Under the pieces are notes generated by a model. It saw only the letters and a list, made by a program, of their open reading frames with translations, was not told where the DNA came from and made no database searches. Below are positions 1 to 64,000 of a stretch of 64,000 nt of DNA, piece after piece; the first letter of the stretch is position 1, and the number at the start of each line of letters is the position of its first letter. The stretch spans positions 1 through 64,000 of the forward strand of contig JAABRL010000014.1 of the NCBI GenBank assembly GCA_011390935.1, in the 5' to 3' direction. The stretch is from Gemmatimonas sp. GTDB taxonomy: Bacteria; Gemmatimonadota; Gemmatimonadetes; Gemmatimonadales; Gemmatimonadaceae. The translations under genes were made by a program, and so were the position numbers.

Positions 1-164
1 GATTTCTGCCCGTGTCGCTCGGGGGCACGATATTGCGCTTTGAGACTGCCGCGGTCGTTGCGCTCGGGGTTGTCCGCGCCGCGGGGTGACCGCGTGCGAT
101 CTGCTCGCCTCGGGGTGCTGAACCGCACCCGACTCGCTGTTTCCTGTGATTGTTGGGAGATCCC

Positions 165-509
165 ATGTCTGACGCTTCCTGCCTGTTCTGCCGCATCGTG
201 GCGGGTGAGATCCCTGCCACGCTCGTCGCCGAGACGCCGCACGCAGTGGCCTTTCGAGATATTGCGCCCAAAGCGCCGGTGCATATTCTGGTGATTCCAC
301 GTCGTCACGTGACTTCGCTGGCGGTCGCGACCGACGCGGGGGAGCTCGGGGAGATCCTGGCGCTGGCGGCTCGCGTGGCCGAGCAGGAGGGGGTGTCGGA
401 CACGGGGTACCGGGTGGTGACGAATGTGGGCGAGGATGGGGGACAGTCGGTGGGGCACCTCCATTTCCATGTGCTGGGCGGACGCGCGCTGGGGTGGCCG
501 CCCGGCTGA
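165..509 (+). CDS. HIT (histidine triad) family protein
   Basis: MSDASCLFCRIVAGEIPA... with C-terminal HLHFHVLGG HIT motif; ATG at 165 preferred over TTG at 150. Confidence 0.93.
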   Translation: MSDASCLFCRIVAGEIPATLVAETPHAVAFRDIAPKAPVHILVIPRRHVTSLAVATDAGELGEILALAARVAEQEGVSDTGYRVVTNVGEDGGQSVGHLHFHVLGGRALGWPPG

Positions 510-532
510 GTGATCTCAGCCCCCTCGACCGC

Positions 533-561
533 TTGACCCACGCGGTGGCACGTGGTATGCT
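533..561 (+). promoter_or_regulatory. sigma70-type promoter upstream of rpsU
   Basis: TTGACC (533-538), 17-nt spacer, TATGCT (556-561). Confidence 0.6.
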
Positions 562-659
562 ACACGGCTGTCACCACATCATTTACGCGACGCGGCTCAG
601 GCCGTTCCGCACCTCTGCGACGTGACACGTCGCGCAACGGCCCCACGGGAGAGTTCGGT

Positions 660-845
660 TTGTCGGAGATCATCATCCACGAGGACGAGAACTTCGAACG
701 CGCCCTCAAGCGCTTCAAGAAGAAGGTCGAGAAGGCCGGTATCCTGTCCGACCTGCGCAAGCATCGGCATTACGAGAAGCCGAGCGAGCGCCGCAAGCGC
801 AAGCTGAACGCCGCGATTCGCAAGAACCGTCGCACGCGGGTCTGA
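660..845 (+). CDS. rpsU: 30S ribosomal protein S21
   Basis: LSEIIIHEDENFERALKRFKKKVEKAGILSDLRKHRHYEKPSERRKRK... typical S21; TTG start with upstream GGGAGAG. Confidence 0.93.
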   Translation: MSEIIIHEDENFERALKRFKKKVEKAGILSDLRKHRHYEKPSERRKRKLNAAIRKNRRTRV

Positions 846-855
846 GGTCGGCCCC

Positions 856-1305
856 ATGGCCGATCTCGCGCCGCTGTTTGCGCGCATTCAGGACGACCTG
901 ACGGCCGCTCGGCGTGCGCAGGACAAAGATGCCCTGCTGCTGTACAGCAGCATTCTGGCGGATCTGCGCAATCGGGAACTCGACAGCAGCGGCCCGCTGT
1001 CCAACGATGACGTCGTCGACGTGGTGCGCAAAGGCATCAAGCGTCGGCGGGAATCGCAGCAGATGTTCGAGTCGGGCGGCCGCGCGGAGCTTGCGGCGCG
1101 TGAAGCCGCGGAAGCCGCGCGCCTCGAGACGTACCTCCCGCCGGCCGTCAGCGATGACGAGCTGCGCGCTGCGGTGCGTGCGGCCATCGCGGGTGGTGCC
1201 GCCAACATCGGAGCGGTCATGGGACGTGTCTTACCGCAGTTCAAGGGGCGCGCCGAGGGTGGCCAGATCAACGCGATCGCCAGAGAAGAGCTCGCGCCGA
1301 AGTAG
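856..1305 (+). CDS. GatB/YqeY domain protein
   Basis: DDLTAARRAQDKDALLLYSSILADLRNRELD...GAVMGRVLPQFKGRAEGGQINAIAREELA, YqeY-like. Confidence 0.88.
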   Translation: MADLAPLFARIQDDLTAARRAQDKDALLLYSSILADLRNRELDSSGPLSNDDVVDVVRKGIKRRRESQQMFESGGRAELAAREAAEAARLETYLPPAVSDDELRAAVRAAIAGGAANIGAVMGRVLPQFKGRAEGGQINAIAREELAPK

Positions 1306-1332
1306 CCTTCGGCCCACGCGGCACGAGGCCCC

Positions 1333-3753
1333 ATGAACGTCCACGCTCTCGGCATTCTCGAACTCACGCGCGTGCTCTCGCACGTGAGTCAGCGCGCACA
1401 CTCTGCGCCAGGCGCCGCGGCCGTACGGGCGCTGCTTCCGCTGGCCGATCGCGAAGCGCTCGAGATCGAGCATCGGCGTGTGAGCGCGATGCGCACGATC
1501 ATCGGCTCCGAGCCCACGTACATGCCCGAGCAGATCCCGGAGCTGGCCGCACCGCTCGCTCGCCTGCGTGTGGCCGGCTCCAGCTGGACGGCAGAGGAAC
1601 TGCTGCACGGCGCGACCTTCCTGCGCTCGTCGCGCCGCACACGCGAGGCGTTGCGTGATGTGCGTCGGCCCGCAATCGCGCGCGCCGTGCTCGCGACGTA
1701 CACGGACGCGTTGCTTGACGCAAAGAGCGAAGAAGAGCAGATCGGCCGCGCGATCAACGACGACGGCACGGTGCGTGACGACGCCAGCCCGGCCTTGCGC
1801 AAGATCCGCCAGGAGCTGCGTCGTGCTGAGGGTGAGCTCGTGCGATTGCTGGAGCGGGAGATGGGCCGCCTGGAGTCGCATCATCAGGTGAGCGACCTGT
1901 CGGTCACCATGCGTAATGGACGCTGGGTGATGCCTGTGCGCCGAGAGGCCCGCGTGGTCGTTGGCGGGATCGTGCACGATACCTCCGGCACAGGCGCCAC
2001 GATCTTCGTGGAACCACCGGCGGCGGTGGAGTTCGGCAACCGCTTGCGTGAGCTCGAGATCGACGAACAGCGCGAAGTGGAGCGCATTCTGCGAGCGCTC
2101 ACGGCAGTGCTGCATCCGCTGTATGCGCCCATGCGCGAGGCCTACGTCGCGCTCGTGGCGCTCGATGCGTTGCTCGCGAGAGCCCGCTATGCGAACGATG
2201 TGCATGCGGGCGAGGTCGAGTTGGTCGATCCGTCCGTCGGCTGCGAGTTCGTGCACGCGCGGCATCCGCTGCTGCTCGCGCAGGGAGTGTCGGTGGTGCC
2301 GTTCACTCTGCGGCTGGACGCCGGGGAGCGCACGCTGCTCGTATCCGGGCCCAATACGGGTGGCAAGACGGTGTTGCTCAAGGCCATCGGCCTGCTGGCG
2401 ATGATGGCGCAGTGCGGCGTGCCGGTCCCTGTGGCCGGCGGCAGCCGGCTCCCGGTGTTCGACGATGTATTCGCCGACGTGGGTGACGAGCAGAGCATCG
2501 AAGCCAGTCTGTCCACGTTCAGTGCGCACCTCAAGAATCAGGGGGAGATCCTCGCGTCGGCAACGTCGCGATCCCTGGTGCTTATGGACGAAGTCGGTTC
2601 AGGTACCGATCCGGCCGAAGGCGCGGCACTGGGCGGGGCAATTCTCGAAACGCTCACACGCCGCGGCGTGATGACGGTGGCCACCACGCATCTGGGGCAG
2701 CTCAAGCTGCTGGCCACCGAAGTACCGGGCGTCGTGAACGCGTCGCTGCAGTTCGATGCGGTGGCGCTCGCGCCCACGTACCGGCTCATCAAGGGTGTGC
2801 CCGGACGCTCGTATGGTCTGTCGATTGCTCGGCGCCTGCAGCTGCCGGAATCGGTGCTCGAGGTCGCGGAATCGCGATTGCCCTCGGGTGAGCGTGATCT
2901 TGCGATCCTGCTCGCCGATGTGGAAGCGCGCGAAGAAGCACTCACCACACGCGAGGCCGAGGCCGAACGCGAGAACCAGCGCGCGCGCAGTCGCATGGCC
3001 GCGGTGGCTGATCGTGAGAAGAAGGCCAAGGAGCGCGAGCGCGAACTTGAGCGCGCGTCACGTCAGGAGGCGCGCAAGTACCTGCTCGAAGCGCGGGCCG
3101 AGGTGGAGCGGGCGATTGCCGCGGTGCGCACCGCCGCGACGAACGCCTCCGTGTCAGCCGACGCGATCGAAGCGGCGGCGCGTGAAGCGCGTCGCCAGGT
3201 GGAGGACGCGGCGCTCGAGCAGAAGACGGCCGTCGCCGCCATGGATGAGCGCGCTGCGCGTCCGCCGCGGGAGTCGCGCTCGAACGCGGCACCCACGCCC
3301 GCGCGCCGCGCGTTTGCCGCCGGTGATGCCGTGCTCGTGGGAACGCTCGGCGACAAGGCCGGATCGGTGGTCGAGGTGCGTGGTGCGCAGGCGCGCGTGC
3401 TGGTGGGTTCGTTGTCACTCACGGTACCGGTCTCCGCGCTCACGCACACCAAGGCCCCGCCGCCACCACAGGTGCGCGTGCCCATCCTCGGCGATATCCC
3501 CGAGGTGGAGCCGCTGCGCGAGGTCGATCTGCGCGGACTGCGTGTGGAAGAGCTCGAGCTCGCACTCGTGCAGGCGCTCGATGCGGCGGTGCGCAACGAT
3601 CTGCGGGAGCTGCGCATCATTCACGGCAAGGGTACCGGTGCACTGCGGGAGCGCGTTGGCGAGATGTTGCGCGGCGATCGCCGCGTCGCGTCGCATCGGT
3701 GGGGCGCCTGGAACGAAGGGGGCGCGGGTGTCACGGTTGCCGAGCTGCGGTAG
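1333..3753 (+). CDS. mutS2: MutS2 family DNA-binding ATPase with C-terminal Smr domain
   Basis: Walker A GPNTGGKTVLLKAIG, LVLMDEVGSGTDPAEGAAL, C-terminal Smr VDLRGLRVEELELAL...RIIHGKGTGALRE. Confidence 0.95.
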   Translation: MNVHALGILELTRVLSHVSQRAHSAPGAAAVRALLPLADREALEIEHRRVSAMRTIIGSEPTYMPEQIPELAAPLARLRVAGSSWTAEELLHGATFLRSSRRTREALRDVRRPAIARAVLATYTDALLDAKSEEEQIGRAINDDGTVRDDASPALRKIRQELRRAEGELVRLLEREMGRLESHHQVSDLSVTMRNGRWVMPVRREARVVVGGIVHDTSGTGATIFVEPPAAVEFGNRLRELEIDEQREVERILRALTAVLHPLYAPMREAYVALVALDALLARARYANDVHAGEVELVDPSVGCEFVHARHPLLLAQGVSVVPFTLRLDAGERTLLVSGPNTGGKTVLLKAIGLLAMMAQCGVPVPVAGGSRLPVFDDVFADVGDEQSIEASLSTFSAHLKNQGEILASATSRSLVLMDEVGSGTDPAEGAALGGAILETLTRRGVMTVATTHLGQLKLLATEVPGVVNASLQFDAVALAPTYRLIKGVPGRSYGLSIARRLQLPESVLEVAESRLPSGERDLAILLADVEAREEALTTREAEAERENQRARSRMAAVADREKKAKERERELERASRQEARKYLLEARAEVERAIAAVRTAATNASVSADAIEAAAREARRQVEDAALEQKTAVAAMDERAARPPRESRSNAAPTPARRAFAAGDAVLVGTLGDKAGSVVEVRGAQARVLVGSLSLTVPVSALTHTKAPPPPQVRVPILGDIPEVEPLREVDLRGLRVEELELALVQALDAAVRNDLRELRIIHGKGTGALRERVGEMLRGDRRVASHRWGAWNEGGAGVTVAELR

Positions 3754-3762
3754 CAGCGGCTC

Positions 3763-5673
3763 ATGATCCCCGACGACGTCGTCGAGCGGGTGCGCGCCGC
3801 GGCCGACATCGCGCAGGTCATCGGCGAATACGTGCCGCTCAAACGCGTGGGCACCGACCATCGTGGTGCCTGTCCCTTTCACGGCGGCAAGAATCCCAAC
3901 TTCTCTGTCTCGTCCAAGCGCGGACAGTATCACTGCTTCGTCTGTCACGAGAGTGGCGACGTGATTTCGTTTCTGCGCAAGCGGTTGTCGCTCGACTTCA
4001 CGAGCGCCGTCAAGCTGCTCGGCGACAAGGTCGGTATCGAAGTCATCGATGCGCCCACGCGCGCGCATGCGCCCGATCCCAACGAATCGAACTGGGAAGT
4101 GCTCGCGCATGCGTCCGCGTTCTTTCAGGCGCAGCTGCGTGAGCCGGACATCGGCCGCGACGCGCGCACGTATCTCGAAGGGCGCGCACTCGATGACGAA
4201 GCGTGGTCGCGCTTCGGCATCGGCTTTGCGCCGCGCGATGGACAGCTGCTGATCAAGCATCTCGCCACGCTCGGCTTCGATCAGGAGCGCGCGCGAGAGG
4301 CCGGACTGCTCGTGGTACGTGAGGAAGATGGCAGCGTGCGTCCACGCTTTCGTGGCCGTGTGATGTTTCCGATTGTGGACGAACTCGGGCGCCACGTGGC
4401 CTTCGGCGGACGGGCGTTGGGCGATGATACGCCGAAGTATCTCAACTCCCCTGAGAGTGCCGTCTTTCACAAGCGCAAGGTGTTGTACGGGTTGCATACG
4501 GCACGTCAGGCGGCGCGACGCGCGAGTCGCCTGCTGGTCGTGGAGGGGTATCTCGACGCGATTCGCGTGGCGCTCGGCGGCATGGAAGAGGTGGTGGCGC
4601 CACTCGGGACGGCGCTCACCGAGGAACAGGCCGCGCTGCTGGTACGCTACGCCGGCGAGGTGTTTCTGCTGTACGACAGCGATGAGGCCGGACTCAAAGC
4701 CACCTTTCGATCGGGACTCGAGCTGCTGCGTCATGGCGCCGCCGTGCGTGTGGTCTCACTGCCGCGCGGCGAAGATCCCGACACGTTCGTTCGTCACAAC
4801 GGCGCCGCTGCGCTCGAAGCGGCACTGCATGAGGCCGTTGATCTCTTCGATCTGCAGGTGGAGCTGCTGGCGCGAAAGGGATGGTTCGCCGACCTGCATC
4901 ACCGGCGTCGCGCGGTCGACAAGCTGCTCCCCACGGTGCGCGCAACCAAGGACCCGATTACGCGCGACCTGTACATCGCGCGCCTCGCCGAAGCGGCCTC
5001 ATTGGACAAGGCGCTGGTGCTGCGTGAGGCGGACGAGCCCACGCCGCCGTTGGGCCGCGGTCGTGCGATCGCGATCCGTGAGTCGAATCGCAGCGAGCCG
5101 CGTCCGCCCGATGAAGGGCCGCCCCCTGAGGATGACGCACCGGCCGCGCCCGCACGCCGCGAGTGGGTGCCCAAGGGTCAGTGGAAGGGCAAGAGCCGCG
5201 GGCAGGGACCGGAATGGCTGGCCACGCCGGCGCCACCGCGAGCCGCCTCCAACGAGGAACCGATCGAGCGAGAGCTGCTGCGGGTCATGTTGCGCGATCG
5301 GGTCTGGGTGGAGCGTGTGGCCGAGCGGCATGGGCCACAGGCGTTTCGGCACGCGGAGTATGGCGCCCTCTTCGAGGCCCTGCTGGCGCACGGGCCGGAG
5401 GTCGAGCTGGGTGAGGTGCTGCGCGACGTGGAGACGCCACTGGCCGAGTTGGCGGAGCGCCTGCTGGGGATGGCCGAGGCACCGGCCGACGTGGCCTGGA
5501 GCCTCATGAAGCTGGATCGGCGTGAACTCGAAGCGCGCATGGCAGCGCTGCAGCGCCAGATCGCCGAAACCGAGGGGGAGGAGCAGCGGGCCTTGATGAT
5601 CGAGAAGGATCGTTTGGCAAGAGAACGCCAGTCCCTCTTGCACCCCGGGGGCAAAGGACGTAATCCCAAGTAG
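3763..5673 (+). CDS. dnaG: DNA primase
   Basis: Zinc finger CPFHGGKNPNFSVSSKRGQYHCFVCHESGDVISF, TOPRIM LLVVEGYLDAI...LLYDSDEAG. Confidence 0.96.
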   Translation: MIPDDVVERVRAAADIAQVIGEYVPLKRVGTDHRGACPFHGGKNPNFSVSSKRGQYHCFVCHESGDVISFLRKRLSLDFTSAVKLLGDKVGIEVIDAPTRAHAPDPNESNWEVLAHASAFFQAQLREPDIGRDARTYLEGRALDDEAWSRFGIGFAPRDGQLLIKHLATLGFDQERAREAGLLVVREEDGSVRPRFRGRVMFPIVDELGRHVAFGGRALGDDTPKYLNSPESAVFHKRKVLYGLHTARQAARRASRLLVVEGYLDAIRVALGGMEEVVAPLGTALTEEQAALLVRYAGEVFLLYDSDEAGLKATFRSGLELLRHGAAVRVVSLPRGEDPDTFVRHNGAAALEAALHEAVDLFDLQVELLARKGWFADLHHRRRAVDKLLPTVRATKDPITRDLYIARLAEAASLDKALVLREADEPTPPLGRGRAIAIRESNRSEPRPPDEGPPPEDDAPAAPARREWVPKGQWKGKSRGQGPEWLATPAPPRAASNEEPIERELLRVMLRDRVWVERVAERHGPQAFRHAEYGALFEALLAHGPEVELGEVLRDVETPLAELAERLLGMAEAPADVAWSLMKLDRRELEARMAALQRQIAETEGEEQRALMIEKDRLARERQSLLHPGGKGRNPK

Positions 5674-5789
5674 CGTGTGCGATCGGTTGTCCTCTGAACA
5701 GGTCGCCGCGTTGTGCGCTAGTTTATCGAAAGAGCCGCGATCGGGTGTCGCGTCGTGGTCAGATCGTTTCCGTCTAGATCGGAGGGGTG

Positions 5790-6541
5790 GCGTGCAGCCA
5801 GAACTCGTGGCGTTGTTGGCAGTACAGGAAGATGATGACGCGATTCGCGCCGTCGAAGCGGAGCTGGCGGCGTTCGCGCCGCGCATGGCGTCGCTCGATC
5901 GGGCGCGTCAGCGAGCGCATGACGAGGTCGAACGCACGCGCAGCGCCATTGAGCGGGAGACGGAGCGGTACCGGTTGCTCGAAGCGCGCATCACCGAGCA
6001 TCGTGAAAAGCATGAGCGCAACGTGGCGACGCTCGATCAGGCGCGGAAGCTGCGCGAAGCGACGGCCGCGATGGCGCAGGTGGAAATGGCGCGTCGTGTG
6101 CTCGCCGAAGAAGAAAGCGAACTGGCCGGCATGGCGCGACGCCTTGGAGAAATGCAGTCCGCACTCGAGGCGCATCGCGCGGCGGCCGCCGCGCTCGAGT
6201 CGGAGCAGGCCGATGCGCGCGCGTCGGTGCAGGCCGACATCGACCGGCTCGAAGCCACACTGGCCGACGCGCGCCGCGTGCGCGGCGGCAAGGCAGCCGG
6301 CGTGAATCCCAACCTGCTCTCGCGCTACGACCGGATCGCCACGCGTCGCAAGAGCCAAGCGCTCTATGCCATTCGTGGACTCACCTGCGGGGCGTGCGAC
6401 ACCTCGATTCCGCTGCAGCGTCGCAATGCACTCATGGTGGCCGGTCAGATCGACGTCTGCGAAGCATGCGGGGTGCTGCTGTACGCGGCGCCGGATCCGG
6501 CGCCGGTGTCCGGCGACGACACCAGCGGGAACGCGGCCTGA
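5790..6541 (+). CDS. coiled-coil protein with C4-type zinc ribbon (COG1579-like)
   Basis: Long coiled coil then IRGLTCGACDTSIPLQRRNALMVAGQIDVCEACGVLLY; exact start (5675-5790) uncertain. Confidence 0.8.
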
Positions 6542-6680
6542 CACACCGGCTGATGTGCACGCGTCGAAAAGATGATGTGTGCATGCAGACGGTGAGGCGT
6601 TGTCATTTCATGCTGCTACACTGACGCTCGTGTCCGACGCTCACCGTTCGCGTGCTCGCCCCGCCACCCGCTGGACCGCG

Positions 6681-8384
6681 ATGCCGTCGCCCGACGCGGA
6701 CACGGTGCAGCGGTTGCGCGACGCGTTGCATCTGCCGCCGGTGGTCTGCGAGCTGCTCGCCGCACGCGGCTATGGCGCACCCGACGACGCACGCCGTTTC
6801 CTGCGTCCTCGACTCGAGCAGCTCGCTCCCCCATCCACGTTGCGCGATTGCGACCGCGCCGTCGACCGCATCGCGCATGCGATTCGCGCGCGCGAGACGA
6901 TCTTCGTGCATGGCGACTACGACGTGGACGGCATGGCCTCCACGGCGCTGCTCACGCGCGTGCTGCGCTCACTCGGTGGCGTGGTGGTGCCGTGGGTGCC
7001 GCATCGCCTGACTGACGGCTACGACCTGAGTCAGGCGGGGGTGACGGCGGCCAAGGCGGCCGGCGCGCGCCTCGTGGTTACCTGCGACTGCGGTACGTCG
7101 GCGCATCAGCCCGTCACCGATCTCATGGCTGCCGGCATCGACGTCATCATTACCGATCACCATCTGCCCGGCAGCCACGGCCTGCCGCCCGCCTACGCCG
7201 TGGTGAATCCACGTCGGCCGGGCTGTCCCTCGCCGGACAAGGACCTCGCGGCGGTCGGGGTGGCCTACAAGCTCATGCTCGCGTTGTGCGACTCCATGGG
7301 CGTGTCACCACGCGTTGCGCACGAGCAGCTCGATCTCGTGGCGTTGGCCACCATCGCCGACGTGGCCCCGCTGCGCGGCGAGAATCGCGTGCTGGTGCGC
7401 TACGGCCTCAAGCTCATGGCGGAGACGGCGCATCCCGGGCTACGCGCCCTCGTGCGTGCGGCCGCCCTCGACGGCAAGGCGCTGACGGCAGGACGCGTCG
7501 GCTTCGTGCTGGCGCCTCGGCTCAACGCGGCTGGTCGCATTGGCGACGCCAAGCTGGGTCTCGCGCTGCTGCTGGCCACGAGTGAGGCCGAAGCGAACCC
7601 CATCGCGCGCGACCTCGAGGAACTCAATCGAGCCCGTCAGGCACTCGACCAGGCGGTGCTCAGCGATGCCCTGCGACAGGTCGAAGCACATGATCTCGAT
7701 CACACCTTCGGGTTCGTCCTGCACAATCACGGGTGGCACGCCGGCGTGATCGGCATTGTGGCCTCACGCGTGGTGGAGCAGACCACGCGTCCCACCGTGC
7801 TGGTCGCCGTTGAACGCGAGGTGGGGAAGGGCAGCGGTCGCTCGATTCCGGGCTTCGATCTGCACGCCGCACTCGGAGCGTGCGCCGACTGTTTCGAGCG
7901 CTTCGGAGGACATCGCGCGGCCGCGGGGCTCACGATGCCGGCGTCACGACTTCCCGACTTTCGCGAGCGTTTCAACGCCCACGCGGGGCAGATGCTCACG
8001 GCCGATGATCTCGTGCCGTCGCTGCGTATCGATCTGCAGGTGTCCGCCAGCGAGATCGGTGACGAACTCGAAGGACTGCTGCGCCACTTCGAGCCGTTCG
8101 GCGTCGGGAATCCCGCCCCCACGCTCGTGCTCGACAACGCGCGGCTGGCGGTCCCCCCTCGCAAGGTCGGACGCGATGGTCTGCGGCTCAGCATCGACCT
8201 GCCCACGGGCGCGGTGGACGGCATTGCCTGGGGGCCGATCGGCGACGGCAGTCGCCTCGACGTGGCGCATCCGGTCGATCTGGCGTTTCGACTTGAACGT
8301 GACGATTACCGCGGCACGTCCCGTTTGCAGCTGCGGGTGCACGACGTGCGCCCGGCGGCGGCATCGGCACTCGTGACGCCCTGA
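6681..8384 (+). CDS. recJ: single-stranded-DNA-specific exonuclease RecJ
   Basis: HGDYDVDGMASTALL, ITDHHLPG, GGHRAAAGLTM DHH/DHHA1 motifs; start may be 6579 or 6681. Confidence 0.93.
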   Translation: MPSPDADTVQRLRDALHLPPVVCELLAARGYGAPDDARRFLRPRLEQLAPPSTLRDCDRAVDRIAHAIRARETIFVHGDYDVDGMASTALLTRVLRSLGGVVVPWVPHRLTDGYDLSQAGVTAAKAAGARLVVTCDCGTSAHQPVTDLMAAGIDVIITDHHLPGSHGLPPAYAVVNPRRPGCPSPDKDLAAVGVAYKLMLALCDSMGVSPRVAHEQLDLVALATIADVAPLRGENRVLVRYGLKLMAETAHPGLRALVRAAALDGKALTAGRVGFVLAPRLNAAGRIGDAKLGLALLLATSEAEANPIARDLEELNRARQALDQAVLSDALRQVEAHDLDHTFGFVLHNHGWHAGVIGIVASRVVEQTTRPTVLVAVEREVGKGSGRSIPGFDLHAALGACADCFERFGGHRAAAGLTMPASRLPDFRERFNAHAGQMLTADDLVPSLRIDLQVSASEIGDELEGLLRHFEPFGVGNPAPTLVLDNARLAVPPRKVGRDGLRLSIDLPTGAVDGIAWGPIGDGSRLDVAHPVDLAFRLERDDYRGTSRLQLRVHDVRPAAASALVTP

Positions 8385-8393
8385 CGCGTTCGC

Positions 8394-8906
8394 ATGCGCA
8401 TCATTGCCGGCGAGTGGCGAGGACGACGCATCGAGGCGCCGAAGGGTTCGCTGGTACGCCCCACGGCCGATCGGGTGCGCGAGGCGTGGATGAGCATCGT
8501 GCGCGATGATCTGCCGGAGGCGCTCGTGCTCGACCTGTGCGCGGGCTCGGGGGCACTTGGTCTGGAGGCCCTCTCGCGCGGCGCGGCCCGGTGCGATTTC
8601 GTGGAGCGCGCCGCCCCGTCGCTGCGCGTGCTCACCCAGAACATCGAGGCGCTGGGCGCCGGCGATCGCGCCCGGGTGATCCGGGCCGACGCGGTGCGCC
8701 ACGTGGCGGCGCTCGCGGCCGGGGCGTACGATGTGGCGTTCGCCGATCCTCCGTACGCCGATGCCACGGCCGCCGAGCTTGCCGAACAGTGGTTGCAGGT
8801 GCCTTTTGCTCATCTGCTCGCGATCGAGCATCCGGCCAGCGTGACGTTACCGGGGAGCGGCGATACGCGCCGCTACGGGGATGTCGCCCTCACTTTCTTC
8901 CGATGA
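8394..8906 (+). CDS. rsmD: 16S rRNA (guanine(966)-N(2))-methyltransferase
   Basis: MRIIAGEWRGRRIEAPKG...RPTADRVREAWMSI, LDLCAGSGALGLEALSRGA, FADPPYAD. Confidence 0.93.
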   Translation: MRIIAGEWRGRRIEAPKGSLVRPTADRVREAWMSIVRDDLPEALVLDLCAGSGALGLEALSRGAARCDFVERAAPSLRVLTQNIEALGAGDRARVIRADAVRHVAALAAGAYDVAFADPPYADATAAELAEQWLQVPFAHLLAIEHPASVTLPGSGDTRRYGDVALTFFR

Positions 8907-9418
8907 CCGACACCCCCAGCCGCGGCGCGCCGCGGATCGCGCTGTACGCCGGCTCCTTCGACCCCTTCACGCACGGTCACGCCGATATCATGCGGCGCTC
9001 GCTCGGATTCGTGGATCAGCTCGTCGTGGCCGTGGCGCGCAACATCAACAAGAAGCCGCTCTTCAGCGCCGATGATCGGGTCGAGTTCATTCGCGCCTCC
9101 GCCGGCAGCGAACCGCGCATCGAGGTGCGTGCCTTCGATGGGCTGCTTGTCGATCTTGCACGCGAACTCAACGCCACGTTGCTCGTGCGCGGACTGCGCG
9201 CGGTGAGCGATTTCGAGTACGAATACCAGATGGCCCTCATGAATCGGCACCTGCACGCAGGGCTGGAAACGGTGTTCATGGTGCCGTCCAACGAGACCAC
9301 CTACATCAGTTCGAGCATGGTGCGCGAGGTGGCGCGGTTTGGCGGCGACATCAGTGCGCTCGTGCACCCCGTGGTGGCCGAGGCGCTCACCGCGCGCTTC
9401 GCCAGCGGCTCCACCTGA
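8903..9418 (+). CDS. coaD: pantetheine-phosphate adenylyltransferase
   Basis: [62 protein letters not shown] overlap with rsmD. Confidence 0.96.
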
Positions 9419-9428
9419 GTTCGCAACC

Positions 9429-10385
9429 GTGACAAGTCCGCACGCCCCGTTTCTCGAGTCGCTCGCCGCGCGTGCCTCGGCGGTGCCACGCACCGTGCTC
9501 TTTCCGGAATCGGCCGACGAGCGCACACGCGACGCCGTGGCCACGCTGAACGCACGGGGCCTGATGCGGGCCGTCCTGATCACCGATCCGGCGTCCGATC
9601 CCCGCGTGACGCGAGTCGCGGCGCATCTGCTCGCGCGTCGTGCCACCAAGGGGCTGAGCGAGCGCGAGGCCTATCGGCTCGCCTGCGATCCGCTCTATTT
9701 CGCCGACTCGCTGGTGGCGCTGGGCGAGGCCGACGGCTGTGTCGCCGGCGCCGTGCACACGACCGCCGACGTCATTCGTGCCGCCCTCTGGTGCATCGGC
9801 ACCGCATCCGGGGTCCGTACGGTGTCCAGCGCCTTCTACATGGTCGTGCCGCCGTTTCGCGGGACGGAAGCGGAGGTGCTCACCTTCACGGACTGCGCCG
9901 TGGTCCCGGAGCCGAGCGCCGAGCAGCTGGCGGACATCGCCATCGCGGCGGCAGATGATCGGGCCCGCATTGTGGGGGATGCGCCGCGCGTCGCGATTCT
10001 GTCCTTCAGCACGCGGGGCAGTGCAGAGGCCGCCAGTGTGTTGCGCGTGCGCGAGGCCACCGCGATCGTGCGGGCTCGCCGTCCCGATCTCCCCGTAGAT
10101 GGCGAGTTGCAGGCCGATGCGGCGCTCGTCGCTGCAATAGCGCAACGTAAGGCGCCCGGGTCGGAGGTGGCGGGACGGGCCAACGTGCTCGTCTTTCCCA
10201 CGCTCGATGCGGGCAACATCGGCTACAAGCTGGTGGAGCGGCTCGCCGGGGCGCAGGCGGTCGGGCCGATCCTGCAGGGACTCGCCAGACCGGCCAACGA
10301 CCTTTCGCGGGGCGCAGCAGCGGACGACATTACACAGGTAGCACTGATTACCGCGTTGCAAGGCGCCCGAGCAGGCGGGGCGTGA
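9429..10385 (+). CDS. pta: phosphate acetyltransferase (PTA/PTB family)
   Basis: [24 protein letters not shown]...[23 protein letters not shown]...[45 protein letters not shown]. Confidence 0.9.
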
Positions 10386-10425
10386 CTGGCGGTCCCCTTG
10401 GCATCGATATCACCGGAGCGGGCGA

Positions 10426-10761
10426 ATGGCGGCATTCACGATCGAGCGCGACGGCGACCTGCTCACGGTTGCGGTGGACGGCCAGCTGGTGGTCGGCAAT
10501 CGCGGCGAGTTCAAACAGCTCGTCTTCGACGAACTCGAAGCAGGCGCACGGCGGGTGCTGATCGATTTTTCGAGCACCGGATACATCGACAGCTCCGGGC
10601 TTGGAGCGCTCGTCTCTCTCGGCAAGCGCATTCGGGAGCAGGGTGGCACCATGCGTCTCGCCGGGCTCAACGACGATCTGCGCACGCTCTTCGAGCTCAC
10701 GCGACTCGATACGCTGTTCCAGCTCTTCGAATCACGTGCCGACGCGTTGGCGGGCTTCTGA
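10426..10761 (+). CDS. STAS-domain anti-sigma factor antagonist (RsbV/SpoIIAA-like)
   Basis: DFSSTGYIDSSGLGALVSLGKRIREQGG STAS phosphoacceptor region. Confidence 0.9.
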   Translation: MAAFTIERDGDLLTVAVDGQLVVGNRGEFKQLVFDELEAGARRVLIDFSSTGYIDSSGLGALVSLGKRIREQGGTMRLAGLNDDLRTLFELTRLDTLFQLFESRADALAGF

Positions 10762-10778
10762 ATGACGGCGCGCTGACC

Positions 10779-11195
10779 ATGGGTTCCTCGCGCCTCGAGT
10801 GGTGCGTGGCGTCTGACGTGAGCGAGATCGATCCGATCGTCGCCGCCGTCACCAGCGCGTGCGTGGCCGCGGGATTTCCCGACAAGGCCTGCCGACTGAA
10901 CGTGCCCGTCGCCCTGACGGAGGCGATGGCCAACGCGATCATTCGTGGGAACGGCGGTGAGGTGTCGCGTTCGGTACGCGTGTGCGCACGGATCGACGAC
11001 GAGACCCTGTGCGTGGATGTGACCGACGAGGGCGCGGGCTTCGACGCGGACGCGGCGCGCGCCATGTGTCTCGATCCCGAGTGGATCGACCGCGAGGATG
11101 GACGCGGCGTGTTCCTCATGTACGCGCTCATGGACAAGGTCGAGACGTGGTGTGACCAGGGTCATACCGTACGGCTGGTGTTGCGCCGGTCATGA
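10779..11195 (+). CDS. GHKL ATPase, RsbW/SpoIIAB-like anti-sigma/serine kinase
   Basis: LTEAMANAIIRGN (N box), VTDEGAGFD (G1), DGRGVFLMYALMDKVE. Confidence 0.85.
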   Translation: MGSSRLEWCVASDVSEIDPIVAAVTSACVAAGFPDKACRLNVPVALTEAMANAIIRGNGGEVSRSVRVCARIDDETLCVDVTDEGAGFDADAARAMCLDPEWIDREDGRGVFLMYALMDKVETWCDQGHTVRLVLRRS

Positions 11196-12931
11196 ACGCC
11201 TTGGGCGCCGTCCTGGCCGCCTACGGTGCGGCGTCAGGACGTGACGCGGCGCTGTGGGAATGGCGTGTTGCCGATCAGTCGCCAGCGCTGCTCGCTGCCA
11301 CGAGCGCGTCGTGCGTCGTCGCGCACACGCCGCCCTCGGGAGCGATCGATGATATCCCGCAGTGGGCGGCTGCGCGCGGCTGGCGCGCGATCAATGTCCA
11401 GGCACCCTCTTTGGCCGCATGGCTCGTCACCGCGCCCGCGCCGGCCGTGGGAAATGACCTGACCATCGCGAGTGCGGACGATCGTGTGGATGGCCTCGAT
11501 CTGCTCATGGCCGACGTCATGCCGCACCTGCGACGTCTCATTCGCGAACGGGATGGCGCGACGTACGAGCTGGCGGAGCGGTACGAAGAGATCAGCCTGC
11601 TCTACGCCATCGGCGAGCTGCTCGGCAGCGGTGCGTCCGTGGAGTCGGTCGCCAACACCGTCTTGCGTGAACTCGGGCAGACCGTTGGGGCCCCGCGTGG
11701 TGCGCTGCTGCTGCACGATCCCGCGCGCGACGTGCTGTATCCGGTCGCGCTCATGGGCATCGGACAGTCGTGTGCCACCACGGTGTCGGTGCACGATCCG
11801 CAGCTCCTGGCGTCGCGCGCCTTTCGCACCGGCGACGCATGCACCGAAGCGGGAGGCGCCATCGCGCGAGCCAGCGCCCCGCTGCTTGCTGGTGATGGTG
11901 GTCCGGTGCTCGCGGTGCCCATTCGCCGGGCATCGGCGGCCGGCGGCGCGTCGCTTGGCACGTTGCTGCTCGCCGGCCGCGCGGGCGATGCACCGTTCAC
12001 GGCTGGCGACCGCAAGCTGGTTACGGCCATCGCGTCGCAGGTCGGCACTGCGCTGCACAATGCGCGACTCGTGCGAGCCGAGCTCGAGCAGGAACAGCTG
12101 GCGCGCGAAATGCGCCTCGCGCATGAAATGCAGCTCAAGCTGCTGCCGTCACCGGGTGTGGTTGGCCCCGAGGCGCACGCCGCCGCGCGCGTCGTGCCGG
12201 CCGAAAGTGTGGGGGGCGACTTCTACCTGCTCGCGCGCCTCGATGCCGATCGCACCGGCGTCGTCATCGGCGACGTGTCCGGGCACGGCTATCAGGCGGC
12301 GCTCGTGATGGCGTTGGCGATGAGCGCGACGGCCATTCACGTGCAGGCGGTCATCGATCCGGGCGTCGCGCTCGAAGCGGTCCGTCGGTCCCTGGCGGAC
12401 GAACTCGAGAGCACCGAGATGTCGATCACGCTGTTCTACGGCGTGATCGATGATGCCTCCGGTGCGCTTCGCTACGCGAATGCAGGGCACCCGCACGCGT
12501 TCGTGTTGCGCGCCGATGGCGAGGTGGTGCGACTGCCGGCGCATGTGCCACCGCTTGGCTTTGGCGAAGCGGCGTTGAGCGGGAGCGTGATGGCGTGGTC
12601 GTCCGGTGATCGACTGCTGCTCTTCACCGATGGCGTACCGGACGCCCGGAACGCGCTCGGTGAGCGGTTGGGCGAGGCACCGGTGCTGGCCGCGGCCACG
12701 TCCGTGCCGTCGATCCTGCGACAGGAGGCCGACGCCGCACCAAGTCTCTCCGCCCGCACCATGCAGGCGATCTACGACACGGTGCGGAGCTTTGCCGGCG
12801 ACACGCCGTTCCTCGATGATCTGGCGGTGGTCGTTGTGGACCGCGTGCCGGTGAGCGCGGGCCGCGTGGTGGATACGCCGCGTGACCAGGTGGCCGTGCG
12901 GCGCTCGCACAGCGCTGCCGCAGGCGCCTGA
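11192..12931 (+). CDS. GAF + PP2C-type serine phosphatase (RsbU/SpoIIE-like)
   Basis: GAF-like region then LLPSPGVVGPEAHAAARVVPAESVGGDFYLLARLD...GVVIGDVSGHGYQAALVMALA...LLFTDGVPDARN; overlaps RsbW-like gene by ATGA. Confidence 0.9.
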   Translation: MNALGAVLAAYGAASGRDAALWEWRVADQSPALLAATSASCVVAHTPPSGAIDDIPQWAAARGWRAINVQAPSLAAWLVTAPAPAVGNDLTIASADDRVDGLDLLMADVMPHLRRLIRERDGATYELAERYEEISLLYAIGELLGSGASVESVANTVLRELGQTVGAPRGALLLHDPARDVLYPVALMGIGQSCATTVSVHDPQLLASRAFRTGDACTEAGGAIARASAPLLAGDGGPVLAVPIRRASAAGGASLGTLLLAGRAGDAPFTAGDRKLVTAIASQVGTALHNARLVRAELEQEQLAREMRLAHEMQLKLLPSPGVVGPEAHAAARVVPAESVGGDFYLLARLDADRTGVVIGDVSGHGYQAALVMALAMSATAIHVQAVIDPGVALEAVRRSLADELESTEMSITLFYGVIDDASGALRYANAGHPHAFVLRADGEVVRLPAHVPPLGFGEAALSGSVMAWSSGDRLLLFTDGVPDARNALGERLGEAPVLAAATSVPSILRQEADAAPSLSARTMQAIYDTVRSFAGDTPFLDDLAVVVVDRVPVSAGRVVDTPRDQVAVRRSHSAAAGA

Positions 12932-12943
12932 CCGCATGGCACC

Positions 12944-13795
12944 ATGACGTCACGATCCGGCGCCGGTCCGCGTCTGCCGCAACCGCGCAAGCGGCTCGGT
13001 CAGCACTTTCTCCACGACGTGCGCGCCCTCGAAGCGATCATCGATGCCCTCGGTCCACTGGCCGGGCGCACCGTCGTGGAGATCGGGCCCGGTCGCGGCG
13101 CCCTCACGGAGCGGCTCGCGGGACGTGCTGGTCGTGTCGTTGCCGTGGAGCTCGATCGTGATCTGGCCGCGGGGCTTCGCGTGGAGTATGCGTTGCGTCC
13201 GCATGTGCGGATTGTCGAGGCCGATGTGCTCGATGTATCGCTCGGTGCGCTGGCCGAGGGACCGTATGTGCTGGCCGGCAACGTGCCGTATTACATCACC
13301 ACGCCCATTCTCTTCCACGCGCTCGAACACCCCCGCCCGGACGTCGCGGTGTATCTCGTGCAGAAGGAAGTCGCCGATCGCATGGCGGCGGTCCCCGGCA
13401 GCAAGGTGTACGGGGCGCTCAGCGTGAATCTGCAGGCGTTTGTGAAAGTGCGCTTCATGCGTGCTGTGGGGCCGCGCAGCTTCAATCCGCCGCCCGCCGT
13501 GGAGTCGGCAATCGTCCAGGTTGTGCCGCGCGAGACGCCAGCCATCGAACCGCTGCATGAACGCGCCTTTCGCACGTTCGTGATCGGTGCGTTCGGCCTG
13601 CGGCGCAAGCAGATGCTGCGCGTGCTGCGTACCCTCACAGGACTCGACGCGAGCGAGTGTCGGTCGTTGCTCGAGGGTTGCGACATCGATCCGATGGCGC
13701 GCCCCGAAACGCTTTCGTGCGACGACTTCGCGCGCCTCGTTCGCGCACTCGCCGCCCGCAGCACGCCGCCCGAACCCGAAACGGCGTCCGGCTGA
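12944..13795 (+). CDS. rsmA: 16S rRNA dimethyladenosine transferase
   Basis: RLGQHFLHDVRALEAII...VVEIGPGRGALTERL...LAGNVPYYITTPILF. Confidence 0.95.
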   Translation: MTSRSGAGPRLPQPRKRLGQHFLHDVRALEAIIDALGPLAGRTVVEIGPGRGALTERLAGRAGRVVAVELDRDLAAGLRVEYALRPHVRIVEADVLDVSLGALAEGPYVLAGNVPYYITTPILFHALEHPRPDVAVYLVQKEVADRMAAVPGSKVYGALSVNLQAFVKVRFMRAVGPRSFNPPPAVESAIVQVVPRETPAIEPLHERAFRTFVIGAFGLRRKQMLRVLRTLTGLDASECRSLLEGCDIDPMARPETLSCDDFARLVRALAARSTPPEPETASG

Positions 13796-13816
13796 TCGTC
13801 GTGCGTGACGTCGCCG

Positions 13817-14458
13817 CTAGTCGGCGCGATTGGTCAGCGCGAACGACAAGCCCTCGAGCTCCATCGCCATGTTCACCGTCTTTACGGCAATCTGCGACGG
13901 CACATGCAGCTGTGTGGGCGCGAAGTTGAGGATGGCACGAATGCCGGCCTCGACGATGCGATCGACGACATCCTGTGCGTCGTCCGACGGGATGGCCAGT
14001 ACGGCAATATCCACACGTTGCGACTGCACATCGGCCGGCAGCTGCGCGATGTCACGCACCGTGGCATCGCCCCACGCGCGCCCGATCTTGTCGGGATTCT
14101 TGTCGTACACGCCCACGACCTGAAAGCCGCGCTGACGGAAGCCGCGGTATTCGGCCAGCGCCGAGCCGATCTTGCCGGCGCCCACAATGACGACCTGCCA
14201 GGCGTGGCCGAGTCCCAGAATCTCACGCAATCGCACCGTGAGTTCGTGCACGGGATAGCCCAGCCCGCGCTTGCCGAAGGAGCCGAAGAACGACAGGTCC
14301 TTGCGCACCTGGGCGGGCGTGGTGAGGCAGAGATGGGCAAGCGCGTCGCTGGACGCCGTGGCCTGTCCGCTCCCATCGAGTTCCTCCAGGTAGCGGAGGT
14401 ACATGGACAAGCGGCGGACCGTGGAGTCGGCGATGCGTTTGGTCGTTGGGTGGGTCAT
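13817..14458 (-). CDS. rex: redox-sensing transcriptional repressor Rex
   Basis: TVRRLSMYLRYLEEL...LAHLCLTTPAQVRKDLSFFGSFGKRGLGYPV, VVIVGAGKIGSALAEYRGFRQRGFQVVGVYDKNPDKIG. Confidence 0.96.
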   Translation of the reverse strand: MTHPTTKRIADSTVRRLSMYLRYLEELDGSGQATASSDALAHLCLTTPAQVRKDLSFFGSFGKRGLGYPVHELTVRLREILGLGHAWQVVIVGAGKIGSALAEYRGFRQRGFQVVGVYDKNPDKIGRAWGDATVRDIAQLPADVQSQRVDIAVLAIPSDDAQDVVDRIVEAGIRAILNFAPTQLHVPSQIAVKTVNMAMELEGLSFALTNRAD

Positions 14459-14466
14459 GGGGCGGC

Positions 14467-14484
14467 TTGTGAAATGTTTCACAA
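14467..14484. promoter_or_regulatory. Rex operator (ROP) upstream of rex
   Basis: TTGTGAAATGTTTCACAA, a perfect TTGTGAA-N4-TTCACAA palindrome 8 nt upstream of the rex start. Confidence 0.9.
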
Positions 14485-14533
14485 AGCTAGGCAGCCGCGC
14501 GCCGGGATTCCAGCCGCGCGCTACTTTGCCCTC

Positions 14534-15541
14534 ATGTCTCTCCCTGAGCCGCGCCGCGCTGGCGCCCCGTTGCGAGCACTCGATGAGGTGGTCGAGCGCC
14601 TCGGTGCCCCCACCGCGCGTGTCGCGCCCAAGGCCACCTCGCTCTCGGCGCGGGCGGCCCAGCTGCTCGCCGACGGTCCCTGCGACCCGCACACACTCAT
14701 GCGGATCGTGTGCGGCGTAGACCGCCTGCAGGTGGACGCCGCGGCACGCATGGCCGACGTGTTGCTCGGCAGCCGCCCGGAGTTCGTCCAGCTCGATGAC
14801 GATCGTTGGGCGCTCGTGCACGACGGGCAGGTGGTGCAGCGCCCCACGACGCGTGCGCCGCGGGAGGTGGAGCCGGTGGCCGCGCGCGAGGTGCCGGCCG
14901 ATCCGCTGCGCCTCGATACCATGCGCTTCGCCGTCGTCGATGTCGAGACCACGGGCTCGCAGCCCGGACTGTGGGATCGCGTCACGGAGATCGCGATCGT
15001 GCCGGTGGACGGCGGACGCGTGGGCGATCCCTGGGCGCAGCTCGTGCAGCCGGGGCGCAGCATTCCGCCCATGATCACGGCGCTCACCGGCATCAGCGAT
15101 GCCATGGTTGCCGATGCACCGCCCTTTGGTGCGATTGCCGATGCGGTGACCGAGCGGCTGGAGGGGCGCGTGTTCACGGCGCACAATGCACGCTTTGATC
15201 ATCGCTTCGTGGAGTCGGAGCTGTCGCGCACGCACGGGCTGCGGCTCGACGGCACGGCCCTGTGCACCGTACGTCTCACGCGCCGACTCGTGCCCGCGCT
15301 CACCCGCCGCTCGCTCGATCGCGTCTGTGCGTACTTTGGCGTGCGTATCGATGGTCGGCATCGTGCCGGAGGCGACGCCCTCGCCACCGCGCAGGTGCTC
15401 GTACGTCTGCTCGGCATTGCCGCCGACCGCGGCATCGAGCGCTGGCCGGATCTCATGACCACACTGTCTGCGTCGGCCGGCCGCACCTCGGCTCGTCGGC
15501 GCGCACTGCCCACTTCCGCACACGAGGATCTCGACGCGTGA
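14534..15541 (+). CDS. DnaQ-like 3'-5' exonuclease (DEDD family)
   Basis: FAVVDVETTGSQPGLWDRVTEIAIV (ExoI), FTAHNARFDHRFVESE (ExoII), HRAGGDALATAQVLVRL (ExoIII). Confidence 0.9.
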   Translation: MSLPEPRRAGAPLRALDEVVERLGAPTARVAPKATSLSARAAQLLADGPCDPHTLMRIVCGVDRLQVDAAARMADVLLGSRPEFVQLDDDRWALVHDGQVVQRPTTRAPREVEPVAAREVPADPLRLDTMRFAVVDVETTGSQPGLWDRVTEIAIVPVDGGRVGDPWAQLVQPGRSIPPMITALTGISDAMVADAPPFGAIADAVTERLEGRVFTAHNARFDHRFVESELSRTHGLRLDGTALCTVRLTRRLVPALTRRSLDRVCAYFGVRIDGRHRAGGDALATAQVLVRLLGIAADRGIERWPDLMTTLSASAGRTSARRRALPTSAHEDLDA

Positions 15542-16440
15542 CCGCTCCGACTCCGCTCGTTCAATCCCGGCAGCTTGGCCGGTGGCGTCTGCACGCCATT
15601 CAGGCCGGTGGCCAGCAACTCGACGGTGGCGCCATGTTCGGCGTGGTGCCGAAGGTGCTCTGGGAACGCCGTCTGCCTGCCGATGCCCGCAATCGCATTC
15701 CGCTCGGCATGCGCTGCCTGCTCGTGGAGCACGATGATGGCCTGATCCTCATCGATACCGGCTCGGGCAACAAGGAAACCACCAAGTTTCACGACATTTA
15801 TGCCATCGAGAATGCCGGGGCGGATGGTCGCACGATGCTCGAGGACGGGCTGTCGGCGCTGGGGTTCCGGCCAGAGGACGTGTCACTCGTGATCAATACC
15901 CATCTGCACTTCGATCACGCTGGTGGCAATACGTGGCGGACGCCGGGGGGCGGCGTGGAAGCGGCGTTCCCGAACGCGCGGTACGTCGTCCAGCGCGGCG
16001 AGATGGAGTGGGCCACCCACACCAACGAGCGCACGGCGGCGAGCTATTTCGGCGCCAACTGGGACGCGATCGTGGCGGCGGGGCGCTTCGATCTGGTGGA
16101 TGGCGAGCCCGAGCTGCGCCCGGGGGTTCGTCTGCGCCGGACGCCGGGGCATACGCCGCATCACCAGAGTGTGGTGCTCACGAGCGGCGGGGAGACGGCG
16201 GTGTTTCTGGGCGACGTGACACCCACGGCCTGGCATCTGCCGCTGCCGTGGATCATGGGGTACGACGTGGAGCCGCTGGTGACGCTGGAGTCGAAGCGAT
16301 CGTTGCTGTCGGAGGCCGCGGCCGAGCAGTGGCTGCTGGTGTTCGAGCACGACGCCCACACCGCGTGGGGGCACATTGCGCACGACGGGAAGAGCTACCA
16401 GCTGACGTCGCCGGACGGCAAGTCGTCGTCAGGGGGTTGA
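15538..16440 (+). CDS. MBL-fold metallo-hydrolase
   Basis: VINTHLHFDHAGGNTW, RTPGHTPHHQSVVL, AVFLGDVTPTAWHLPLPW; GTG start overlaps the previous stop codon. Confidence 0.9.
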   Translation: MTAPTPLVQSRQLGRWRLHAIQAGGQQLDGGAMFGVVPKVLWERRLPADARNRIPLGMRCLLVEHDDGLILIDTGSGNKETTKFHDIYAIENAGADGRTMLEDGLSALGFRPEDVSLVINTHLHFDHAGGNTWRTPGGGVEAAFPNARYVVQRGEMEWATHTNERTAASYFGANWDAIVAAGRFDLVDGEPELRPGVRLRRTPGHTPHHQSVVLTSGGETAVFLGDVTPTAWHLPLPWIMGYDVEPLVTLESKRSLLSEAAAEQWLLVFEHDAHTAWGHIAHDGKSYQLTSPDGKSSSGG

Positions 16441-16464
16441 CCTCCGCGCTCGGTCGCCTAGGTT
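16437..16464 (+). promoter_or_regulatory. candidate sigma70 promoter for the infC leader
   Basis: TTGACC (16437-16442), 16-nt spacer, TAGGTT (16459-16464). Confidence 0.45.
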
Positions 16465-16468
16465 ACAC

Positions 16469-16667
16469 CTGTTGGTGAACAGACAACTCGTCAAGTAGGG
16501 TGGCTGACCGGCCGCCCTCACCCCTTGGCCTGGTGCTCGCTCCGCGAGCCGATGAGCTGACGGCGTCCTCAGTGCGCGCACGGCGTAACTCTCGGAGTGT
16601 TCGAGGGCGAGCCGTGTCTTGTGTCGCAACGCGGACTCCGTTTACGGGGTTCGCGTTTTTGATTTTT
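16469..16667 (+). promoter_or_regulatory. structured infC leader ending in a terminator-like hairpin (candidate attenuator)
   Basis: Successive hairpins 16469-16482, 16497-16518, 16535-16549, 16579-16616, then 11-bp stem 16630-16640/16645-16655 with TTTA loop followed by TTTTTGATTTTT. Confidence 0.65.
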
Positions 16668-16689
16668 CCTACTTGAAGGAGCTCGGCGT

Positions 16690-17208
16690 ATCCAGGATTC
16701 CACGAAGCGTCCGCCACGGGTGAACCGGCAGATCCGGATCAGCCCCGTCCGCGTGATCGCGGCCGACGGCAGTCAGTTGGGCATCATGGAAGTCGATGCG
16801 GCGCTCGCGAGCGCGGTCGAGCAGGGGCTTGACCTGGTCGAGGTTGCCCCGATGGCTCGCCCGCCCGTGGTTCGCATCATGGATTACGGCAAGTTCAAGT
16901 TTGAAACGGCCAAGCAGGCTCGGCTGGCAAAGAAGAAGCAGCACGTCATCCATCTGAAGGAGGTCAAGTACCGCCCCGGGATCGACGAGCATGACTTTGT
17001 CACCAAGACGCGCAACGCCAAGCGGTTCATCGAGGAAGGCAACAAGGTCAAGGTCACCCTGATGTTTCGTGGGCGACAGATTACCCACCCCGAGCTTGGA
17101 CGGGCGGTGGTGGACCGGGTGGCGGCTGAGCTGGCGGAGATCGCCAAGGTCGAGAGCCACCCGCTGATGGAAGGACGTTCCCTGACGATGATTCTCGCGC
17201 CGAAATAA
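16690..17208 (+). CDS. infC: translation initiation factor IF-3 (probable ATC start)
   Basis: ATC at 16690 in frame, AAGGAG at 16676-16681 with 8-nt spacing; (I/M)[38 protein letters not shown]...[18 protein letters not shown]. The ORF track's GTG at 16720 lacks an SD. Confidence 0.9.
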
Positions 17209-17230
17209 GGCGTCGATCGTCGATATTCGT

Positions 17231-17248
17231 CACCCGGCGTTCCGGGTG
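17231..17248 (+). repeat. hairpin in infC-rpmI intergenic region
   Basis: CACCCGG-CGTT-CCGGGTG perfect 7-bp stem. Confidence 0.55.
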
Positions 17249-17276
17249 GCCACCCGTAGCAACCGAGCGAGCAGCA

Positions 17277-17474
17277 ATGCCCAAAATGAAATCTCACAGC
17301 GGCGCCAAGAAGCGCTTCACCGTGACGGGCACGGGGAAGATTCGGCGTCTGAAGGCGAACAAGAGCCACATCCTCACCAAGAAGGATTCGAAGCGTAAGC
17401 GCGGTCTGCGTCGGGCCACGTATGTGGAGACGGCCGGTGAGATCAAGCGAATCAAGCGTCTCATTCTTGCCTGA
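17277..17474 (+). CDS. rpmI: 50S ribosomal protein L35
   Basis: [45 protein letters not shown]. Confidence 0.97.
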
Positions 17475-17486
17475 GGATTACTCACT

Positions 17487-17855
17487 ATGCCCCGCGTCAA
17501 ATCCAACGTCGTTCGCCTCAAGCGCAAGAAGCAGATCCTCAAGGCCGCCCGTGGCGCCTTCGGTGGACGCAGCAAGCTCTGGAAGGCTGCCAAGGAAACC
17601 GTCGAGCGCGGCTGGCGCTACGCGTATCGCGATCGCAAGAATCGCAAGCGCGAGTTCCGCCGTCTCTGGATCGTGCGCATCAACGCGGCGGCCCATCTCA
17701 ACGGCTTGAACTACAGCCATTTCATGAACGGCTTGCAGAAGGCCGGTATCGAGATCGATCGCAAGAATCTGGCCGATCTGGCCGTGCGTGACCCGCAGGC
17801 GTTTACGCAGCTGGCCGATCGGGCCCGCGAAGCGCTGGCGCTGCAGGCCGCCTGA
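17487..17855 (+). CDS. rplT: 50S ribosomal protein L20
   Basis: [62 protein letters not shown]. Confidence 0.97.
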
Positions 17856-17870
17856 GTTCGCATCGACAAC

Positions 17871-17912
17871 ACGGGCGGCTCCCGCGCGTTCGCGCGTGGG
17901 GCCGCCCGTTTG
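17871..17912 (+). terminator. intrinsic terminator downstream of rplT
   Basis: ACGGGCGGC...CGCG-TTCG-CGCG...GCCGCCCGT followed by TT; long GC-rich stem. Confidence 0.7.
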
Positions 17913-17982
17913 CGTCGGTGCCCATCACCGTCGCCATCCGCACATCCGTTCCCGTCAACGCCACCCGTTTCCCGGATTCTCC

Positions 17983-18996
17983 GTGACGCTGGACGAGTTT
18001 CTCGAGGCCTGCCGGCGACTCGCCGACGAGGCGCCCGCTCGCATTGCGCTGGCCGCCTCGCCCGCCGAGTTCGCCGATGTGCGCACGCAGTTGGTTGGTC
18101 GCAAGCAGGGTCGACTGGCCGATCTCATGACGCAGCTCGCCACGTTGCCGCCCGATGCGCGACGGGACGCGGGACGCGCCATCAATGACGTCAAGAGCAC
18201 GATCGAGCAGCTGCTCGACGAGCGGGAAGCGAGCGTGAGGGCGGCGACGCGCGCCGACGGTGCGCTCGACCTGTCCATGCCGTCCCGTCGTCGGTGGAAG
18301 GGATCGTTGCATCCGGTCACGCTCGTGATCGACGAAATCGCCGAGATCTTCCGCGAACTCGGCTTCACGATCGCGCTCGGCCCCGAAGCCGAAACGGAGT
18401 TCTACAACTTCACCGCGCTCAACTTCCCGGCCGATCACCCGGCCATGGAGTTGCACGACACGTTGTACCTCGGCGAGGACACCCTGCTGCGCACCCACAC
18501 CTCCCCGGTGCAGGTGCGCACCCTGCAGCAGTACGCCCCACCGGTCCGCATACTCGCGCCCGGCAATGTGTACCGCCGTGATTTCTTCGACGCCACACAC
18601 GCACCCAGCTTCATGCAGCTCGAAGGGCTCGCCATCGACGAGGGTATCTCCTTCGTCGATCTCAAGGCCACGCTCTCGGAGTTCGCCCGTCGCTTCTACG
18701 GCAGCACACGTCGCGTCCGCTTCGGCCCGTCCTACTTTCCGTTCGTGGAGCCCGGCGCGCAGATGGATGTCGAGGTGGACCTCGGTGATGGCAAGGGCGT
18801 ACGATGGGTGGAGATTCTGGGCTGTGGCATGGTGCACCCCAACGTGCTCAGCGCCGCTGGCGTCGATAGTGAACGCTACACGGGCTGGGCGTTCGGCATG
18901 GGGCCGGCGCGCATTGCCATGTCGCGTCATGGCATTCCGGACATCCGCGTGCTGTACGATTCCGACGTCCGCTTTCTGGAGCAGTTCGCCCGATGA
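17983..18996 (+). CDS. pheS: phenylalanine-tRNA ligase alpha subunit
   Basis: HPVTLVIDEIAEIFRELGFTIALGPEAETEFYNFTALNFPADHPAMELHDTLYL...LLRTHTSPVQVRTL; GTG start. Confidence 0.96.
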   Translation: MTLDEFLEACRRLADEAPARIALAASPAEFADVRTQLVGRKQGRLADLMTQLATLPPDARRDAGRAINDVKSTIEQLLDEREASVRAATRADGALDLSMPSRRRWKGSLHPVTLVIDEIAEIFRELGFTIALGPEAETEFYNFTALNFPADHPAMELHDTLYLGEDTLLRTHTSPVQVRTLQQYAPPVRILAPGNVYRRDFFDATHAPSFMQLEGLAIDEGISFVDLKATLSEFARRFYGSTRRVRFGPSYFPFVEPGAQMDVEVDLGDGKGVRWVEILGCGMVHPNVLSAAGVDSERYTGWAFGMGPARIAMSRHGIPDIRVLYDSDVRFLEQFAR

Positions 18997-21446
18997 TCGT
19001 TTCTCACGAATGGCTGCGCGGCTTTGTGCCGCACGATCGCAGCGCGGCGGAGGTGGGCGAGTTGCTCAGCCGCCACTGTGTGACGCTTGACGGCCTCGAA
19101 TCGCTCCGCACGGATCTCGCGCCGTTCGTGGTGGCGCTCGTGGTCGAAGCGGCGCCACATCCGGATTCCGATCACCTGTCGGTGACCAAGGTGGACGACG
19201 GGTCCGGCACGCTGCTGGACGTCGTGTGCGGGGCGCCCAACGTCACGGCCGGGCACAAGTATCCGTTCGCCCGCACCGGAACGACGATGCCTGACGGCCT
19301 GCTCATCGCGAAGCGCAAGATTCGCGGGGCGACGTCCAACGGCATGCTCTGCTCGGCGCGCGAGCTGGGGCTGGGAGAGGAGCACGACGGCATCTACACG
19401 CTCGACACCGATGCCGCACCGGGTACGCCGCTGCTCGACGTGTTGCCACTGGGTGACGTACGTCTCGATCTCGACGTGTTGCCCAATCGCCCCGATCTGT
19501 TGTCGCACCTGGGCGTCGCGCGCGAGGTGAGCGCGTTGCTTGGCGTACCCATGCGCACGCCGGAGGAAGTGCCGGCGTTGCCCGGCGAGGCGCAGGTACA
19601 GAACTCGGTGTTCGGGAAGTCCGAAGCGACGGCGGACGGCGTGACCGTCCAGATCGACGACATGGCCTCGTGTCCGCGCTATGTAGGCGTCGTGATTCGC
19701 GGTGTGACAGTAGGACCGAGCCCGGAGTGGCTGGTCGAGCGACTGCAGTCGATTGGTGTGCGCAGCATCAACAATGTGGTCGATGCGACGAACTACGTGC
19801 TGCACGCCTTTGGGCAGCCCGTGCATGCGTTCGACCTGAACATGCTCGCAGCGCGTCGCATTGCGGTGCGTGCCACCACCGAGGGCGAAACGCTGGTCAC
19901 GCTCGATGGCGTGCAGCGCACGTTGCCTGCCGGCACCACGGTGATCTGCGACGGCGAGCGTCCGACGGCTCTCGCCGGGATCATGGGCGGCGAAGCCAGC
20001 GAAGTCAGCGACGCCACGACCGACCTGCTGCTCGAGGTCGCGTGGTTTGATCCGAAGTTCGTGCGACAGGTCCGACGACACGTGCAGTTGAGCACCGATG
20101 CGAGCTACCGTTTCGAACGCGGGGTCGACGCCGGCTTCACCGGCAAAGCGAGCGGTTACGCGGCCGCGTTGATCACGGCAGTGGCCGGTGGACGCATCAC
20201 GGCCGTGCTCGACGTGGGTGCGGCGCCGCCAGGCCCTGTGGCCGTGCGCCTGCGCGCGTCGCGCGTGGCGCTTCTGCTCGGTGCGCCGATTGCGCACGCC
20301 GAGATCGAACGCACGCTCATCTCCATCGGGTGTGTCCTTGCGCCCGATGGCGACGACGCGTGGATGGTCACGCCGCCCTCGTGGCGCCGCGATCTGGGAC
20401 TCGAAGTGGACCTGATCGAGGAGGTGGCGCGCCTCGTCGGATTCGACGCGTTGCCGAACAGCGTCCAGCCGTTCCGCCCGGGCAGCGTGCCGGATCATGC
20501 GCTGCACGTGGCGGGGCGCCGTGTGCGCGAAGAGTGCGTGGCGTTCGGCCTCGCGGAAACGCGCCCAATGCCATTTGTCGCTGCCGCATCGAGCGAATCG
20601 TTGCGCGTGCGCAATCCGCTTGCTGACGACGAGCCGTATCTGCGTGAGTCGCTGCTCACCACGCTCGGGTCGCGTGCGGAATACAACCTGTCGCGTATGC
20701 AGGGCAACGTACGGCTGTTCGAAATCGGCTCCGCGTTTGTCCCCACCACCGACCGGCTGCCGCGCGAAGAGGTGCGAGCTGCGGCGCTCATCATGGGCGC
20801 GTCGCGGCCGCCGCATTTCACCGATCCCGAGCCGCCGGCGTACGACGCGTGGGACGCGAAGTTGTTGGCCGAGTCCATGGCGCAGGCGGCGTTCCCGGGA
20901 GCGCTGGTGCAGCTGCAGCCGTCCACGACGGAGTCCGTGTTGTGGGACGTCATGATCGACGACAACCCACGGTCCATCGGGCACGTCCGCTCGCTCACGA
21001 TCGATCGCCCGGTGTGGGCGAGCGAGGTGTTCGGCGTGGAGATCACGCTTGGGGTGATGCCGTCCGCCGATGTGGCGCCTGCCGGTCAGCATGTGCACGG
21101 CGCGGCGTCCGGCCGGGCACCGTCGCCATGGACGGGCGTACGGTTCGCACCGCTGCCCACCTTCCCGGCGGCGTCATTCGATGTGGCGCTGCTGGTGCCG
21201 TCCGATATGCCCGCTTCGCGCGTCGAGTCGTTGCTGCGCAGCACGTCGGGTGAGCTGTTGGAGTCGGTCTCGTTGTTCGACGAGTTTCGCGGTGCCGGCG
21301 TCGCCGAGGGCTTTCGGTCGCTCGCGTGGCGCTTGACGTTCCGTCACCCCGAGCGCACGCTGCGTGACAAGGAAATCGATGGCCGTCGTGCCAGCCTCCT
21401 CAAGACCCTCGAACGAGACCTTGGTGTCCGACCCCGCGCGTCCTGA
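18993..21446 (+). CDS. pheT: phenylalanine-tRNA ligase beta subunit
   Basis: MIVSHEWLRGFVP...EAAPHPDSDHLSVTKVDDGSG tRNA-binding domain, B3/B4, FDX-ACB C-terminus. Confidence 0.95.
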   Translation: MIVSHEWLRGFVPHDRSAAEVGELLSRHCVTLDGLESLRTDLAPFVVALVVEAAPHPDSDHLSVTKVDDGSGTLLDVVCGAPNVTAGHKYPFARTGTTMPDGLLIAKRKIRGATSNGMLCSARELGLGEEHDGIYTLDTDAAPGTPLLDVLPLGDVRLDLDVLPNRPDLLSHLGVAREVSALLGVPMRTPEEVPALPGEAQVQNSVFGKSEATADGVTVQIDDMASCPRYVGVVIRGVTVGPSPEWLVERLQSIGVRSINNVVDATNYVLHAFGQPVHAFDLNMLAARRIAVRATTEGETLVTLDGVQRTLPAGTTVICDGERPTALAGIMGGEASEVSDATTDLLLEVAWFDPKFVRQVRRHVQLSTDASYRFERGVDAGFTGKASGYAAALITAVAGGRITAVLDVGAAPPGPVAVRLRASRVALLLGAPIAHAEIERTLISIGCVLAPDGDDAWMVTPPSWRRDLGLEVDLIEEVARLVGFDALPNSVQPFRPGSVPDHALHVAGRRVREECVAFGLAETRPMPFVAAASSESLRVRNPLADDEPYLRESLLTTLGSRAEYNLSRMQGNVRLFEIGSAFVPTTDRLPREEVRAAALIMGASRPPHFTDPEPPAYDAWDAKLLAESMAQAAFPGALVQLQPSTTESVLWDVMIDDNPRSIGHVRSLTIDRPVWASEVFGVEITLGVMPSADVAPAGQHVHGAASGRAPSPWTGVRFAPLPTFPAASFDVALLVPSDMPASRVESLLRSTSGELLESVSLFDEFRGAGVAEGFRSLAWRLTFRHPERTLRDKEIDGRRASLLKTLERDLGVRPRAS

Positions 21447-21990
21447 GAGCGCCGGACAGGCGGCGCTCGCCGAGCTCACCTCCGTCATTCGCAATGTGAC
21501 GGAGCAGCTGTCGGGGTTCCGGCGCCGGGCTCTGGCCGCGGAATCGCGACTCCGTGAGCTCGAGCAGGCCGCGGCAGCGGCGGAGCAGGCAACTCGGGCG
21601 CAGGCAGCCCGGGCGGCGGCGCTCGAGTCGACGGTCGCCGAGACGAAACACCAGGCGGCGCGAATCGAGGCGCTGGAGCACGAGTTGGCCCACGCCCGGG
21701 CGGACCGCACGCGAGTCGAGGAGCTCGAACAGGAGCTGGCCGGCGCCCGTTCGCACCGCGCCCGCGTCGAAGAGCTCGAGCGCGAGCTGGAAGCGGCCCA
21801 ACGGGCCAGCGAGGCCGCGCTCAACGCACCGGCACAGCCCGCTGCGGCAGGCGGGGTGGCCTACGATCTGCTCGAGGCCGAGAATGCCGCTCTGCGCGAG
21901 CGACTGGGCGAGGCGGTTGAGCGCACGCGCGTGATTGGTGCGCGGGTACGCTTTCTGCGACAGCAACTCGGGAACGGGGTGGAGAAGTGA
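21424..21990 (+). CDS. coiled-coil protein of unknown function upstream of zapA
   Basis: Heptad-rich Glu/Ala/Arg sequence ELEHELAHARADRTRVEELEQELAGARSHRARVEELERELEAA; GTG start at 21424 most plausible. Confidence 0.65.
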   Translation: MSDPARPESAGQAALAELTSVIRNVTEQLSGFRRRALAAESRLRELEQAAAAAEQATRAQAARAAALESTVAETKHQAARIEALEHELAHARADRTRVEELEQELAGARSHRARVEELERELEAAQRASEAALNAPAQPAAAGGVAYDLLEAENAALRERLGEAVERTRVIGARVRFLRQQLGNGVEK

Positions 21991-22298
21991 CCGATCGGCG
22001 CAATGTGGTGAAGGTGCGCATCGTGGGGGAGGAATACACGCTACGCACCGAGGCCAGCGAAGCGCGCACGCGCGCCGTGGCCGAACATGTGGATCGGATC
22101 GTGCGGGCCATCCTCGACGGGGGGGCGGTCGTGGAGACGCATAAGGCGGCAATCCTCGCCGCGCTGCAGATCACCGACGAGCTGTTCACGGAGCGGGCGT
22201 CGGCCGAGTCGCTGGCGGAGGAGCTGCGCGGTCTGGCGGCCGAACTGCAACCGCTGCTGCCGCCCGCCAAGCGCCGAGACGACGCCGGACCGGCCTGA
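21987..22298 (+). CDS. zapA: cell division protein ZapA
   Basis: NVVKVRIVGEEYTLRTEASEARTRAVAEHVDRIVRAIL...AAILAALQITDELF. Confidence 0.85.
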   Translation: MTDRRNVVKVRIVGEEYTLRTEASEARTRAVAEHVDRIVRAILDGGAVVETHKAAILAALQITDELFTERASAESLAEELRGLAAELQPLLPPAKRRDDAGPA

Positions 22299-22430
22299 GC
22301 CGTTCCGGTTGCGGTGACCCAGAGGCGCCCATACGTTCCGATGAGAACTAAATAGGTTGCGCGGGAGCCCCCGCAGCATCCGGCCCGTGACTTCCAGTCC
22401 GCGAGCGATCGCGGTGGGGTGTATAGATCC

Positions 22431-24017
22431 ATGAATAGCCTTCCGGTGCCCGCGCTTGTCGCGATCGCTGTACTGGTGGCCGTGCTGGTGGGGTATTTTC
22501 TCGGCCGCCGCAACGGAATCGCAGGAGAGCGGGAACAGCAGGTGCGTTCGCGCACGACCGCCGAAGAGACCGCCAGCCGCCTTCTCGAGGAGGCGAAGCG
22601 CGAGGCCGAAACGATTCGCAAGGGCGCGGTCGTCGCCGGCAAAGAGGAGTTGATCCAGCTTCGGGAGGACTTTGAAACCGAGGTGCGGAAGCGCCGCGGC
22701 GAAGTCGAGCGCGAAGAGCGCCGCGTGCAGGATCGCGAAGACCAGATTGAACGCCGTGCCGAGGGACTCGACGGGCGGGAGCGCGAGCTGTCGCAACGCG
22801 CGCAGTCGATCGATGCGCGCGACGCGCGCATCGCCGATCGTGAGGCAGAGGCGGAGCGCCTAGTCACCGAGCAGCAGCGCCGACTCGAGCAGTTGGCCGG
22901 TCTCTCGGTCGATGACGCCAAGGCCGAGATCGTGCGCCGGTATGAGGATCAGGCGCTGGCCGACGCCGCCAGTCGGCTTCGGGAAATCCGCGACTCGGCC
23001 AAGCGCAACGCCGATCGCGAAGCGCGCAAGATCGTGGCGCTCGCCGTGCAGCGTGTGGCCGCCGAAACCACCGCCGAGACCACGGTGAGTGCTGTTTCGC
23101 TGCCGAACGATGAGATGAAGGGACGCATCATCGGACGTGAGGGGCGCAACATTCGCGCGTTCGAACTGGCGACCGGTGTGGACGTGATCATCGACGACAC
23201 GCCGGACACGGTGGTGGTGTCGTGCTTCGACCCCGTGCGCCGCGAAACGGCGCGACTCGCGCTGGAGAAGCTGGTCGGCGACGGCCGCATTCACCCGGGG
23301 CGCATTGAAGAGGTCGTCGCGAAGGCGCGCCTCGAGGTTGATGCGCAGATCATCGAAACGGGCGAACAGGCCGCGTACGAAGTCGGTGTGGCGGGGCTGC
23401 ACCAGGAGCTGATTCGCCTGATCGGTCGCATGCGCTGGCGCACCAGCTACGGGCAGAACATCCTGTCACATAGCAAGGAAGTGGCGTGGCTTGCGGGCAT
23501 GATGGCCGCCGAGCTCGGGCTCGATGTGGCGACCGCCAAGCGTGGCGCGCTACTGCATGACATCGGCAAGGTGCTCACGCATGAACACGAGGGCACGCAC
23601 GTGCAGCTCGGTGTCGAAGTGGCCACCAAGTACGGCGAGAATCCCATCGTGGTGAACTGCATCGCGGCGCATCACGATGATGTTCCGCACGAAAGCGAAG
23701 TGTCGGTGCTCGTGCAGGCGGCCGACGCGATCAGCGGGTCGCGTCCCGGCGCACGGCGCGAGGCTTTCGAAACGTACGTAAAGCGTCTCGAGGGACTGGA
23801 GAAGATCGCGTCGAGCTATCGCGGTGTCGATCGGGTGTTCGCGATTCAGGCAGGACGCGAGGTGCGCGTGGTGGTCACGCCCGATCAGGTCGATGATGTG
23901 CGAGCCAGTGCGCTGTCGGAAGAGATCGCGCGTCGCATCGAATCGGAGCTGCAGTACCCGGGGCAGATCAAGGTGGTCGTCATTCGCGAAACGCGGGCGG
24001 TGGACTTTGCCCGCTGA
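22431..24017 (+). CDS. rny: ribonuclease Y
   Basis: N-terminal TM, KH ([44 protein letters not shown]), HD ([18 protein letters not shown]). Confidence 0.95.
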
Positions 24018-24903
24018 ACGCATCGATGGCGCCGCAATCGCGGCCCGGATCCGCGAAGAGTCTGCACAGGCGGTGATCGCGCTCGCGGCGCGCGGTGTGG
24101 TCCCTGGCCTCAGCGTCGTGCTGGTGGGCGACGACGCAGCCAGCGCCGTGTACGTCGCGAACAAGGAGAAGTTCGCGCGCCAGGTCGGCATGCATGGCGA
24201 TACGATTCGCCTGCCGGCCTCCACCACGCAGGCCGAGCTGCTCGCGCTGGTCGAGCAGCTGAACGCCGATGATGCCGTGCACGGTATTCTCGTGCAGATG
24301 CCGTTGCCGTCGCACATCGATCCGGATGTCGTGATTCGGCATATCGCGCCGCACAAGGATGTCGACGGCTTTCACCCCGTGAACGTGGGCAAGATGCTCA
24401 TTGGGCACACGGACGGATTCCTGCCGTGCACGCCCGCTGGGGTCATCGAACTGCTCGTGCGCTCCGGGGTGGAGACGCGAGGGGCCGAGGCGGTGATCGT
24501 GGGGCGCAGCAACATCGTGGGCAAGCCGATGGCCGCGCTGCTGGTCCAGGCGCGCGCGGGTGGCGACGCCACGGTCACGGTGTGCCACAGCCGCTCGCGA
24601 GACTTGTTCGAGCACACGCGTCGGGCGGACATTCTCATCGCGGCCGTGGGTCGTGCCGAAATGATTCGTGGCGAGCACATCAAGCCCGGCGCGACGGTCA
24701 TCGATGTCGGCATGAACCGCGTCGCCGATGCCTCGCGCGCCTCCGGCTCGCGCCTGTGCGGAGACGTGCACTTCGAGAGCGCCGAAGCGGTTGCCGGGAA
24801 GATCACGCCGGTGCCGGGTGGTGTCGGGCCCATGACCATTGCCATGCTGCTGCAGAATACGGTGCGCGCTGCGGAACGGACCGCGTCGCGCATCGGCGCG
24901 TGA
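24007..24903 (+). CDS. folD: bifunctional methylenetetrahydrofolate dehydrogenase/cyclohydrolase
   Basis: [22 protein letters not shown]...[15 protein letters not shown]...[11 protein letters not shown]...[21 protein letters not shown] start. Confidence 0.95.
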
Positions 24904-24914
24904 GTCGCGGCGGC

Positions 24915-26144
24915 ATGGCAACGCGCGGGGCAGGCGCCATCGACATGACCCCCGGTGCATCGCCGGAATCGCCCTTGGCGGTGCACGACCTCACGTCGGC
25001 CGCGAAGGACCTCATGGAGGGCGCGTTCCCACCGCTCTGGGTGCGCGGCGAGGTGAGTGATTTCAAGGCCCACCGAAACGGGCACTGGTACTTCGCACTG
25101 CGCGACGCGAACGCGCAGGTGCGTTGCGTGGTATGGTCCACGCAGGCCCGTCGCATGCCCGCCGCGCCCGACGACGGTATGCAGGTGGTCGCGTTCGGGC
25201 AGATGACGGTGTGGCCCGTGCGTGGTGACCTGCAGTTCTCCGTGCGCGCGCTCGAGGCCGATGGCGAAGGGCTGTGGCGCAAGGCGCTCGAGCTGACACG
25301 ACAGCGCCTCGAGGCGGACGGCCTGCTCGAGCCTGGCCGGAAGCGTCCGCTACCGGCGTCGCCGCGCACGATCGCCGTCATCACCAGTGCGGATGGCGCG
25401 GCGCTGCATGACATCATCACGGTCGCGCGTCGGCGGTCACCGTCGGTGCATCTCGTGGTCGTGCCTGCTCGCGTCCAAGGGGAGGGCGCGCCGGAGTCAC
25501 TCATCGAAGCGCTCGATCGGGTTTCGCGCTGGGGCGGGTGCGATGTGGTCATCATCGGCCGCGGTGGCGGGTCGCGCGAAGATTTGTGGGCCTTCAACGA
25601 TGAGCGGCTCGCTCGCGCGGTCGCCGCCTGTCCGGTGCCCATCATCTCCGCGGTCGGCCATGAGACCGATGTCTCCATCTGCGACCTGGTGGCCGACCTC
25701 CGCGCGGCCACACCAAGCGCGGCCGCTGAGGCGGCCGTGCCATCGGTGGTCGAGCAGCGTGCCCGGGTGATACAGCTCAGTCGGCAGCTGGCCACGAGTG
25801 CCCAGCGGCGGCAGCAGCGCACCACGGTTCGCCTCGAGACCACGCTCCGGCGGCTCCTCGCCGGCGCGGAGCGACTCACGGAGCGGAGGCAGTCGCGACT
25901 GGCACTGCTGGTCGGTCGGCTCGACGCGCTCAGCCCCCTCGCCACCCTCGCGCGCGGCTACGCAGTAGCGCGCACGCCAGAGGGCGCTACTTTGTCCGGG
26001 GTAGACGATTTCGCGGCGGGACAGCCATTCGACCTGTGGGTGCGCGACGGTGTGGTCGCGGCAGTCGCGGGCGCCAGCCGTCCCCGTCCCGATATCATCG
26101 AGGGTGGCACCACCGACGCGATTCCTGATGGGGAGCCGGCATGA
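24915..26144 (+). CDS. xseA: exodeoxyribonuclease VII large subunit
   Basis: LWVRGEVSDFKAHRNGHWYFALRD, IAVITSADGAALHDI, VVIIGRGGGSREDLWAFNDE, SAVGHETDVSICDLVADLRAATPSAAAE. Confidence 0.95.
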   Translation: MATRGAGAIDMTPGASPESPLAVHDLTSAAKDLMEGAFPPLWVRGEVSDFKAHRNGHWYFALRDANAQVRCVVWSTQARRMPAAPDDGMQVVAFGQMTVWPVRGDLQFSVRALEADGEGLWRKALELTRQRLEADGLLEPGRKRPLPASPRTIAVITSADGAALHDIITVARRRSPSVHLVVVPARVQGEGAPESLIEALDRVSRWGGCDVVIIGRGGGSREDLWAFNDERLARAVAACPVPIISAVGHETDVSICDLVADLRAATPSAAAEAAVPSVVEQRARVIQLSRQLATSAQRRQQRTTVRLETTLRRLLAGAERLTERRQSRLALLVGRLDALSPLATLARGYAVARTPEGATLSGVDDFAAGQPFDLWVRDGVVAAVAGASRPRPDIIEGGTTDAIPDGEPA

Positions 26145-26353
26145 CGTTCGAGCAGGATGTAGGGCGATTGGAGGCGATCGTGCGCGAACTGGAGCGCGAC
26201 GAACTCGACCTCGACGGGGCACTGCGCCTCTTCGAGGAGGGGATCGTGCGTCTGCGCTCGGCGTCGTCCGCCCTCAGCGCTGCGCAAGGTCGTGTGCAGG
26301 AGCTCGTCGAGACCGCCAACGGAACCTTCGCCCTCGACGATCGTGACGCTTGA
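26141..26353 (+). CDS. xseB: exodeoxyribonuclease VII small subunit
   Basis: TFEQDVGRLEAIVRELERDELDLDGALRLFEEGIVRLRSASSAL. Confidence 0.93.
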   Translation: MTFEQDVGRLEAIVRELERDELDLDGALRLFEEGIVRLRSASSALSAAQGRVQELVETANGTFALDDRDA

Positions 26354-27287
26354 GCAGCTGGTTGCGCCCGCCGTGCGTCCTAGTGCACCCACGCCCATGC
26401 CGGCGGTGAGCCAGTTTGCCGCCGATCGTGTGGCCGTGCAGCGCGCGCTCGATACGTTCTGCGCTCGATGGCTCAACCATCTGTCGCCGCGTACGGCCGA
26501 GGCCATTCGCTATGCGCTGCTCGGCGAGGGGAAGCGGCTGCGCGCCATTCTGTTGCTCGAGGCCAGCCGCGCGTGTGGCGGGCCCGCGGACGCCTTCGAA
26601 CTGGCGGCCGCCGTCGAAGTCGTCCATGCCTATTCGTTGGTGCACGACGACCTGCCGTGCATGGACGACGACGACGTACGTCGCGGTCGTCCCACGGTGC
26701 ACCGGGCGTATGGTGTCGAGGTGGCCACGGCTGCCGGACTCGCGATGGTGCCGCTGGCTGCGCAGAGCGCGTATCACGCCGCGCGTGCCCTCGGCCTGTC
26801 GGCGCCGGAATCTGGCGAGGTGGTGCGGACGCTCATGCAAGCGTCTGGTGGTGGTGGCATGATCGGGGGGCAACTCCTCGATCTCGAGGCCGAGGGCGTT
26901 CATCTCACCCTCGACGCGATGGAGCGGGTCCACCGCCTCAAGACGGGGGCGCTCATTGCGGCCTCGGTGATGGTTGGCGCCCAGGCCGCGAGGGCGTCCG
27001 AGGTGCGACGCCGTGCGCTCGCGCACTACGGGGCCGCCATCGGTCTGGCGTTCCAGATTGCCGATGACGTACTCGATGTCACGGCGACCACCGACGAACT
27101 CGGCAAGACCGCCGGCCGCGATCTCGCGCTGGCCAAGAGCACCTATCCGGCGCTGCTCGGGGTAGAGGGAGCGATCGAGCGCGCCACGGCGTTGGTTGAA
27201 CAGGCGTGTGGTGTGCTGGCAGCCGAGGGGCTGCTCACGCCCACGCTTGAGCAGTTGGCGCGGTACATCGTCGAACGACGCAACTGA
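26343..27287 (+). CDS. ispA: polyprenyl synthetase (farnesyl/geranylgeranyl diphosphate synthase)
   Basis: GKRLRAILLLEASRACGG, HDDLPCMDDDDVRRGRPTVH (FARM), IADDVLDVT (SARM). Confidence 0.93.
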   Translation: MTLEQLVAPAVRPSAPTPMPAVSQFAADRVAVQRALDTFCARWLNHLSPRTAEAIRYALLGEGKRLRAILLLEASRACGGPADAFELAAAVEVVHAYSLVHDDLPCMDDDDVRRGRPTVHRAYGVEVATAAGLAMVPLAAQSAYHAARALGLSAPESGEVVRTLMQASGGGGMIGGQLLDLEAEGVHLTLDAMERVHRLKTGALIAASVMVGAQAARASEVRRRALAHYGAAIGLAFQIADDVLDVTATTDELGKTAGRDLALAKSTYPALLGVEGAIERATALVEQACGVLAAEGLLTPTLEQLARYIVERRN

Positions 27288-27339
27288 CGGCCCCGTCTGG
27301 CCATCCGTCGCTTCGATACCTTCATTTTTCCAGATCGCC

Positions 27340-29235
27340 ATGTCCATTCTCGAGCGCATTCAATCGCCGGCCGACCTTCGCGGCCTCTCGCGCGACGAAC
27401 TCCGGGCTGTTGCCGCCGCCATGCGTGAGCGCCTCATCGAGGTCTGCTCCGACACGGGCGGTCACATTGGCGCCGGCTTGGGCGTGGTCGAACTCACGAT
27501 CGCTTTGCACACGGTGCTCAACACGCCGCGCGACCTGCTCGTGTGGGACGTGGGGCATCAGGGCTATCCGCACAAGCTGCTCACGGGTCGCAACGACCGA
27601 CTCGAGACGCTGCGTCAGGAAAACGGCCTGAGCGGCTTTCTCAAGCGAAGCGAGAGCGAGTACGACACGTTCGGCGCCGGCCATGCCGCCACAGCGATCT
27701 CTGCGGCCGTGGGCATGGCGGCCGGTCGGGATCTACGGGGCGACGACTTCAAGGTCGCGGCCATTCTCGGAGACGGGGCGCTCTCGTGCGGTCTGGCCTA
27801 CGAGGGCCTCAACAACGCGGGGCACTCCGATCGCGATATCATCGTCGTCCTCAACGACAACGAGATGTCGATCGCGCCGAACGTTGGCGCCATGCACAAA
27901 TATCTGCTGTCGGTGCAGCGCAATCCGCTCTACAACCGACTCCGTTCGAAGATCGGGGACATCGTCGATTCGGCGCCGTCGCCCTTCAGCGGGGTCAGCA
28001 CCATCGTGCGGAAGTGGGAAGAGAGCGTCAAGTCGTTCCTGACCCCCGGCGTTCTGTTCGAAGAGCTCGGCTTCCGCTACTTCGGTCCGGTGGACGGCCA
28101 TGACATGGACGCGCTCATCGAGACGCTGAGCGCCGTGCGTGATTTCAAGGGTCCGCGCCTCGTGCACGTGCTCACGCAGAAGGGGAAGGGGTTTCCGGCC
28201 GGCGAACACGGCGAGAAGTGGCATGCCCTCCCGCCCGGACACGATCCGAGCACCGGCAAGCAGCGCGCGACGCCGACGTCGCCCGCCAAGCCGAACTGGA
28301 CCGCCGTGTTCGGCAAGGGGCTCTCCGAGCTCGGTGAGCAGGTGAACGCGCTGTCGGTGATCACGGCGGCGATGCCGGGTGGCACCGGCACCGGTCCCTT
28401 CGGCAAGGCGTTCCCGTCGCGATTCTTCGACGTGGGAATCGCCGAAGGACACGCCGTCACGTTCGCTGCGGGCCTCGCCACGCAAGGCATTCGACCGGTG
28501 GTCGCGATCTACTCCACCTTCCTGCAGCGTGGCTTCGACAACATCGTGCACGACGTCGCCATTCAGAATCTGCCCGTCACCTTCGCCATGGATCGTGCCG
28601 GTCTCGTGGGCGAAGACGGCGAGACGCACGCCGGGCTCTACGACATCGCGTACATGCTGGCCGTGCCGGGCATGACGGTCACCGCGCCCAAGGATGGACG
28701 GGAAATGCTCGGGCTGCTCAAGGCCGGTGTGCAGCACGATGGGCCGTTCAGCCTGCGCTATCCGCGTGACACATCGCCCGACGTGCCGCCCGCCATGGGC
28801 GACATCGACGCGACGCCGTATGGCACGTGGGAAGTGCCGCGTCTGGGGCGCGAGTTCGCAATTCTTGCCGTCGGCACGATGGTGAACACCGCGCTCGAGG
28901 CGGCCGCGCAGCTCGCGGAGGACGGCATCGATCTCACCGTCGTCAACTGCCGATACCTCAAGCCGTACGACGAGGTCACGCTCAATGCAATCCTCGCCAA
29001 TCACGCGCAGGTCCTCACGCTCGAGGAAGGCACGGTCATCAACGGCTTCGGCGCGTTCATGAGCGCCACGATCGGACGCCTCGCGCCCAACGTGCGCGTG
29101 TCGGTGCACGGTGTCCCCGATCGCATCATCTACGCCGCGTCGCGTGCGCGTCAGCTGGCGCAGTGTGGCCTCGATGTCGCGGGTGTCGTGGCGCGTGTTC
29201 GCGCGCTGCACGAGTCCGAAGCTATCGCCGGCTGA
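27340..29235 (+). CDS. dxs: 1-deoxy-D-xylulose-5-phosphate synthase
   Basis: GGHIGAGLGVVELTIALHTVLNTPRDLLVWDVGHQGYPHKLLTGR, GDGALSCGLAYEGLNNAG, MDRAGLVGEDGETHAG. Confidence 0.96.
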   Translation: MSILERIQSPADLRGLSRDELRAVAAAMRERLIEVCSDTGGHIGAGLGVVELTIALHTVLNTPRDLLVWDVGHQGYPHKLLTGRNDRLETLRQENGLSGFLKRSESEYDTFGAGHAATAISAAVGMAAGRDLRGDDFKVAAILGDGALSCGLAYEGLNNAGHSDRDIIVVLNDNEMSIAPNVGAMHKYLLSVQRNPLYNRLRSKIGDIVDSAPSPFSGVSTIVRKWEESVKSFLTPGVLFEELGFRYFGPVDGHDMDALIETLSAVRDFKGPRLVHVLTQKGKGFPAGEHGEKWHALPPGHDPSTGKQRATPTSPAKPNWTAVFGKGLSELGEQVNALSVITAAMPGGTGTGPFGKAFPSRFFDVGIAEGHAVTFAAGLATQGIRPVVAIYSTFLQRGFDNIVHDVAIQNLPVTFAMDRAGLVGEDGETHAGLYDIAYMLAVPGMTVTAPKDGREMLGLLKAGVQHDGPFSLRYPRDTSPDVPPAMGDIDATPYGTWEVPRLGREFAILAVGTMVNTALEAAAQLAEDGIDLTVVNCRYLKPYDEVTLNAILANHAQVLTLEEGTVINGFGAFMSATIGRLAPNVRVSVHGVPDRIIYAASRARQLAQCGLDVAGVVARVRALHESEAIAG

Positions 29236-29275
29236 TGCATCATCACATGAGCCGTCTCCGCGCCGTGGCGACCTG

Positions 29276-30151
29276 ATGCGCATTGGCGTGATCGGACATC
29301 GCGGGTACGCCGGCCTTCCCGGCGTGCTCGGCGCGCTGCTCGAGTTGGCACCGACCATCGGCGCCACGCTGGCGTTCGAAGACGAACTCTACGAAATCGC
29401 GGAGGACGGCGAACCACTGGGGGAGCCGGACGCGCTCGACCTGCTGCTCACGCTCGGTGGCGACGGCACCCTGTTGCGCGGCGCGCGGTATCTCGGCGCC
29501 CGCGACATTCCGATTCTTGGCGTGAACCTCGGTCGGCTCGGGTTCCTCACGTCGTGCGGAGGTGATGAGTTCGAAGAAGCGCTGCGCTTGTGGTCGCGTG
29601 GCGAGTTCACGGCCGAGCAGCGCATGACGCTCGACGCGCGCGCGTGGAGTGTGGACGGCGAGCCTCGTGGACGCTGGCGTTGCCTCAACGATGTCGTGCT
29701 GCACAAGGGCGGCTTCGCGCGCGTCGTACGCTTTGGCGTACATGTCGACGGTGAACCGCTTGGCGCGTACGGTGCGGATGGCGTGGTGATCTGCACACCG
29801 ACCGGGTCCACGGGGTACAGCCTGTCCGCCGGCGGTCCGGTTGTGGTCCCCACGGTGGAGTCGATCATGGTGACGCCTGTATCGCCACATACACTGGCGA
29901 TGCGTCCGCTGGTGTTGCCGCCGGACGTGGAGGTCGCCCTGCGGGCTGAAGATGGTCCGGAGGGACTTTTGGTAACGGTCGATGGACAGGTTGGCACCAC
30001 ATTCAAGGCTGGTGAAACCCTCATCGTCCGCCGTGCCGACACTCCCGTTCGTATCATCCGCTTCCCGGGCACCTCGTTCTTCGAACGCCTTCGCCACAAG
30101 CTTGGCTGGGGCGGGCTCAGTGAGCGCGACGGCGTCGTCTCCGCCGTATAA
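29276..30151 (+). CDS. nadK: NAD kinase
   Basis: LLTLGGDGTLLRGAR (GGDG), LGVNLGRLGFLT, PTGSTGYSLSAGGPVV. Confidence 0.93.
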   Translation: MRIGVIGHRGYAGLPGVLGALLELAPTIGATLAFEDELYEIAEDGEPLGEPDALDLLLTLGGDGTLLRGARYLGARDIPILGVNLGRLGFLTSCGGDEFEEALRLWSRGEFTAEQRMTLDARAWSVDGEPRGRWRCLNDVVLHKGGFARVVRFGVHVDGEPLGAYGADGVVICTPTGSTGYSLSAGGPVVVPTVESIMVTPVSPHTLAMRPLVLPPDVEVALRAEDGPEGLLVTVDGQVGTTFKAGETLIVRRADTPVRIIRFPGTSFFERLRHKLGWGGLSERDGVVSAV

Positions 30152-30164
30152 GGAGAAGGCCGGC

Positions 30165-31886
30165 GTGCTCCTCGAGCTCCGCCTGCGCAACGTCGCCGTT
30201 ATCGAAGCCGTGACCCTGCCGCTCGCTGGCGGGCTCAATGTGCTCACCGGGGAGACGGGCGCGGGAAAATCGCTCATCGTGGGCGCGCTCGGTCTGCTGC
30301 TCGGTGAACGGGCAGCGGCCGATCGCATTCGCGCGGGGCAGGACCGCGCCACGGTCGAAGCGACGTTCGACGCGCGCGGTCTCGACGAGGTGCGCGCCTG
30401 GCTCGATGCGCGCGGCATCGACGCCGAAGATGAAACGCTCATTCTCAAGCGCGAGGTGTCGAGCGCCGGTCGCTCGCGAGCATGGGTGAATGGCACGGCC
30501 GTCACGGTCGCCGTGCTGCGAGCACTCGGCGCGCAACTCATCACGGTGCACGGCCAGCACGAGGCGCAGCAACTGCTCGACGCCGCCGCTCAACGCAGCG
30601 TGCTCGATGCGTACGCAGGCGCCACGGAACAGGCAGCGCGTGTCTCCAGTGCCCATGCCCGGGTGCTCGCCGTTCGTGAGCAGCGTGCGGCGCTCGAGGC
30701 ACGTCGTGTGGCTGCGTCGCAACGCGCCGACTACCTGCGATTTCTCGTCGATGAGATCGACTCCGCGAAGCTGCAGCCTGGCGAAGACGAGCAGCTCGAC
30801 GCGGAGCATCGGCGATTGGCGCACGCCGAAGAGTTGCGGAGGACCGCCGAAGAGATCGTGGGTACGCTGCAGGGAGATGACGGCGCGGTGCTCGATCGGC
30901 TCGGGAGCGTGCAGCGTGCACTTGGCACACTGCAGCGCATCGATCCATCGCTCGAGCGCTTGCAAGCGAGCAGCGACGCCGCCTACTACGCGCTCGATGA
31001 GCTGGCGCGCGAGCTGGCAACGTACGCCGACGGCATCGAGGCCGATCCGCTGCGGCTGCGCGAGGTCGATACGCGGCGCGCGTTGCTGCATGCGCTGCTG
31101 CGGAAGCACGGCCCGACGGTGTCCGACGTGCTCGCGACGGCCGAGCAGGCGCGTGCCGAACTTGCGCTCGTGGATGACATCGAGTCTGCACGCGCGACGG
31201 TGGAGCGTGCGCTGCAGCAGGCACTCACGGAGCATGCCGCTGCCGCTACCGAACTCACAACGTTGCGCACGGCCGCAGCGGCCACGCTACGCGAGGCGGT
31301 GAGTGCGCTGCTGCCGGAGCTTGGCATGGTGGACGGCCGCTTTCTCGTGCAGCTCACGACGCTGGCGGAGGCCGGCGCGTACGGCGCCGAGCAGGTGCAG
31401 TTCCTCGTCGCGCTCAACGCAGGGATGGCGCCCGGCCCACTCGATCGTGTCGCCTCGGGCGGTGAGCTGGCACGCGTGATGCTGGCGGTGAGCACGGTGC
31501 TCGCACGGCTGCAGGCAGTGCCCACGCTGGTATTCGATGAGGTCGATGCCGGGGTCGGCGGTGCGGTCGCGTGGCAGGTGGGCGCGCTCATGCGTCGCGT
31601 GGCAGCGCACCATCAGGTGCTGGCGATTTCACACCTCGCGCAAATCGCGGCGTGCGCCCATCACCATGTCGTCGTGCGCAAGGCTCGCACCGATGGGTTC
31701 ACCACGTCGGATACGGAAACGGTGCAGGACGACGCACGGGTGCTGGAGCTGGCGCGCATGCTCGGCGGTGACGCGGAGCGGGAAGTGAGTCGTGCGCACG
31801 CGCGGGAGCAGCTGGAGCGTGGTGCGGCGATTGGCGACGCCGCCCCGACCGCGAGGGTGCGTCAGCGCCGCGGGAAGCCGCGATAG
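30165..31886 (+). CDS. recN: DNA repair protein RecN
   Basis: LLELRLRNVAVIEAVTLPLAGGLNVLTGETGAGKSLIVGALGLLLGERA, HGQHEAQQLLD, VASGGELARVMLAVSTVL, LVFDEVDAGVGG; AAGGAG SD. Confidence 0.94.
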   Translation: MLLELRLRNVAVIEAVTLPLAGGLNVLTGETGAGKSLIVGALGLLLGERAAADRIRAGQDRATVEATFDARGLDEVRAWLDARGIDAEDETLILKREVSSAGRSRAWVNGTAVTVAVLRALGAQLITVHGQHEAQQLLDAAAQRSVLDAYAGATEQAARVSSAHARVLAVREQRAALEARRVAASQRADYLRFLVDEIDSAKLQPGEDEQLDAEHRRLAHAEELRRTAEEIVGTLQGDDGAVLDRLGSVQRALGTLQRIDPSLERLQASSDAAYYALDELARELATYADGIEADPLRLREVDTRRALLHALLRKHGPTVSDVLATAEQARAELALVDDIESARATVERALQQALTEHAAAATELTTLRTAAAATLREAVSALLPELGMVDGRFLVQLTTLAEAGAYGAEQVQFLVALNAGMAPGPLDRVASGGELARVMLAVSTVLARLQAVPTLVFDEVDAGVGGAVAWQVGALMRRVAAHHQVLAISHLAQIAACAHHHVVVRKARTDGFTTSDTETVQDDARVLELARMLGGDAEREVSRAHAREQLERGAAIGDAAPTARVRQRRGKPR

Positions 31887-33463
31887 ATCCGCAGTTCGAG
31901 TCGGTCGCGTACCAGCGATGGCACGATCACACCCGACGCGTTCAACGCGACCTCATGCGAGAACATGATCTCCACGGCGCGGCGCGAGTTGCCACGCACG
32001 AACGGCGCGAGCGTGGAGTACGTGATGCCGATCGCACCAAACTGTGCCGAACCGGATGGTGTGCGATACTCCTCGCCGTCCGCCGTCACGTACGTATCGC
32101 CGCCCATGGTGCGCCGCGCCCAGGTGGCCGAGACACCGAGCTTTTCGCCAAGGTTGATGCGCGGCGCGATCTCGAAATCGAATCGCTGTCCGAGTGAGCG
32201 GCTGGCCGCCTGTGGCCTTGAGGTGAAGAACACATCGGGCAAGCCCGCGCCAGGCAACCGGACGACGGCCTGATCCGGACGCGGCATGGTACTGCGTGCC
32301 GTGACCGAGACCCAGCCCCACTTGCGCCACACCGCGTCGGCGGTGGCGCGCAGCAGCAGCGCATTCACGCCCTCGCCGGTGGCGAGCGCGAAGGGTTCGT
32401 TGGCTTGTGCGCTGCTGGCCGTGCCGAAGCGCCAGCCGGCTGAGGCGAGCACGCGCACGCCGCTGCGGCCGCTCGTAAGCCGCGCCGCCTGATTGGCGCG
32501 CCAGGTGTCGAACAGCAGCACGCGCGCTTCGAGGTCCACGTCGCCCATGCCGGCTCGAAAGGCGCCGCCCAGCGTATCGGCGTTGAGGCCGAACGCCGAG
32601 TCCTGCGCGAGCGACTGCAGCCCCTCGGGGCCGTAGACGAGGGTAGCGCCGAAGGGGACGTCACGCCGCAGCGAGCTGAAGCCGTACTCGGCAAATGCGT
32701 CGCTCAGCTCGGCGAGCGACTCGCCAATGGCCCGGTGCTCCGGGCTGCCAGCGACCGGCACAACCGGGGCGCCGAGCGTGGTCGTACCGTCACCGTAGAC
32801 AGCCAACCACGAGGTGGCGAAACGCTCGGTGCGGCTCAACAAGGCCTCGGCGGCCGCGGGGTCGGCGCGAATCACATCGCATACGTCACCGGTCCCACCG
32901 CCGCCGCACGTCGCGATGGCATCGGACAAGGTGGTGCGCGCATCGGCCAGTCGGAAGAAGACGCCGCCATTGTCGATCGCGGCCTGGCCATTCGTGAGCG
33001 CCGGGTTGGCGCCCACGTTGGCGTCCACGCCGTTGCGGTTGAGCACGAGCCGTGCATCGTGCACCACTTCCACGTACGGCACCCGCACCCCGAGGCTGAC
33101 CCGGTCAGTCAACCCCAGCTCGGCCTGCAACAGCGAGGTCGTGCGACGAACGGCGCCGCTGGCCTCGAGCGGACCGAGCGTCAGCCCGAAATCGCTGCGC
33201 CCCAGCAGGCTGCGAATGCCGGTCTCTGTCTCCGCGAGCACGGGTAGCTGCGCGGGCCCGAAGGACGGCGTACTGACGCCGCGCAGCAGTTGGCCGACGG
33301 TACCATTGCCGAGCAGGCGTCGGTCCCACTGGTCCCACGTGCCGCTGATCGACAGGCGCCAGGTGCGCGCCGGAACGGGCACCGCGTCTTCCCCCAGTCC
33401 AGCAACGGCTTGCGCCTGCAGAGCACGGCCAGCGGTCGCGATGAGCGAAAGCGCCACGGCCAC
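31862..33463 (-). CDS. predicted secreted/outer-membrane protein of unknown function
   Basis: Signal-peptide-like N-terminus (VAVALSLIATAGRALQAQA; exact start uncertain) followed by alternating amphipathic segments; overlaps recN 3' end convergently by 25 nt. Confidence 0.6.
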   Translation of the reverse strand: MAVALSLIATAGRALQAQAVAGLGEDAVPVPARTWRLSISGTWDQWDRRLLGNGTVGQLLRGVSTPSFGPAQLPVLAETETGIRSLLGRSDFGLTLGPLEASGAVRRTTSLLQAELGLTDRVSLGVRVPYVEVVHDARLVLNRNGVDANVGANPALTNGQAAIDNGGVFFRLADARTTLSDAIATCGGGGTGDVCDVIRADPAAAEALLSRTERFATSWLAVYGDGTTTLGAPVVPVAGSPEHRAIGESLAELSDAFAEYGFSSLRRDVPFGATLVYGPEGLQSLAQDSAFGLNADTLGGAFRAGMGDVDLEARVLLFDTWRANQAARLTSGRSGVRVLASAGWRFGTASSAQANEPFALATGEGVNALLLRATADAVWRKWGWVSVTARSTMPRPDQAVVRLPGAGLPDVFFTSRPQAASRSLGQRFDFEIAPRINLGEKLGVSATWARRTMGGDTYVTADGEEYRTPSGSAQFGAIGITYSTLAPFVRGNSRRAVEIMFSHEVALNASGVIVPSLVRDRLELRIYRGFPRR

Positions 33464-33718
33464 GGTGAGCGGCCGACGCAGTGCCGCGGAGTGCGTGGGG
33501 AGCGTACGCGCGAGGCGTACCAGCGCGAAGCGAAAAAGCGTGCGGCGAGGAGGCAGAATCGGACCGGAGAACAGCGAAAAGGGGGACTGCGCCGAGACAC
33601 GCTCCGCCTGATGGAGCTGTGGCGCTAGATTCGATCGAGCTTAGCCCGTCCGCCACATGGCGTCAACGCGACCAGCCGCAGGGTTGTAGCGTGCCTCGCT
33701 TCCAGGAGTTCCGTCCTC

Positions 33719-35503
33719 GTGCCTTCCCGTCCGATCCCGTCCATTCCGTGGCAGACCACGGGCAATCACTGGCTGTCGCTGCCGTGCATCCATCCGGCGG
33801 ACGGTGCGGTGTACGCGCTGGGCGTGCTCCATCGCGGCGCGCGAGCAGCGATCGAGTTCGCGGGCGCGGCGGATTTCGAGCAGGGCGTCGGACAGCCGCT
33901 GCTGCGGCCGGTGGTGCGCGTGGACGGCGTGGTGCGCGAACTTGCCGCGGAGGGCATCGCGTGGGAGCGGGCTGTGGGGTGGCTGCCGACGTTCACCTGC
34001 GTCGTGGGGTCGCTGCTGCTGCGCGGCACGATCTTCGCCCCGTATGGCCGTGATGCGGACATGGCGGGCGCGGTGTATGCGGTGACCGTGGAGAATCGCG
34101 GTACCACGGCGCACGAGGTGGAAGTGGCACTCGTGGGACAGCTGGGGCATCGGCAGCAGCGGGTGCGCACGGCGCGCGCGTTCGACGACGCGCATCGGGT
34201 GGTGTGCGTGGATGATGACATGCTCGTGCTCGAGGGCGCGGCGATTCCGGGCGTCGCGGCCGTCGCCATCGGTGCCGACGGGCCGGCGGTGTGCGAAGTG
34301 GGTGGTGAACTCGCGCCGCTCTTCGCGATGCGCCGCGCGTTTCGCGTGGATCCGGGACAGTCGGTTCCGTGTGCGTTCTACATTGCCGTCGGGCCGGAGC
34401 GTGACGGCGCCTGCGCGACGGTGCATGTGCTACGCCGCCGCGGCTGGCGCACCCTGCTCGCCGCCACGCGTGAGGCGTTGCAGCAGCTGGAGCAGGCCAC
34501 GGGCAACGAGGCCGTCGATCGACTCGTCAATCGGAATCTGCTGTTCGCGTACTTCTACGGCGTGGGACGCGGCCTCGATGACGCGCACTATTATCTCGTG
34601 CGTACGCGCGCGCCGTGGCACAGCGTCGGCGCGACCGTTCGCGACTGGGAAGCGCTCATGTGGACGCTGAGCGCGGTGCAGCTCGCCGATACGGGACTGG
34701 CGCGCGAGCTGCTCGTGCGAACGTGCGAACTCCACGGCTACGCGCCGGGGCAGGGCGTGCACTATCTCGACGGCACGCTGTTCGAGCCGGGCTTCGCGAT
34801 CGAAGGGGCCGCGGCGTACGCCATTGCGATCGATCGCTACATTCGGACCACCAACGACGATCAGATCGTGGAGGAACCGGTGGTCGCCGACACGTTGTAT
34901 GTGTCCAGCGATGATCTGGCGGCGCGTCGCGACGAGCGGCTGGCGCTGTACAGCACCGAGGTCAGTCCCGGCGGCGCACCGGTGCGCTACCCGTTCACGT
35001 TGCACGGCAACGCCGTGGTCGCCGCGGCGCTCGATGTGCTCCGCCGCACACTCGATGAAGAAGCGGCGCGCGACGTGGAGGATCCCGAAGCGGTCCGCGC
35101 GGCGATTCGTCGCCACTTTGCGCAGGACCGTGGTGGCAAGGCGCAGCTGGCGGCCTCGGTGGATCTCGCGGGGGGGAGCGATCAGAGCGATGATCCCGCG
35201 GCGTCCGTGCTGTGGCTGCCGCTCTACGACGCACTCGACCGTGACGATTCCCTGTTCCGGCGGACGGTGCGCGCAGTGCCCGCGCATGAGGGGGGGCTGG
35301 TGCGGGAGATCGCGCGACTGCTCGGGCCTGATGGTGGTGAGGTGCTGCAGTGGCTTCGCCGTGCGCCACTCGATCAGGGCATCGCGGCCACGGACGTGGA
35401 CGCGGAGGGACGGGCCACGGGCGATGGCGGCGATGCGGCGTTGGCGGGGTTGCTCGCGTCGACCGTGTGGTACGCCATGCACGCGCTCGGGTTACGCGGC
35501 TGA
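33719..35503 (+). CDS. uncharacterised six-hairpin glycosidase-like protein
   Basis: HSVGATVRDWEALMWTLSAVQLADTGLARELLVRTCELHGYAPGQGVHYLDGTLFEPGFAIEGAAAYAIAIDRYI resembles alpha/alpha-toroid glycoside hydrolases. Confidence 0.55.
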   Translation: MPSRPIPSIPWQTTGNHWLSLPCIHPADGAVYALGVLHRGARAAIEFAGAADFEQGVGQPLLRPVVRVDGVVRELAAEGIAWERAVGWLPTFTCVVGSLLLRGTIFAPYGRDADMAGAVYAVTVENRGTTAHEVEVALVGQLGHRQQRVRTARAFDDAHRVVCVDDDMLVLEGAAIPGVAAVAIGADGPAVCEVGGELAPLFAMRRAFRVDPGQSVPCAFYIAVGPERDGACATVHVLRRRGWRTLLAATREALQQLEQATGNEAVDRLVNRNLLFAYFYGVGRGLDDAHYYLVRTRAPWHSVGATVRDWEALMWTLSAVQLADTGLARELLVRTCELHGYAPGQGVHYLDGTLFEPGFAIEGAAAYAIAIDRYIRTTNDDQIVEEPVVADTLYVSSDDLAARRDERLALYSTEVSPGGAPVRYPFTLHGNAVVAAALDVLRRTLDEEAARDVEDPEAVRAAIRRHFAQDRGGKAQLAASVDLAGGSDQSDDPAASVLWLPLYDALDRDDSLFRRTVRAVPAHEGGLVREIARLLGPDGGEVLQWLRRAPLDQGIAATDVDAEGRATGDGGDAALAGLLASTVWYAMHALGLRG

Positions 35504-35512
35504 GGCATGGGC

Positions 35513-35540
35513 GCGGGGCGTGATTGTCTGCGCCCCGCTT
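35513..35540 (+). terminator. intrinsic-terminator-like hairpin upstream of tRNA-Gly
   Basis: GCGGGGCG-tgattgtctg-CGCCCCGC-TT. Confidence 0.55.
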
Positions 35541-35576
35541 GTCGCCCGGACGCACTCGGGGTTATGTTAGGCGCAC

Positions 35577-35649
35577 GCGGGAATAGCTCAGTTGGTAGAG
35601 CACAACCTTGCCAAGGTTGGGGTCGCGGGTTCGAGTCCCGTTTCCCGCT
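35577..35649 (+). tRNA. tRNA-Gly (GCC)
   Basis: GCGGGAATAGCTCAGTTGGTAGAGC...CCTTGCCAAGG...GGTTCGAGTCC...TTCCCGC; anticodon GCC. Confidence 0.95.
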
Positions 35650-35708
35650 CTTGTTGGCGTCGTTCGACTGTCGTCAATGCTGCATTTCATCGATCGGAGC
35701 AGGACGGG

Positions 35709-35732
35709 GGAGCGGGCAGGTGCCGCTCCTTT
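35709..35732 (+). terminator. terminator-like hairpin between the two tRNA genes
   Basis: GGAGCGG-gcaggtg-CCGCTCC-TTT (further T run after CGCG). Confidence 0.5.
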
Positions 35733-35745
35733 CGCGTTTTCGGTG

Positions 35746-35829
35746 GCCCGGATGGCGAAACCGGTAGACGCGGGGGCCTTAAAAGCCCCTTCCCGCAAGG
35801 GGGTGCGGGTTCGAGTCCCGCTCCGGGCA
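35746..35829 (+). tRNA. tRNA-Leu (UAA)
   Basis: GCCCGGATGGCGAAACCGGTAGACGC...CCTTAAAAG...long variable arm...GGTTCGAGTCCCGCTCCGGGCA; anticodon TAA. Confidence 0.95.
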
Positions 35830-35852
35830 CTCATCACGAGCAGGAGTACGGC

Positions 35853-36074
35853 GTGCGGACAGTGCGTGACGCGCGGGGCACCAACTGGATCTGCCTCGAA
35901 CTGCCAGAAGTGCCGGTCGAACAGGTGGCGGCCGCGTCCTCCATTCAGCCAGTACCCGTGGCCGTCGAGTGCAACTCCGGCGCCGAGCGGGCCATCATTC
36001 TCGTGGCCGACGATTGGGCCGAGGCGCTGTCCGACGCGGCGCTCATCGAGACCATCGAAGCCGCCTTGCGCTGA
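35853..36074 (+). CDS. small hypothetical protein
   Basis: VRTVRDARGTNWICLELPEVPVEQVAAASSIQPVPVAVECNSGAERAIILVADDWAEALSDAALIETIEAALR; SD GCAGGAG before GTG. Confidence 0.6.
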   Translation: MRTVRDARGTNWICLELPEVPVEQVAAASSIQPVPVAVECNSGAERAIILVADDWAEALSDAALIETIEAALR

Positions 36075-36109
36075 GCCCCCGCACGGCGCACCTTGGCGGG
36101 GAGTTCGGA

Positions 36110-36129
36110 ACATGACGGTAACGTCATGT
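36110..36129. promoter_or_regulatory. perfect inverted repeat upstream of pcs-mcr (candidate operator)
   Basis: ACATGACG-GTAA-CGTCATGT, between TTCGGA (36104-36109) and TGTATT (36127-36132) or TATTGA (36129-36134). Confidence 0.6.
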
Positions 36130-36207
36130 ATTGAGATTTGAGAGGAAGCCCGTCCGTCGTGCCACCGCTGCGTGGCAGGGCGGTCGGCGCGTATATCGAC
36201 CTGACGG

Positions 36208-39200
36208 ATGCGGCGCTGGCGCTGCATCGCGAGTCCTGACGCACCACGCTCCTACGGGGTTCGGGTGGCATCGACCAACGGCACGGCGCAACCGGCGGCG
36301 GTCTCTCCGCCGCATCCCTCCAACAATCCCCTTCGCACGCGTGCGGACTGGGAGGCGGCGCGTTCCGCCTGCAGCGACGATCCCGGCGCCTTTCATGGCG
36401 ACATGGCGACCGCCACGCTGCATTGGTTCGATCCGACGCTCGGCGAGCGGGGGGCGTGGATCGCCCGCAATGCACACGGGGAGTGGCGGGGCTGGGATGC
36501 GCAGACTCTGGCGCCCGTCTCGGGCGTGCGACCCTCCGCGTGGCGTCCATTCGAACGTGCCTTCAACGACGACGACGCACCCTGGTATCGCTGGTTCGCC
36601 GGCGCGCGCACCAATGCCGCGTTCAACGAAATCGATCGCCACGTGTTGTCCGGGCACGGTGAGGAGGCGGCGTTCCTCGTGGAGGGTGACCGATGGGATC
36701 AGTCGCGCGGCGACGGGCGCGGCGCTCCGGTGGTCGCCTATCCGATCTCGCGAAAGGCGCTGCTGATCGACGTGGCCAAGGCGGCGTTGGCGTTGCGGGC
36801 GCTCGGCTTGCGCATCGGCGATCGTATCGCGCTCAATCTGCCGAACATTCCCGCGCAGGTCGCGTTCACCGAAGCCGCCAAGCGGCTTGGCATCATCTAC
36901 ACGCCCGTGTTCGGGGGCTTCTCCGACAAGACGCTCGCTGACCGCATTCACGATGCAGGCGCGCGCGTGGTGATCACGGCGGACGGTGGATGGCGGAATG
37001 CGCAGATTGTGCCCTTCAAGGCGGCCTATACCGATCCGGCGCTCGACCAGTACCTCGCCGCCGATCGCGCGATCGCGGTGGTGCGCGACACGGTCCACGC
37101 ACTCACGCTCGAGCCGGCACACGCCGAGCAGATCACGGAATCGGCGGCAGCGGCGGTCGCGGGCGAGATCACGGTGGAGCGACGCGACGCCATGCGCGGT
37201 GTCGGTCGTGCGCTGAGCGCACTCACGGAGAGTGGCGCAATCGACGCGGCCGTGGCCGGTCGTGTGCGTACCGCGGTGGCGCGTGCTCTTGTCGATGCGG
37301 GCAGTGCGGTGGAGCGCGTGGTCGTGGTGCGATACACCGCGCAGGCCGATGTGCCGTGGCGCGAAGGGCGCGATATCTGGGCCGACGCACTGCTCGGCCC
37401 CGCACTCACGCAGCTCCTTGACGCGGCGCGCGCACTCGGGCACGACGTGGCCGACGAAGCCGCGCTCCGTGCGCTTCCCGATGTGGACCTCGTGCGCGTG
37501 ATCTGGTCGATCGTGCCGCCGGAGCCGGTCGACGCGGAGTTTCCGCTCTTCTTCATCTACACGTCCGGCTCCACGGGCAAGCCGAAGGGCGTCGTGCATG
37601 TACATGGCGGGTACACGGCCGGCGTGGCGCATACCATGCGCGTGAGCTTCGATGCGCAGCCGGGCGATGTCATGTACGTGGTGGCCGATCCGGGGTGGAT
37701 CACGGGGCAGAGTTACATGCTGTCAGCCGCGCTCACCACGCGGGTCACCAGTGTGCTCGCGGAAGGCGCGCCGGTGTTCCCCTCGGCCGGTCGGTTCGCG
37801 TCGATCATCGAGCGGTACGGCGTGAAGATCTTCAAGGCGGGCGTGACCTTCCTCAAGACGGTCATGCAGGACGCGCAGAACGCCGAAGATGTGAAGCGAT
37901 ACGACTTGTCCTCGCTCAAGGTCGCGACCTTCTGCGCCGAACCGGTGTCGTCGTCGGTGCAGCAGTTCGGCATGGATCTCATGTGCCCCTGGTACATCAA
38001 CTCGTACTGGGCCACCGAGCATGGCGGCATCGTCTGGACGCACTTCTACGGCAACGAGGATTTCCCGCTGCGCGCCGACGCGCACACGTATCCGATGCCG
38101 TGGGTCATGGGCGACGTGTGGGTGCCCGATGGGACGCCGGACGCGGAGGGGCGGCTGCCGGCGCGTCCGGCCGAGCTCGACGAGAAGGGCGAGATCGTGA
38201 TTCGTGCGCCGTATCCGTATCTCGCGCGCACGATCTGGGGTGATGTCGAGCGCTTCGCGGTCGAGGACGGAGCCGTGGTGCCCGCCTGGCGCGGCGATTT
38301 CTCGCGCTACCGCAGCACGTACTGGAGTCGCTGGCAGGGCACCTGGGCCTACACGCAGGGCGACTTCGCGGTGCGATACCCGGACGGTGGCTTCTCACTG
38401 CACGGCCGCAGCGATGACGTGATCAATGTGTCCGGGCATCGCATGGGCACGGAAGAGATCGAAGGCGCCATTCTGCGCGACAAGCAGCTCAACGCCGATT
38501 CGCCCGTGGGCAATGTGATCGTCGTTGGCGCGCCGCACCGCGAGAAGGGACTCACGCCACTCGCGTTCATTACGCCGGCCGCGGGGCATCGGCTCACCGC
38601 GGACGATCGCCGCCGTCTCATCGAGTTGGTCCGTCAGGAGAAGGGAGCCGTGGCCGTGCCCGAGGATTTCCTCGAGGTGCCGGCGTTCCCCGAGACGCGC
38701 AGTGGCAAGTACGTACGCCGACTCGTGCGCGCCCTCGTGGACGAGCAGGACATTGGTGATACGAGCACGCTGCGCAATCCGGAGTGTGTGCCGGAGCTTG
38801 CGCGCGTGATCGGTGACTGGAAGGCGAGACAGCGTGTCCGCGAGGAGCAGCGCATCCTCGATCACGGACGCTACTTCCGCGTGCACTATCATCCGGTCGG
38901 TTTGCAGCAGGGTGTGCCGGTTCGCGTTGCGCTGGTCACGGTGACCAATCCGCCGGTCAACGCGCTCAACGAGCGCTCGCTCGATGAGCTCGTCACCGTG
39001 GTGGAGCACCTGTCGCGACGCGATGACGTGATCGCCGTGATCTTCACCGGCGACGGCACGTCATCGTTCGTGGCTGGCGCGGACATTCGGCAGCTGCTCG
39101 AGGACGTGCATACGTATGACGAGGCGGTCACGCTCCCCAACGTGGCGCATCTCGCGTTCCGCACCATCGAACGCATGAACAAACCGTGCATTGCGGCAAT

Positions 39201-41742
39201 CAACGGCGTCGCACTCGGCGGCGGCATGGAGTTCGCCCTCGCGTGCCATGTGCGCATTGCTGAGCGTACCGCCTCGTTTGGACAGCCCGAGATTCGTCTC
39301 AATCTGCTGCCCGGATACGGCGGCACGCAGCGACTCACGCGGCTGTTGTCCGATCGGGACGGCATGGAAGGCATGGTGCAGGCACTCGAGCTGCTCGTTG
39401 GAGGGCGCACGGTGGACGCGGATGAAGCGCATGCCATCGGACTCGTGGACGCGGTCGTCACCGATGCGGACGACGTTGTCGCACACGCCGCCGCCATGGT
39501 GCGCGCGTATGTCGCCGACGGCGAACGCAGCGCACTCGGTCGTGCGTTCGCGCAGGTGCGTGAGCGCCGCGCCGCCTGGGAACGCCCGGGTGCGCTTTCG
39601 CTCGATTCGGCGCTGGCACTCGCGCCCGTCGATCGGTTGATGCGCCAGGCGACGGAAGTTGGTCGAGCGATTCCAGCCGATCGCGTGATTGAAGCGGTGC
39701 GGACCGGCTGGGAGCAGGGACTCGCCGCCGGGCTTGCGCGCGAGGCCCAGCTGTTCGCCGAGGCGATCGTTGATCCCGATGGCGGGAAGGCGGGCATTCG
39801 TGCCTTCTTCGATCGCCGCAGTGCGCCGCTGCCGGTGCGTCGTGGCGCCCTCGTCGACGGCGAGCGTGCGCAGGAGTTGGAGTCGCGAGGTGACCTGCTA
39901 CCCGTCGGCGCCCCGTTCTTCCCGGGGCTCACGCCGATTCCGGCGTGGCAGTACGGGCAGGGGGTGATCAAGGACCCGGCCACTGGCGCCCCGCGCCACG
40001 GCGAGCCGAAGGACGTCGAGCAGCAGGTGGTCGTGCCGGTCGAAGCAACCGGCGCCAACGATGTGCTGCTCTACGTGCTCGCGTCCGAAGTGAACTTCAA
40101 CGACATCTGGGCCATCACCGGGATTCCCGTCTCGCCATTCGATTCGCACGATCGCGATGTGCAGGTCACCGGATCTGGTGGTGTGGGACTGATTGCCGCC
40201 GTCGGTGAGGCGGTCAAGGCGGAGGGACGACTTCGCGTGGGCGATCTGGTCACGGTGTATTCGGGACAGAGTGCGCTCCTGTCGCCCATGGCCGGTCGCG
40301 ATCCCATGTCGGCCGACTTCCGCATTCAGGGCTACGAAACGTTCGAGGGCAGCCATCAGCAGTTCCTGCTCGTGCAGGCGCCGCAGTGCCACGCGTTGCC
40401 GCCGGATGTGTCACTCGAAGCGGCCGGTTCGTACATCCTCAACCTCGGCACCGTCGTGCGCGCGCTGTTCACCACGCTGCAGATCGAAAGCGGTCGCACG
40501 ATGTTCGTGGAAGGCGCCGCGACCGGGACCGGGCTCGAGGCACTCAAAACCGCGGTTGCCAACGGTGTGCGTGTGACCGGACTCGTCTCCAGCGACGAAC
40601 GCGCGCGTGCGATTGCTGGCTACGGCGCGAGTGGCGCGATCAATCGGCGGGACGCGTCGATCGTTTCGTGCTTCAGCATGGTGCCGAGCGCGCCGGCGGA
40701 GATTGCGCAGTGGGAAGCCGCTGGTGAGCCGCTGCTCGATGCGTTCCGCGCGCAGCATGACGGTCGGCTCGCCGACTACGTGATTTCGCATGCAGGGGAG
40801 CAGTCGTTCCCGCGCAGCGTGCAACTGCTCGCCGACGGTGGGTCGCTGGCGTTTTATGGAGCGTCCACCGGCTACCACTTCACCTTCGCCGGCAAGCGTG
40901 GTGCGGTGCCGGTGAGCAGCATGTTCGAACGCGCACGCTTGCGTGCCGGTGAGGCCGTCCTCGTGTACTACGGGCCGGGGCTCGCGGCTGACGCACTCGT
41001 CGATGCCGTGGGCATCGAAGCGATCGAAGCGGCAGCCGCGCGTGGTGCGCGCATCGCCGTGGTGTGCGTCACCGACGCGCAGCGCGAGTTCGTGCGCTCG
41101 CTGGGCTTTGGTGATCATCTCGCCGGCGTGGTGGCACTCGACGAACTGCGACGCCGTGCCTCGGTGGAGTTCGAGTGGCCCGAGACCATGCCGCCGCTCC
41201 CCGATGTGCGCCGAGACGGCGCCGCGTTCAAGGAGGCGGTGCGCGCGTTTCAAGAGAAGACCATCAAGCCGCTCGGGCAAGCCGTCGGCAAACTGCTGCG
41301 ATCGTCCGACAATCCGCGTGGGGCGCCCGACCTCGTGTTCGAACGCGCCGCACACGACGCGCTGGCGGCGTCCACGGCGCTGGTGCAGCCGTTCTCGGGG
41401 CGGGTGGTCTACGCTGAGGAGATGCACGGTCATCGCTACAGCTTCTACGCCCCGCAGGTGTGGATGCGGCAGCGACGCATTCTGCTCCCCACCTGCAGCA
41501 TCCTCGGCACCCATTTGTGCAACGCGTACGAAGTGGTGCGCATGAACCAGATGCTGGCCGCCGGTCAGCTCGACGTCACGCCACCCACGCTTGTGCCATG
41601 GGACCAGCTCCCCGACGCGCATCAGGCCATGTGGGAGAATCGACATGCCGGCGCCACGTACGTCGTGAACCATGCGTTGCCACGCACCGGGCTTCGCTCG
41701 CGAGATGAACTTTACGAGGCCTGGTCGGCCGGGACGGTGTGA
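36208..41742 (+). CDS. pcs: propionyl-CoA synthase (acyl-CoA synthetase + enoyl-CoA hydratase + acyl-CoA reductase fusion)
   Basis: ACS: YTSGSTGKPKGVVHVHGGY, YINSYWATEHGGIVWTHFYGNEDFPLR, FPETRSGKYVRR. ECH: FVAGADIRQLLEDV, AAINGVALGGGMEFALACH, FGQPEIRLNLLPGYGGTQRL. Reductase: VLASEVNFNDIWAITGIPVSPFDSHDRDVQVTGSGGVGLI. Domain order and length match Chloroflexus/Erythrobacter propionyl-CoA synthase. Start could be GTG 36265. Confidence 0.95.
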   Translation: MRRWRCIASPDAPRSYGVRVASTNGTAQPAAVSPPHPSNNPLRTRADWEAARSACSDDPGAFHGDMATATLHWFDPTLGERGAWIARNAHGEWRGWDAQTLAPVSGVRPSAWRPFERAFNDDDAPWYRWFAGARTNAAFNEIDRHVLSGHGEEAAFLVEGDRWDQSRGDGRGAPVVAYPISRKALLIDVAKAALALRALGLRIGDRIALNLPNIPAQVAFTEAAKRLGIIYTPVFGGFSDKTLADRIHDAGARVVITADGGWRNAQIVPFKAAYTDPALDQYLAADRAIAVVRDTVHALTLEPAHAEQITESAAAAVAGEITVERRDAMRGVGRALSALTESGAIDAAVAGRVRTAVARALVDAGSAVERVVVVRYTAQADVPWREGRDIWADALLGPALTQLLDAARALGHDVADEAALRALPDVDLVRVIWSIVPPEPVDAEFPLFFIYTSGSTGKPKGVVHVHGGYTAGVAHTMRVSFDAQPGDVMYVVADPGWITGQSYMLSAALTTRVTSVLAEGAPVFPSAGRFASIIERYGVKIFKAGVTFLKTVMQDAQNAEDVKRYDLSSLKVATFCAEPVSSSVQQFGMDLMCPWYINSYWATEHGGIVWTHFYGNEDFPLRADAHTYPMPWVMGDVWVPDGTPDAEGRLPARPAELDEKGEIVIRAPYPYLARTIWGDVERFAVEDGAVVPAWRGDFSRYRSTYWSRWQGTWAYTQGDFAVRYPDGGFSLHGRSDDVINVSGHRMGTEEIEGAILRDKQLNADSPVGNVIVVGAPHREKGLTPLAFITPAAGHRLTADDRRRLIELVRQEKGAVAVPEDFLEVPAFPETRSGKYVRRLVRALVDEQDIGDTSTLRNPECVPELARVIGDWKARQRVREEQRILDHGRYFRVHYHPVGLQQGVPVRVALVTVTNPPVNALNERSLDELVTVVEHLSRRDDVIAVIFTGDGTSSFVAGADIRQLLEDVHTYDEAVTLPNVAHLAFRTIERMNKPCIAAINGVALGGGMEFALACHVRIAERTASFGQPEIRLNLLPGYGGTQRLTRLLSDRDGMEGMVQALELLVGGRTVDADEAHAIGLVDAVVTDADDVVAHAAAMVRAYVADGERSALGRAFAQVRERRAAWERPGALSLDSALALAPVDRLMRQATEVGRAIPADRVIEAVRTGWEQGLAAGLAREAQLFAEAIVDPDGGKAGIRAFFDRRSAPLPVRRGALVDGERAQELESRGDLLPVGAPFFPGLTPIPAWQYGQGVIKDPATGAPRHGEPKDVEQQVVVPVEATGANDVLLYVLASEVNFNDIWAITGIPVSPFDSHDRDVQVTGSGGVGLIAAVGEAVKAEGRLRVGDLVTVYSGQSALLSPMAGRDPMSADFRIQGYETFEGSHQQFLLVQAPQCHALPPDVSLEAAGSYILNLGTVVRALFTTLQIESGRTMFVEGAATGTGLEALKTAVANGVRVTGLVSSDERARAIAGYGASGAINRRDASIVSCFSMVPSAPAEIAQWEAAGEPLLDAFRAQHDGRLADYVISHAGEQSFPRSVQLLADGGSLAFYGASTGYHFTFAGKRGAVPVSSMFERARLRAGEAVLVYYGPGLAADALVDAVGIEAIEAAAARGARIAVVCVTDAQREFVRSLGFGDHLAGVVALDELRRRASVEFEWPETMPPLPDVRRDGAAFKEAVRAFQEKTIKPLGQAVGKLLRSSDNPRGAPDLVFERAAHDALAASTALVQPFSGRVVYAEEMHGHRYSFYAPQVWMRQRRILLPTCSILGTHLCNAYEVVRMNQMLAAGQLDVTPPTLVPWDQLPDAHQAMWENRHAGATYVVNHALPRTGLRSRDELYEAWSAGTV

Positions 41743-44700
41743 TGAGCGACGAACTCGAAGGAACAGGGGCGGAACGGCGCCGCGCGCCACGCGGACGCCT
41801 CGCCGGCAAGGTCGTGCTGCTCACCGGAGCGGCCGGAAACATCGGCACCGAGATCTCGCGGCTCGTGCTGCGCGAGGGCGCCACGCTCGTGATGACGGGG
41901 CGCGATCTGGCCAAGCTGGACGGGGCCCGCGCGGCGCTTCGCGAGGAGCTGCGTGTCCCGGCCGCGCGCATCGTCACGGTCGCGGCCGATGGTGCGGAGC
42001 CCGGACAGGTGCGCCTCGCGGTGGAGCAGATCCTCGTGAAGGCCGGTCGCATCGATGTGCTGGTGAACAACGCCGGCTCCGCCGGGCCCAAGTGCCGCCT
42101 GCGCGACATTCCGTTCACGGCATCGGAACTCGAGGCGCTGGCCGAGGTTGGCATTCACGAAAAGGAAACGGTGGGCGCGGCGGCGCGCAGTCTGTTCGGC
42201 ATCGCCTGGAACTTTGTGCGGGCGGTTGCGCCGCATCTCGGCGCCGGCAGCAGTATCGTGAACGTGTCCACCATCTTCTCGCGCACGCAGTACTACGGAC
42301 GTGCGGCGTACGTGGTCCCGAAGGCTGCGCTCAACGCCTTCTCGCGACAGCTGGCCGCCGAGCTCGGCGGCCATGGTGTGCGCGTCAACACCGTCTTTCC
42401 GGGCCCGATTCGCTCCGAGCGCATTCGCACGGTCTTTTCGGCCATGGACAAGCTCCGCCATGTGGACGATGGCACAACGGCGCGTGAGAACTTCGATCTC
42501 ATGAGTCTTGCGCGGTCGGTCGATGGCGCCGCGCCGGAGCGCACGTTCCCCACGGTGCAGGATGTCGCGAACACGATCGTCTTTCTCGCCAGCGACGAAT
42601 CGGCCGCGTACAACGGGCACAACTTCGAAGTCACGCACGGCATGCGGGTGCGGCAGGAATCACGCAGCACCTTCGTGTCGCGTCCCGAGCTGCGCACCGT
42701 CGATGGCACGGGCGTGCGTGTGCTGCTCGCCGCCGGTGATCAGGTCAAGGACGCGCTGACCGTGGCCCGTGTACAGGCCGGATGCAACGCCGAGGTGCTG
42801 CTCGGTCTTGGTTCCGAGGAAGGTGTACGGGCCGCGCAGGAAGCGCTCGGCGCTGAACCGCTGGATCAGCGCATCACGCCCGTGCTCCTCGATCGTATGC
42901 GGCCGGACACGGTGCATGCCCTCTTCGAGACGTTGCGTCGCGACGGCGAAGTGCTGCATGGCGCGATCATCATGCCTGCGTTCGGCGCGTGGCGCTTTCG
43001 TGGTCGCTTTACCGAAGCGAGCGATAGCGACGTCACCACGTTCATCGACGGCGAACTGTCCGGCACGATGTTGCTCGCGCGAGCGCTCACCGGCTTCTGG
43101 AAGGACATCGAGAGCGCGCTCGGCAATCCGCCAAGCATCGCGTTTCTCTCCAACGCCGACGACGAGCACGGAAACACCTACGCCGACGTGCTGCGCGCCG
43201 CCGTGGAGGAACTGTGCCGCGTGTGGCGTGACGAAACCGAGGTCCAGCAGGCCAGCGGGGAGCGCCGCTTCGAAGAGTGGTCCAATCAGATCATTCGCTG
43301 GGGCAACCGCGAACCCGAGGAGGTGCCCTTCGCGGCGGGCCAGGCCGCGCGCCTGCTGTACACGCGCCGTCGCATCAATCAGGTGAACCTGTATCTGCCG
43401 GTCTCGATCGTGCAGGCTACGGGTGCGCGGCGCGCCATCTTCGGTTGGCAGGAAAGCGTGATGGGATTGCACCTTGGCAAGGTGGTGCTCATTACGGGTG
43501 GTTCGGCGGGTATCGGCGGACAGCTTGCGCGATTGCTGGCCATCGGTGGCGCGCGTGTCATGTTGGTGGCGCGCCGCGCCGATCAGCTTGAAGAAATGCG
43601 CGCCGGCATTCAGAAGGAGCTCGAGGATATCGGCTACTACGACGCTGCCGATCGTGTGCAGGTGGTGGCGGGCGTCGATGTCGCGGACGAACCCAGTCTG
43701 CAGCGTGCGGTCGATGAAACGCTGCGCGCCTTCGGTCGCGTGGACTACCTCGTGAACAACGCCGGGGTCGCGGGCGCCGAGCAGATGGTGGTGGACATGA
43801 ACGTCACCGACTGGCGCAACACCCTGCAGGCGAATCTCGTGTCGAACTACTCGCTCATCGAGAAGATCGTCCCGATCATGAAGCGGCAGGGCAGTGGGTA
43901 CATTCTGAACGTGTCATCGTACTTCGGTGGCGAGAAGTACATCGCCGTGCCGTACCCCAATCGCGCGGACTATGCGGTGTCCAAGGCGGGACAGCGCGCG
44001 CTCACGGAGAATCTGGCGCGTTTCGTCGGGCCGGAGATTCAGGTGAATGCGATCGCGCCGGGGCCGGTGGATGGCGATCGCCTGCGAGGCGTGGGCGGCA
44101 AGCCCGGACTCTTCGAGCGGCGTGGACGCCTCATTCTCGAGAATCGTCGACTCAACGCGACGTATCGGGCCGTGGTCGAGGCCATGCGTCAGGGGGCCGA
44201 TGTGGTCGCCGTACTCGAGCTGCTCGCGGGGAATGATGTGGACGCGATCGCCACGGCCAAGGAAGCACCGGCCTCGGTACGTCGATTCGCCGAATCAATC
44301 CGCGCGGAATCGCTGGCGTCTGACTCGGAAGCGAGCTGCGGTCAGTTCCTCATGACGCACCCGATTGCGCAGCGGCTGATCGCGCGACTTCGCCTTGGCG
44401 GTCGGTTCCTCACACTCCCCGACGGAGGGGCCCGCTACGACGACAGCTGGGTGCTCGCGCTGCCCGAGCCGCCCGAGCCGTTCTACGCGAAGGAGGACAT
44501 TCTCAAGGAGGCCGCGAAGATTCGCAAAGGCGTGCTTGGCATGCTGCACTTGCGGAACATGCCGAGCGAGCTGGAGGTCGCCCTGGCGACGGTGTACTTC
44601 CTCGCTGATCGAGCCGTCTCCGGGGAGACGTTCCAGCCCTCGGGCGGCTTGCATCAGGAGCGCACCATCACGGAGCGCGAGCTCTTTGGGCGTGCCAAGC

Positions 44701-45443
44701 CGGAGCGCGTGGCGCGCATGCGCGAGCAGACCATCTGGCTCGTGGGCGAGTGTCTGGTGTCGCATCTCGCTCGTGCCGCCCGACTGGCGCTCGAATACGG
44801 CCACGTGGGTCGCGTGATGCTGCTTACCCGCACCGACGGCGCGGCGGAGCAGATCAAGGACCTGTTGCGCATCGTGCTCGGGAATGAGCGGATTCACAGC
44901 ATCGTGGTGGGCGATGATCTCGAGGGCGCGATGGACGAGGCGCTGCGCGTCGGTGGTGCGCCGGCAGCGGTGGTGTCCACCCCATTTTCTCCGTTGCCGC
45001 GCGAGATCTTCCGCGAGGATGGGACACCGGCGTTGGACGCGGCAGGTTTCGAAGCGCTTGTGGAAGCGCACCTCACCCATCACTTCCGGGTGGCGCGCAA
45101 GGTGTCGCTGCTCGACGACGTGCGCCTCGTGCTCGTGACGCCCGACGTGCCGGTGCACCCCACGCACGCCGAGTTCGCGCTCGCGAACTTCGTGAAGACC
45201 ACATTGCACGCCCTCACGGCCACGCTGGGCGTGGAGAACGAGCGCCTCGTGCACAACGTGCCGGTCAACCAGATCAACCTCACGCGTCGCGTCCGCTCGG
45301 AAGAGCCTCGCGACGCACGGGAGCAGGCGGAGGAACAGGAGCGCTTCGCGCATGCCGTGCTGCTCGCGTCGGCCCCGCTGCCGGATCAGGAAGACAGCCG
45401 GTACCGGGCCCGCATTTACCGCGGCTTGGCGATCACGGTCTAG
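41742..45443 (+). CDS. mcr: bifunctional malonyl-CoA reductase (two SDR halves)
   Basis: N-half LTGAAGNIGTEISRLVL, VNVSTIFSRTQYYGRAAYVVPKAALNAFSR; C-half LHLGKVVLITGGSAGIGGQLARLLAIGGARVMLVARR, YILNVSSYFGGEKYIAVPYPNRADYAVSKAGQRALTENLARFVGPEIQVNAIAPGPVDGDRLRG. Layout matches Chloroflexus Mcr. TGATG overlap with pcs. Confidence 0.96.
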   Translation: MSDELEGTGAERRRAPRGRLAGKVVLLTGAAGNIGTEISRLVLREGATLVMTGRDLAKLDGARAALREELRVPAARIVTVAADGAEPGQVRLAVEQILVKAGRIDVLVNNAGSAGPKCRLRDIPFTASELEALAEVGIHEKETVGAAARSLFGIAWNFVRAVAPHLGAGSSIVNVSTIFSRTQYYGRAAYVVPKAALNAFSRQLAAELGGHGVRVNTVFPGPIRSERIRTVFSAMDKLRHVDDGTTARENFDLMSLARSVDGAAPERTFPTVQDVANTIVFLASDESAAYNGHNFEVTHGMRVRQESRSTFVSRPELRTVDGTGVRVLLAAGDQVKDALTVARVQAGCNAEVLLGLGSEEGVRAAQEALGAEPLDQRITPVLLDRMRPDTVHALFETLRRDGEVLHGAIIMPAFGAWRFRGRFTEASDSDVTTFIDGELSGTMLLARALTGFWKDIESALGNPPSIAFLSNADDEHGNTYADVLRAAVEELCRVWRDETEVQQASGERRFEEWSNQIIRWGNREPEEVPFAAGQAARLLYTRRRINQVNLYLPVSIVQATGARRAIFGWQESVMGLHLGKVVLITGGSAGIGGQLARLLAIGGARVMLVARRADQLEEMRAGIQKELEDIGYYDAADRVQVVAGVDVADEPSLQRAVDETLRAFGRVDYLVNNAGVAGAEQMVVDMNVTDWRNTLQANLVSNYSLIEKIVPIMKRQGSGYILNVSSYFGGEKYIAVPYPNRADYAVSKAGQRALTENLARFVGPEIQVNAIAPGPVDGDRLRGVGGKPGLFERRGRLILENRRLNATYRAVVEAMRQGADVVAVLELLAGNDVDAIATAKEAPASVRRFAESIRAESLASDSEASCGQFLMTHPIAQRLIARLRLGGRFLTLPDGGARYDDSWVLALPEPPEPFYAKEDILKEAAKIRKGVLGMLHLRNMPSELEVALATVYFLADRAVSGETFQPSGGLHQERTITERELFGRAKPERVARMREQTIWLVGECLVSHLARAARLALEYGHVGRVMLLTRTDGAAEQIKDLLRIVLGNERIHSIVVGDDLEGAMDEALRVGGAPAAVVSTPFSPLPREIFREDGTPALDAAGFEALVEAHLTHHFRVARKVSLLDDVRLVLVTPDVPVHPTHAEFALANFVKTTLHALTATLGVENERLVHNVPVNQINLTRRVRSEEPRDAREQAEEQERFAHAVLLASAPLPDQEDSRYRARIYRGLAITV

Positions 45444-45477
45444 CGATCCGGACGTGCGCAGGTCGGCGCTGCGGCGT

Positions 45478-45503
45478 GCTCCCCTCTCCGCGAGGAGGGG
45501 AGC
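45478..45503 (+). terminator. hairpin downstream of mcr
   Basis: GCTCCCCTC-tccgcgag-GAGGGGAGC; no strong T tract. Confidence 0.5.
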
Positions 45504-45536
45504 GCGCCGTGCCGCGTCGGCGTTACTTTTGTCCTC

Positions 45537-46532
45537 ATGACAGACGTCCTTGCGCTCGCGACCGAGCTTCTTTCAATCGATTCCTCCACCGGCCGTGAAC
45601 GTGAGGCCGTGGATGTGGTGGCCCGCTGGCTGGTGGCGCGCGGGTGGAATGTGACCCTGCAGGAAGTGGAGCCCGGGCGCAGCAACGTCTGGGCAACACG
45701 CGCTGGCGGCGGGGTCACGCTGTCCACGCACCTGGACACGGTGCCGCCATACATTCCGCCTCGCCTGCACGATGGGCGGCTGTACGGACGCGGGGCGTGC
45801 GACGCCAAGGGCATCGCCGCCGCCATGCTCGTCGCCGCGCAGCAGCTCGCCGATGCCGGTGAGGAGCGCGTCGACCTCCTCTTCGTCGTGGGCGAGGAGA
45901 AGGGGTCGCCTGGCGCCCGTATGGCCAATCGACTGCCGGCCACCAGTCGCTGGCTCGTGAATGGTGAGCCCACCGAGAGTCGCCTCGCGAGCGGCGCCAA
46001 GGGCGCTCAGCGGGTGATCGTGCGCGTGCGTGGCCGCGAGGCGCATTCGGCGTATCCCGAGCTCGGCGCAAGCGCGCTCGATCCGCTGCTCGAACTGCTG
46101 CCACACGTGCGCACGCTCGCCTTGCCATCCGACCCGGTGCTCGGCGACACGACCTGCAACATCGGCGTGCTGCGAGCAGGCACGGAGGCCAACATCATTC
46201 CCGGCCTCGCCGAGGCCGAAATCATGATTCGGCTGGTGGGCGATGTCGCGCCGGTAAAGGCCGCGTTCGAGGCGTGGGCGGCAGGCAAAGCCGATCTGGA
46301 GTGGGGCTCGTTCATTCCGGCACAGCACTTCCACCTCATCGATGGATTTGACGTCGCGCCGGTGGCATATACCTCGGACATCCCGCTGCTCGGACGATGG
46401 GGCACACCACTGCTGTTCGGCCCCGGATCGATTCACGTGGCGCACACGCCTGACGAACACATTGCGGTCTCCGAACTGCGAGCTGCTGTTGCGTCGTACG
46501 AGCGCATCGTCCGCTCACTGCTCGACGCATGA
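45537..46532 (+). CDS. dapE: M20-family amidohydrolase, probable succinyl-diaminopimelate desuccinylase
   Basis: STHLDTVPPYIPPRLHDGRLYGRGACDAKGIAAAML, VVGEEKGSPGAR, REAHSAYPELGASAL; first gene of dap cluster. Confidence 0.85.
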   Translation: MTDVLALATELLSIDSSTGREREAVDVVARWLVARGWNVTLQEVEPGRSNVWATRAGGGVTLSTHLDTVPPYIPPRLHDGRLYGRGACDAKGIAAAMLVAAQQLADAGEERVDLLFVVGEEKGSPGARMANRLPATSRWLVNGEPTESRLASGAKGAQRVIVRVRGREAHSAYPELGASALDPLLELLPHVRTLALPSDPVLGDTTCNIGVLRAGTEANIIPGLAEAEIMIRLVGDVAPVKAAFEAWAAGKADLEWGSFIPAQHFHLIDGFDVAPVAYTSDIPLLGRWGTPLLFGPGSIHVAHTPDEHIAVSELRAAVASYERIVRSLLDA

Positions 46533-47632
46533 CCATGACGGCTCGCATTCCCGTTGCGGTGTTGGGCGCCACCGGTGCGGTCGGACAGGCGTTCGTGCGC
46601 CAGCTTGCCGATCATCCGTGGTTCGTGCTGGCCGAGGTCGCCGCGTCCGAGCGCTCGGCGGGCAAGACGTATCGCGAGGCCACGCGCTGGCTCGAGGGCA
46701 CACTACCCGACGACGTGGCCGGCCTGACCGTGCGCACCTGCACGCCGAGCGCGGTGCGTGCGCCCATCGTGTTCTCCGCGCTCGATTCGGGCGTGGCGGG
46801 CGATGTGGAGGCTGCCTTCGCACAGGCCGGCCGGCTCGTGCTCTCGAACGCGAAGAACTTTCGCATGCACGACGATGTACCGCTCGTGATCCCCGAGGTG
46901 AACGGTGATCACCTCTGCATGCTCGCCCGACAGCAGGCGGTGCGTGGGTGGAACGGGGCCATCGTCACCAATGCCAACTGTGCGGCCACGGTGATTGCCT
47001 CCGCGCTCGCGCCGCTGCACGCGGCGTTCGGTGTGCGACAGGTGTTGGCCGTCACCATGCAGGCCGTGTCTGGCGCAGGGTATCCTGGCGTACCGTCGCT
47101 CGACATTCTGGGCAACGTGATTCCGTACATCGGCGACGAAGAGCCGAAGATCGAGACGGAGCTGGGCAAGCTGCTCGGCCAGTTGGTCGATGGCGAGATC
47201 GTGCCCGCGCCGATCACCGTGAGTGCGCACGCCAATCGCGTGCCGGTAGAGCATGGGCACACCGTATGTCTCACGATCGGCTTCGAACGTGCGCCCACGG
47301 TTGCCGAGGCGCTCGAGGTGTTGCGCGCGTGGAAAGGGCACGCCGGCGTGGCCGGTCTGCCCTCGGCCCCGTCGCCGGCACTCGAGGTCACGGATGCTCC
47401 CGACCGCCCGCAGCCGCGCCGTGACGTGCAATGCGCTGGGGGAATGGGCGTCACCATCGGTCGCGTTCGCGAGGACGCGCTGTTGCACCTGCGTCTCGTC
47501 GCCATGGCACACAACGTCGTGCGCGGTGCAGCCGGAGGCTCTGTGCTCAACGCGGAGCTGCTCGTGGCGAGTGGCGCCGTGCATCGCGAGAGCGGCGCGC
47601 TGCAACTTGGCGCGCTCGCAGGTCGGCAATGA
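46529..47632 (+). CDS. asd: aspartate-semialdehyde dehydrogenase
   Basis: VAVLGATGAVGQAFVRQLADHPWF, NANCAATVIASALAPLH, VSGAGYPGVPSLDILGNVIPYI. Confidence 0.93.
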   Translation: MTMTARIPVAVLGATGAVGQAFVRQLADHPWFVLAEVAASERSAGKTYREATRWLEGTLPDDVAGLTVRTCTPSAVRAPIVFSALDSGVAGDVEAAFAQAGRLVLSNAKNFRMHDDVPLVIPEVNGDHLCMLARQQAVRGWNGAIVTNANCAATVIASALAPLHAAFGVRQVLAVTMQAVSGAGYPGVPSLDILGNVIPYIGDEEPKIETELGKLLGQLVDGEIVPAPITVSAHANRVPVEHGHTVCLTIGFERAPTVAEALEVLRAWKGHAGVAGLPSAPSPALEVTDAPDRPQPRRDVQCAGGMGVTIGRVREDALLHLRLVAMAHNVVRGAAGGSVLNAELLVASGAVHRESGALQLGALAGRQ

Positions 47633-48984
47633 TCGTCTGCAAGTTCGGCGGCACGTCGGTCGCTGATGGTGCCGCGATCGCGCGCGCGGCCGCGATTGTT
47701 GCAGGCAAGCGGGATCGACAGCCGGTGGTCGTCGTTTCGGCGCTTGGTGGCGCCACGAACGACCTGCTCGATGTCGCGCAGCGGGCGGCCAATGGCAACC
47801 TGCTCGTTGCACTCTCCATCGTGGAGTCGCTGCGACAACGGCATCTCACGACCACGGCCACGCTGCTCGACGGGTCGCCTGAGCGCGACGACGTCGAGGC
47901 CGAGGTCAGTGCCGGACTTGATGAGTTGGCGCATCTGGCGGAGGCGCTAAGTACGCTCGGCTTTGTCACACCACGCTCGCTCGACTCGGTCGCAGCGATT
48001 GGCGAACTGCTCAGCTCGCGCATCGTCGCCGCGGCGTTCCGTCATCGTGGACTCGACGCCGAGTGGGTGGACGCACGCGACGTCACCATCACCGACGACA
48101 ACTTCACCCGTGCCGCGCCCGATCTTCCACGCATCGCTGCGGCCACACGTGAACGATTGCGTCCCATCGTGCAGGCGGGGCGCGTTCCGGTCGTGGGTGG
48201 GTTCGTGGGCGCGACGCCGAGCCACATCACCACCACACTCGGCCGCGGTGGCTCCGACTACTCCGCCTCGTTGCTCGGTGCCGCGCTCGAAGCCGAGGCG
48301 ATCGAGATCTGGACCGACGTGGACGGTATGCTCACCGCCGATCCGCGGCTCATTCCGACCGCGCGCCTCATCGACCGCATCCGCTTCGATGAAGCGGCCG
48401 AGCTGGCAGCGTTCGGCGCGAAGGTGCTGCACCCCAGCACGATCGCGCCGGCGGTGCAGCGGGGGATTCCCGTCTACGTGTTCAATTCGCGCCGCCCCGA
48501 GGGCACCGGCACCATGATCACGTTCGACGCGCCGCGATATCCGGTGCGCGCACTCGCCGGCAAACGGGACAAAACGCTGGTGAAGCTGCGTTCGGCGCGC
48601 ATGCTGCTCGCACACGGATTCCTTGGCGCCGTGTTCGCGGTGTTCGATCGGCACCGTACCTCGATCGACGTGGTCACGACGTCGGAAGTCTCGGTGTCTG
48701 TCACGCTCGATGATGCGTCGAACCTCGAGGCCATCGTCGCTGATCTCTCGGCGTTCGGCGATGTCTCGGTGGAACAGCATCGCGGCCTCGTGGCCATCGT
48801 GGGTGCTGGGCTGTCCGATGGCGCGCAAACGATGGCGCAGGCGCTTGGCGCACTCGGCGACATCAAGGTGCACATGGCCTCACTCAGCGCCACGGGGCTC
48901 AACTTCACGCTTGTGCTCGACGACGCGCAGGTCAACCCGGCCCTGCAGCGATTACATGCCACGTTCTTTCCGGAGCCTGCATGA
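47629..48984 (+). CDS. lysC: aspartate kinase
   Basis: MIVCKFGGTSVADGAAI, VVVVSALGGATNDLL, TTLGRGGSDYSASLLGAAL, C-terminal ACT domains. Confidence 0.95.
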   Translation: MIVCKFGGTSVADGAAIARAAAIVAGKRDRQPVVVVSALGGATNDLLDVAQRAANGNLLVALSIVESLRQRHLTTTATLLDGSPERDDVEAEVSAGLDELAHLAEALSTLGFVTPRSLDSVAAIGELLSSRIVAAAFRHRGLDAEWVDARDVTITDDNFTRAAPDLPRIAAATRERLRPIVQAGRVPVVGGFVGATPSHITTTLGRGGSDYSASLLGAALEAEAIEIWTDVDGMLTADPRLIPTARLIDRIRFDEAAELAAFGAKVLHPSTIAPAVQRGIPVYVFNSRRPEGTGTMITFDAPRYPVRALAGKRDKTLVKLRSARMLLAHGFLGAVFAVFDRHRTSIDVVTTSEVSVSVTLDDASNLEAIVADLSAFGDVSVEQHRGLVAIVGAGLSDGAQTMAQALGALGDIKVHMASLSATGLNFTLVLDDAQVNPALQRLHATFFPEPA

Positions 48985-49703
48985 CCGCCGTTCGCGTGGC
49001 ACTCATTGGCATGGGACGCATGGGACGCGCCATCGACGCGCTGGCGACCGAGCACGACTGCACGATCGTGGCGCGGCTCGATCGCGTTCGGGTCGCCCGC
49101 GAGGGGATCACGCGCGAAACGCTCGGTGGTGCCGACGTTGCGATCGAGTTCAGCGTGCCGGATGCGGCGCTCGGCAATGCGACGGCCTGCTTGCGTGCCG
49201 GTGTGCCGGTCGTGATCGGCACCACCGGTTGGCTCGATCAGCTGGATGTGCTGCACGAGACATTGCGCGAGACCAAAGGGCGTGCGCTCTGGGCGCCCAA
49301 CTTTTCGCCCGGGGTGCAACTCATGCTCGCACTGGTCGAGGTCGCGGGACGGCTGTTCCGCCACGCGCCGTCGTTTGATGCGCATCTCGTCGAGACGCAT
49401 CACACCGCCAAACTCGACGCACCGTCCGGAACAGCGATCGCTGTGCAGGCGCGTACGGAGCGAGCACTCGGTCGTGCCGTGCCGATCACGAGCATTCGCG
49501 CGGGCTCCGTGCCGGGCACCCACGAGCTGCTGCTCGACGCACCCTTCGAAAGTGTGGCGATCACCCACACGGCGCGTGATCGACGTGTCTTTGCCGATGG
49601 TGCGCTGGCCGCTGCGCGATGGCTCGGGGCGACCTCTCGCCCCGGGCTGCACAGTATGCGTGACGTGCTCGGTCTCGGTCTCACACAGGAAGGCTCCGAA
49701 TGA
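48981..49703 (+). CDS. dapB: 4-hydroxy-tetrahydrodipicolinate reductase
   Basis: VRVALIGMGRMGRAI, VVIGTTGW, ETHHTAKLDAPSGTA. Confidence 0.95.
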   Translation: MTAVRVALIGMGRMGRAIDALATEHDCTIVARLDRVRVAREGITRETLGGADVAIEFSVPDAALGNATACLRAGVPVVIGTTGWLDQLDVLHETLRETKGRALWAPNFSPGVQLMLALVEVAGRLFRHAPSFDAHLVETHHTAKLDAPSGTAIAVQARTERALGRAVPITSIRAGSVPGTHELLLDAPFESVAITHTARDRRVFADGALAAARWLGATSRPGLHSMRDVLGLGLTQEGSE

Positions 49704-50629
49704 CAACAGCCCTTCGCGGGTGCGGCACCGCTCTCATCACACCGTTTACCCCTGATGGCGCGGTCGACGAACCGGCGGTGCGCAATCTCGTCTCTCGTCA
49801 ACTCGAGGCGGGTATCGACTTCCTCGTGCCGTGCGGGTCCACGGGGGAAGCGGCCACGCTCTCGATCGAGGAGCACGTGCGTGTCGTGCAACTTACCGTC
49901 GAGGTCGTGAACGGGAGGGTGCCCGTGATCGCCGGCGCCGGCGCGAGTGACACGGCGCGTGCGATCGCGCTCGCCAAGGGGTGTGCCTCCGTCGGGGCCA
50001 CGCAGTTGCTCGTGGTGTCCCCCATGTACAACAAGCCGCCGCAGCGCGGTCTGCTGGCGCACTTTCGTGCCGTGGCAGATGCGGCCGGATTGCCTGTGAT
50101 CTTGTATAACGTCCCCGGGCGAACGGGCGGCAACATCGATGCGGACACCGTGCTCGAACTCGCGCAGGATGCGCGATTCGTTGCCGTGAAGGAAGCGTCG
50201 GGTCGGCTCGAGCAGATCGATGCGATCCTTGCAGCACGCCGTGACGCGTTCGGTGTGCTCGCCGGCGATGACGCGCTCACGTTGCCCATCATGGCGCTCG
50301 GTGGGGACGGCGTGATCTCCGTGGTGTCCAATCTGTTCCCCGCGGCCATGGTGGCCCTCACGCGCGCCGTCGCGCGTGGCGACCTGAAGCAGGCGCGTGT
50401 GCTGCACCGCGCACTGCGCCCCATCTTCGCGGCCGCGTTCATCGACTCCAATCCGATGCCCGTGAAGTCGGCGTTGGCGGCCGACGCGCTCGTACACGAC
50501 GTGCTGCGACTCCCGCTCGTGTCGCTTGGCGGCGCACATCGCGATACCCTGCTCGCTGCCATGGCGGCCGTGCGATCAACGCTGGTGTCGATGGATCTGG
50601 CCAGCCGCACACCCGATCCGCTCGACTGA
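49700..50629 (+). CDS. dapA: 4-hydroxy-tetrahydrodipicolinate synthase
   Basis: GCGTALITPFTPDGAVDE, PCGSTGEAATLSIEEH, LYNVPGRTGGNI, VAVKEASG. Confidence 0.96.
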   Translation: MTTALRGCGTALITPFTPDGAVDEPAVRNLVSRQLEAGIDFLVPCGSTGEAATLSIEEHVRVVQLTVEVVNGRVPVIAGAGASDTARAIALAKGCASVGATQLLVVSPMYNKPPQRGLLAHFRAVADAAGLPVILYNVPGRTGGNIDADTVLELAQDARFVAVKEASGRLEQIDAILAARRDAFGVLAGDDALTLPIMALGGDGVISVVSNLFPAAMVALTRAVARGDLKQARVLHRALRPIFAAAFIDSNPMPVKSALAADALVHDVLRLPLVSLGGAHRDTLLAAMAAVRSTLVSMDLASRTPDPLD

Positions 50630-50648
50630 CTCACTACCGAAAATTCCG

Positions 50649-51506
50649 ATGGCGTTCACGCTCGCAGAACTCGAAGCACGACTTTCACACCCCGATCTGC
50701 TCGACGGTGGTGTCACCTTGGCGCACGATGCCAGCAGCCTGTTCGATCACTTTCTCGTTCGTGTCGAATCCGGCGAGGTGCGCGCGGCGCGGCGCGACGA
50801 ACATGGCCGTTGGCACGCCGTGCCGTGGGTGAAGCGTGGCATCCTGCTGGGTTTCCGCATCGGGCGCGTTGTCGAGATGGGGTCCGAAAGCACCGGACTC
50901 AATCACTTTCTCGACAAGCACACGTTCCCGGTGCGCGAGTTTCGCCTTGAACACGGCGTGCGCATCGTGCCGGGTGGGTCGGCGGTGCGTCGTGGTGCGC
51001 ACCTGTCACCGGGCGTGGTGTGCATGCCGCCCATGTACGTGAACGTGGGCGCCTTCGTGGGCGCCGGCACCATGATCGATTCGCACGCGCTCGTGGGCTC
51101 GTGTGCGCAGATCGGGGAGCGCGTGCATCTCAGTGCCGCCGCGCAGATCGGCGGCGTACTCGAGCCGATCAATGCGTCACCCGTGATCATCGAGAACGAT
51201 GTGATCGTGGGTGGCAACTGCGGCGTGTACGAGGGCACGGTGGTGCGTGAGCGCGCCGTGCTTGGCGCTGGCGTCATCCTCACGCGCGGCACGCCGGTGT
51301 ACGATCTGGTAAAGGAAACGGTGCACCGCGCCACGGCCGATGCGCCGCTCGAGATTCCAGCGGGCGCCGTGGTGGTGCCCGGCGCGCGCCGTGTGTCGAG
51401 CGGCTGGGGGGCGGAGCAGGGGATCGCCCTGCAGACGCCAGTGATCGTGAAGTATCGCGACGAGAAGACCGACGCGGCCACCGCACTCGAAGCCTGGCTG
51501 CGGTGA
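50649..51506 (+). CDS. dapD: 2,3,4,5-tetrahydropyridine-2,6-dicarboxylate N-succinyltransferase
   Basis: Left-handed beta-helix hexapeptides; CMPPMYVNVGAFVGAGTMIDSHALVGSCAQIGERVHLSAAAQIGGVLEPINASPVIIENDVIVGGNCGVYEG. Confidence 0.93.
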   Translation: MAFTLAELEARLSHPDLLDGGVTLAHDASSLFDHFLVRVESGEVRAARRDEHGRWHAVPWVKRGILLGFRIGRVVEMGSESTGLNHFLDKHTFPVREFRLEHGVRIVPGGSAVRRGAHLSPGVVCMPPMYVNVGAFVGAGTMIDSHALVGSCAQIGERVHLSAAAQIGGVLEPINASPVIIENDVIVGGNCGVYEGTVVRERAVLGAGVILTRGTPVYDLVKETVHRATADAPLEIPAGAVVVPGARRVSSGWGAEQGIALQTPVIVKYRDEKTDAATALEAWLR

Positions 51507-53503
51507 CCGTGTCGCTGCGCGTGTCCGGCACGGTGCGCGTGCCCGGTGACAAGTCCATCAGTCATCGCGCCCTGCTCATCACCGCCATCGCGGGCGGCGA
51601 GGCGCGTGTACGCGACATCCTGCCCAGCGCCGATGTGCACGCCACCGCGCGTGTGCTGCGCGCGCTCGGCATTCCCGTGCCGGCGCTCACCTCGGAACTG
51701 GTGCTGCGCAGCGCCGGACTGGCGGCCTTGCGCACGCCGACCGAATGGCTCGACTGCGGCAACAGCGGCACCACCACTCGCCTCATGGCCGGCGTGGTCG
51801 CGGGGCGTGCTGGGCTCACCGGCACCTTCGTGGGTGACGCGAGTCTGAGCCGCCGCCCCATGCAGCGCATCGCGCGTCCGCTGTCGCAGATGGGCGCCGA
51901 GTTCACCTTCGAGCGCGGCGATGGCCTGCCCATGCAGGTGCGTGGTGCCGCGCTGCAAGGCATCTCGTGGCGCAGCGAACACGCCAGCGCCCAGATCAAG
52001 AGCGCGATCCTGCTGGCCGCGGTGAGCAGTGGCGTGGAGGCGACGGTGTATGAACCCACGCGCTCGCGCGATCACACTGAACGCATGCTCTCGGCATGTG
52101 GCGCCACGGTGGAGGTGCTCCCCGATGGTGCACGCGTGATGGCCGGTGCCTCGTTGCGGGCGGTCGATGTGGACGTGCCGGCCGATCCGTCATCGGCCGC
52201 GTTCTTCGTGGCCCTCGCGGCGCTGGCACACGGCGGCGAACTCGTGCTTCCCGATGTGTGCCTCAATCCCACGCGCACGGGCGGCTTCGACATTCTGCAA
52301 CGCATGGGCGTGCAGTTGCGCGTGGATCACGAACGCGTGGTCGGCGGCGAAACGATCGGCACGTTGGTGGTGGCACCGAATACGCTCGTGGCCACGAGCG
52401 TGCGCGGGGATGAAGTCGCCCGCGCCATTGACGAACTGCCGCTGGTTGCGTGCGTCGCCGCGCGCGCTGTGGGCGAAACGCGCATCACGGACGCCTCGGA
52501 GCTCCGCGTGAAGGAGAGCGATCGCATCTCCGCCGTGGTGGCGAACCTGCGCGCCATCGGCGTCGATGCCGAAGAACTTCCCGATGGCCTCGTGGTCCGC
52601 GGCAGCGATCAGCCACTCGCCGGCCACGTGATCACCCATGGCGATCACCGACTCGCCATGGCATTCGGCATTCTGGGTGCGGTCCCCGGCAATACGATCA
52701 CCATCGACGATCCCGCGTGCGTGGATGTGTCGTTCCCCGGCTTCTGGGACACGCTCGCGCGCGCGACGCAGGCCCGCGCACCCGCCGGTACATCGACCGA
52801 TGCCGCGTCGAATGCACTGCGTCGCCTGATCGTGGCCATCGACGGCCCCGCCGCGTCCGGCAAGTCGAGCACGTCCCAGTGGGTCGCCAAGCGGCTCGGC
52901 ATTCGCCACGTGGACTCGGGCGCCTTCTACCGGGCGCTCACCGCGCTGGCGGTGCGCAGCGGCCTCGCCCCCGAGCAGTGGACCGAGACCGGGGTGCTCG
53001 CCGAGGCGGGGCGTGTGTCGCTCGGTCTCACGGAGCGTTCGGTCGTACCGCTCGTGGACGGGGAGCGCCATGAGGAGGAGTTGCGCGGTGCGGCCGTCAC
53101 CGCGCAGGTGTCGCGCGTGGCCGTGATGCCCGCCGTACGCGCCTGGGTGAACGATCGCGTGCGCGAGGCGGGCGCGAGCACGGACGTCGTGGTCGATGGC
53201 CGCGATATCGGCACCACGGTGTTTCCTGACGCGCCGCTCAAGATCTTTCTCATTGCCGATCCCTGGGAACGCGCACGGCGTCGGCTGGTGCAGCGACTCG
53301 AGCGCAAGCCCACCGACAGCGAAATCGCGGTGGAGACCGAGGAGCTTGTGGCCCGCGATGCGCGCGATGCCACGCAGAGCCGGCCCGATCCGTCGGCGAT
53401 CACGATCGACACCACCTCACTCACGCAGGAAGAGCAGGTCGAGCGTATCGTGGCGCTCGCGGAGGCGGTAAGGGGGCGCCCGCATCCCCCCTCGACATCC
53501 TGA
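51503..53503 (+). CDS. aroA-cmk: fused 3-phosphoshikimate 1-carboxyvinyltransferase / (d)CMP kinase
   Basis: EPSPS: VPGDKSISHRALLI, LDCGNSGTTTRLM, ELRVKESDRI, HGDHRLAMAFGIL; then CMP kinase LIVAIDGPAASGKSSTSQWVAKRLGIRHVDSGAFYRALT, VVDGRDIGTTVFPDAPLKIFL in one ORF. Confidence 0.95.
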   Translation: MTVSLRVSGTVRVPGDKSISHRALLITAIAGGEARVRDILPSADVHATARVLRALGIPVPALTSELVLRSAGLAALRTPTEWLDCGNSGTTTRLMAGVVAGRAGLTGTFVGDASLSRRPMQRIARPLSQMGAEFTFERGDGLPMQVRGAALQGISWRSEHASAQIKSAILLAAVSSGVEATVYEPTRSRDHTERMLSACGATVEVLPDGARVMAGASLRAVDVDVPADPSSAAFFVALAALAHGGELVLPDVCLNPTRTGGFDILQRMGVQLRVDHERVVGGETIGTLVVAPNTLVATSVRGDEVARAIDELPLVACVAARAVGETRITDASELRVKESDRISAVVANLRAIGVDAEELPDGLVVRGSDQPLAGHVITHGDHRLAMAFGILGAVPGNTITIDDPACVDVSFPGFWDTLARATQARAPAGTSTDAASNALRRLIVAIDGPAASGKSSTSQWVAKRLGIRHVDSGAFYRALTALAVRSGLAPEQWTETGVLAEAGRVSLGLTERSVVPLVDGERHEEELRGAAVTAQVSRVAVMPAVRAWVNDRVREAGASTDVVVDGRDIGTTVFPDAPLKIFLIADPWERARRRLVQRLERKPTDSEIAVETEELVARDARDATQSRPDPSAITIDTTSLTQEEQVERIVALAEAVRGRPHPPSTS

Positions 53504-53520
53504 TCGAGACGGGAACGGCA

Positions 53521-54483
53521 TCACGGCTTCAACCAGATCACCAGCGCACCGCAGTTCGCATTGCTGGCCCGATTGAACTCCGCGGGGAGCTGCGACACCG
53601 TGTAGAACTCGATGCCCTCGATCGTGGCCGGGTCGATGAGATCGATGTCGTACAGCTGCTCGCCGGGTTCTCCGCGGTAGCGAAGCACGTTGTTCACGCT
53701 CACCTGCACATAACACGCGGCGGGTGCGCCGCGCGCCATGTCGATCCCGTCGCCGCGCGGTTTGCCGCGCAGACTCGTGTCCCCACGCCCCGACGCCATC
53801 GCCGTGCGTCCCGGCGCGTACCCGATGGGGCGAAGGCCGGGCATGCGCCGCGCCAGGATCGTCGACAGCGCGCGTCCACCGTGCGCCTCGAGTTCATCGG
53901 CGGTGATGAACCGGCCGAGTCCCACGCGCCGTCTCGCCTCGAAGTCGGGCAGGTTGAGGCTACCGCGCCGCGCGGTGGCGGACACTTCGACGGTGGCCAG
54001 CTCCGGTATCGCGGACAAGCGGATCTCCAGCATATTGGCGCCGTCCGCCCTGACCTCGATGCGTTCGTCGGCGACGGCGAACCCGATGGCTCGCACCGAG
54101 AGGCGCTGCGGACCGAGCGGCACGGCCTCGAATGCGAAACGACCGAGACTGTCTGACCGGGTGACCAGTCCCGCGTCACCGATCGTCACGAGGGCGTTCG
54201 CGACCGCCTGCTGTGCGGCGTCGGCACGGAGGATCCGGCCGGACAGCGCTCGGGTGGCCGCGGTGGAGGGCGGTTGCGCACGTGCCGGCTGCGACGCGAT
54301 GAGGCCGAGGGCCAGCGTGACGCACCACCGGGCCCGGGCTCGCGGTCGCGCCGCGCGCCGAGACCCTGCGTGCCACCCGCAAATAAGCCGAACAATCCCG
54401 CGAGGCATACTGCACCTTCCCGCATCGGTGGCGGCCGGAACCCTCCGGCGCAGAATCACTCCCCGCCGCCACCCCGTCAACAT
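53521..54483 (-). CDS. secreted protein with carboxypeptidase-regulatory-like domain and TonB plug-like region, no barrel
   Basis: LSGRILRADAAQQAVANALVTIGDAGLVTRSDSLGRFAFEAVPLGPQRLSVRAIGF... then plug-like ITADELEAHGGRALSTILARRMPGLRPI; ends after ~320 aa. Start could be ATG 54408. Confidence 0.7.
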   Translation of the reverse strand: MLTGWRRGVILRRRVPAATDAGRCSMPRGIVRLICGWHAGSRRAARPRARARWCVTLALGLIASQPARAQPPSTAATRALSGRILRADAAQQAVANALVTIGDAGLVTRSDSLGRFAFEAVPLGPQRLSVRAIGFAVADERIEVRADGANMLEIRLSAIPELATVEVSATARRGSLNLPDFEARRRVGLGRFITADELEAHGGRALSTILARRMPGLRPIGYAPGRTAMASGRGDTSLRGKPRGDGIDMARGAPAACYVQVSVNNVLRYRGEPGEQLYDIDLIDPATIEGIEFYTVSQLPAEFNRASNANCGALVIWLKP

Positions 54484-54613
54484 TGCCCCCCGCCTTCGGC
54501 CCCACTACGTTTTACAGTTCCCCCGGACCGTCCGCCGTTTTGGATGGCTCCGGATCCGTTACCCCCAACCTCGGCGCGGCGAGCCAGCCTCCGCGTATGG
54601 AGCTTTTTCAGTT

Positions 54614-56410
54614 ATGACGACCGACATCGAAACCCCAACCCTCGACGCTGCCGTCGACGCTTCCCTCGACGGGGAGCCGGAACGCCTGACGGCGCGCGAG
54701 AAGCGTGACCTCCAGAAGAGCCAGCTGCGACCGCTCGCCAACCGGCGCCCCGAACTCTACGACGAGGACGAACTCACGTCCGACGAGTTCGAGGCCATGC
54801 TGGAGATGTACAACGGTACCCTCGCCTCCATCGAGGAAGGGGAGATCGTCAAGGCGCGCGTCCTCGAGATCCGCGAAAACCTCGTCGTGCTCGACATCGG
54901 CTTCAAGTCCGAAGGCACGATTCCGCTCGAAGAGTTCAAGGACATGCCCGACCTCGCCGAAGGCGATGAAGTCGAGGTTCTCCTTGAGCACCTGGAGGAC
55001 TCCGAAGGGTCGGTCGTCCTGTCCAAGAAGAAGGCCGATTTCATGCGGGTCTGGGAAAAGATCCGTGTGGCCTACGAAAGCGACGAGCCGGTCACCGGCA
55101 CGCTCGTCAAGAAGATCAAGGGTGGCGTGGTCGTCGACCTCATGGGCGTCGATGCATTCCTCCCGGGCTCGCAGATCGCCCTGCGGCGCGTGCCCAACAT
55201 CGACGAGCTGCTCGGCCATACCTACGAGTTCAAGATCATCAAGCTCAACAAGCGCCGTCGCAACATCGTGGTGTCGCGTCGCGTGATTCTCGAGAACGAG
55301 CGGGCGGGCAAGCGCGAGAAGCTCATGAAGGAGCTGGCCAAGGACCAGGTCCGCAAGGGTGTCGTCAAGAACATCACCGACTTCGGGGCGTTCATCGACC
55401 TCGGCGGCGTGGACGGCCTGCTGCACATCACCGACATGTCGTGGGGGCGCATCTCGCACCCCAGCGAGATGGTGTCGATCGGCCTCGAGCTCGAAATCAA
55501 GGTTCTCGATATCGATTGGGAGCGCGAGCGCATCTCGCTCGGCCTCAAGCAGCTGCAGGCGTATCCGTGGAAGGACGTGGCCGCAAAGTACCCGGTGGGT
55601 ACGCGCGTCAACGGCAAGGTGGTCTCGATCACCAACTACGGCGCCTTCATCGAGCTCGAGCCCGGCATCGAAGGCCTCGTGCACATCAGCGAAATGAGCT
55701 GGACGCGCAATGTGCGGCACCCGTCCAAGATCGTGTCCATTGGTGAGGCGATCGAGGCGGTGGTGCTCAAGGTCGACGAGAGCGAAGAGAAGATCTCGCT
55801 CGGCATGAAGCAGACCGAACAGGATCCGTGGGTCGTGCTGCCCCTCAAGTACCCGGTGGGCACGCGCATCAACGGCAAGGTCCGCAACCTCACGTCGTTC
55901 GGCGCGTTCGTGGAAATCGAGCCCGGTATCGATGGTCTCATCCACATCTCCGACATGTCCTGGACCAAGCGCGTCCAGCATCCGTCGGAAGTGGTGAAGA
56001 AGGGCGACGCGGTCGATGTGGTCATCCTCAACATCGACAGCGAGAACAAGCGCATCTCCCTGGGCCTCAAGCAGGCCGAGGAAGATCCGTGGCTGCGCAT
56101 CGGCGAGAGCTTCCCGGTGGGCATGGACAATGAAGGCGCCGTCGTCCGCCTCATGGACAAGGGGGTCGTCGTTGACCTCGGCAACGACATCGAGGGCTTC
56201 GTCCCGGTGTCGCAGCTCAACCCCGATGCGACAGTCACCAATCCGGCCGACTTCGCCTTCGAAGGGATGCGTCTGGTCACGCGCGTGCTCGAGGTGGATC
56301 CCATCCACCGCCGTATCGTGCTCACGGTCGTGAGCATTCCGGAAGAGCAGCCGCCGCGTCCGGAAGAGCCGCCGGTCGTGCACAGCTCCGAAGACGAGCT
56401 CGGCCTCTAA
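54614..56410 (+). CDS. rpsA: 30S ribosomal protein S1
   Basis: Multiple S1 repeats GVVKNITDFGAFIDLGGVDGLLHITDMSWGRISHPSEM, GKVVSITNYGAFIELEPGIEGLVHISEMSWT, GKVRNLTSFGAFVEIEPGIDGLIHISDMSWT. Confidence 0.96.
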   Translation: MTTDIETPTLDAAVDASLDGEPERLTAREKRDLQKSQLRPLANRRPELYDEDELTSDEFEAMLEMYNGTLASIEEGEIVKARVLEIRENLVVLDIGFKSEGTIPLEEFKDMPDLAEGDEVEVLLEHLEDSEGSVVLSKKKADFMRVWEKIRVAYESDEPVTGTLVKKIKGGVVVDLMGVDAFLPGSQIALRRVPNIDELLGHTYEFKIIKLNKRRRNIVVSRRVILENERAGKREKLMKELAKDQVRKGVVKNITDFGAFIDLGGVDGLLHITDMSWGRISHPSEMVSIGLELEIKVLDIDWERERISLGLKQLQAYPWKDVAAKYPVGTRVNGKVVSITNYGAFIELEPGIEGLVHISEMSWTRNVRHPSKIVSIGEAIEAVVLKVDESEEKISLGMKQTEQDPWVVLPLKYPVGTRINGKVRNLTSFGAFVEIEPGIDGLIHISDMSWTKRVQHPSEVVKKGDAVDVVILNIDSENKRISLGLKQAEEDPWLRIGESFPVGMDNEGAVVRLMDKGVVVDLGNDIEGFVPVSQLNPDATVTNPADFAFEGMRLVTRVLEVDPIHRRIVLTVVSIPEEQPPRPEEPPVVHSSEDELGL

Positions 56411-56434
56411 GCCGACGCGCGTTCTGCGTGACAC

Positions 56435-56468
56435 ACGCCCCCGGGTCGCTTCGGCGATCCGGGGGCGT
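56435..56468 (+). terminator. GC-rich hairpin downstream of rpsA
   Basis: ACGCCCCCGGGTCGC-TTCG-GCGATCCGGGGGCGT; 15-bp stem with one wobble, no T tract. Confidence 0.6.
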
Positions 56469-56671
56469 CGTGCGTTCGGGAGGTGCTGAAATGGGGGCTG
56501 GGAATGCCGGGAGTGTGACGATCACGCGGGTCCCGGTGATGAACGCTCAAGTCCTTGGTGGAGCTGCCGAAAAGGCTACGTGTGCGCCGCATGCACACCC
56601 GCGAGGACGATTCGCGTCCTGGGTGCCACCGACGGCGCGTGCACGTTCAAACCTGACACTGGAGCCTTTTC

Positions 56672-57085
56672 ATGCTGCATTCGTTCGTCCGTCGCCCGTG
56701 GCTTGCCGCCGCTGCCGTTGCTACGCTGTTCGCCGTTGGTCCGTTTGTCGGTACTGCCGAGGCGCAGGACAAGGTCTACGCCATCGCGGAACTCCAGACG
56801 CCGCCGAAGCTGCGCTCGACCGCCGATGCCGGCCGCTTCATCAGCGAGTCGTACCCGGAGGATCTCAAGCGTCGCGGGCAGGGCGGCATGGTGGAAGTGC
56901 AGTTCGTCGTGGACGAGAAGGGCAAGGTGGATCCGGCCACGGTCGAAGTGCTCGACGCCACGCACAGCCAGCTCGGGGAAGCGGCCAAGAAGGTCGCGCC
57001 GCGTCTCGAGTTCCAGCCGGGCAAGGCCGGCGGCGCCGCGGTGAAGTCGAAGGTCGTGCTCCCGATCATCTACAAGCCGAACTGA
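56672..57085 (+). CDS. secreted TonB C-terminal-domain protein
   Basis: Signal peptide ...AAAAVATLFAVGPFVGTAEAQ then YPEDLKRRGQGGMVEVQFVVDEKGKVDPATVEVLDATHSQLGEAAKKVAPRLEFQPGKAGGAAVKSKVVLPIIYKP. Confidence 0.8.
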   Translation: MLHSFVRRPWLAAAAVATLFAVGPFVGTAEAQDKVYAIAELQTPPKLRSTADAGRFISESYPEDLKRRGQGGMVEVQFVVDEKGKVDPATVEVLDATHSQLGEAAKKVAPRLEFQPGKAGGAAVKSKVVLPIIYKPN

Positions 57086-57121
57086 CCAAACGGTTTGGTT
57101 GGCGCGTGAATCCACGCGACG

Positions 57122-57158
57122 TGCCCGCCCCGGCCAGCATCGCTGACCGGGGCGGGTG
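57122..57158 (+). terminator. GC-rich hairpin downstream of TonB-CTD gene
   Basis: CCCGCCCCGGcCAGC-ATC-GCTGaCCGGGGCGGG. Confidence 0.6.
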
Positions 57159-57194
57159 TGCATTCCGGGGGATCTCGCCTTAGCTTCTCCCTCC

Positions 57195-58739
57195 ATGTCC
57201 ATGCGCGAGAAACTCGATCGGCTGGCGCGTGCGCGCGTCGCCGCGGAACAGGGCGGCGGCGCCGACCGTCTGGCCGCCCAGCACGCCAAGGGAAAGCTGT
57301 CAGCCCGCGAACGGCTCGACGTGCTCCTCGATGAGGGCTCGTTTGTCGAGCTCGACCGCTTCGTCACGTCGCGATCGCTCGGTGATGGCGAGGCGCCCAT
57401 CTACGGCGACGGCGTCGTCACCGGATACGGCCGCATCGACGGCCGCCTCGTCTACGTGTTCTCACAGGACTTCACCGTCTTCGGTGGCTCGCTGTCCGAA
57501 GCACACGCCGCCAAGATCTGCAAGGTGATGGACCTCGCGCTGCGCAACGGCGCTCCCATGATCGGACTCAACGACTCGGGCGGCGCGCGCATTCAGGAGG
57601 GCGTCGTGTCGCTCGGGGGATACGCCGACATTTTCCTGCGCAACACGATGGCGTCCGGCGTGATTCCGCAGATCTCCGCCATTCTCGGTCCCTGCGCTGG
57701 CGGTGCGGTGTACTCGCCCGCGATCACCGATTTCATCTACATGGTGCGCAAGACGAGCTACATGTTCGTCACCGGCCCCAACGTGGTGAAGACGGTCACG
57801 CATGAAGACGTGACGATGGAACGGCTCGGCGGCGCCGATACGCACGCCGGCACGAGCGGCGTGGCGCACTTCGCGCACGACTCGGAGCTGGAGAGCCTGC
57901 ACGCCATTCGGCAGCTCTTTCGCTTCGTGCCGAGCAACAACGCCGATGATCCGCCAACCGGCGCCGGCACGGATCCCGCCGGCCGTCGCGACGAAACGTT
58001 GCTCGATCTCGTGCCCGATCATCCCAACCAGCCGTACGACATGCGTGAGGTGCTCAAGCGCATTGTCGATGATGGCGACTTCTACGAGGTGCAGCCCGAC
58101 TACGCCGGCAACGTGCTCGTGGGCTTCGCGCACCTGGGAGGACAGAGCGTCGGCATCGTGGCCAACCAGCCCGCCGTGCTCGCCGGCGTGCTCGACATCG
58201 ATGCGTCGCTCAAGGCCGCGCGCTTTGTGCGCTTCTGCGATTGCTTCAACATTCCGATCATCACCTTCGAAGATGTGCCGGGCTTCCTGCCAGGTGTCGC
58301 GCAGGAACACGGCGGCATCATCAAGCACGGTGCGAAGCTGCTGTACGCCTACTGCGAAGCCACGGTGCCCAAGCTCACGGTCATCACGCGCAAGGCCTAC
58401 GGCGGCGCGTATGACGTGATGAGCTCCAAGCACATTCGTGGTGATGTGAACCTTGCCTGGCCCACCGCGGAAATCGCCGTGATGGGACCCAAGGGTGCGG
58501 TGGAGATTCTCTACAAGCGCGAAATTGCGTCCGCCGACGATCCGGCCGCCGCGACCGATGCGCGCGTGGCCGACTACACCGAGCGATTCGCCAACCCCTA
58601 CACGGCCGCCGCGCGTGGGTACGTCGACGACATCATCGATCCGCGTGATACGCGGCCCCGACTGATCGACGCGCTCTCCACACTGCGAGGCAAGCGCGAT
58701 CGCAATCCGCCGCGCAAGCACGGCAACCTTCCGCTCTGA
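57195..58739 (+). CDS. pccB: acyl-CoA carboxylase carboxyltransferase subunit, propionyl-CoA carboxylase beta type
   Basis: [95 protein letters not shown]. Confidence 0.94.
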
Positions 58740-58749
58740 GGCGAGACCC

Positions 58750-60264
58750 ATGTTCGACAAGGTGCTCGTCGCCAATCGCGGAGAAATCGCCCTGCGCGTG
58801 ATTCGGGCCTGCCAGGAGCTTGGCATCAAGGCCGTGGCCGTGTACTCCGAGGCCGATGCCAGAGCGCCACACGTGCGCGAGGCCGACGAGGCGGTGTGCA
58901 TCGGTCCGCCGCCGTCGAGTCAGAGCTATCTGCTTGGCGATCGCATCATCGAGGTCGCGAAGCGGACGGGGGCGCAGGCCATTCATCCCGGCTACGGCTT
59001 CCTGTCGGAGCGCGCATGGTTTGCGCGTGCGGTGCGCGAAGCCGGCCTGGTATTCGTTGGCCCGCCCGCCGAAGCGATCGAAGCGATGGGCAGCAAGACG
59101 GCCGCACGACAGCTCGCGATCTCCGCCGGCGTGCCGGTCGTGCCAGGCACCACGGAGCCGTTGCGTGACGCCGAGGAAGCCGCCGCGATCGCCGAGTCCT
59201 TCGGCTACCCGGTGTTGCTGAAGGCTGCCGCTGGTGGCGGTGGCAAGGGCATGCGCATTGTGCGCGAGCCGTCGGAGCTCGCGTCGGCCTTGGGCGCGGC
59301 ACAGCGCGAAGCGCTCAATGCCTTCGGTGATGATGCGGTGTACGTGGAGAAGTATCTCGATGGCCCGCGACACGTGGAGGTGCAGGTGCTCGCCGATCAG
59401 CATGGCAACGTGCTGCATCTCGGCGAACGTGAATGTTCGCTGCAGCGTCGGCATCAGAAGATGGTGGAGGAAGCGCCGAGTCCTGTGGTGACGCCAGCGC
59501 TGCGCGCGCGCATGGGAGAAACTGCAGTGGCGGCCGCACGCGCGGCGGGCTACGTGAATGCCGGCACCTGCGAGTTTCTGCTCGACACCGACGGCGCATT
59601 CTACTTCCTCGAAATGAACACGCGCATTCAGGTGGAGCATCCCGTCACCGAGTTGGTGATGGGCATCGATCTGGTGCAGTGGCAGCTGCGTGTGGCGGCC
59701 GGTGAGCGGCTGCCGTTTGATCAGAAGTCGTTCACGCCGCGCGGCTGGGCGATCGAATGCCGGATCACCAGCGAAGATCCATCCAACGGCTTCCTGCCGA
59801 GCACGGGCCGCATCACGCATCTGCATCTGCCGAGCGGCCCGGGCGTACGCTGGGATGGCGGTATTGAAGATGGCAGCGAGATCGGCCTGCATTACGATCC
59901 GATGCTCGCCAAGCTCATCGTGCATGCGCCCACGCGACCGCTCGCCATCGCGCGCATGCGTCGCGCCTTGCGCGAGCTCGTGATCGAAGGTGTGGAGACG
60001 TCGCGGGATTTTCACCTGCGACTGCTCGAGCATCCCGACGTGCAGTCGGGGGACATGAGCATTCAGTGGTTGGAGGCGCATCTCACCGAGCTCACCAGCG
60101 CCAGCGCGAGTGACGAGACGGTCCAGTTGGCCGCGATTGCCGCCGCACTCGCTGCACACGACGATCGAGGACAGGCCACGGTGTCGAACAGCCCCGCGTC
60201 GTCGCGTGCGACCGGCAGTGCATGGCGCGACATCGCGCGTCGCGAATCGCTTGGCCTCGGCTGA
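58750..60264 (+). CDS. accC: biotin carboxylase subunit of acyl-CoA carboxylase
   Basis: FDKVLVANRGEIALRVIRACQELGIKAVAVYSEADA, HPGYGFLSE, KAAAGGGGKGMRIV, FLEMNTRIQVEHPVTE. Confidence 0.95.
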   Translation: MFDKVLVANRGEIALRVIRACQELGIKAVAVYSEADARAPHVREADEAVCIGPPPSSQSYLLGDRIIEVAKRTGAQAIHPGYGFLSERAWFARAVREAGLVFVGPPAEAIEAMGSKTAARQLAISAGVPVVPGTTEPLRDAEEAAAIAESFGYPVLLKAAAGGGGKGMRIVREPSELASALGAAQREALNAFGDDAVYVEKYLDGPRHVEVQVLADQHGNVLHLGERECSLQRRHQKMVEEAPSPVVTPALRARMGETAVAAARAAGYVNAGTCEFLLDTDGAFYFLEMNTRIQVEHPVTELVMGIDLVQWQLRVAAGERLPFDQKSFTPRGWAIECRITSEDPSNGFLPSTGRITHLHLPSGPGVRWDGGIEDGSEIGLHYDPMLAKLIVHAPTRPLAIARMRRALRELVIEGVETSRDFHLRLLEHPDVQSGDMSIQWLEAHLTELTSASASDETVQLAAIAAALAAHDDRGQATVSNSPASSRATGSAWRDIARRESLGLG

Positions 60265-60270
60265 TCGCTC

Positions 60271-61671
60271 GTGACCGCAACGATTGCCGATCTGCAGATC
60301 ACCAGCCTCGCCGCCGGCGGGGACGGCGTGGCCCGACACGATGGACAGGCGGTGTTCGTACCGCGCACCGCCGTCGGTGATGTCGTGCGGACTGCGCTGG
60401 TGTCGCGCGGTCGTTTTGCGCGCGGCACCGTCCGCGACCTCGTGGAGGCGTCTCCGGATCGTGTCGATGCGCCGTGCGTGCACTATGTGCACGACGACTG
60501 TGGAGGCTGCCAGTGGCAGCACCTCGCCATCAACGCGCAGCGCGCCGCCAAGGCGCAGCTGGTGGTCGATGCCATGCAGCGCATTGCCGGCGTGTCGATC
60601 GCGCACCCTGAGGTCATTGGCGATGCGCGGACCCTCGGCTATCGGCGCACGATCAGCCTGACCGTGCGCGGGCACGGCAAGCGGCGTGTGGGCGGCTTCC
60701 ACGCCGCAGGGGATCCGGACACGCTGGTGCCAATCGAGCGCTGCCTCCTGGCGCACGATGATGTGCAGCGCGCGTGGGATGCGCTGCGTGGACTGCTCGG
60801 CCGCCTTCCCGAATGGCGCACGCCGACGGCCGATGCGCCAGCGGCGCGGCGCGGTTCGGCGCGTCGTGGCCAGCGTTCGTCGCGGCAGCAGCAGTCGCTG
60901 CGCGTCTCGTTGCGTCGCCTTGGCGAAGCGCAGGCCAGCGTCGCCGAGATCGCAATTGCGGTGGAAGGCGGCGACCGCTGGTCGGCCACCGCGGCGCGTG
61001 CGATCGGCGAGGCCGTACCTGGCTGCCGTGGCATCTGGTGGACGCCGGCGGGGCAGGAGGCGCAGCTCATGTGGGATCGTGATCGTCTCACGGCATCGCA
61101 ACAGGCGGACCCAGCACCGGGGCTCGAGGTGGTGGAGCCTTCGTCGGATCTTGCGGTGGCCGCCAGCTTCGTGCAGGTAAACGCCGAGCTGGCCGCGCAG
61201 ATGCACGCGTTCGTGTTCGCGCAGGTGATGGCCGAGTCGCCGGCCCGTGTGATCGACGGCTACGCTGGCGCGGGGCGCCTCGCGATGGCGCTCGATGCGG
61301 CGGGCGTCCAGGTGACGGCCATCGAGCGTGATGATCGGGCCTGTCGGCACGCGGAGGCACGTCTGGGCGCGGCGTCGCGTGTGCTCTCGGGCACAGTGGA
61401 GACGCGCCTCGCTGAGGCGCTGCCGGCCGACGTGATCGTACTCAATCCCCCCCGCTCCGGCTGTGACGCGGCGGTGTGTGATCGGTTGGTGGAAGTGGCC
61501 TCCTCGGCCTCACCGCCGCGCGCGCTGGTGTACGTGAGTTGTGATCCGGCCACGCTGGCGCGCGACGTGAAGCGTCTGCAGGGCTGGCGTGTGGTATCGG
61601 CGACCTGCTTTGATCTGTTCCCCCAGACGGCACACGTGGAAACGGTGTGCCTGCTGCGCCCGGAGGCGTGA
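60271..61671 (+). CDS. TrmA/RlmD-family 23S rRNA (uracil-5-)-methyltransferase
   Basis: TRAM domain, Fe-S CVHYVHDDCGGCQWQHL, VIDGYAGAGRLAMAL, IVLNPPRSGCD, VYVSCDPATLARDVKRL; GTG start. Confidence 0.92.
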   Translation: MTATIADLQITSLAAGGDGVARHDGQAVFVPRTAVGDVVRTALVSRGRFARGTVRDLVEASPDRVDAPCVHYVHDDCGGCQWQHLAINAQRAAKAQLVVDAMQRIAGVSIAHPEVIGDARTLGYRRTISLTVRGHGKRRVGGFHAAGDPDTLVPIERCLLAHDDVQRAWDALRGLLGRLPEWRTPTADAPAARRGSARRGQRSSRQQQSLRVSLRRLGEAQASVAEIAIAVEGGDRWSATAARAIGEAVPGCRGIWWTPAGQEAQLMWDRDRLTASQQADPAPGLEVVEPSSDLAVAASFVQVNAELAAQMHAFVFAQVMAESPARVIDGYAGAGRLAMALDAAGVQVTAIERDDRACRHAEARLGAASRVLSGTVETRLAEALPADVIVLNPPRSGCDAAVCDRLVEVASSASPPRALVYVSCDPATLARDVKRLQGWRVVSATCFDLFPQTAHVETVCLLRPEA

Positions 61672-62177
61672 TGAAGTACATCGTGGACGTGTCGGGTCGC
61701 CGACTGACGGTAGAGCTGGACGGCACCGAAGTGCGCGTCGACGGCGCGTTGGTATCCGCGTCCCTCGAGACGGTGCCAGGGACACCGGTGCGGCTGCTGC
61801 GCGTGGGCGATACGGTGCATCGCGTCGTCGCCCGTCGGGACGGTGCGCGCGGCGCGTATCGCGTGGGCGTGGATGGGTGGCAGTTCTCGACCGACGCGCT
61901 GGACGCTCGCACCCGAGCCATCCGGGATCTGGCGGCAGCCTCGCAGGCGGCGTCGGGGCCTGCGCCGCTGGTGGCGCCCATGCCGGGGTTGGTGGTGCGC
62001 GTCCTGGCGGAGGTCGGTGCCGAGGTCGCGGCGGGGCAGGCGCTGGTGGTGGTGGAAGCGATGAAGATGGAGAACGAGCTGCGCGCGTCAGCGGCCGCAC
62101 GCATCACGGCCGTCCACGCAGTAGCGGGGACGGCCGTGGAGAAGGGCATGGTGCTGGTGGAGCTGGCCGCGCTGTAG
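61671..62177 (+). CDS. biotin carboxyl carrier protein of acyl-CoA carboxylase
   Basis: LVAPMPGLVVRVLAEVGAEVAAGQALVVVEAMKMENELRA biotinyl site EAMKMEN; TGATG overlap with upstream gene. Confidence 0.93.
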   Translation: MKYIVDVSGRRLTVELDGTEVRVDGALVSASLETVPGTPVRLLRVGDTVHRVVARRDGARGAYRVGVDGWQFSTDALDARTRAIRDLAAASQAASGPAPLVAPMPGLVVRVLAEVGAEVAAGQALVVVEAMKMENELRASAAARITAVHAVAGTAVEKGMVLVELAAL

Positions 62178-62195
62178 TCGAGCGCGGCCGCTGAC

Positions 62196-62549
62196 TCAGG
62201 CGGCGGCTGCCTTCTGGCGGCGCAGGCGATTCATGCCTTTGACCACCGAGAAGAGCACGAACGCCACGATCAGGAAGTCCACCACATTCTGGATGAACGA
62301 GCCGTAGTTGAGGGTGCCTACGCCGGCCTCCTTGGCCGCCTCGATGGTGGCGTAGCTGTTCCCGTCGAGTGCGTAGAAGAGCCCCTTGAAGTCGCGGCCG
62401 CCGAGGGCGAGGCCCACGAGCGGCATGATGAGGTCGTCCACGACGGACGACACGATCTTGTTGAAGGCGGCGCCGATGACGACGCCGACGGCGAGGTCCA
62501 TGACGTTGCCCTTGACCGCGAACTCCTTGAACTCGGCCATCATGCCCAT
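62196..62549 (-). CDS. mscL: large-conductance mechanosensitive channel
   Basis: MGMMAEFKEFAVKGNVMDLAVGVVIGAAFNKIVSSVVDDLIMPLVGLALGG...FIQNVVDFLIVAFVLFSVVKGMNRL. Confidence 0.96.
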   Translation of the reverse strand: MGMMAEFKEFAVKGNVMDLAVGVVIGAAFNKIVSSVVDDLIMPLVGLALGGRDFKGLFYALDGNSYATIEAAKEAGVGTLNYGSFIQNVVDFLIVAFVLFSVVKGMNRLRRQKAAAA

Positions 62550-62728
62550 TGGGGTCTCCTGGTGGAATGCGTGAGGCCCCGCGACGTGGCGGGGCGTCTG
62601 GTGGTGTAGCGCTGAGGGTCTGCGACAGCGACGGGGTGATCTGTCCGCGCGGAGAATGCAGACACGCCCCCGAGGGAGCAAGTCACAGGGGGCGATCGGT
62701 GGCCGAGGCGGGGCCGCGGTGCCGTCCG

Positions 62729-62757
62729 TTGACATCGCGTAAGTGCTTGGATATTCT
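62729..62757 (+). promoter_or_regulatory. strong sigma70-type promoter upstream of rplM
   Basis: TTGACA (62729-62734), 17-nt spacer, TATTCT (62752-62757). Confidence 0.8.
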
Positions 62758-62763
62758 ACAGGT

Positions 62764-62985
62764 CTGTCTTGTTCCGGGCATCCGACCAAGTGGTCGGGTG
62801 ATCCGCGTGTTCAACCAGACCTCGCCGCCGGTGTCGGTGTCGGGTGCGCCAGTGGCGGATCCGACATGGGGACGTGCGGTTGTTCCAAGGCGAAGCCGGC
62901 CGTTGCCGATTGCCTCGCCTGCCCTTGGAGCCCTTCGGGGGTTCCACCCACTGGGGTCGCTCGCCGGCCCCCTGTAAACGCTCGC
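62764..62985 (+). promoter_or_regulatory. long structured leader of rplM-rpsI (candidate r-protein autoregulatory leader)
   Basis: ~220 nt between promoter and rplM ATG; hairpins CCGACC-AAGT-GGTCGG and CCAAGG(62885-62890)/CCTTGG(62923-62928). Confidence 0.45.
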
Positions 62986-63435
62986 ATGAAGACTTACAGC
63001 GCTACGCCGAAGGATTTCGATCACCGCTGGTACGTGGTGGATGCGGAAGGCATGGTTCTCGGCCGTCTGGCGTCCGAGATCGCCAAGGTGCTTCGCGGCA
63101 AGCACAAGCCGATGTTCACGCCGCACATGGACACGGGCGATTTCGTCATCGTGATCAATGCGGCCAAGGTGCGCGTGACGGGCAACAAGGCCACGCAGAA
63201 GACGTATTTCAAGCACACGGGGTACATGGGCCATGAGCGCCACATCCCGTTCGCGAGCATGCTCGAGAAGCACCCCGATCGCGTGATCGAGAAGGCGGTG
63301 TTCGGCATGCTGCCGAAGAACGCGCTCTCCCGCGGCACGGTGCGTCGCAAGCTGCGCGTCTACGCTGGCACGGATCACCCGCACACGGCGCAGCAGCCCA
63401 CGCCGCTGACTTTCTCCATGGCTGAGGCCAAGTAA
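62986..63435 (+). CDS. rplM: 50S ribosomal protein L13
   Basis: MKTYSATPKDFDHRWYVVDAEGMVLGRLASEIAKVLRGKHKPMFTPHMDTGDFVIVINAAKVRVTGNK. Confidence 0.97.
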   Translation: MKTYSATPKDFDHRWYVVDAEGMVLGRLASEIAKVLRGKHKPMFTPHMDTGDFVIVINAAKVRVTGNKATQKTYFKHTGYMGHERHIPFASMLEKHPDRVIEKAVFGMLPKNALSRGTVRRKLRVYAGTDHPHTAQQPTPLTFSMAEAK

Positions 63436-63821
63436 TGTCGACCACGCATGCCATTGGCCGCCGCAAGGAGGCCGTCTGCCGCATCTACCTCACGCCCGGC
63501 TCCGGGAAGTGGGAAATCAACGGTCGTGAGCTCGCGGAGTTCTTCCCGCGTCCCACGCTCGTCTCCTCGATCCAGCAGCCGTTCACGGCCACGGATACGT
63601 TGGGGCAGTACGATGTGCGCGCGCTGGTGAACGGCGGCGGTGTGTCGGGTCAGGCCGGCGCGGTGCGCCTGGCGATCGCCCGCGCCCTGGTCAAGGTCGA
63701 CGAGTCGAACAAGCCGAAGCTCCGTCCGCTCGGCCTGCTCACGCGCGATGCCCGCTCGGTCGAGCGCAAGAAGCCCGGCCAGCCTGGCGCGCGCAAGAAG
63801 TTCCAGTTCTCCAAGCGCTGA
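63435..63821 (+). CDS. rpsI: 30S ribosomal protein S9
   Basis: THAIGRRKEAVCRIYLTPGSGKWEINGRELAEFFPR...RDARSVERKKPGQPGARKKFQFSKR. Confidence 0.97.
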   Translation: MSTTHAIGRRKEAVCRIYLTPGSGKWEINGRELAEFFPRPTLVSSIQQPFTATDTLGQYDVRALVNGGGVSGQAGAVRLAIARALVKVDESNKPKLRPLGLLTRDARSVERKKPGQPGARKKFQFSKR

Positions 63822-63946
63822 TCCGCAGCGTTTTCACACACGTATCCCTCACGCCGTCCGAGTTCGGGGCGGGTGCCGGTGCCTTCAGGGCGACCGGTCG
63901 CTCCGAACGCTGACGACGGCGGACGTCAAACCACACGTATCGCACC

Positions 63947-64000
63947 ATGGCGAATCCGTCACTCGAACAGCTCCTGGCCGCGGGCGTCCACTTCGGACAC
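63947..64000 (+). CDS. rpsB: 30S ribosomal protein S2 (5' end, truncated by window)
   Basis: MANPSLEQLLAAGVHFGH, canonical S2 N-terminus. Confidence 0.9.
   Translation, partial: MANPSLEQLLAAGVHFGH

Follow-up and report, generated by a model that had tools for sequence, protein, structure and literature searches.

What controls the infC-rpmI-rplT operon in this Gemmatimonas genome, and does the stretch ahead of infC take part in that control? The window analyzed here (the whole stretch of 64,000 nucleotides from contig JAABRL010000014.1) had been given an initial annotation in which the DNA before infC was read as a candidate cis-regulatory attenuator with a terminator and a possible antiterminator. 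Conservation, covariation, the terminator and the operon context all supported that reading. The answer that we propose, with a probability of roughly 0.85, is that the leader is an L20-type autoregulatory transcription attenuator that has diverged from the Rfam L20 leader, RF00558.

The infC locus and its promoter

The operon and the elements immediately around it are as follows.

15541-16440, MBL-fold hydrolase gene, upstream of infC; its stop codon is overlapped by the promoter
16437-16464, + strand, promoter TTGACC-N16-TAGGTT (TTGACC 16437-16442, TAGGTT 16459-16464)
16675-16681, + strand, ribosome-binding site GAAGGAG, read directly
16690-17208, + strand, infC (IF-3), an open reading frame with start codon AUC at 16690-16692
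17277-17474, + strand, rpmI (L35), an open reading frame named from its own sequence
17487-17855, + strand, rplT (L20, the presumed ligand), an open reading frame named from its own sequence

The promoter that had been placed over the upstream MBL stop codon was borne out by direct reading; the output of a generic promoter scan of the window did not include it. In most relatives, a TTGACN-N17-TANNNT promoter is found 6 to 9 nt 5' of the conserved ACAA box described below, with a mean best score of 7.7 of 12 versus 2.6 in shuffled sequence. The corresponding gap in the window is longer than in the relatives, at about 18 nt. Elsewhere in the window, two tRNA genes are found on the + strand at 35577-35829.

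A conserved leader RNA precedes infC

The regions upstream of infC were compared at about 160 Gemmatimonadaceae loci, of which 129 distinct ones were aligned. Alignment A1 consists of 76 diverse leader sequences, and covariance model R1 was built on Gemmatimonadaceae leaders. The elements of the leader RNA are the following.

16480-16570, + strand, the stretch that covariance model R1 matches, comprising the whole aptamer domain
16483-16486, + strand, ACAA box near the leader 5' end; 2 of its 4 columns (A and A) are conserved at 90% or more in alignment A1
16493-16495, + strand, AAG, which includes the AA dimer that an L20 site should have; unchanged in 76 of 76 aptamers
16497-16518, + strand, hairpin P1 (16497-16504 with 16511-16518), present in the minimum free energy structure
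16519-16524, + strand, CACCCC, the 5' base strand of P2, with CAC invariant in alignment A1
16520-16566, + strand, hairpin P2 (16520-16529 with 16556-16566; inner hairpin 16535-16540/16544-16549), from alignment and folding
about 16572-16627, + strand, variable hairpin P3, which contains CGGAGT, from folding

With small variations, the consensus of all 129 leaders is ACAA-n-AAGYRG-[P1]-CYCACCCUCYGGCC-[P2 inner hairpin]-GUGYGCUGCAGGAGUYC, followed by a variable hairpin and a terminator. The conserved strands of P2 are CACCC...GGC and GCUG..GG-n-GUCC, and AAG, CAC and one G are invariant across the 76 diverse sequences. Covariation among orthologous infC upstream regions, which had been put forward as a check on a functional RNA, was present. 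Compensatory changes were observed in 8 of 8 pairs of P1, and the whole-structure covariation score was 0.395. Shuffles gave 0.155 ± 0.008, and not one of the 500 scored as high. In slid controls, the score dropped to about 0.1, and RNAalifold recovered P1 and the base of P2 independently. A wider alignment of 87 leaders gave 0.454 versus 0.184, values from an alignment that was fitted to the model and is hence biased towards it.

The initial annotation had counted at least four hairpins. Four are indeed present, namely, P1, P2, the variable P3 and the terminator. A fold begun at the leader proper recovered the conserved arrangement of P1, P2, P3 and terminator, and a fold from 16466 that included the infC ribosome-binding region gave a long-range structure without P1.

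Terminator and antiterminator

Two further elements form the proposed switch.

16628-16667, + strand, intrinsic terminator with a 13-bp stem (16628-16640/16645-16657) and the T tract TTTTTGATTTTT, from a terminator scan and folding
16560-16568, + strand, antiterminator strand ACGGCGUCC, which is also the 3' strand of P2 and pairs with 16633-16641 with one C-U mismatch

The terminator had originally been described with an 11-bp stem (16630-16640/16645-16655), which held and could be extended to the 13 bp listed, and it was found close to infC as stated, the AUC at 16690 being 22 nt past the T tract. A terminator is present in 127 of the 129 distinct relatives; a few weak calls were left out of the pairing tests described below.

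The antiterminator first suggested, CGGAGT (16593-16598) with ACTCCG (16635-16640), is complementary as claimed, but it is neither conserved nor above chance. Partners of the CGGAGT type inside P3 reached 3.70 nt versus 3.95 nt in shuffled P3, with 6 nt attained in 2 of 123. The partner is absent in three congeners, and the fold that contains this pairing is unfavorable (-68.1 kcal/mol).

The terminator 5' arm does have a conserved partner, namely, ACGGCGTCC at 16560-16568. Across the relatives, the P2 3' strand has the consensus GGAGUCC, complementary to GGACUCC in the terminator 5' arm, and the window's own genome is one in which the pairing carries the C-U mismatch. Pairing of each aptamer with its own terminator scored 18.18 on average, versus 17.42 ± 0.15 when the partners were swapped between genomes (maximum, 17.84; 0 of 300 swaps reached the native value), in a test that treats leaders as independent and ignores their kinship. 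Letter-shuffled arms gave a pairing score of 11.3. The bulged base of P2 is A in 105 leaders, of which 101 have a U opposite in the terminator ACUCC, and it is C, U or deleted in 15 leaders, of which 11 lack the terminator U. This association gave a Fisher value of 1.4e-9, again with kinship ignored and with the terminator-U classes assigned by reading the sequences; the exceptions come from at least four genera. Within the terminator, the U is part of a G-U wobble pair in 83 of 98 cases. A C in its place would strengthen the terminator, so retention of the U is consistent with an additional role in antitermination. The antiterminator predicted from the alignments consists of the P2 3' strand and the terminator 5' arm. 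These two strands covary, a clear trace of the two roles that the P2 3' strand plays.

Fold energies for the window are consistent with such an arrangement. When the RNA ended before the terminator 3' arm, the antiterminator form was at -73.0 kcal/mol and P1 plus P2 at -65.2 kcal/mol, whereas for the complete leader, P1, P2, P3 and terminator together reached -84.3 kcal/mol versus -78.0 kcal/mol for the antiterminator form. These energies suggest a switch in which read-through is the default and termination follows when P2 is held.

One could also suppose that the hairpin and T tract do no more than end the transcript of the MBL-fold gene, with infC transcribed from a promoter of its own farther downstream. 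The MBL-fold gene is indeed syntenic upstream of infC, at 52 of 60 Gemmatimonadaceae loci. Against this, a conserved promoter lies between the MBL gene and the leader, the terminator is about 30 nt from the infC start and leaves little room for another promoter, and 5' of the terminator are an aptamer and an antiterminator that show covariation. We consider this explanation highly improbable.

A putative L20 site and the likely ligand

The hallmarks described for an L20 site are an AA dimer and two G-C pairs in a row (PMC7247131). In the leader, the AA dimer and the paired C-C/G-G fall on near-invariant positions, and the C-G pairs formed by C-R-CC with the P2-closing GG are present in 75 of 76 and 72 of 76 sequences of alignment A1. 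The choice of which leader pairs would represent the hallmark G-C pairs is our own assignment. Since 23S rRNA was not found in the window's own genome assembly, that of two relatives was used for comparison. The Gemmatimonadaceae rRNA has AAGU-[GGCUGCU...AGCAGCC]-CGCC where the leader has AAGY-[P1]-CACC. We take the rRNA stretch AAGU-helix-CGCC to be the H40/H41 region bound by L20.

The leader had been suggested to sense L20 or IF-3. L20 would be the most likely ligand, and termination would take place in the cell; sensing of IF-3 by the leader gained no support. Feedback by IF-3 via the infC start codon is known from E. coli, and infC begins with AUU, AUC or AUA at 125 of the 129 distinct Gemmatimonadaceae loci. 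IF-3 thus has a conserved means of feedback of its own, and it probably regulates infC separately through this start codon. The same attenuator architecture might nonetheless sense IF-3, L35 or another factor, as the operon begins with infC, L20 is a presumed ligand, and the likeness to RF00558 is structural and below threshold. However, the near-invariant positions are those from which the L20 site is built, both in rRNA and in the L20 leaders already known (PMC7247131), and a different ligand seems improbable to us.

Proposed mechanism

In B. subtilis, L20 bound at the junction of helix 1 and helix 2 stabilizes the terminator (PMC6097659; reviewed in PMC10931766), and a mechanism of this type would account for all of the features of the leader here. 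Those computed are conservation, covariation of P1 and P2, covariation of the antiterminator, the terminator, the operon context and an architecture shared with RF00558. Transcription would start just upstream of the ACAA box, and P1 and P2 would fold first. The junction between them is the putative L20 site. It would include the AA dimer that precedes P1 and, at the P2 base, the paired C-C from CACCC, and would imitate the AAGU-helix-C(A/G)CC part of 23S rRNA. When L20 is absorbed by new rRNA, ACGGCGUCC at 16560-16568 could pair with GGACUCCGU at 16633-16641 in the terminator 5' arm, and this antiterminator pairing would allow the polymerase to read through into infC-rpmI-rplT. Surplus free L20 would instead keep P2 closed, such that the terminator at 16628-16657 forms and the operon is switched off.

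Relation to known L20 leaders

An Rfam search of window positions 16300-16800, with permissive filters as well, returned no RF00558 and nothing real; a mir-1204 match there, like many microRNA matches in the Rfam search of relatives, was far below cutoff and was taken as chance. No Rfam family other than RF00558 gave a meaningful match to the leader either. Among the loci of 20 relatives, RF00558 scored 19.6 to 20 bits in 3, placed exactly on the leader, and a scan of the genomes of 41 relatives found the leader in 2, both weakly and among other weak matches. The curated RF00558 cutoff is 58.7 bits, and by Rfam's own cutoff rule the leader is not a member of that family. The divergence from the Rfam L20 leader that had been anticipated is thus evident, with no match in the window and 20 bits at best in relatives.

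The two RNAs nevertheless share their architecture. The RF00558 consensus from cmscan, AAGaAG[AAGC..GCUUC]UCgCCUuag...CAGGcu...terminator, has its elements in the same order as the Gemmatimonadaceae leader, and CACCCC of the window corresponds to CgCC in RF00558 and to CGCC in Gemmatimonadaceae 23S rRNA. Like the Firmicutes leader, known from B. subtilis, the leader here stands before infC-rpmI-rplT, has AAG, P1 and then a C-R-CC whose CC pairs with the GG closing P2, and ends in a terminator before infC that competes with an antiterminator. It differs in being far below the Rfam cutoff, GC rich and from another phylum, in its variable P3, and in a longer P2 (ACCCU.UGGC/GCUG..AGGnGU) whose 3' strand is the antiterminator strand.

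Intermediate lineages may connect the two groups. R1 matches Selenomonadales infC leaders at 11.5 to 22.4 bits, and in 10 of 10 Selenomonadales genomes the best RF00558 match (30 to 40 bits) overlaps the R1 match. Two further phyla were sampled, one around an Acidimicrobiaceae genome and one around a Firmicutes genome; model R2 matches infC leaders at six loci in the former and two in the latter, and RF00558 scores 23 to 51 bits on 4 of these 8. Six loci of the Acidimicrobiaceae-genome phylum (L290, L293, L301, L303, L306 and L308) have AAG-P1-CACC-P2, with a terminator visible in several; RF00558 scores 23 to 26 bits on two of them.

The initial annotation had allowed for independence from the Firmicutes leader, a proposal left unsupported by the common architecture and core and by the models of both groups meeting on the same RNAs in some lineages, although RF00558 itself reaches only 19.6 to 20 bits, in 3 of 20 loci, in Gemmatimonadota. 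An L20-sensing attenuator that evolved separately and converged on the L20 site would differ from our preferred reading in descent only, and our confidences in the two overlap. In favor of convergence, mimics of the L20 rRNA site arise repeatedly (PMC7247131) and RF00558 misses the Gemmatimonadota leaders. Yet AAG, P1, C-R-CC, the P2 base and the terminator occur in the same order and spacing, and the intermediates in Selenomonadales and at some loci of the Acidimicrobiaceae phylum are matched by the models of both groups. Convergence is unlikely in our view, though less so than a different ligand.

Two other L20-related systems are less similar. A candidate L20 leader of Deltaproteobacteria likewise has these two rRNA-like elements and L20 as the proposed ligand, but its scaffold was described as structurally different again, and the regulated gene given for it is another one (PMC7247131). 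The E. coli rpmI-rplT translational operator, with two L20 sites in a pseudoknot and a hairpin, also achieves L20 autoregulation by rRNA mimicry, but it acts on translation inside the operon, with no attenuation before infC (PMC10931766).

Distribution of the leader in Gemmatimonadota

In a search of the genome that contains the window, the R1 match at 16480-16570 (63.5 bits) was the best and only one, with an E value of 7.7e-13. A weak match in the scan of the window, at 49201-49264 (14.3 bits), was taken as chance. A sample of 298 genomes of the phylum included 163 with an R1 match at E ≤ 1, among them 98 of the 103 Gemmatimonadaceae sampled; the rest came from family f2 of the same order, from f3 (one match) and from families f4 to f9 of the same class. 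Four of the five negative Gemmatimonadaceae genomes (G007, G056, G083 and G094) have no infC in their assemblies, and in the fifth, G154, a targeted search found the leader at locus L186 with 51 bits. Of 30 matches checked outside the family, 29 were in genomes with infC, and all 29 lay immediately 5' of that gene and in its orientation. The targeted search of 87 infC loci gave 87 matches at E ≤ 1, one each, at the leader. Essentially all Gemmatimonadaceae genomes with infC carry the leader, which was present in every genus sampled from the family and extends to several further families of the class.

Earlier work placed the L20 leader in Firmicutes alone (PMC6097659) and attributed an exception in Thermotogales to horizontal transfer (PMC3766115); our nonexhaustive literature search found no paper tying it to Gemmatimonadota. 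Its occurrence throughout a class of Gemmatimonadota and before some further infC genes suggests that ribosomal-protein feedback through this RNA is more ancient, or more readily transferred, than had been assumed. We would give even odds that the L20 leader did not originate in Firmicutes but is an old regulator of Firmicutes, Gemmatimonadota and at least part of the phylum of the Acidimicrobiaceae loci (presumably Actinomycetota), missed so far because AT-rich Firmicutes shaped the Rfam model. The analysis gives Gemmatimonadota a specific regulatory RNA, and its alignment could serve to improve the family model.

Two minor observations came from the same genomes. G247, G248 and G258 each have a second infC-like gene, about 50% identical and on another contig, which is either a paralog or contamination. 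In G008, a second, weak R1 match (contig C164, 4161-4251; E value, 0.019) lies some 400 nt 5' of the infC leader and may be a decayed copy or due to chance.
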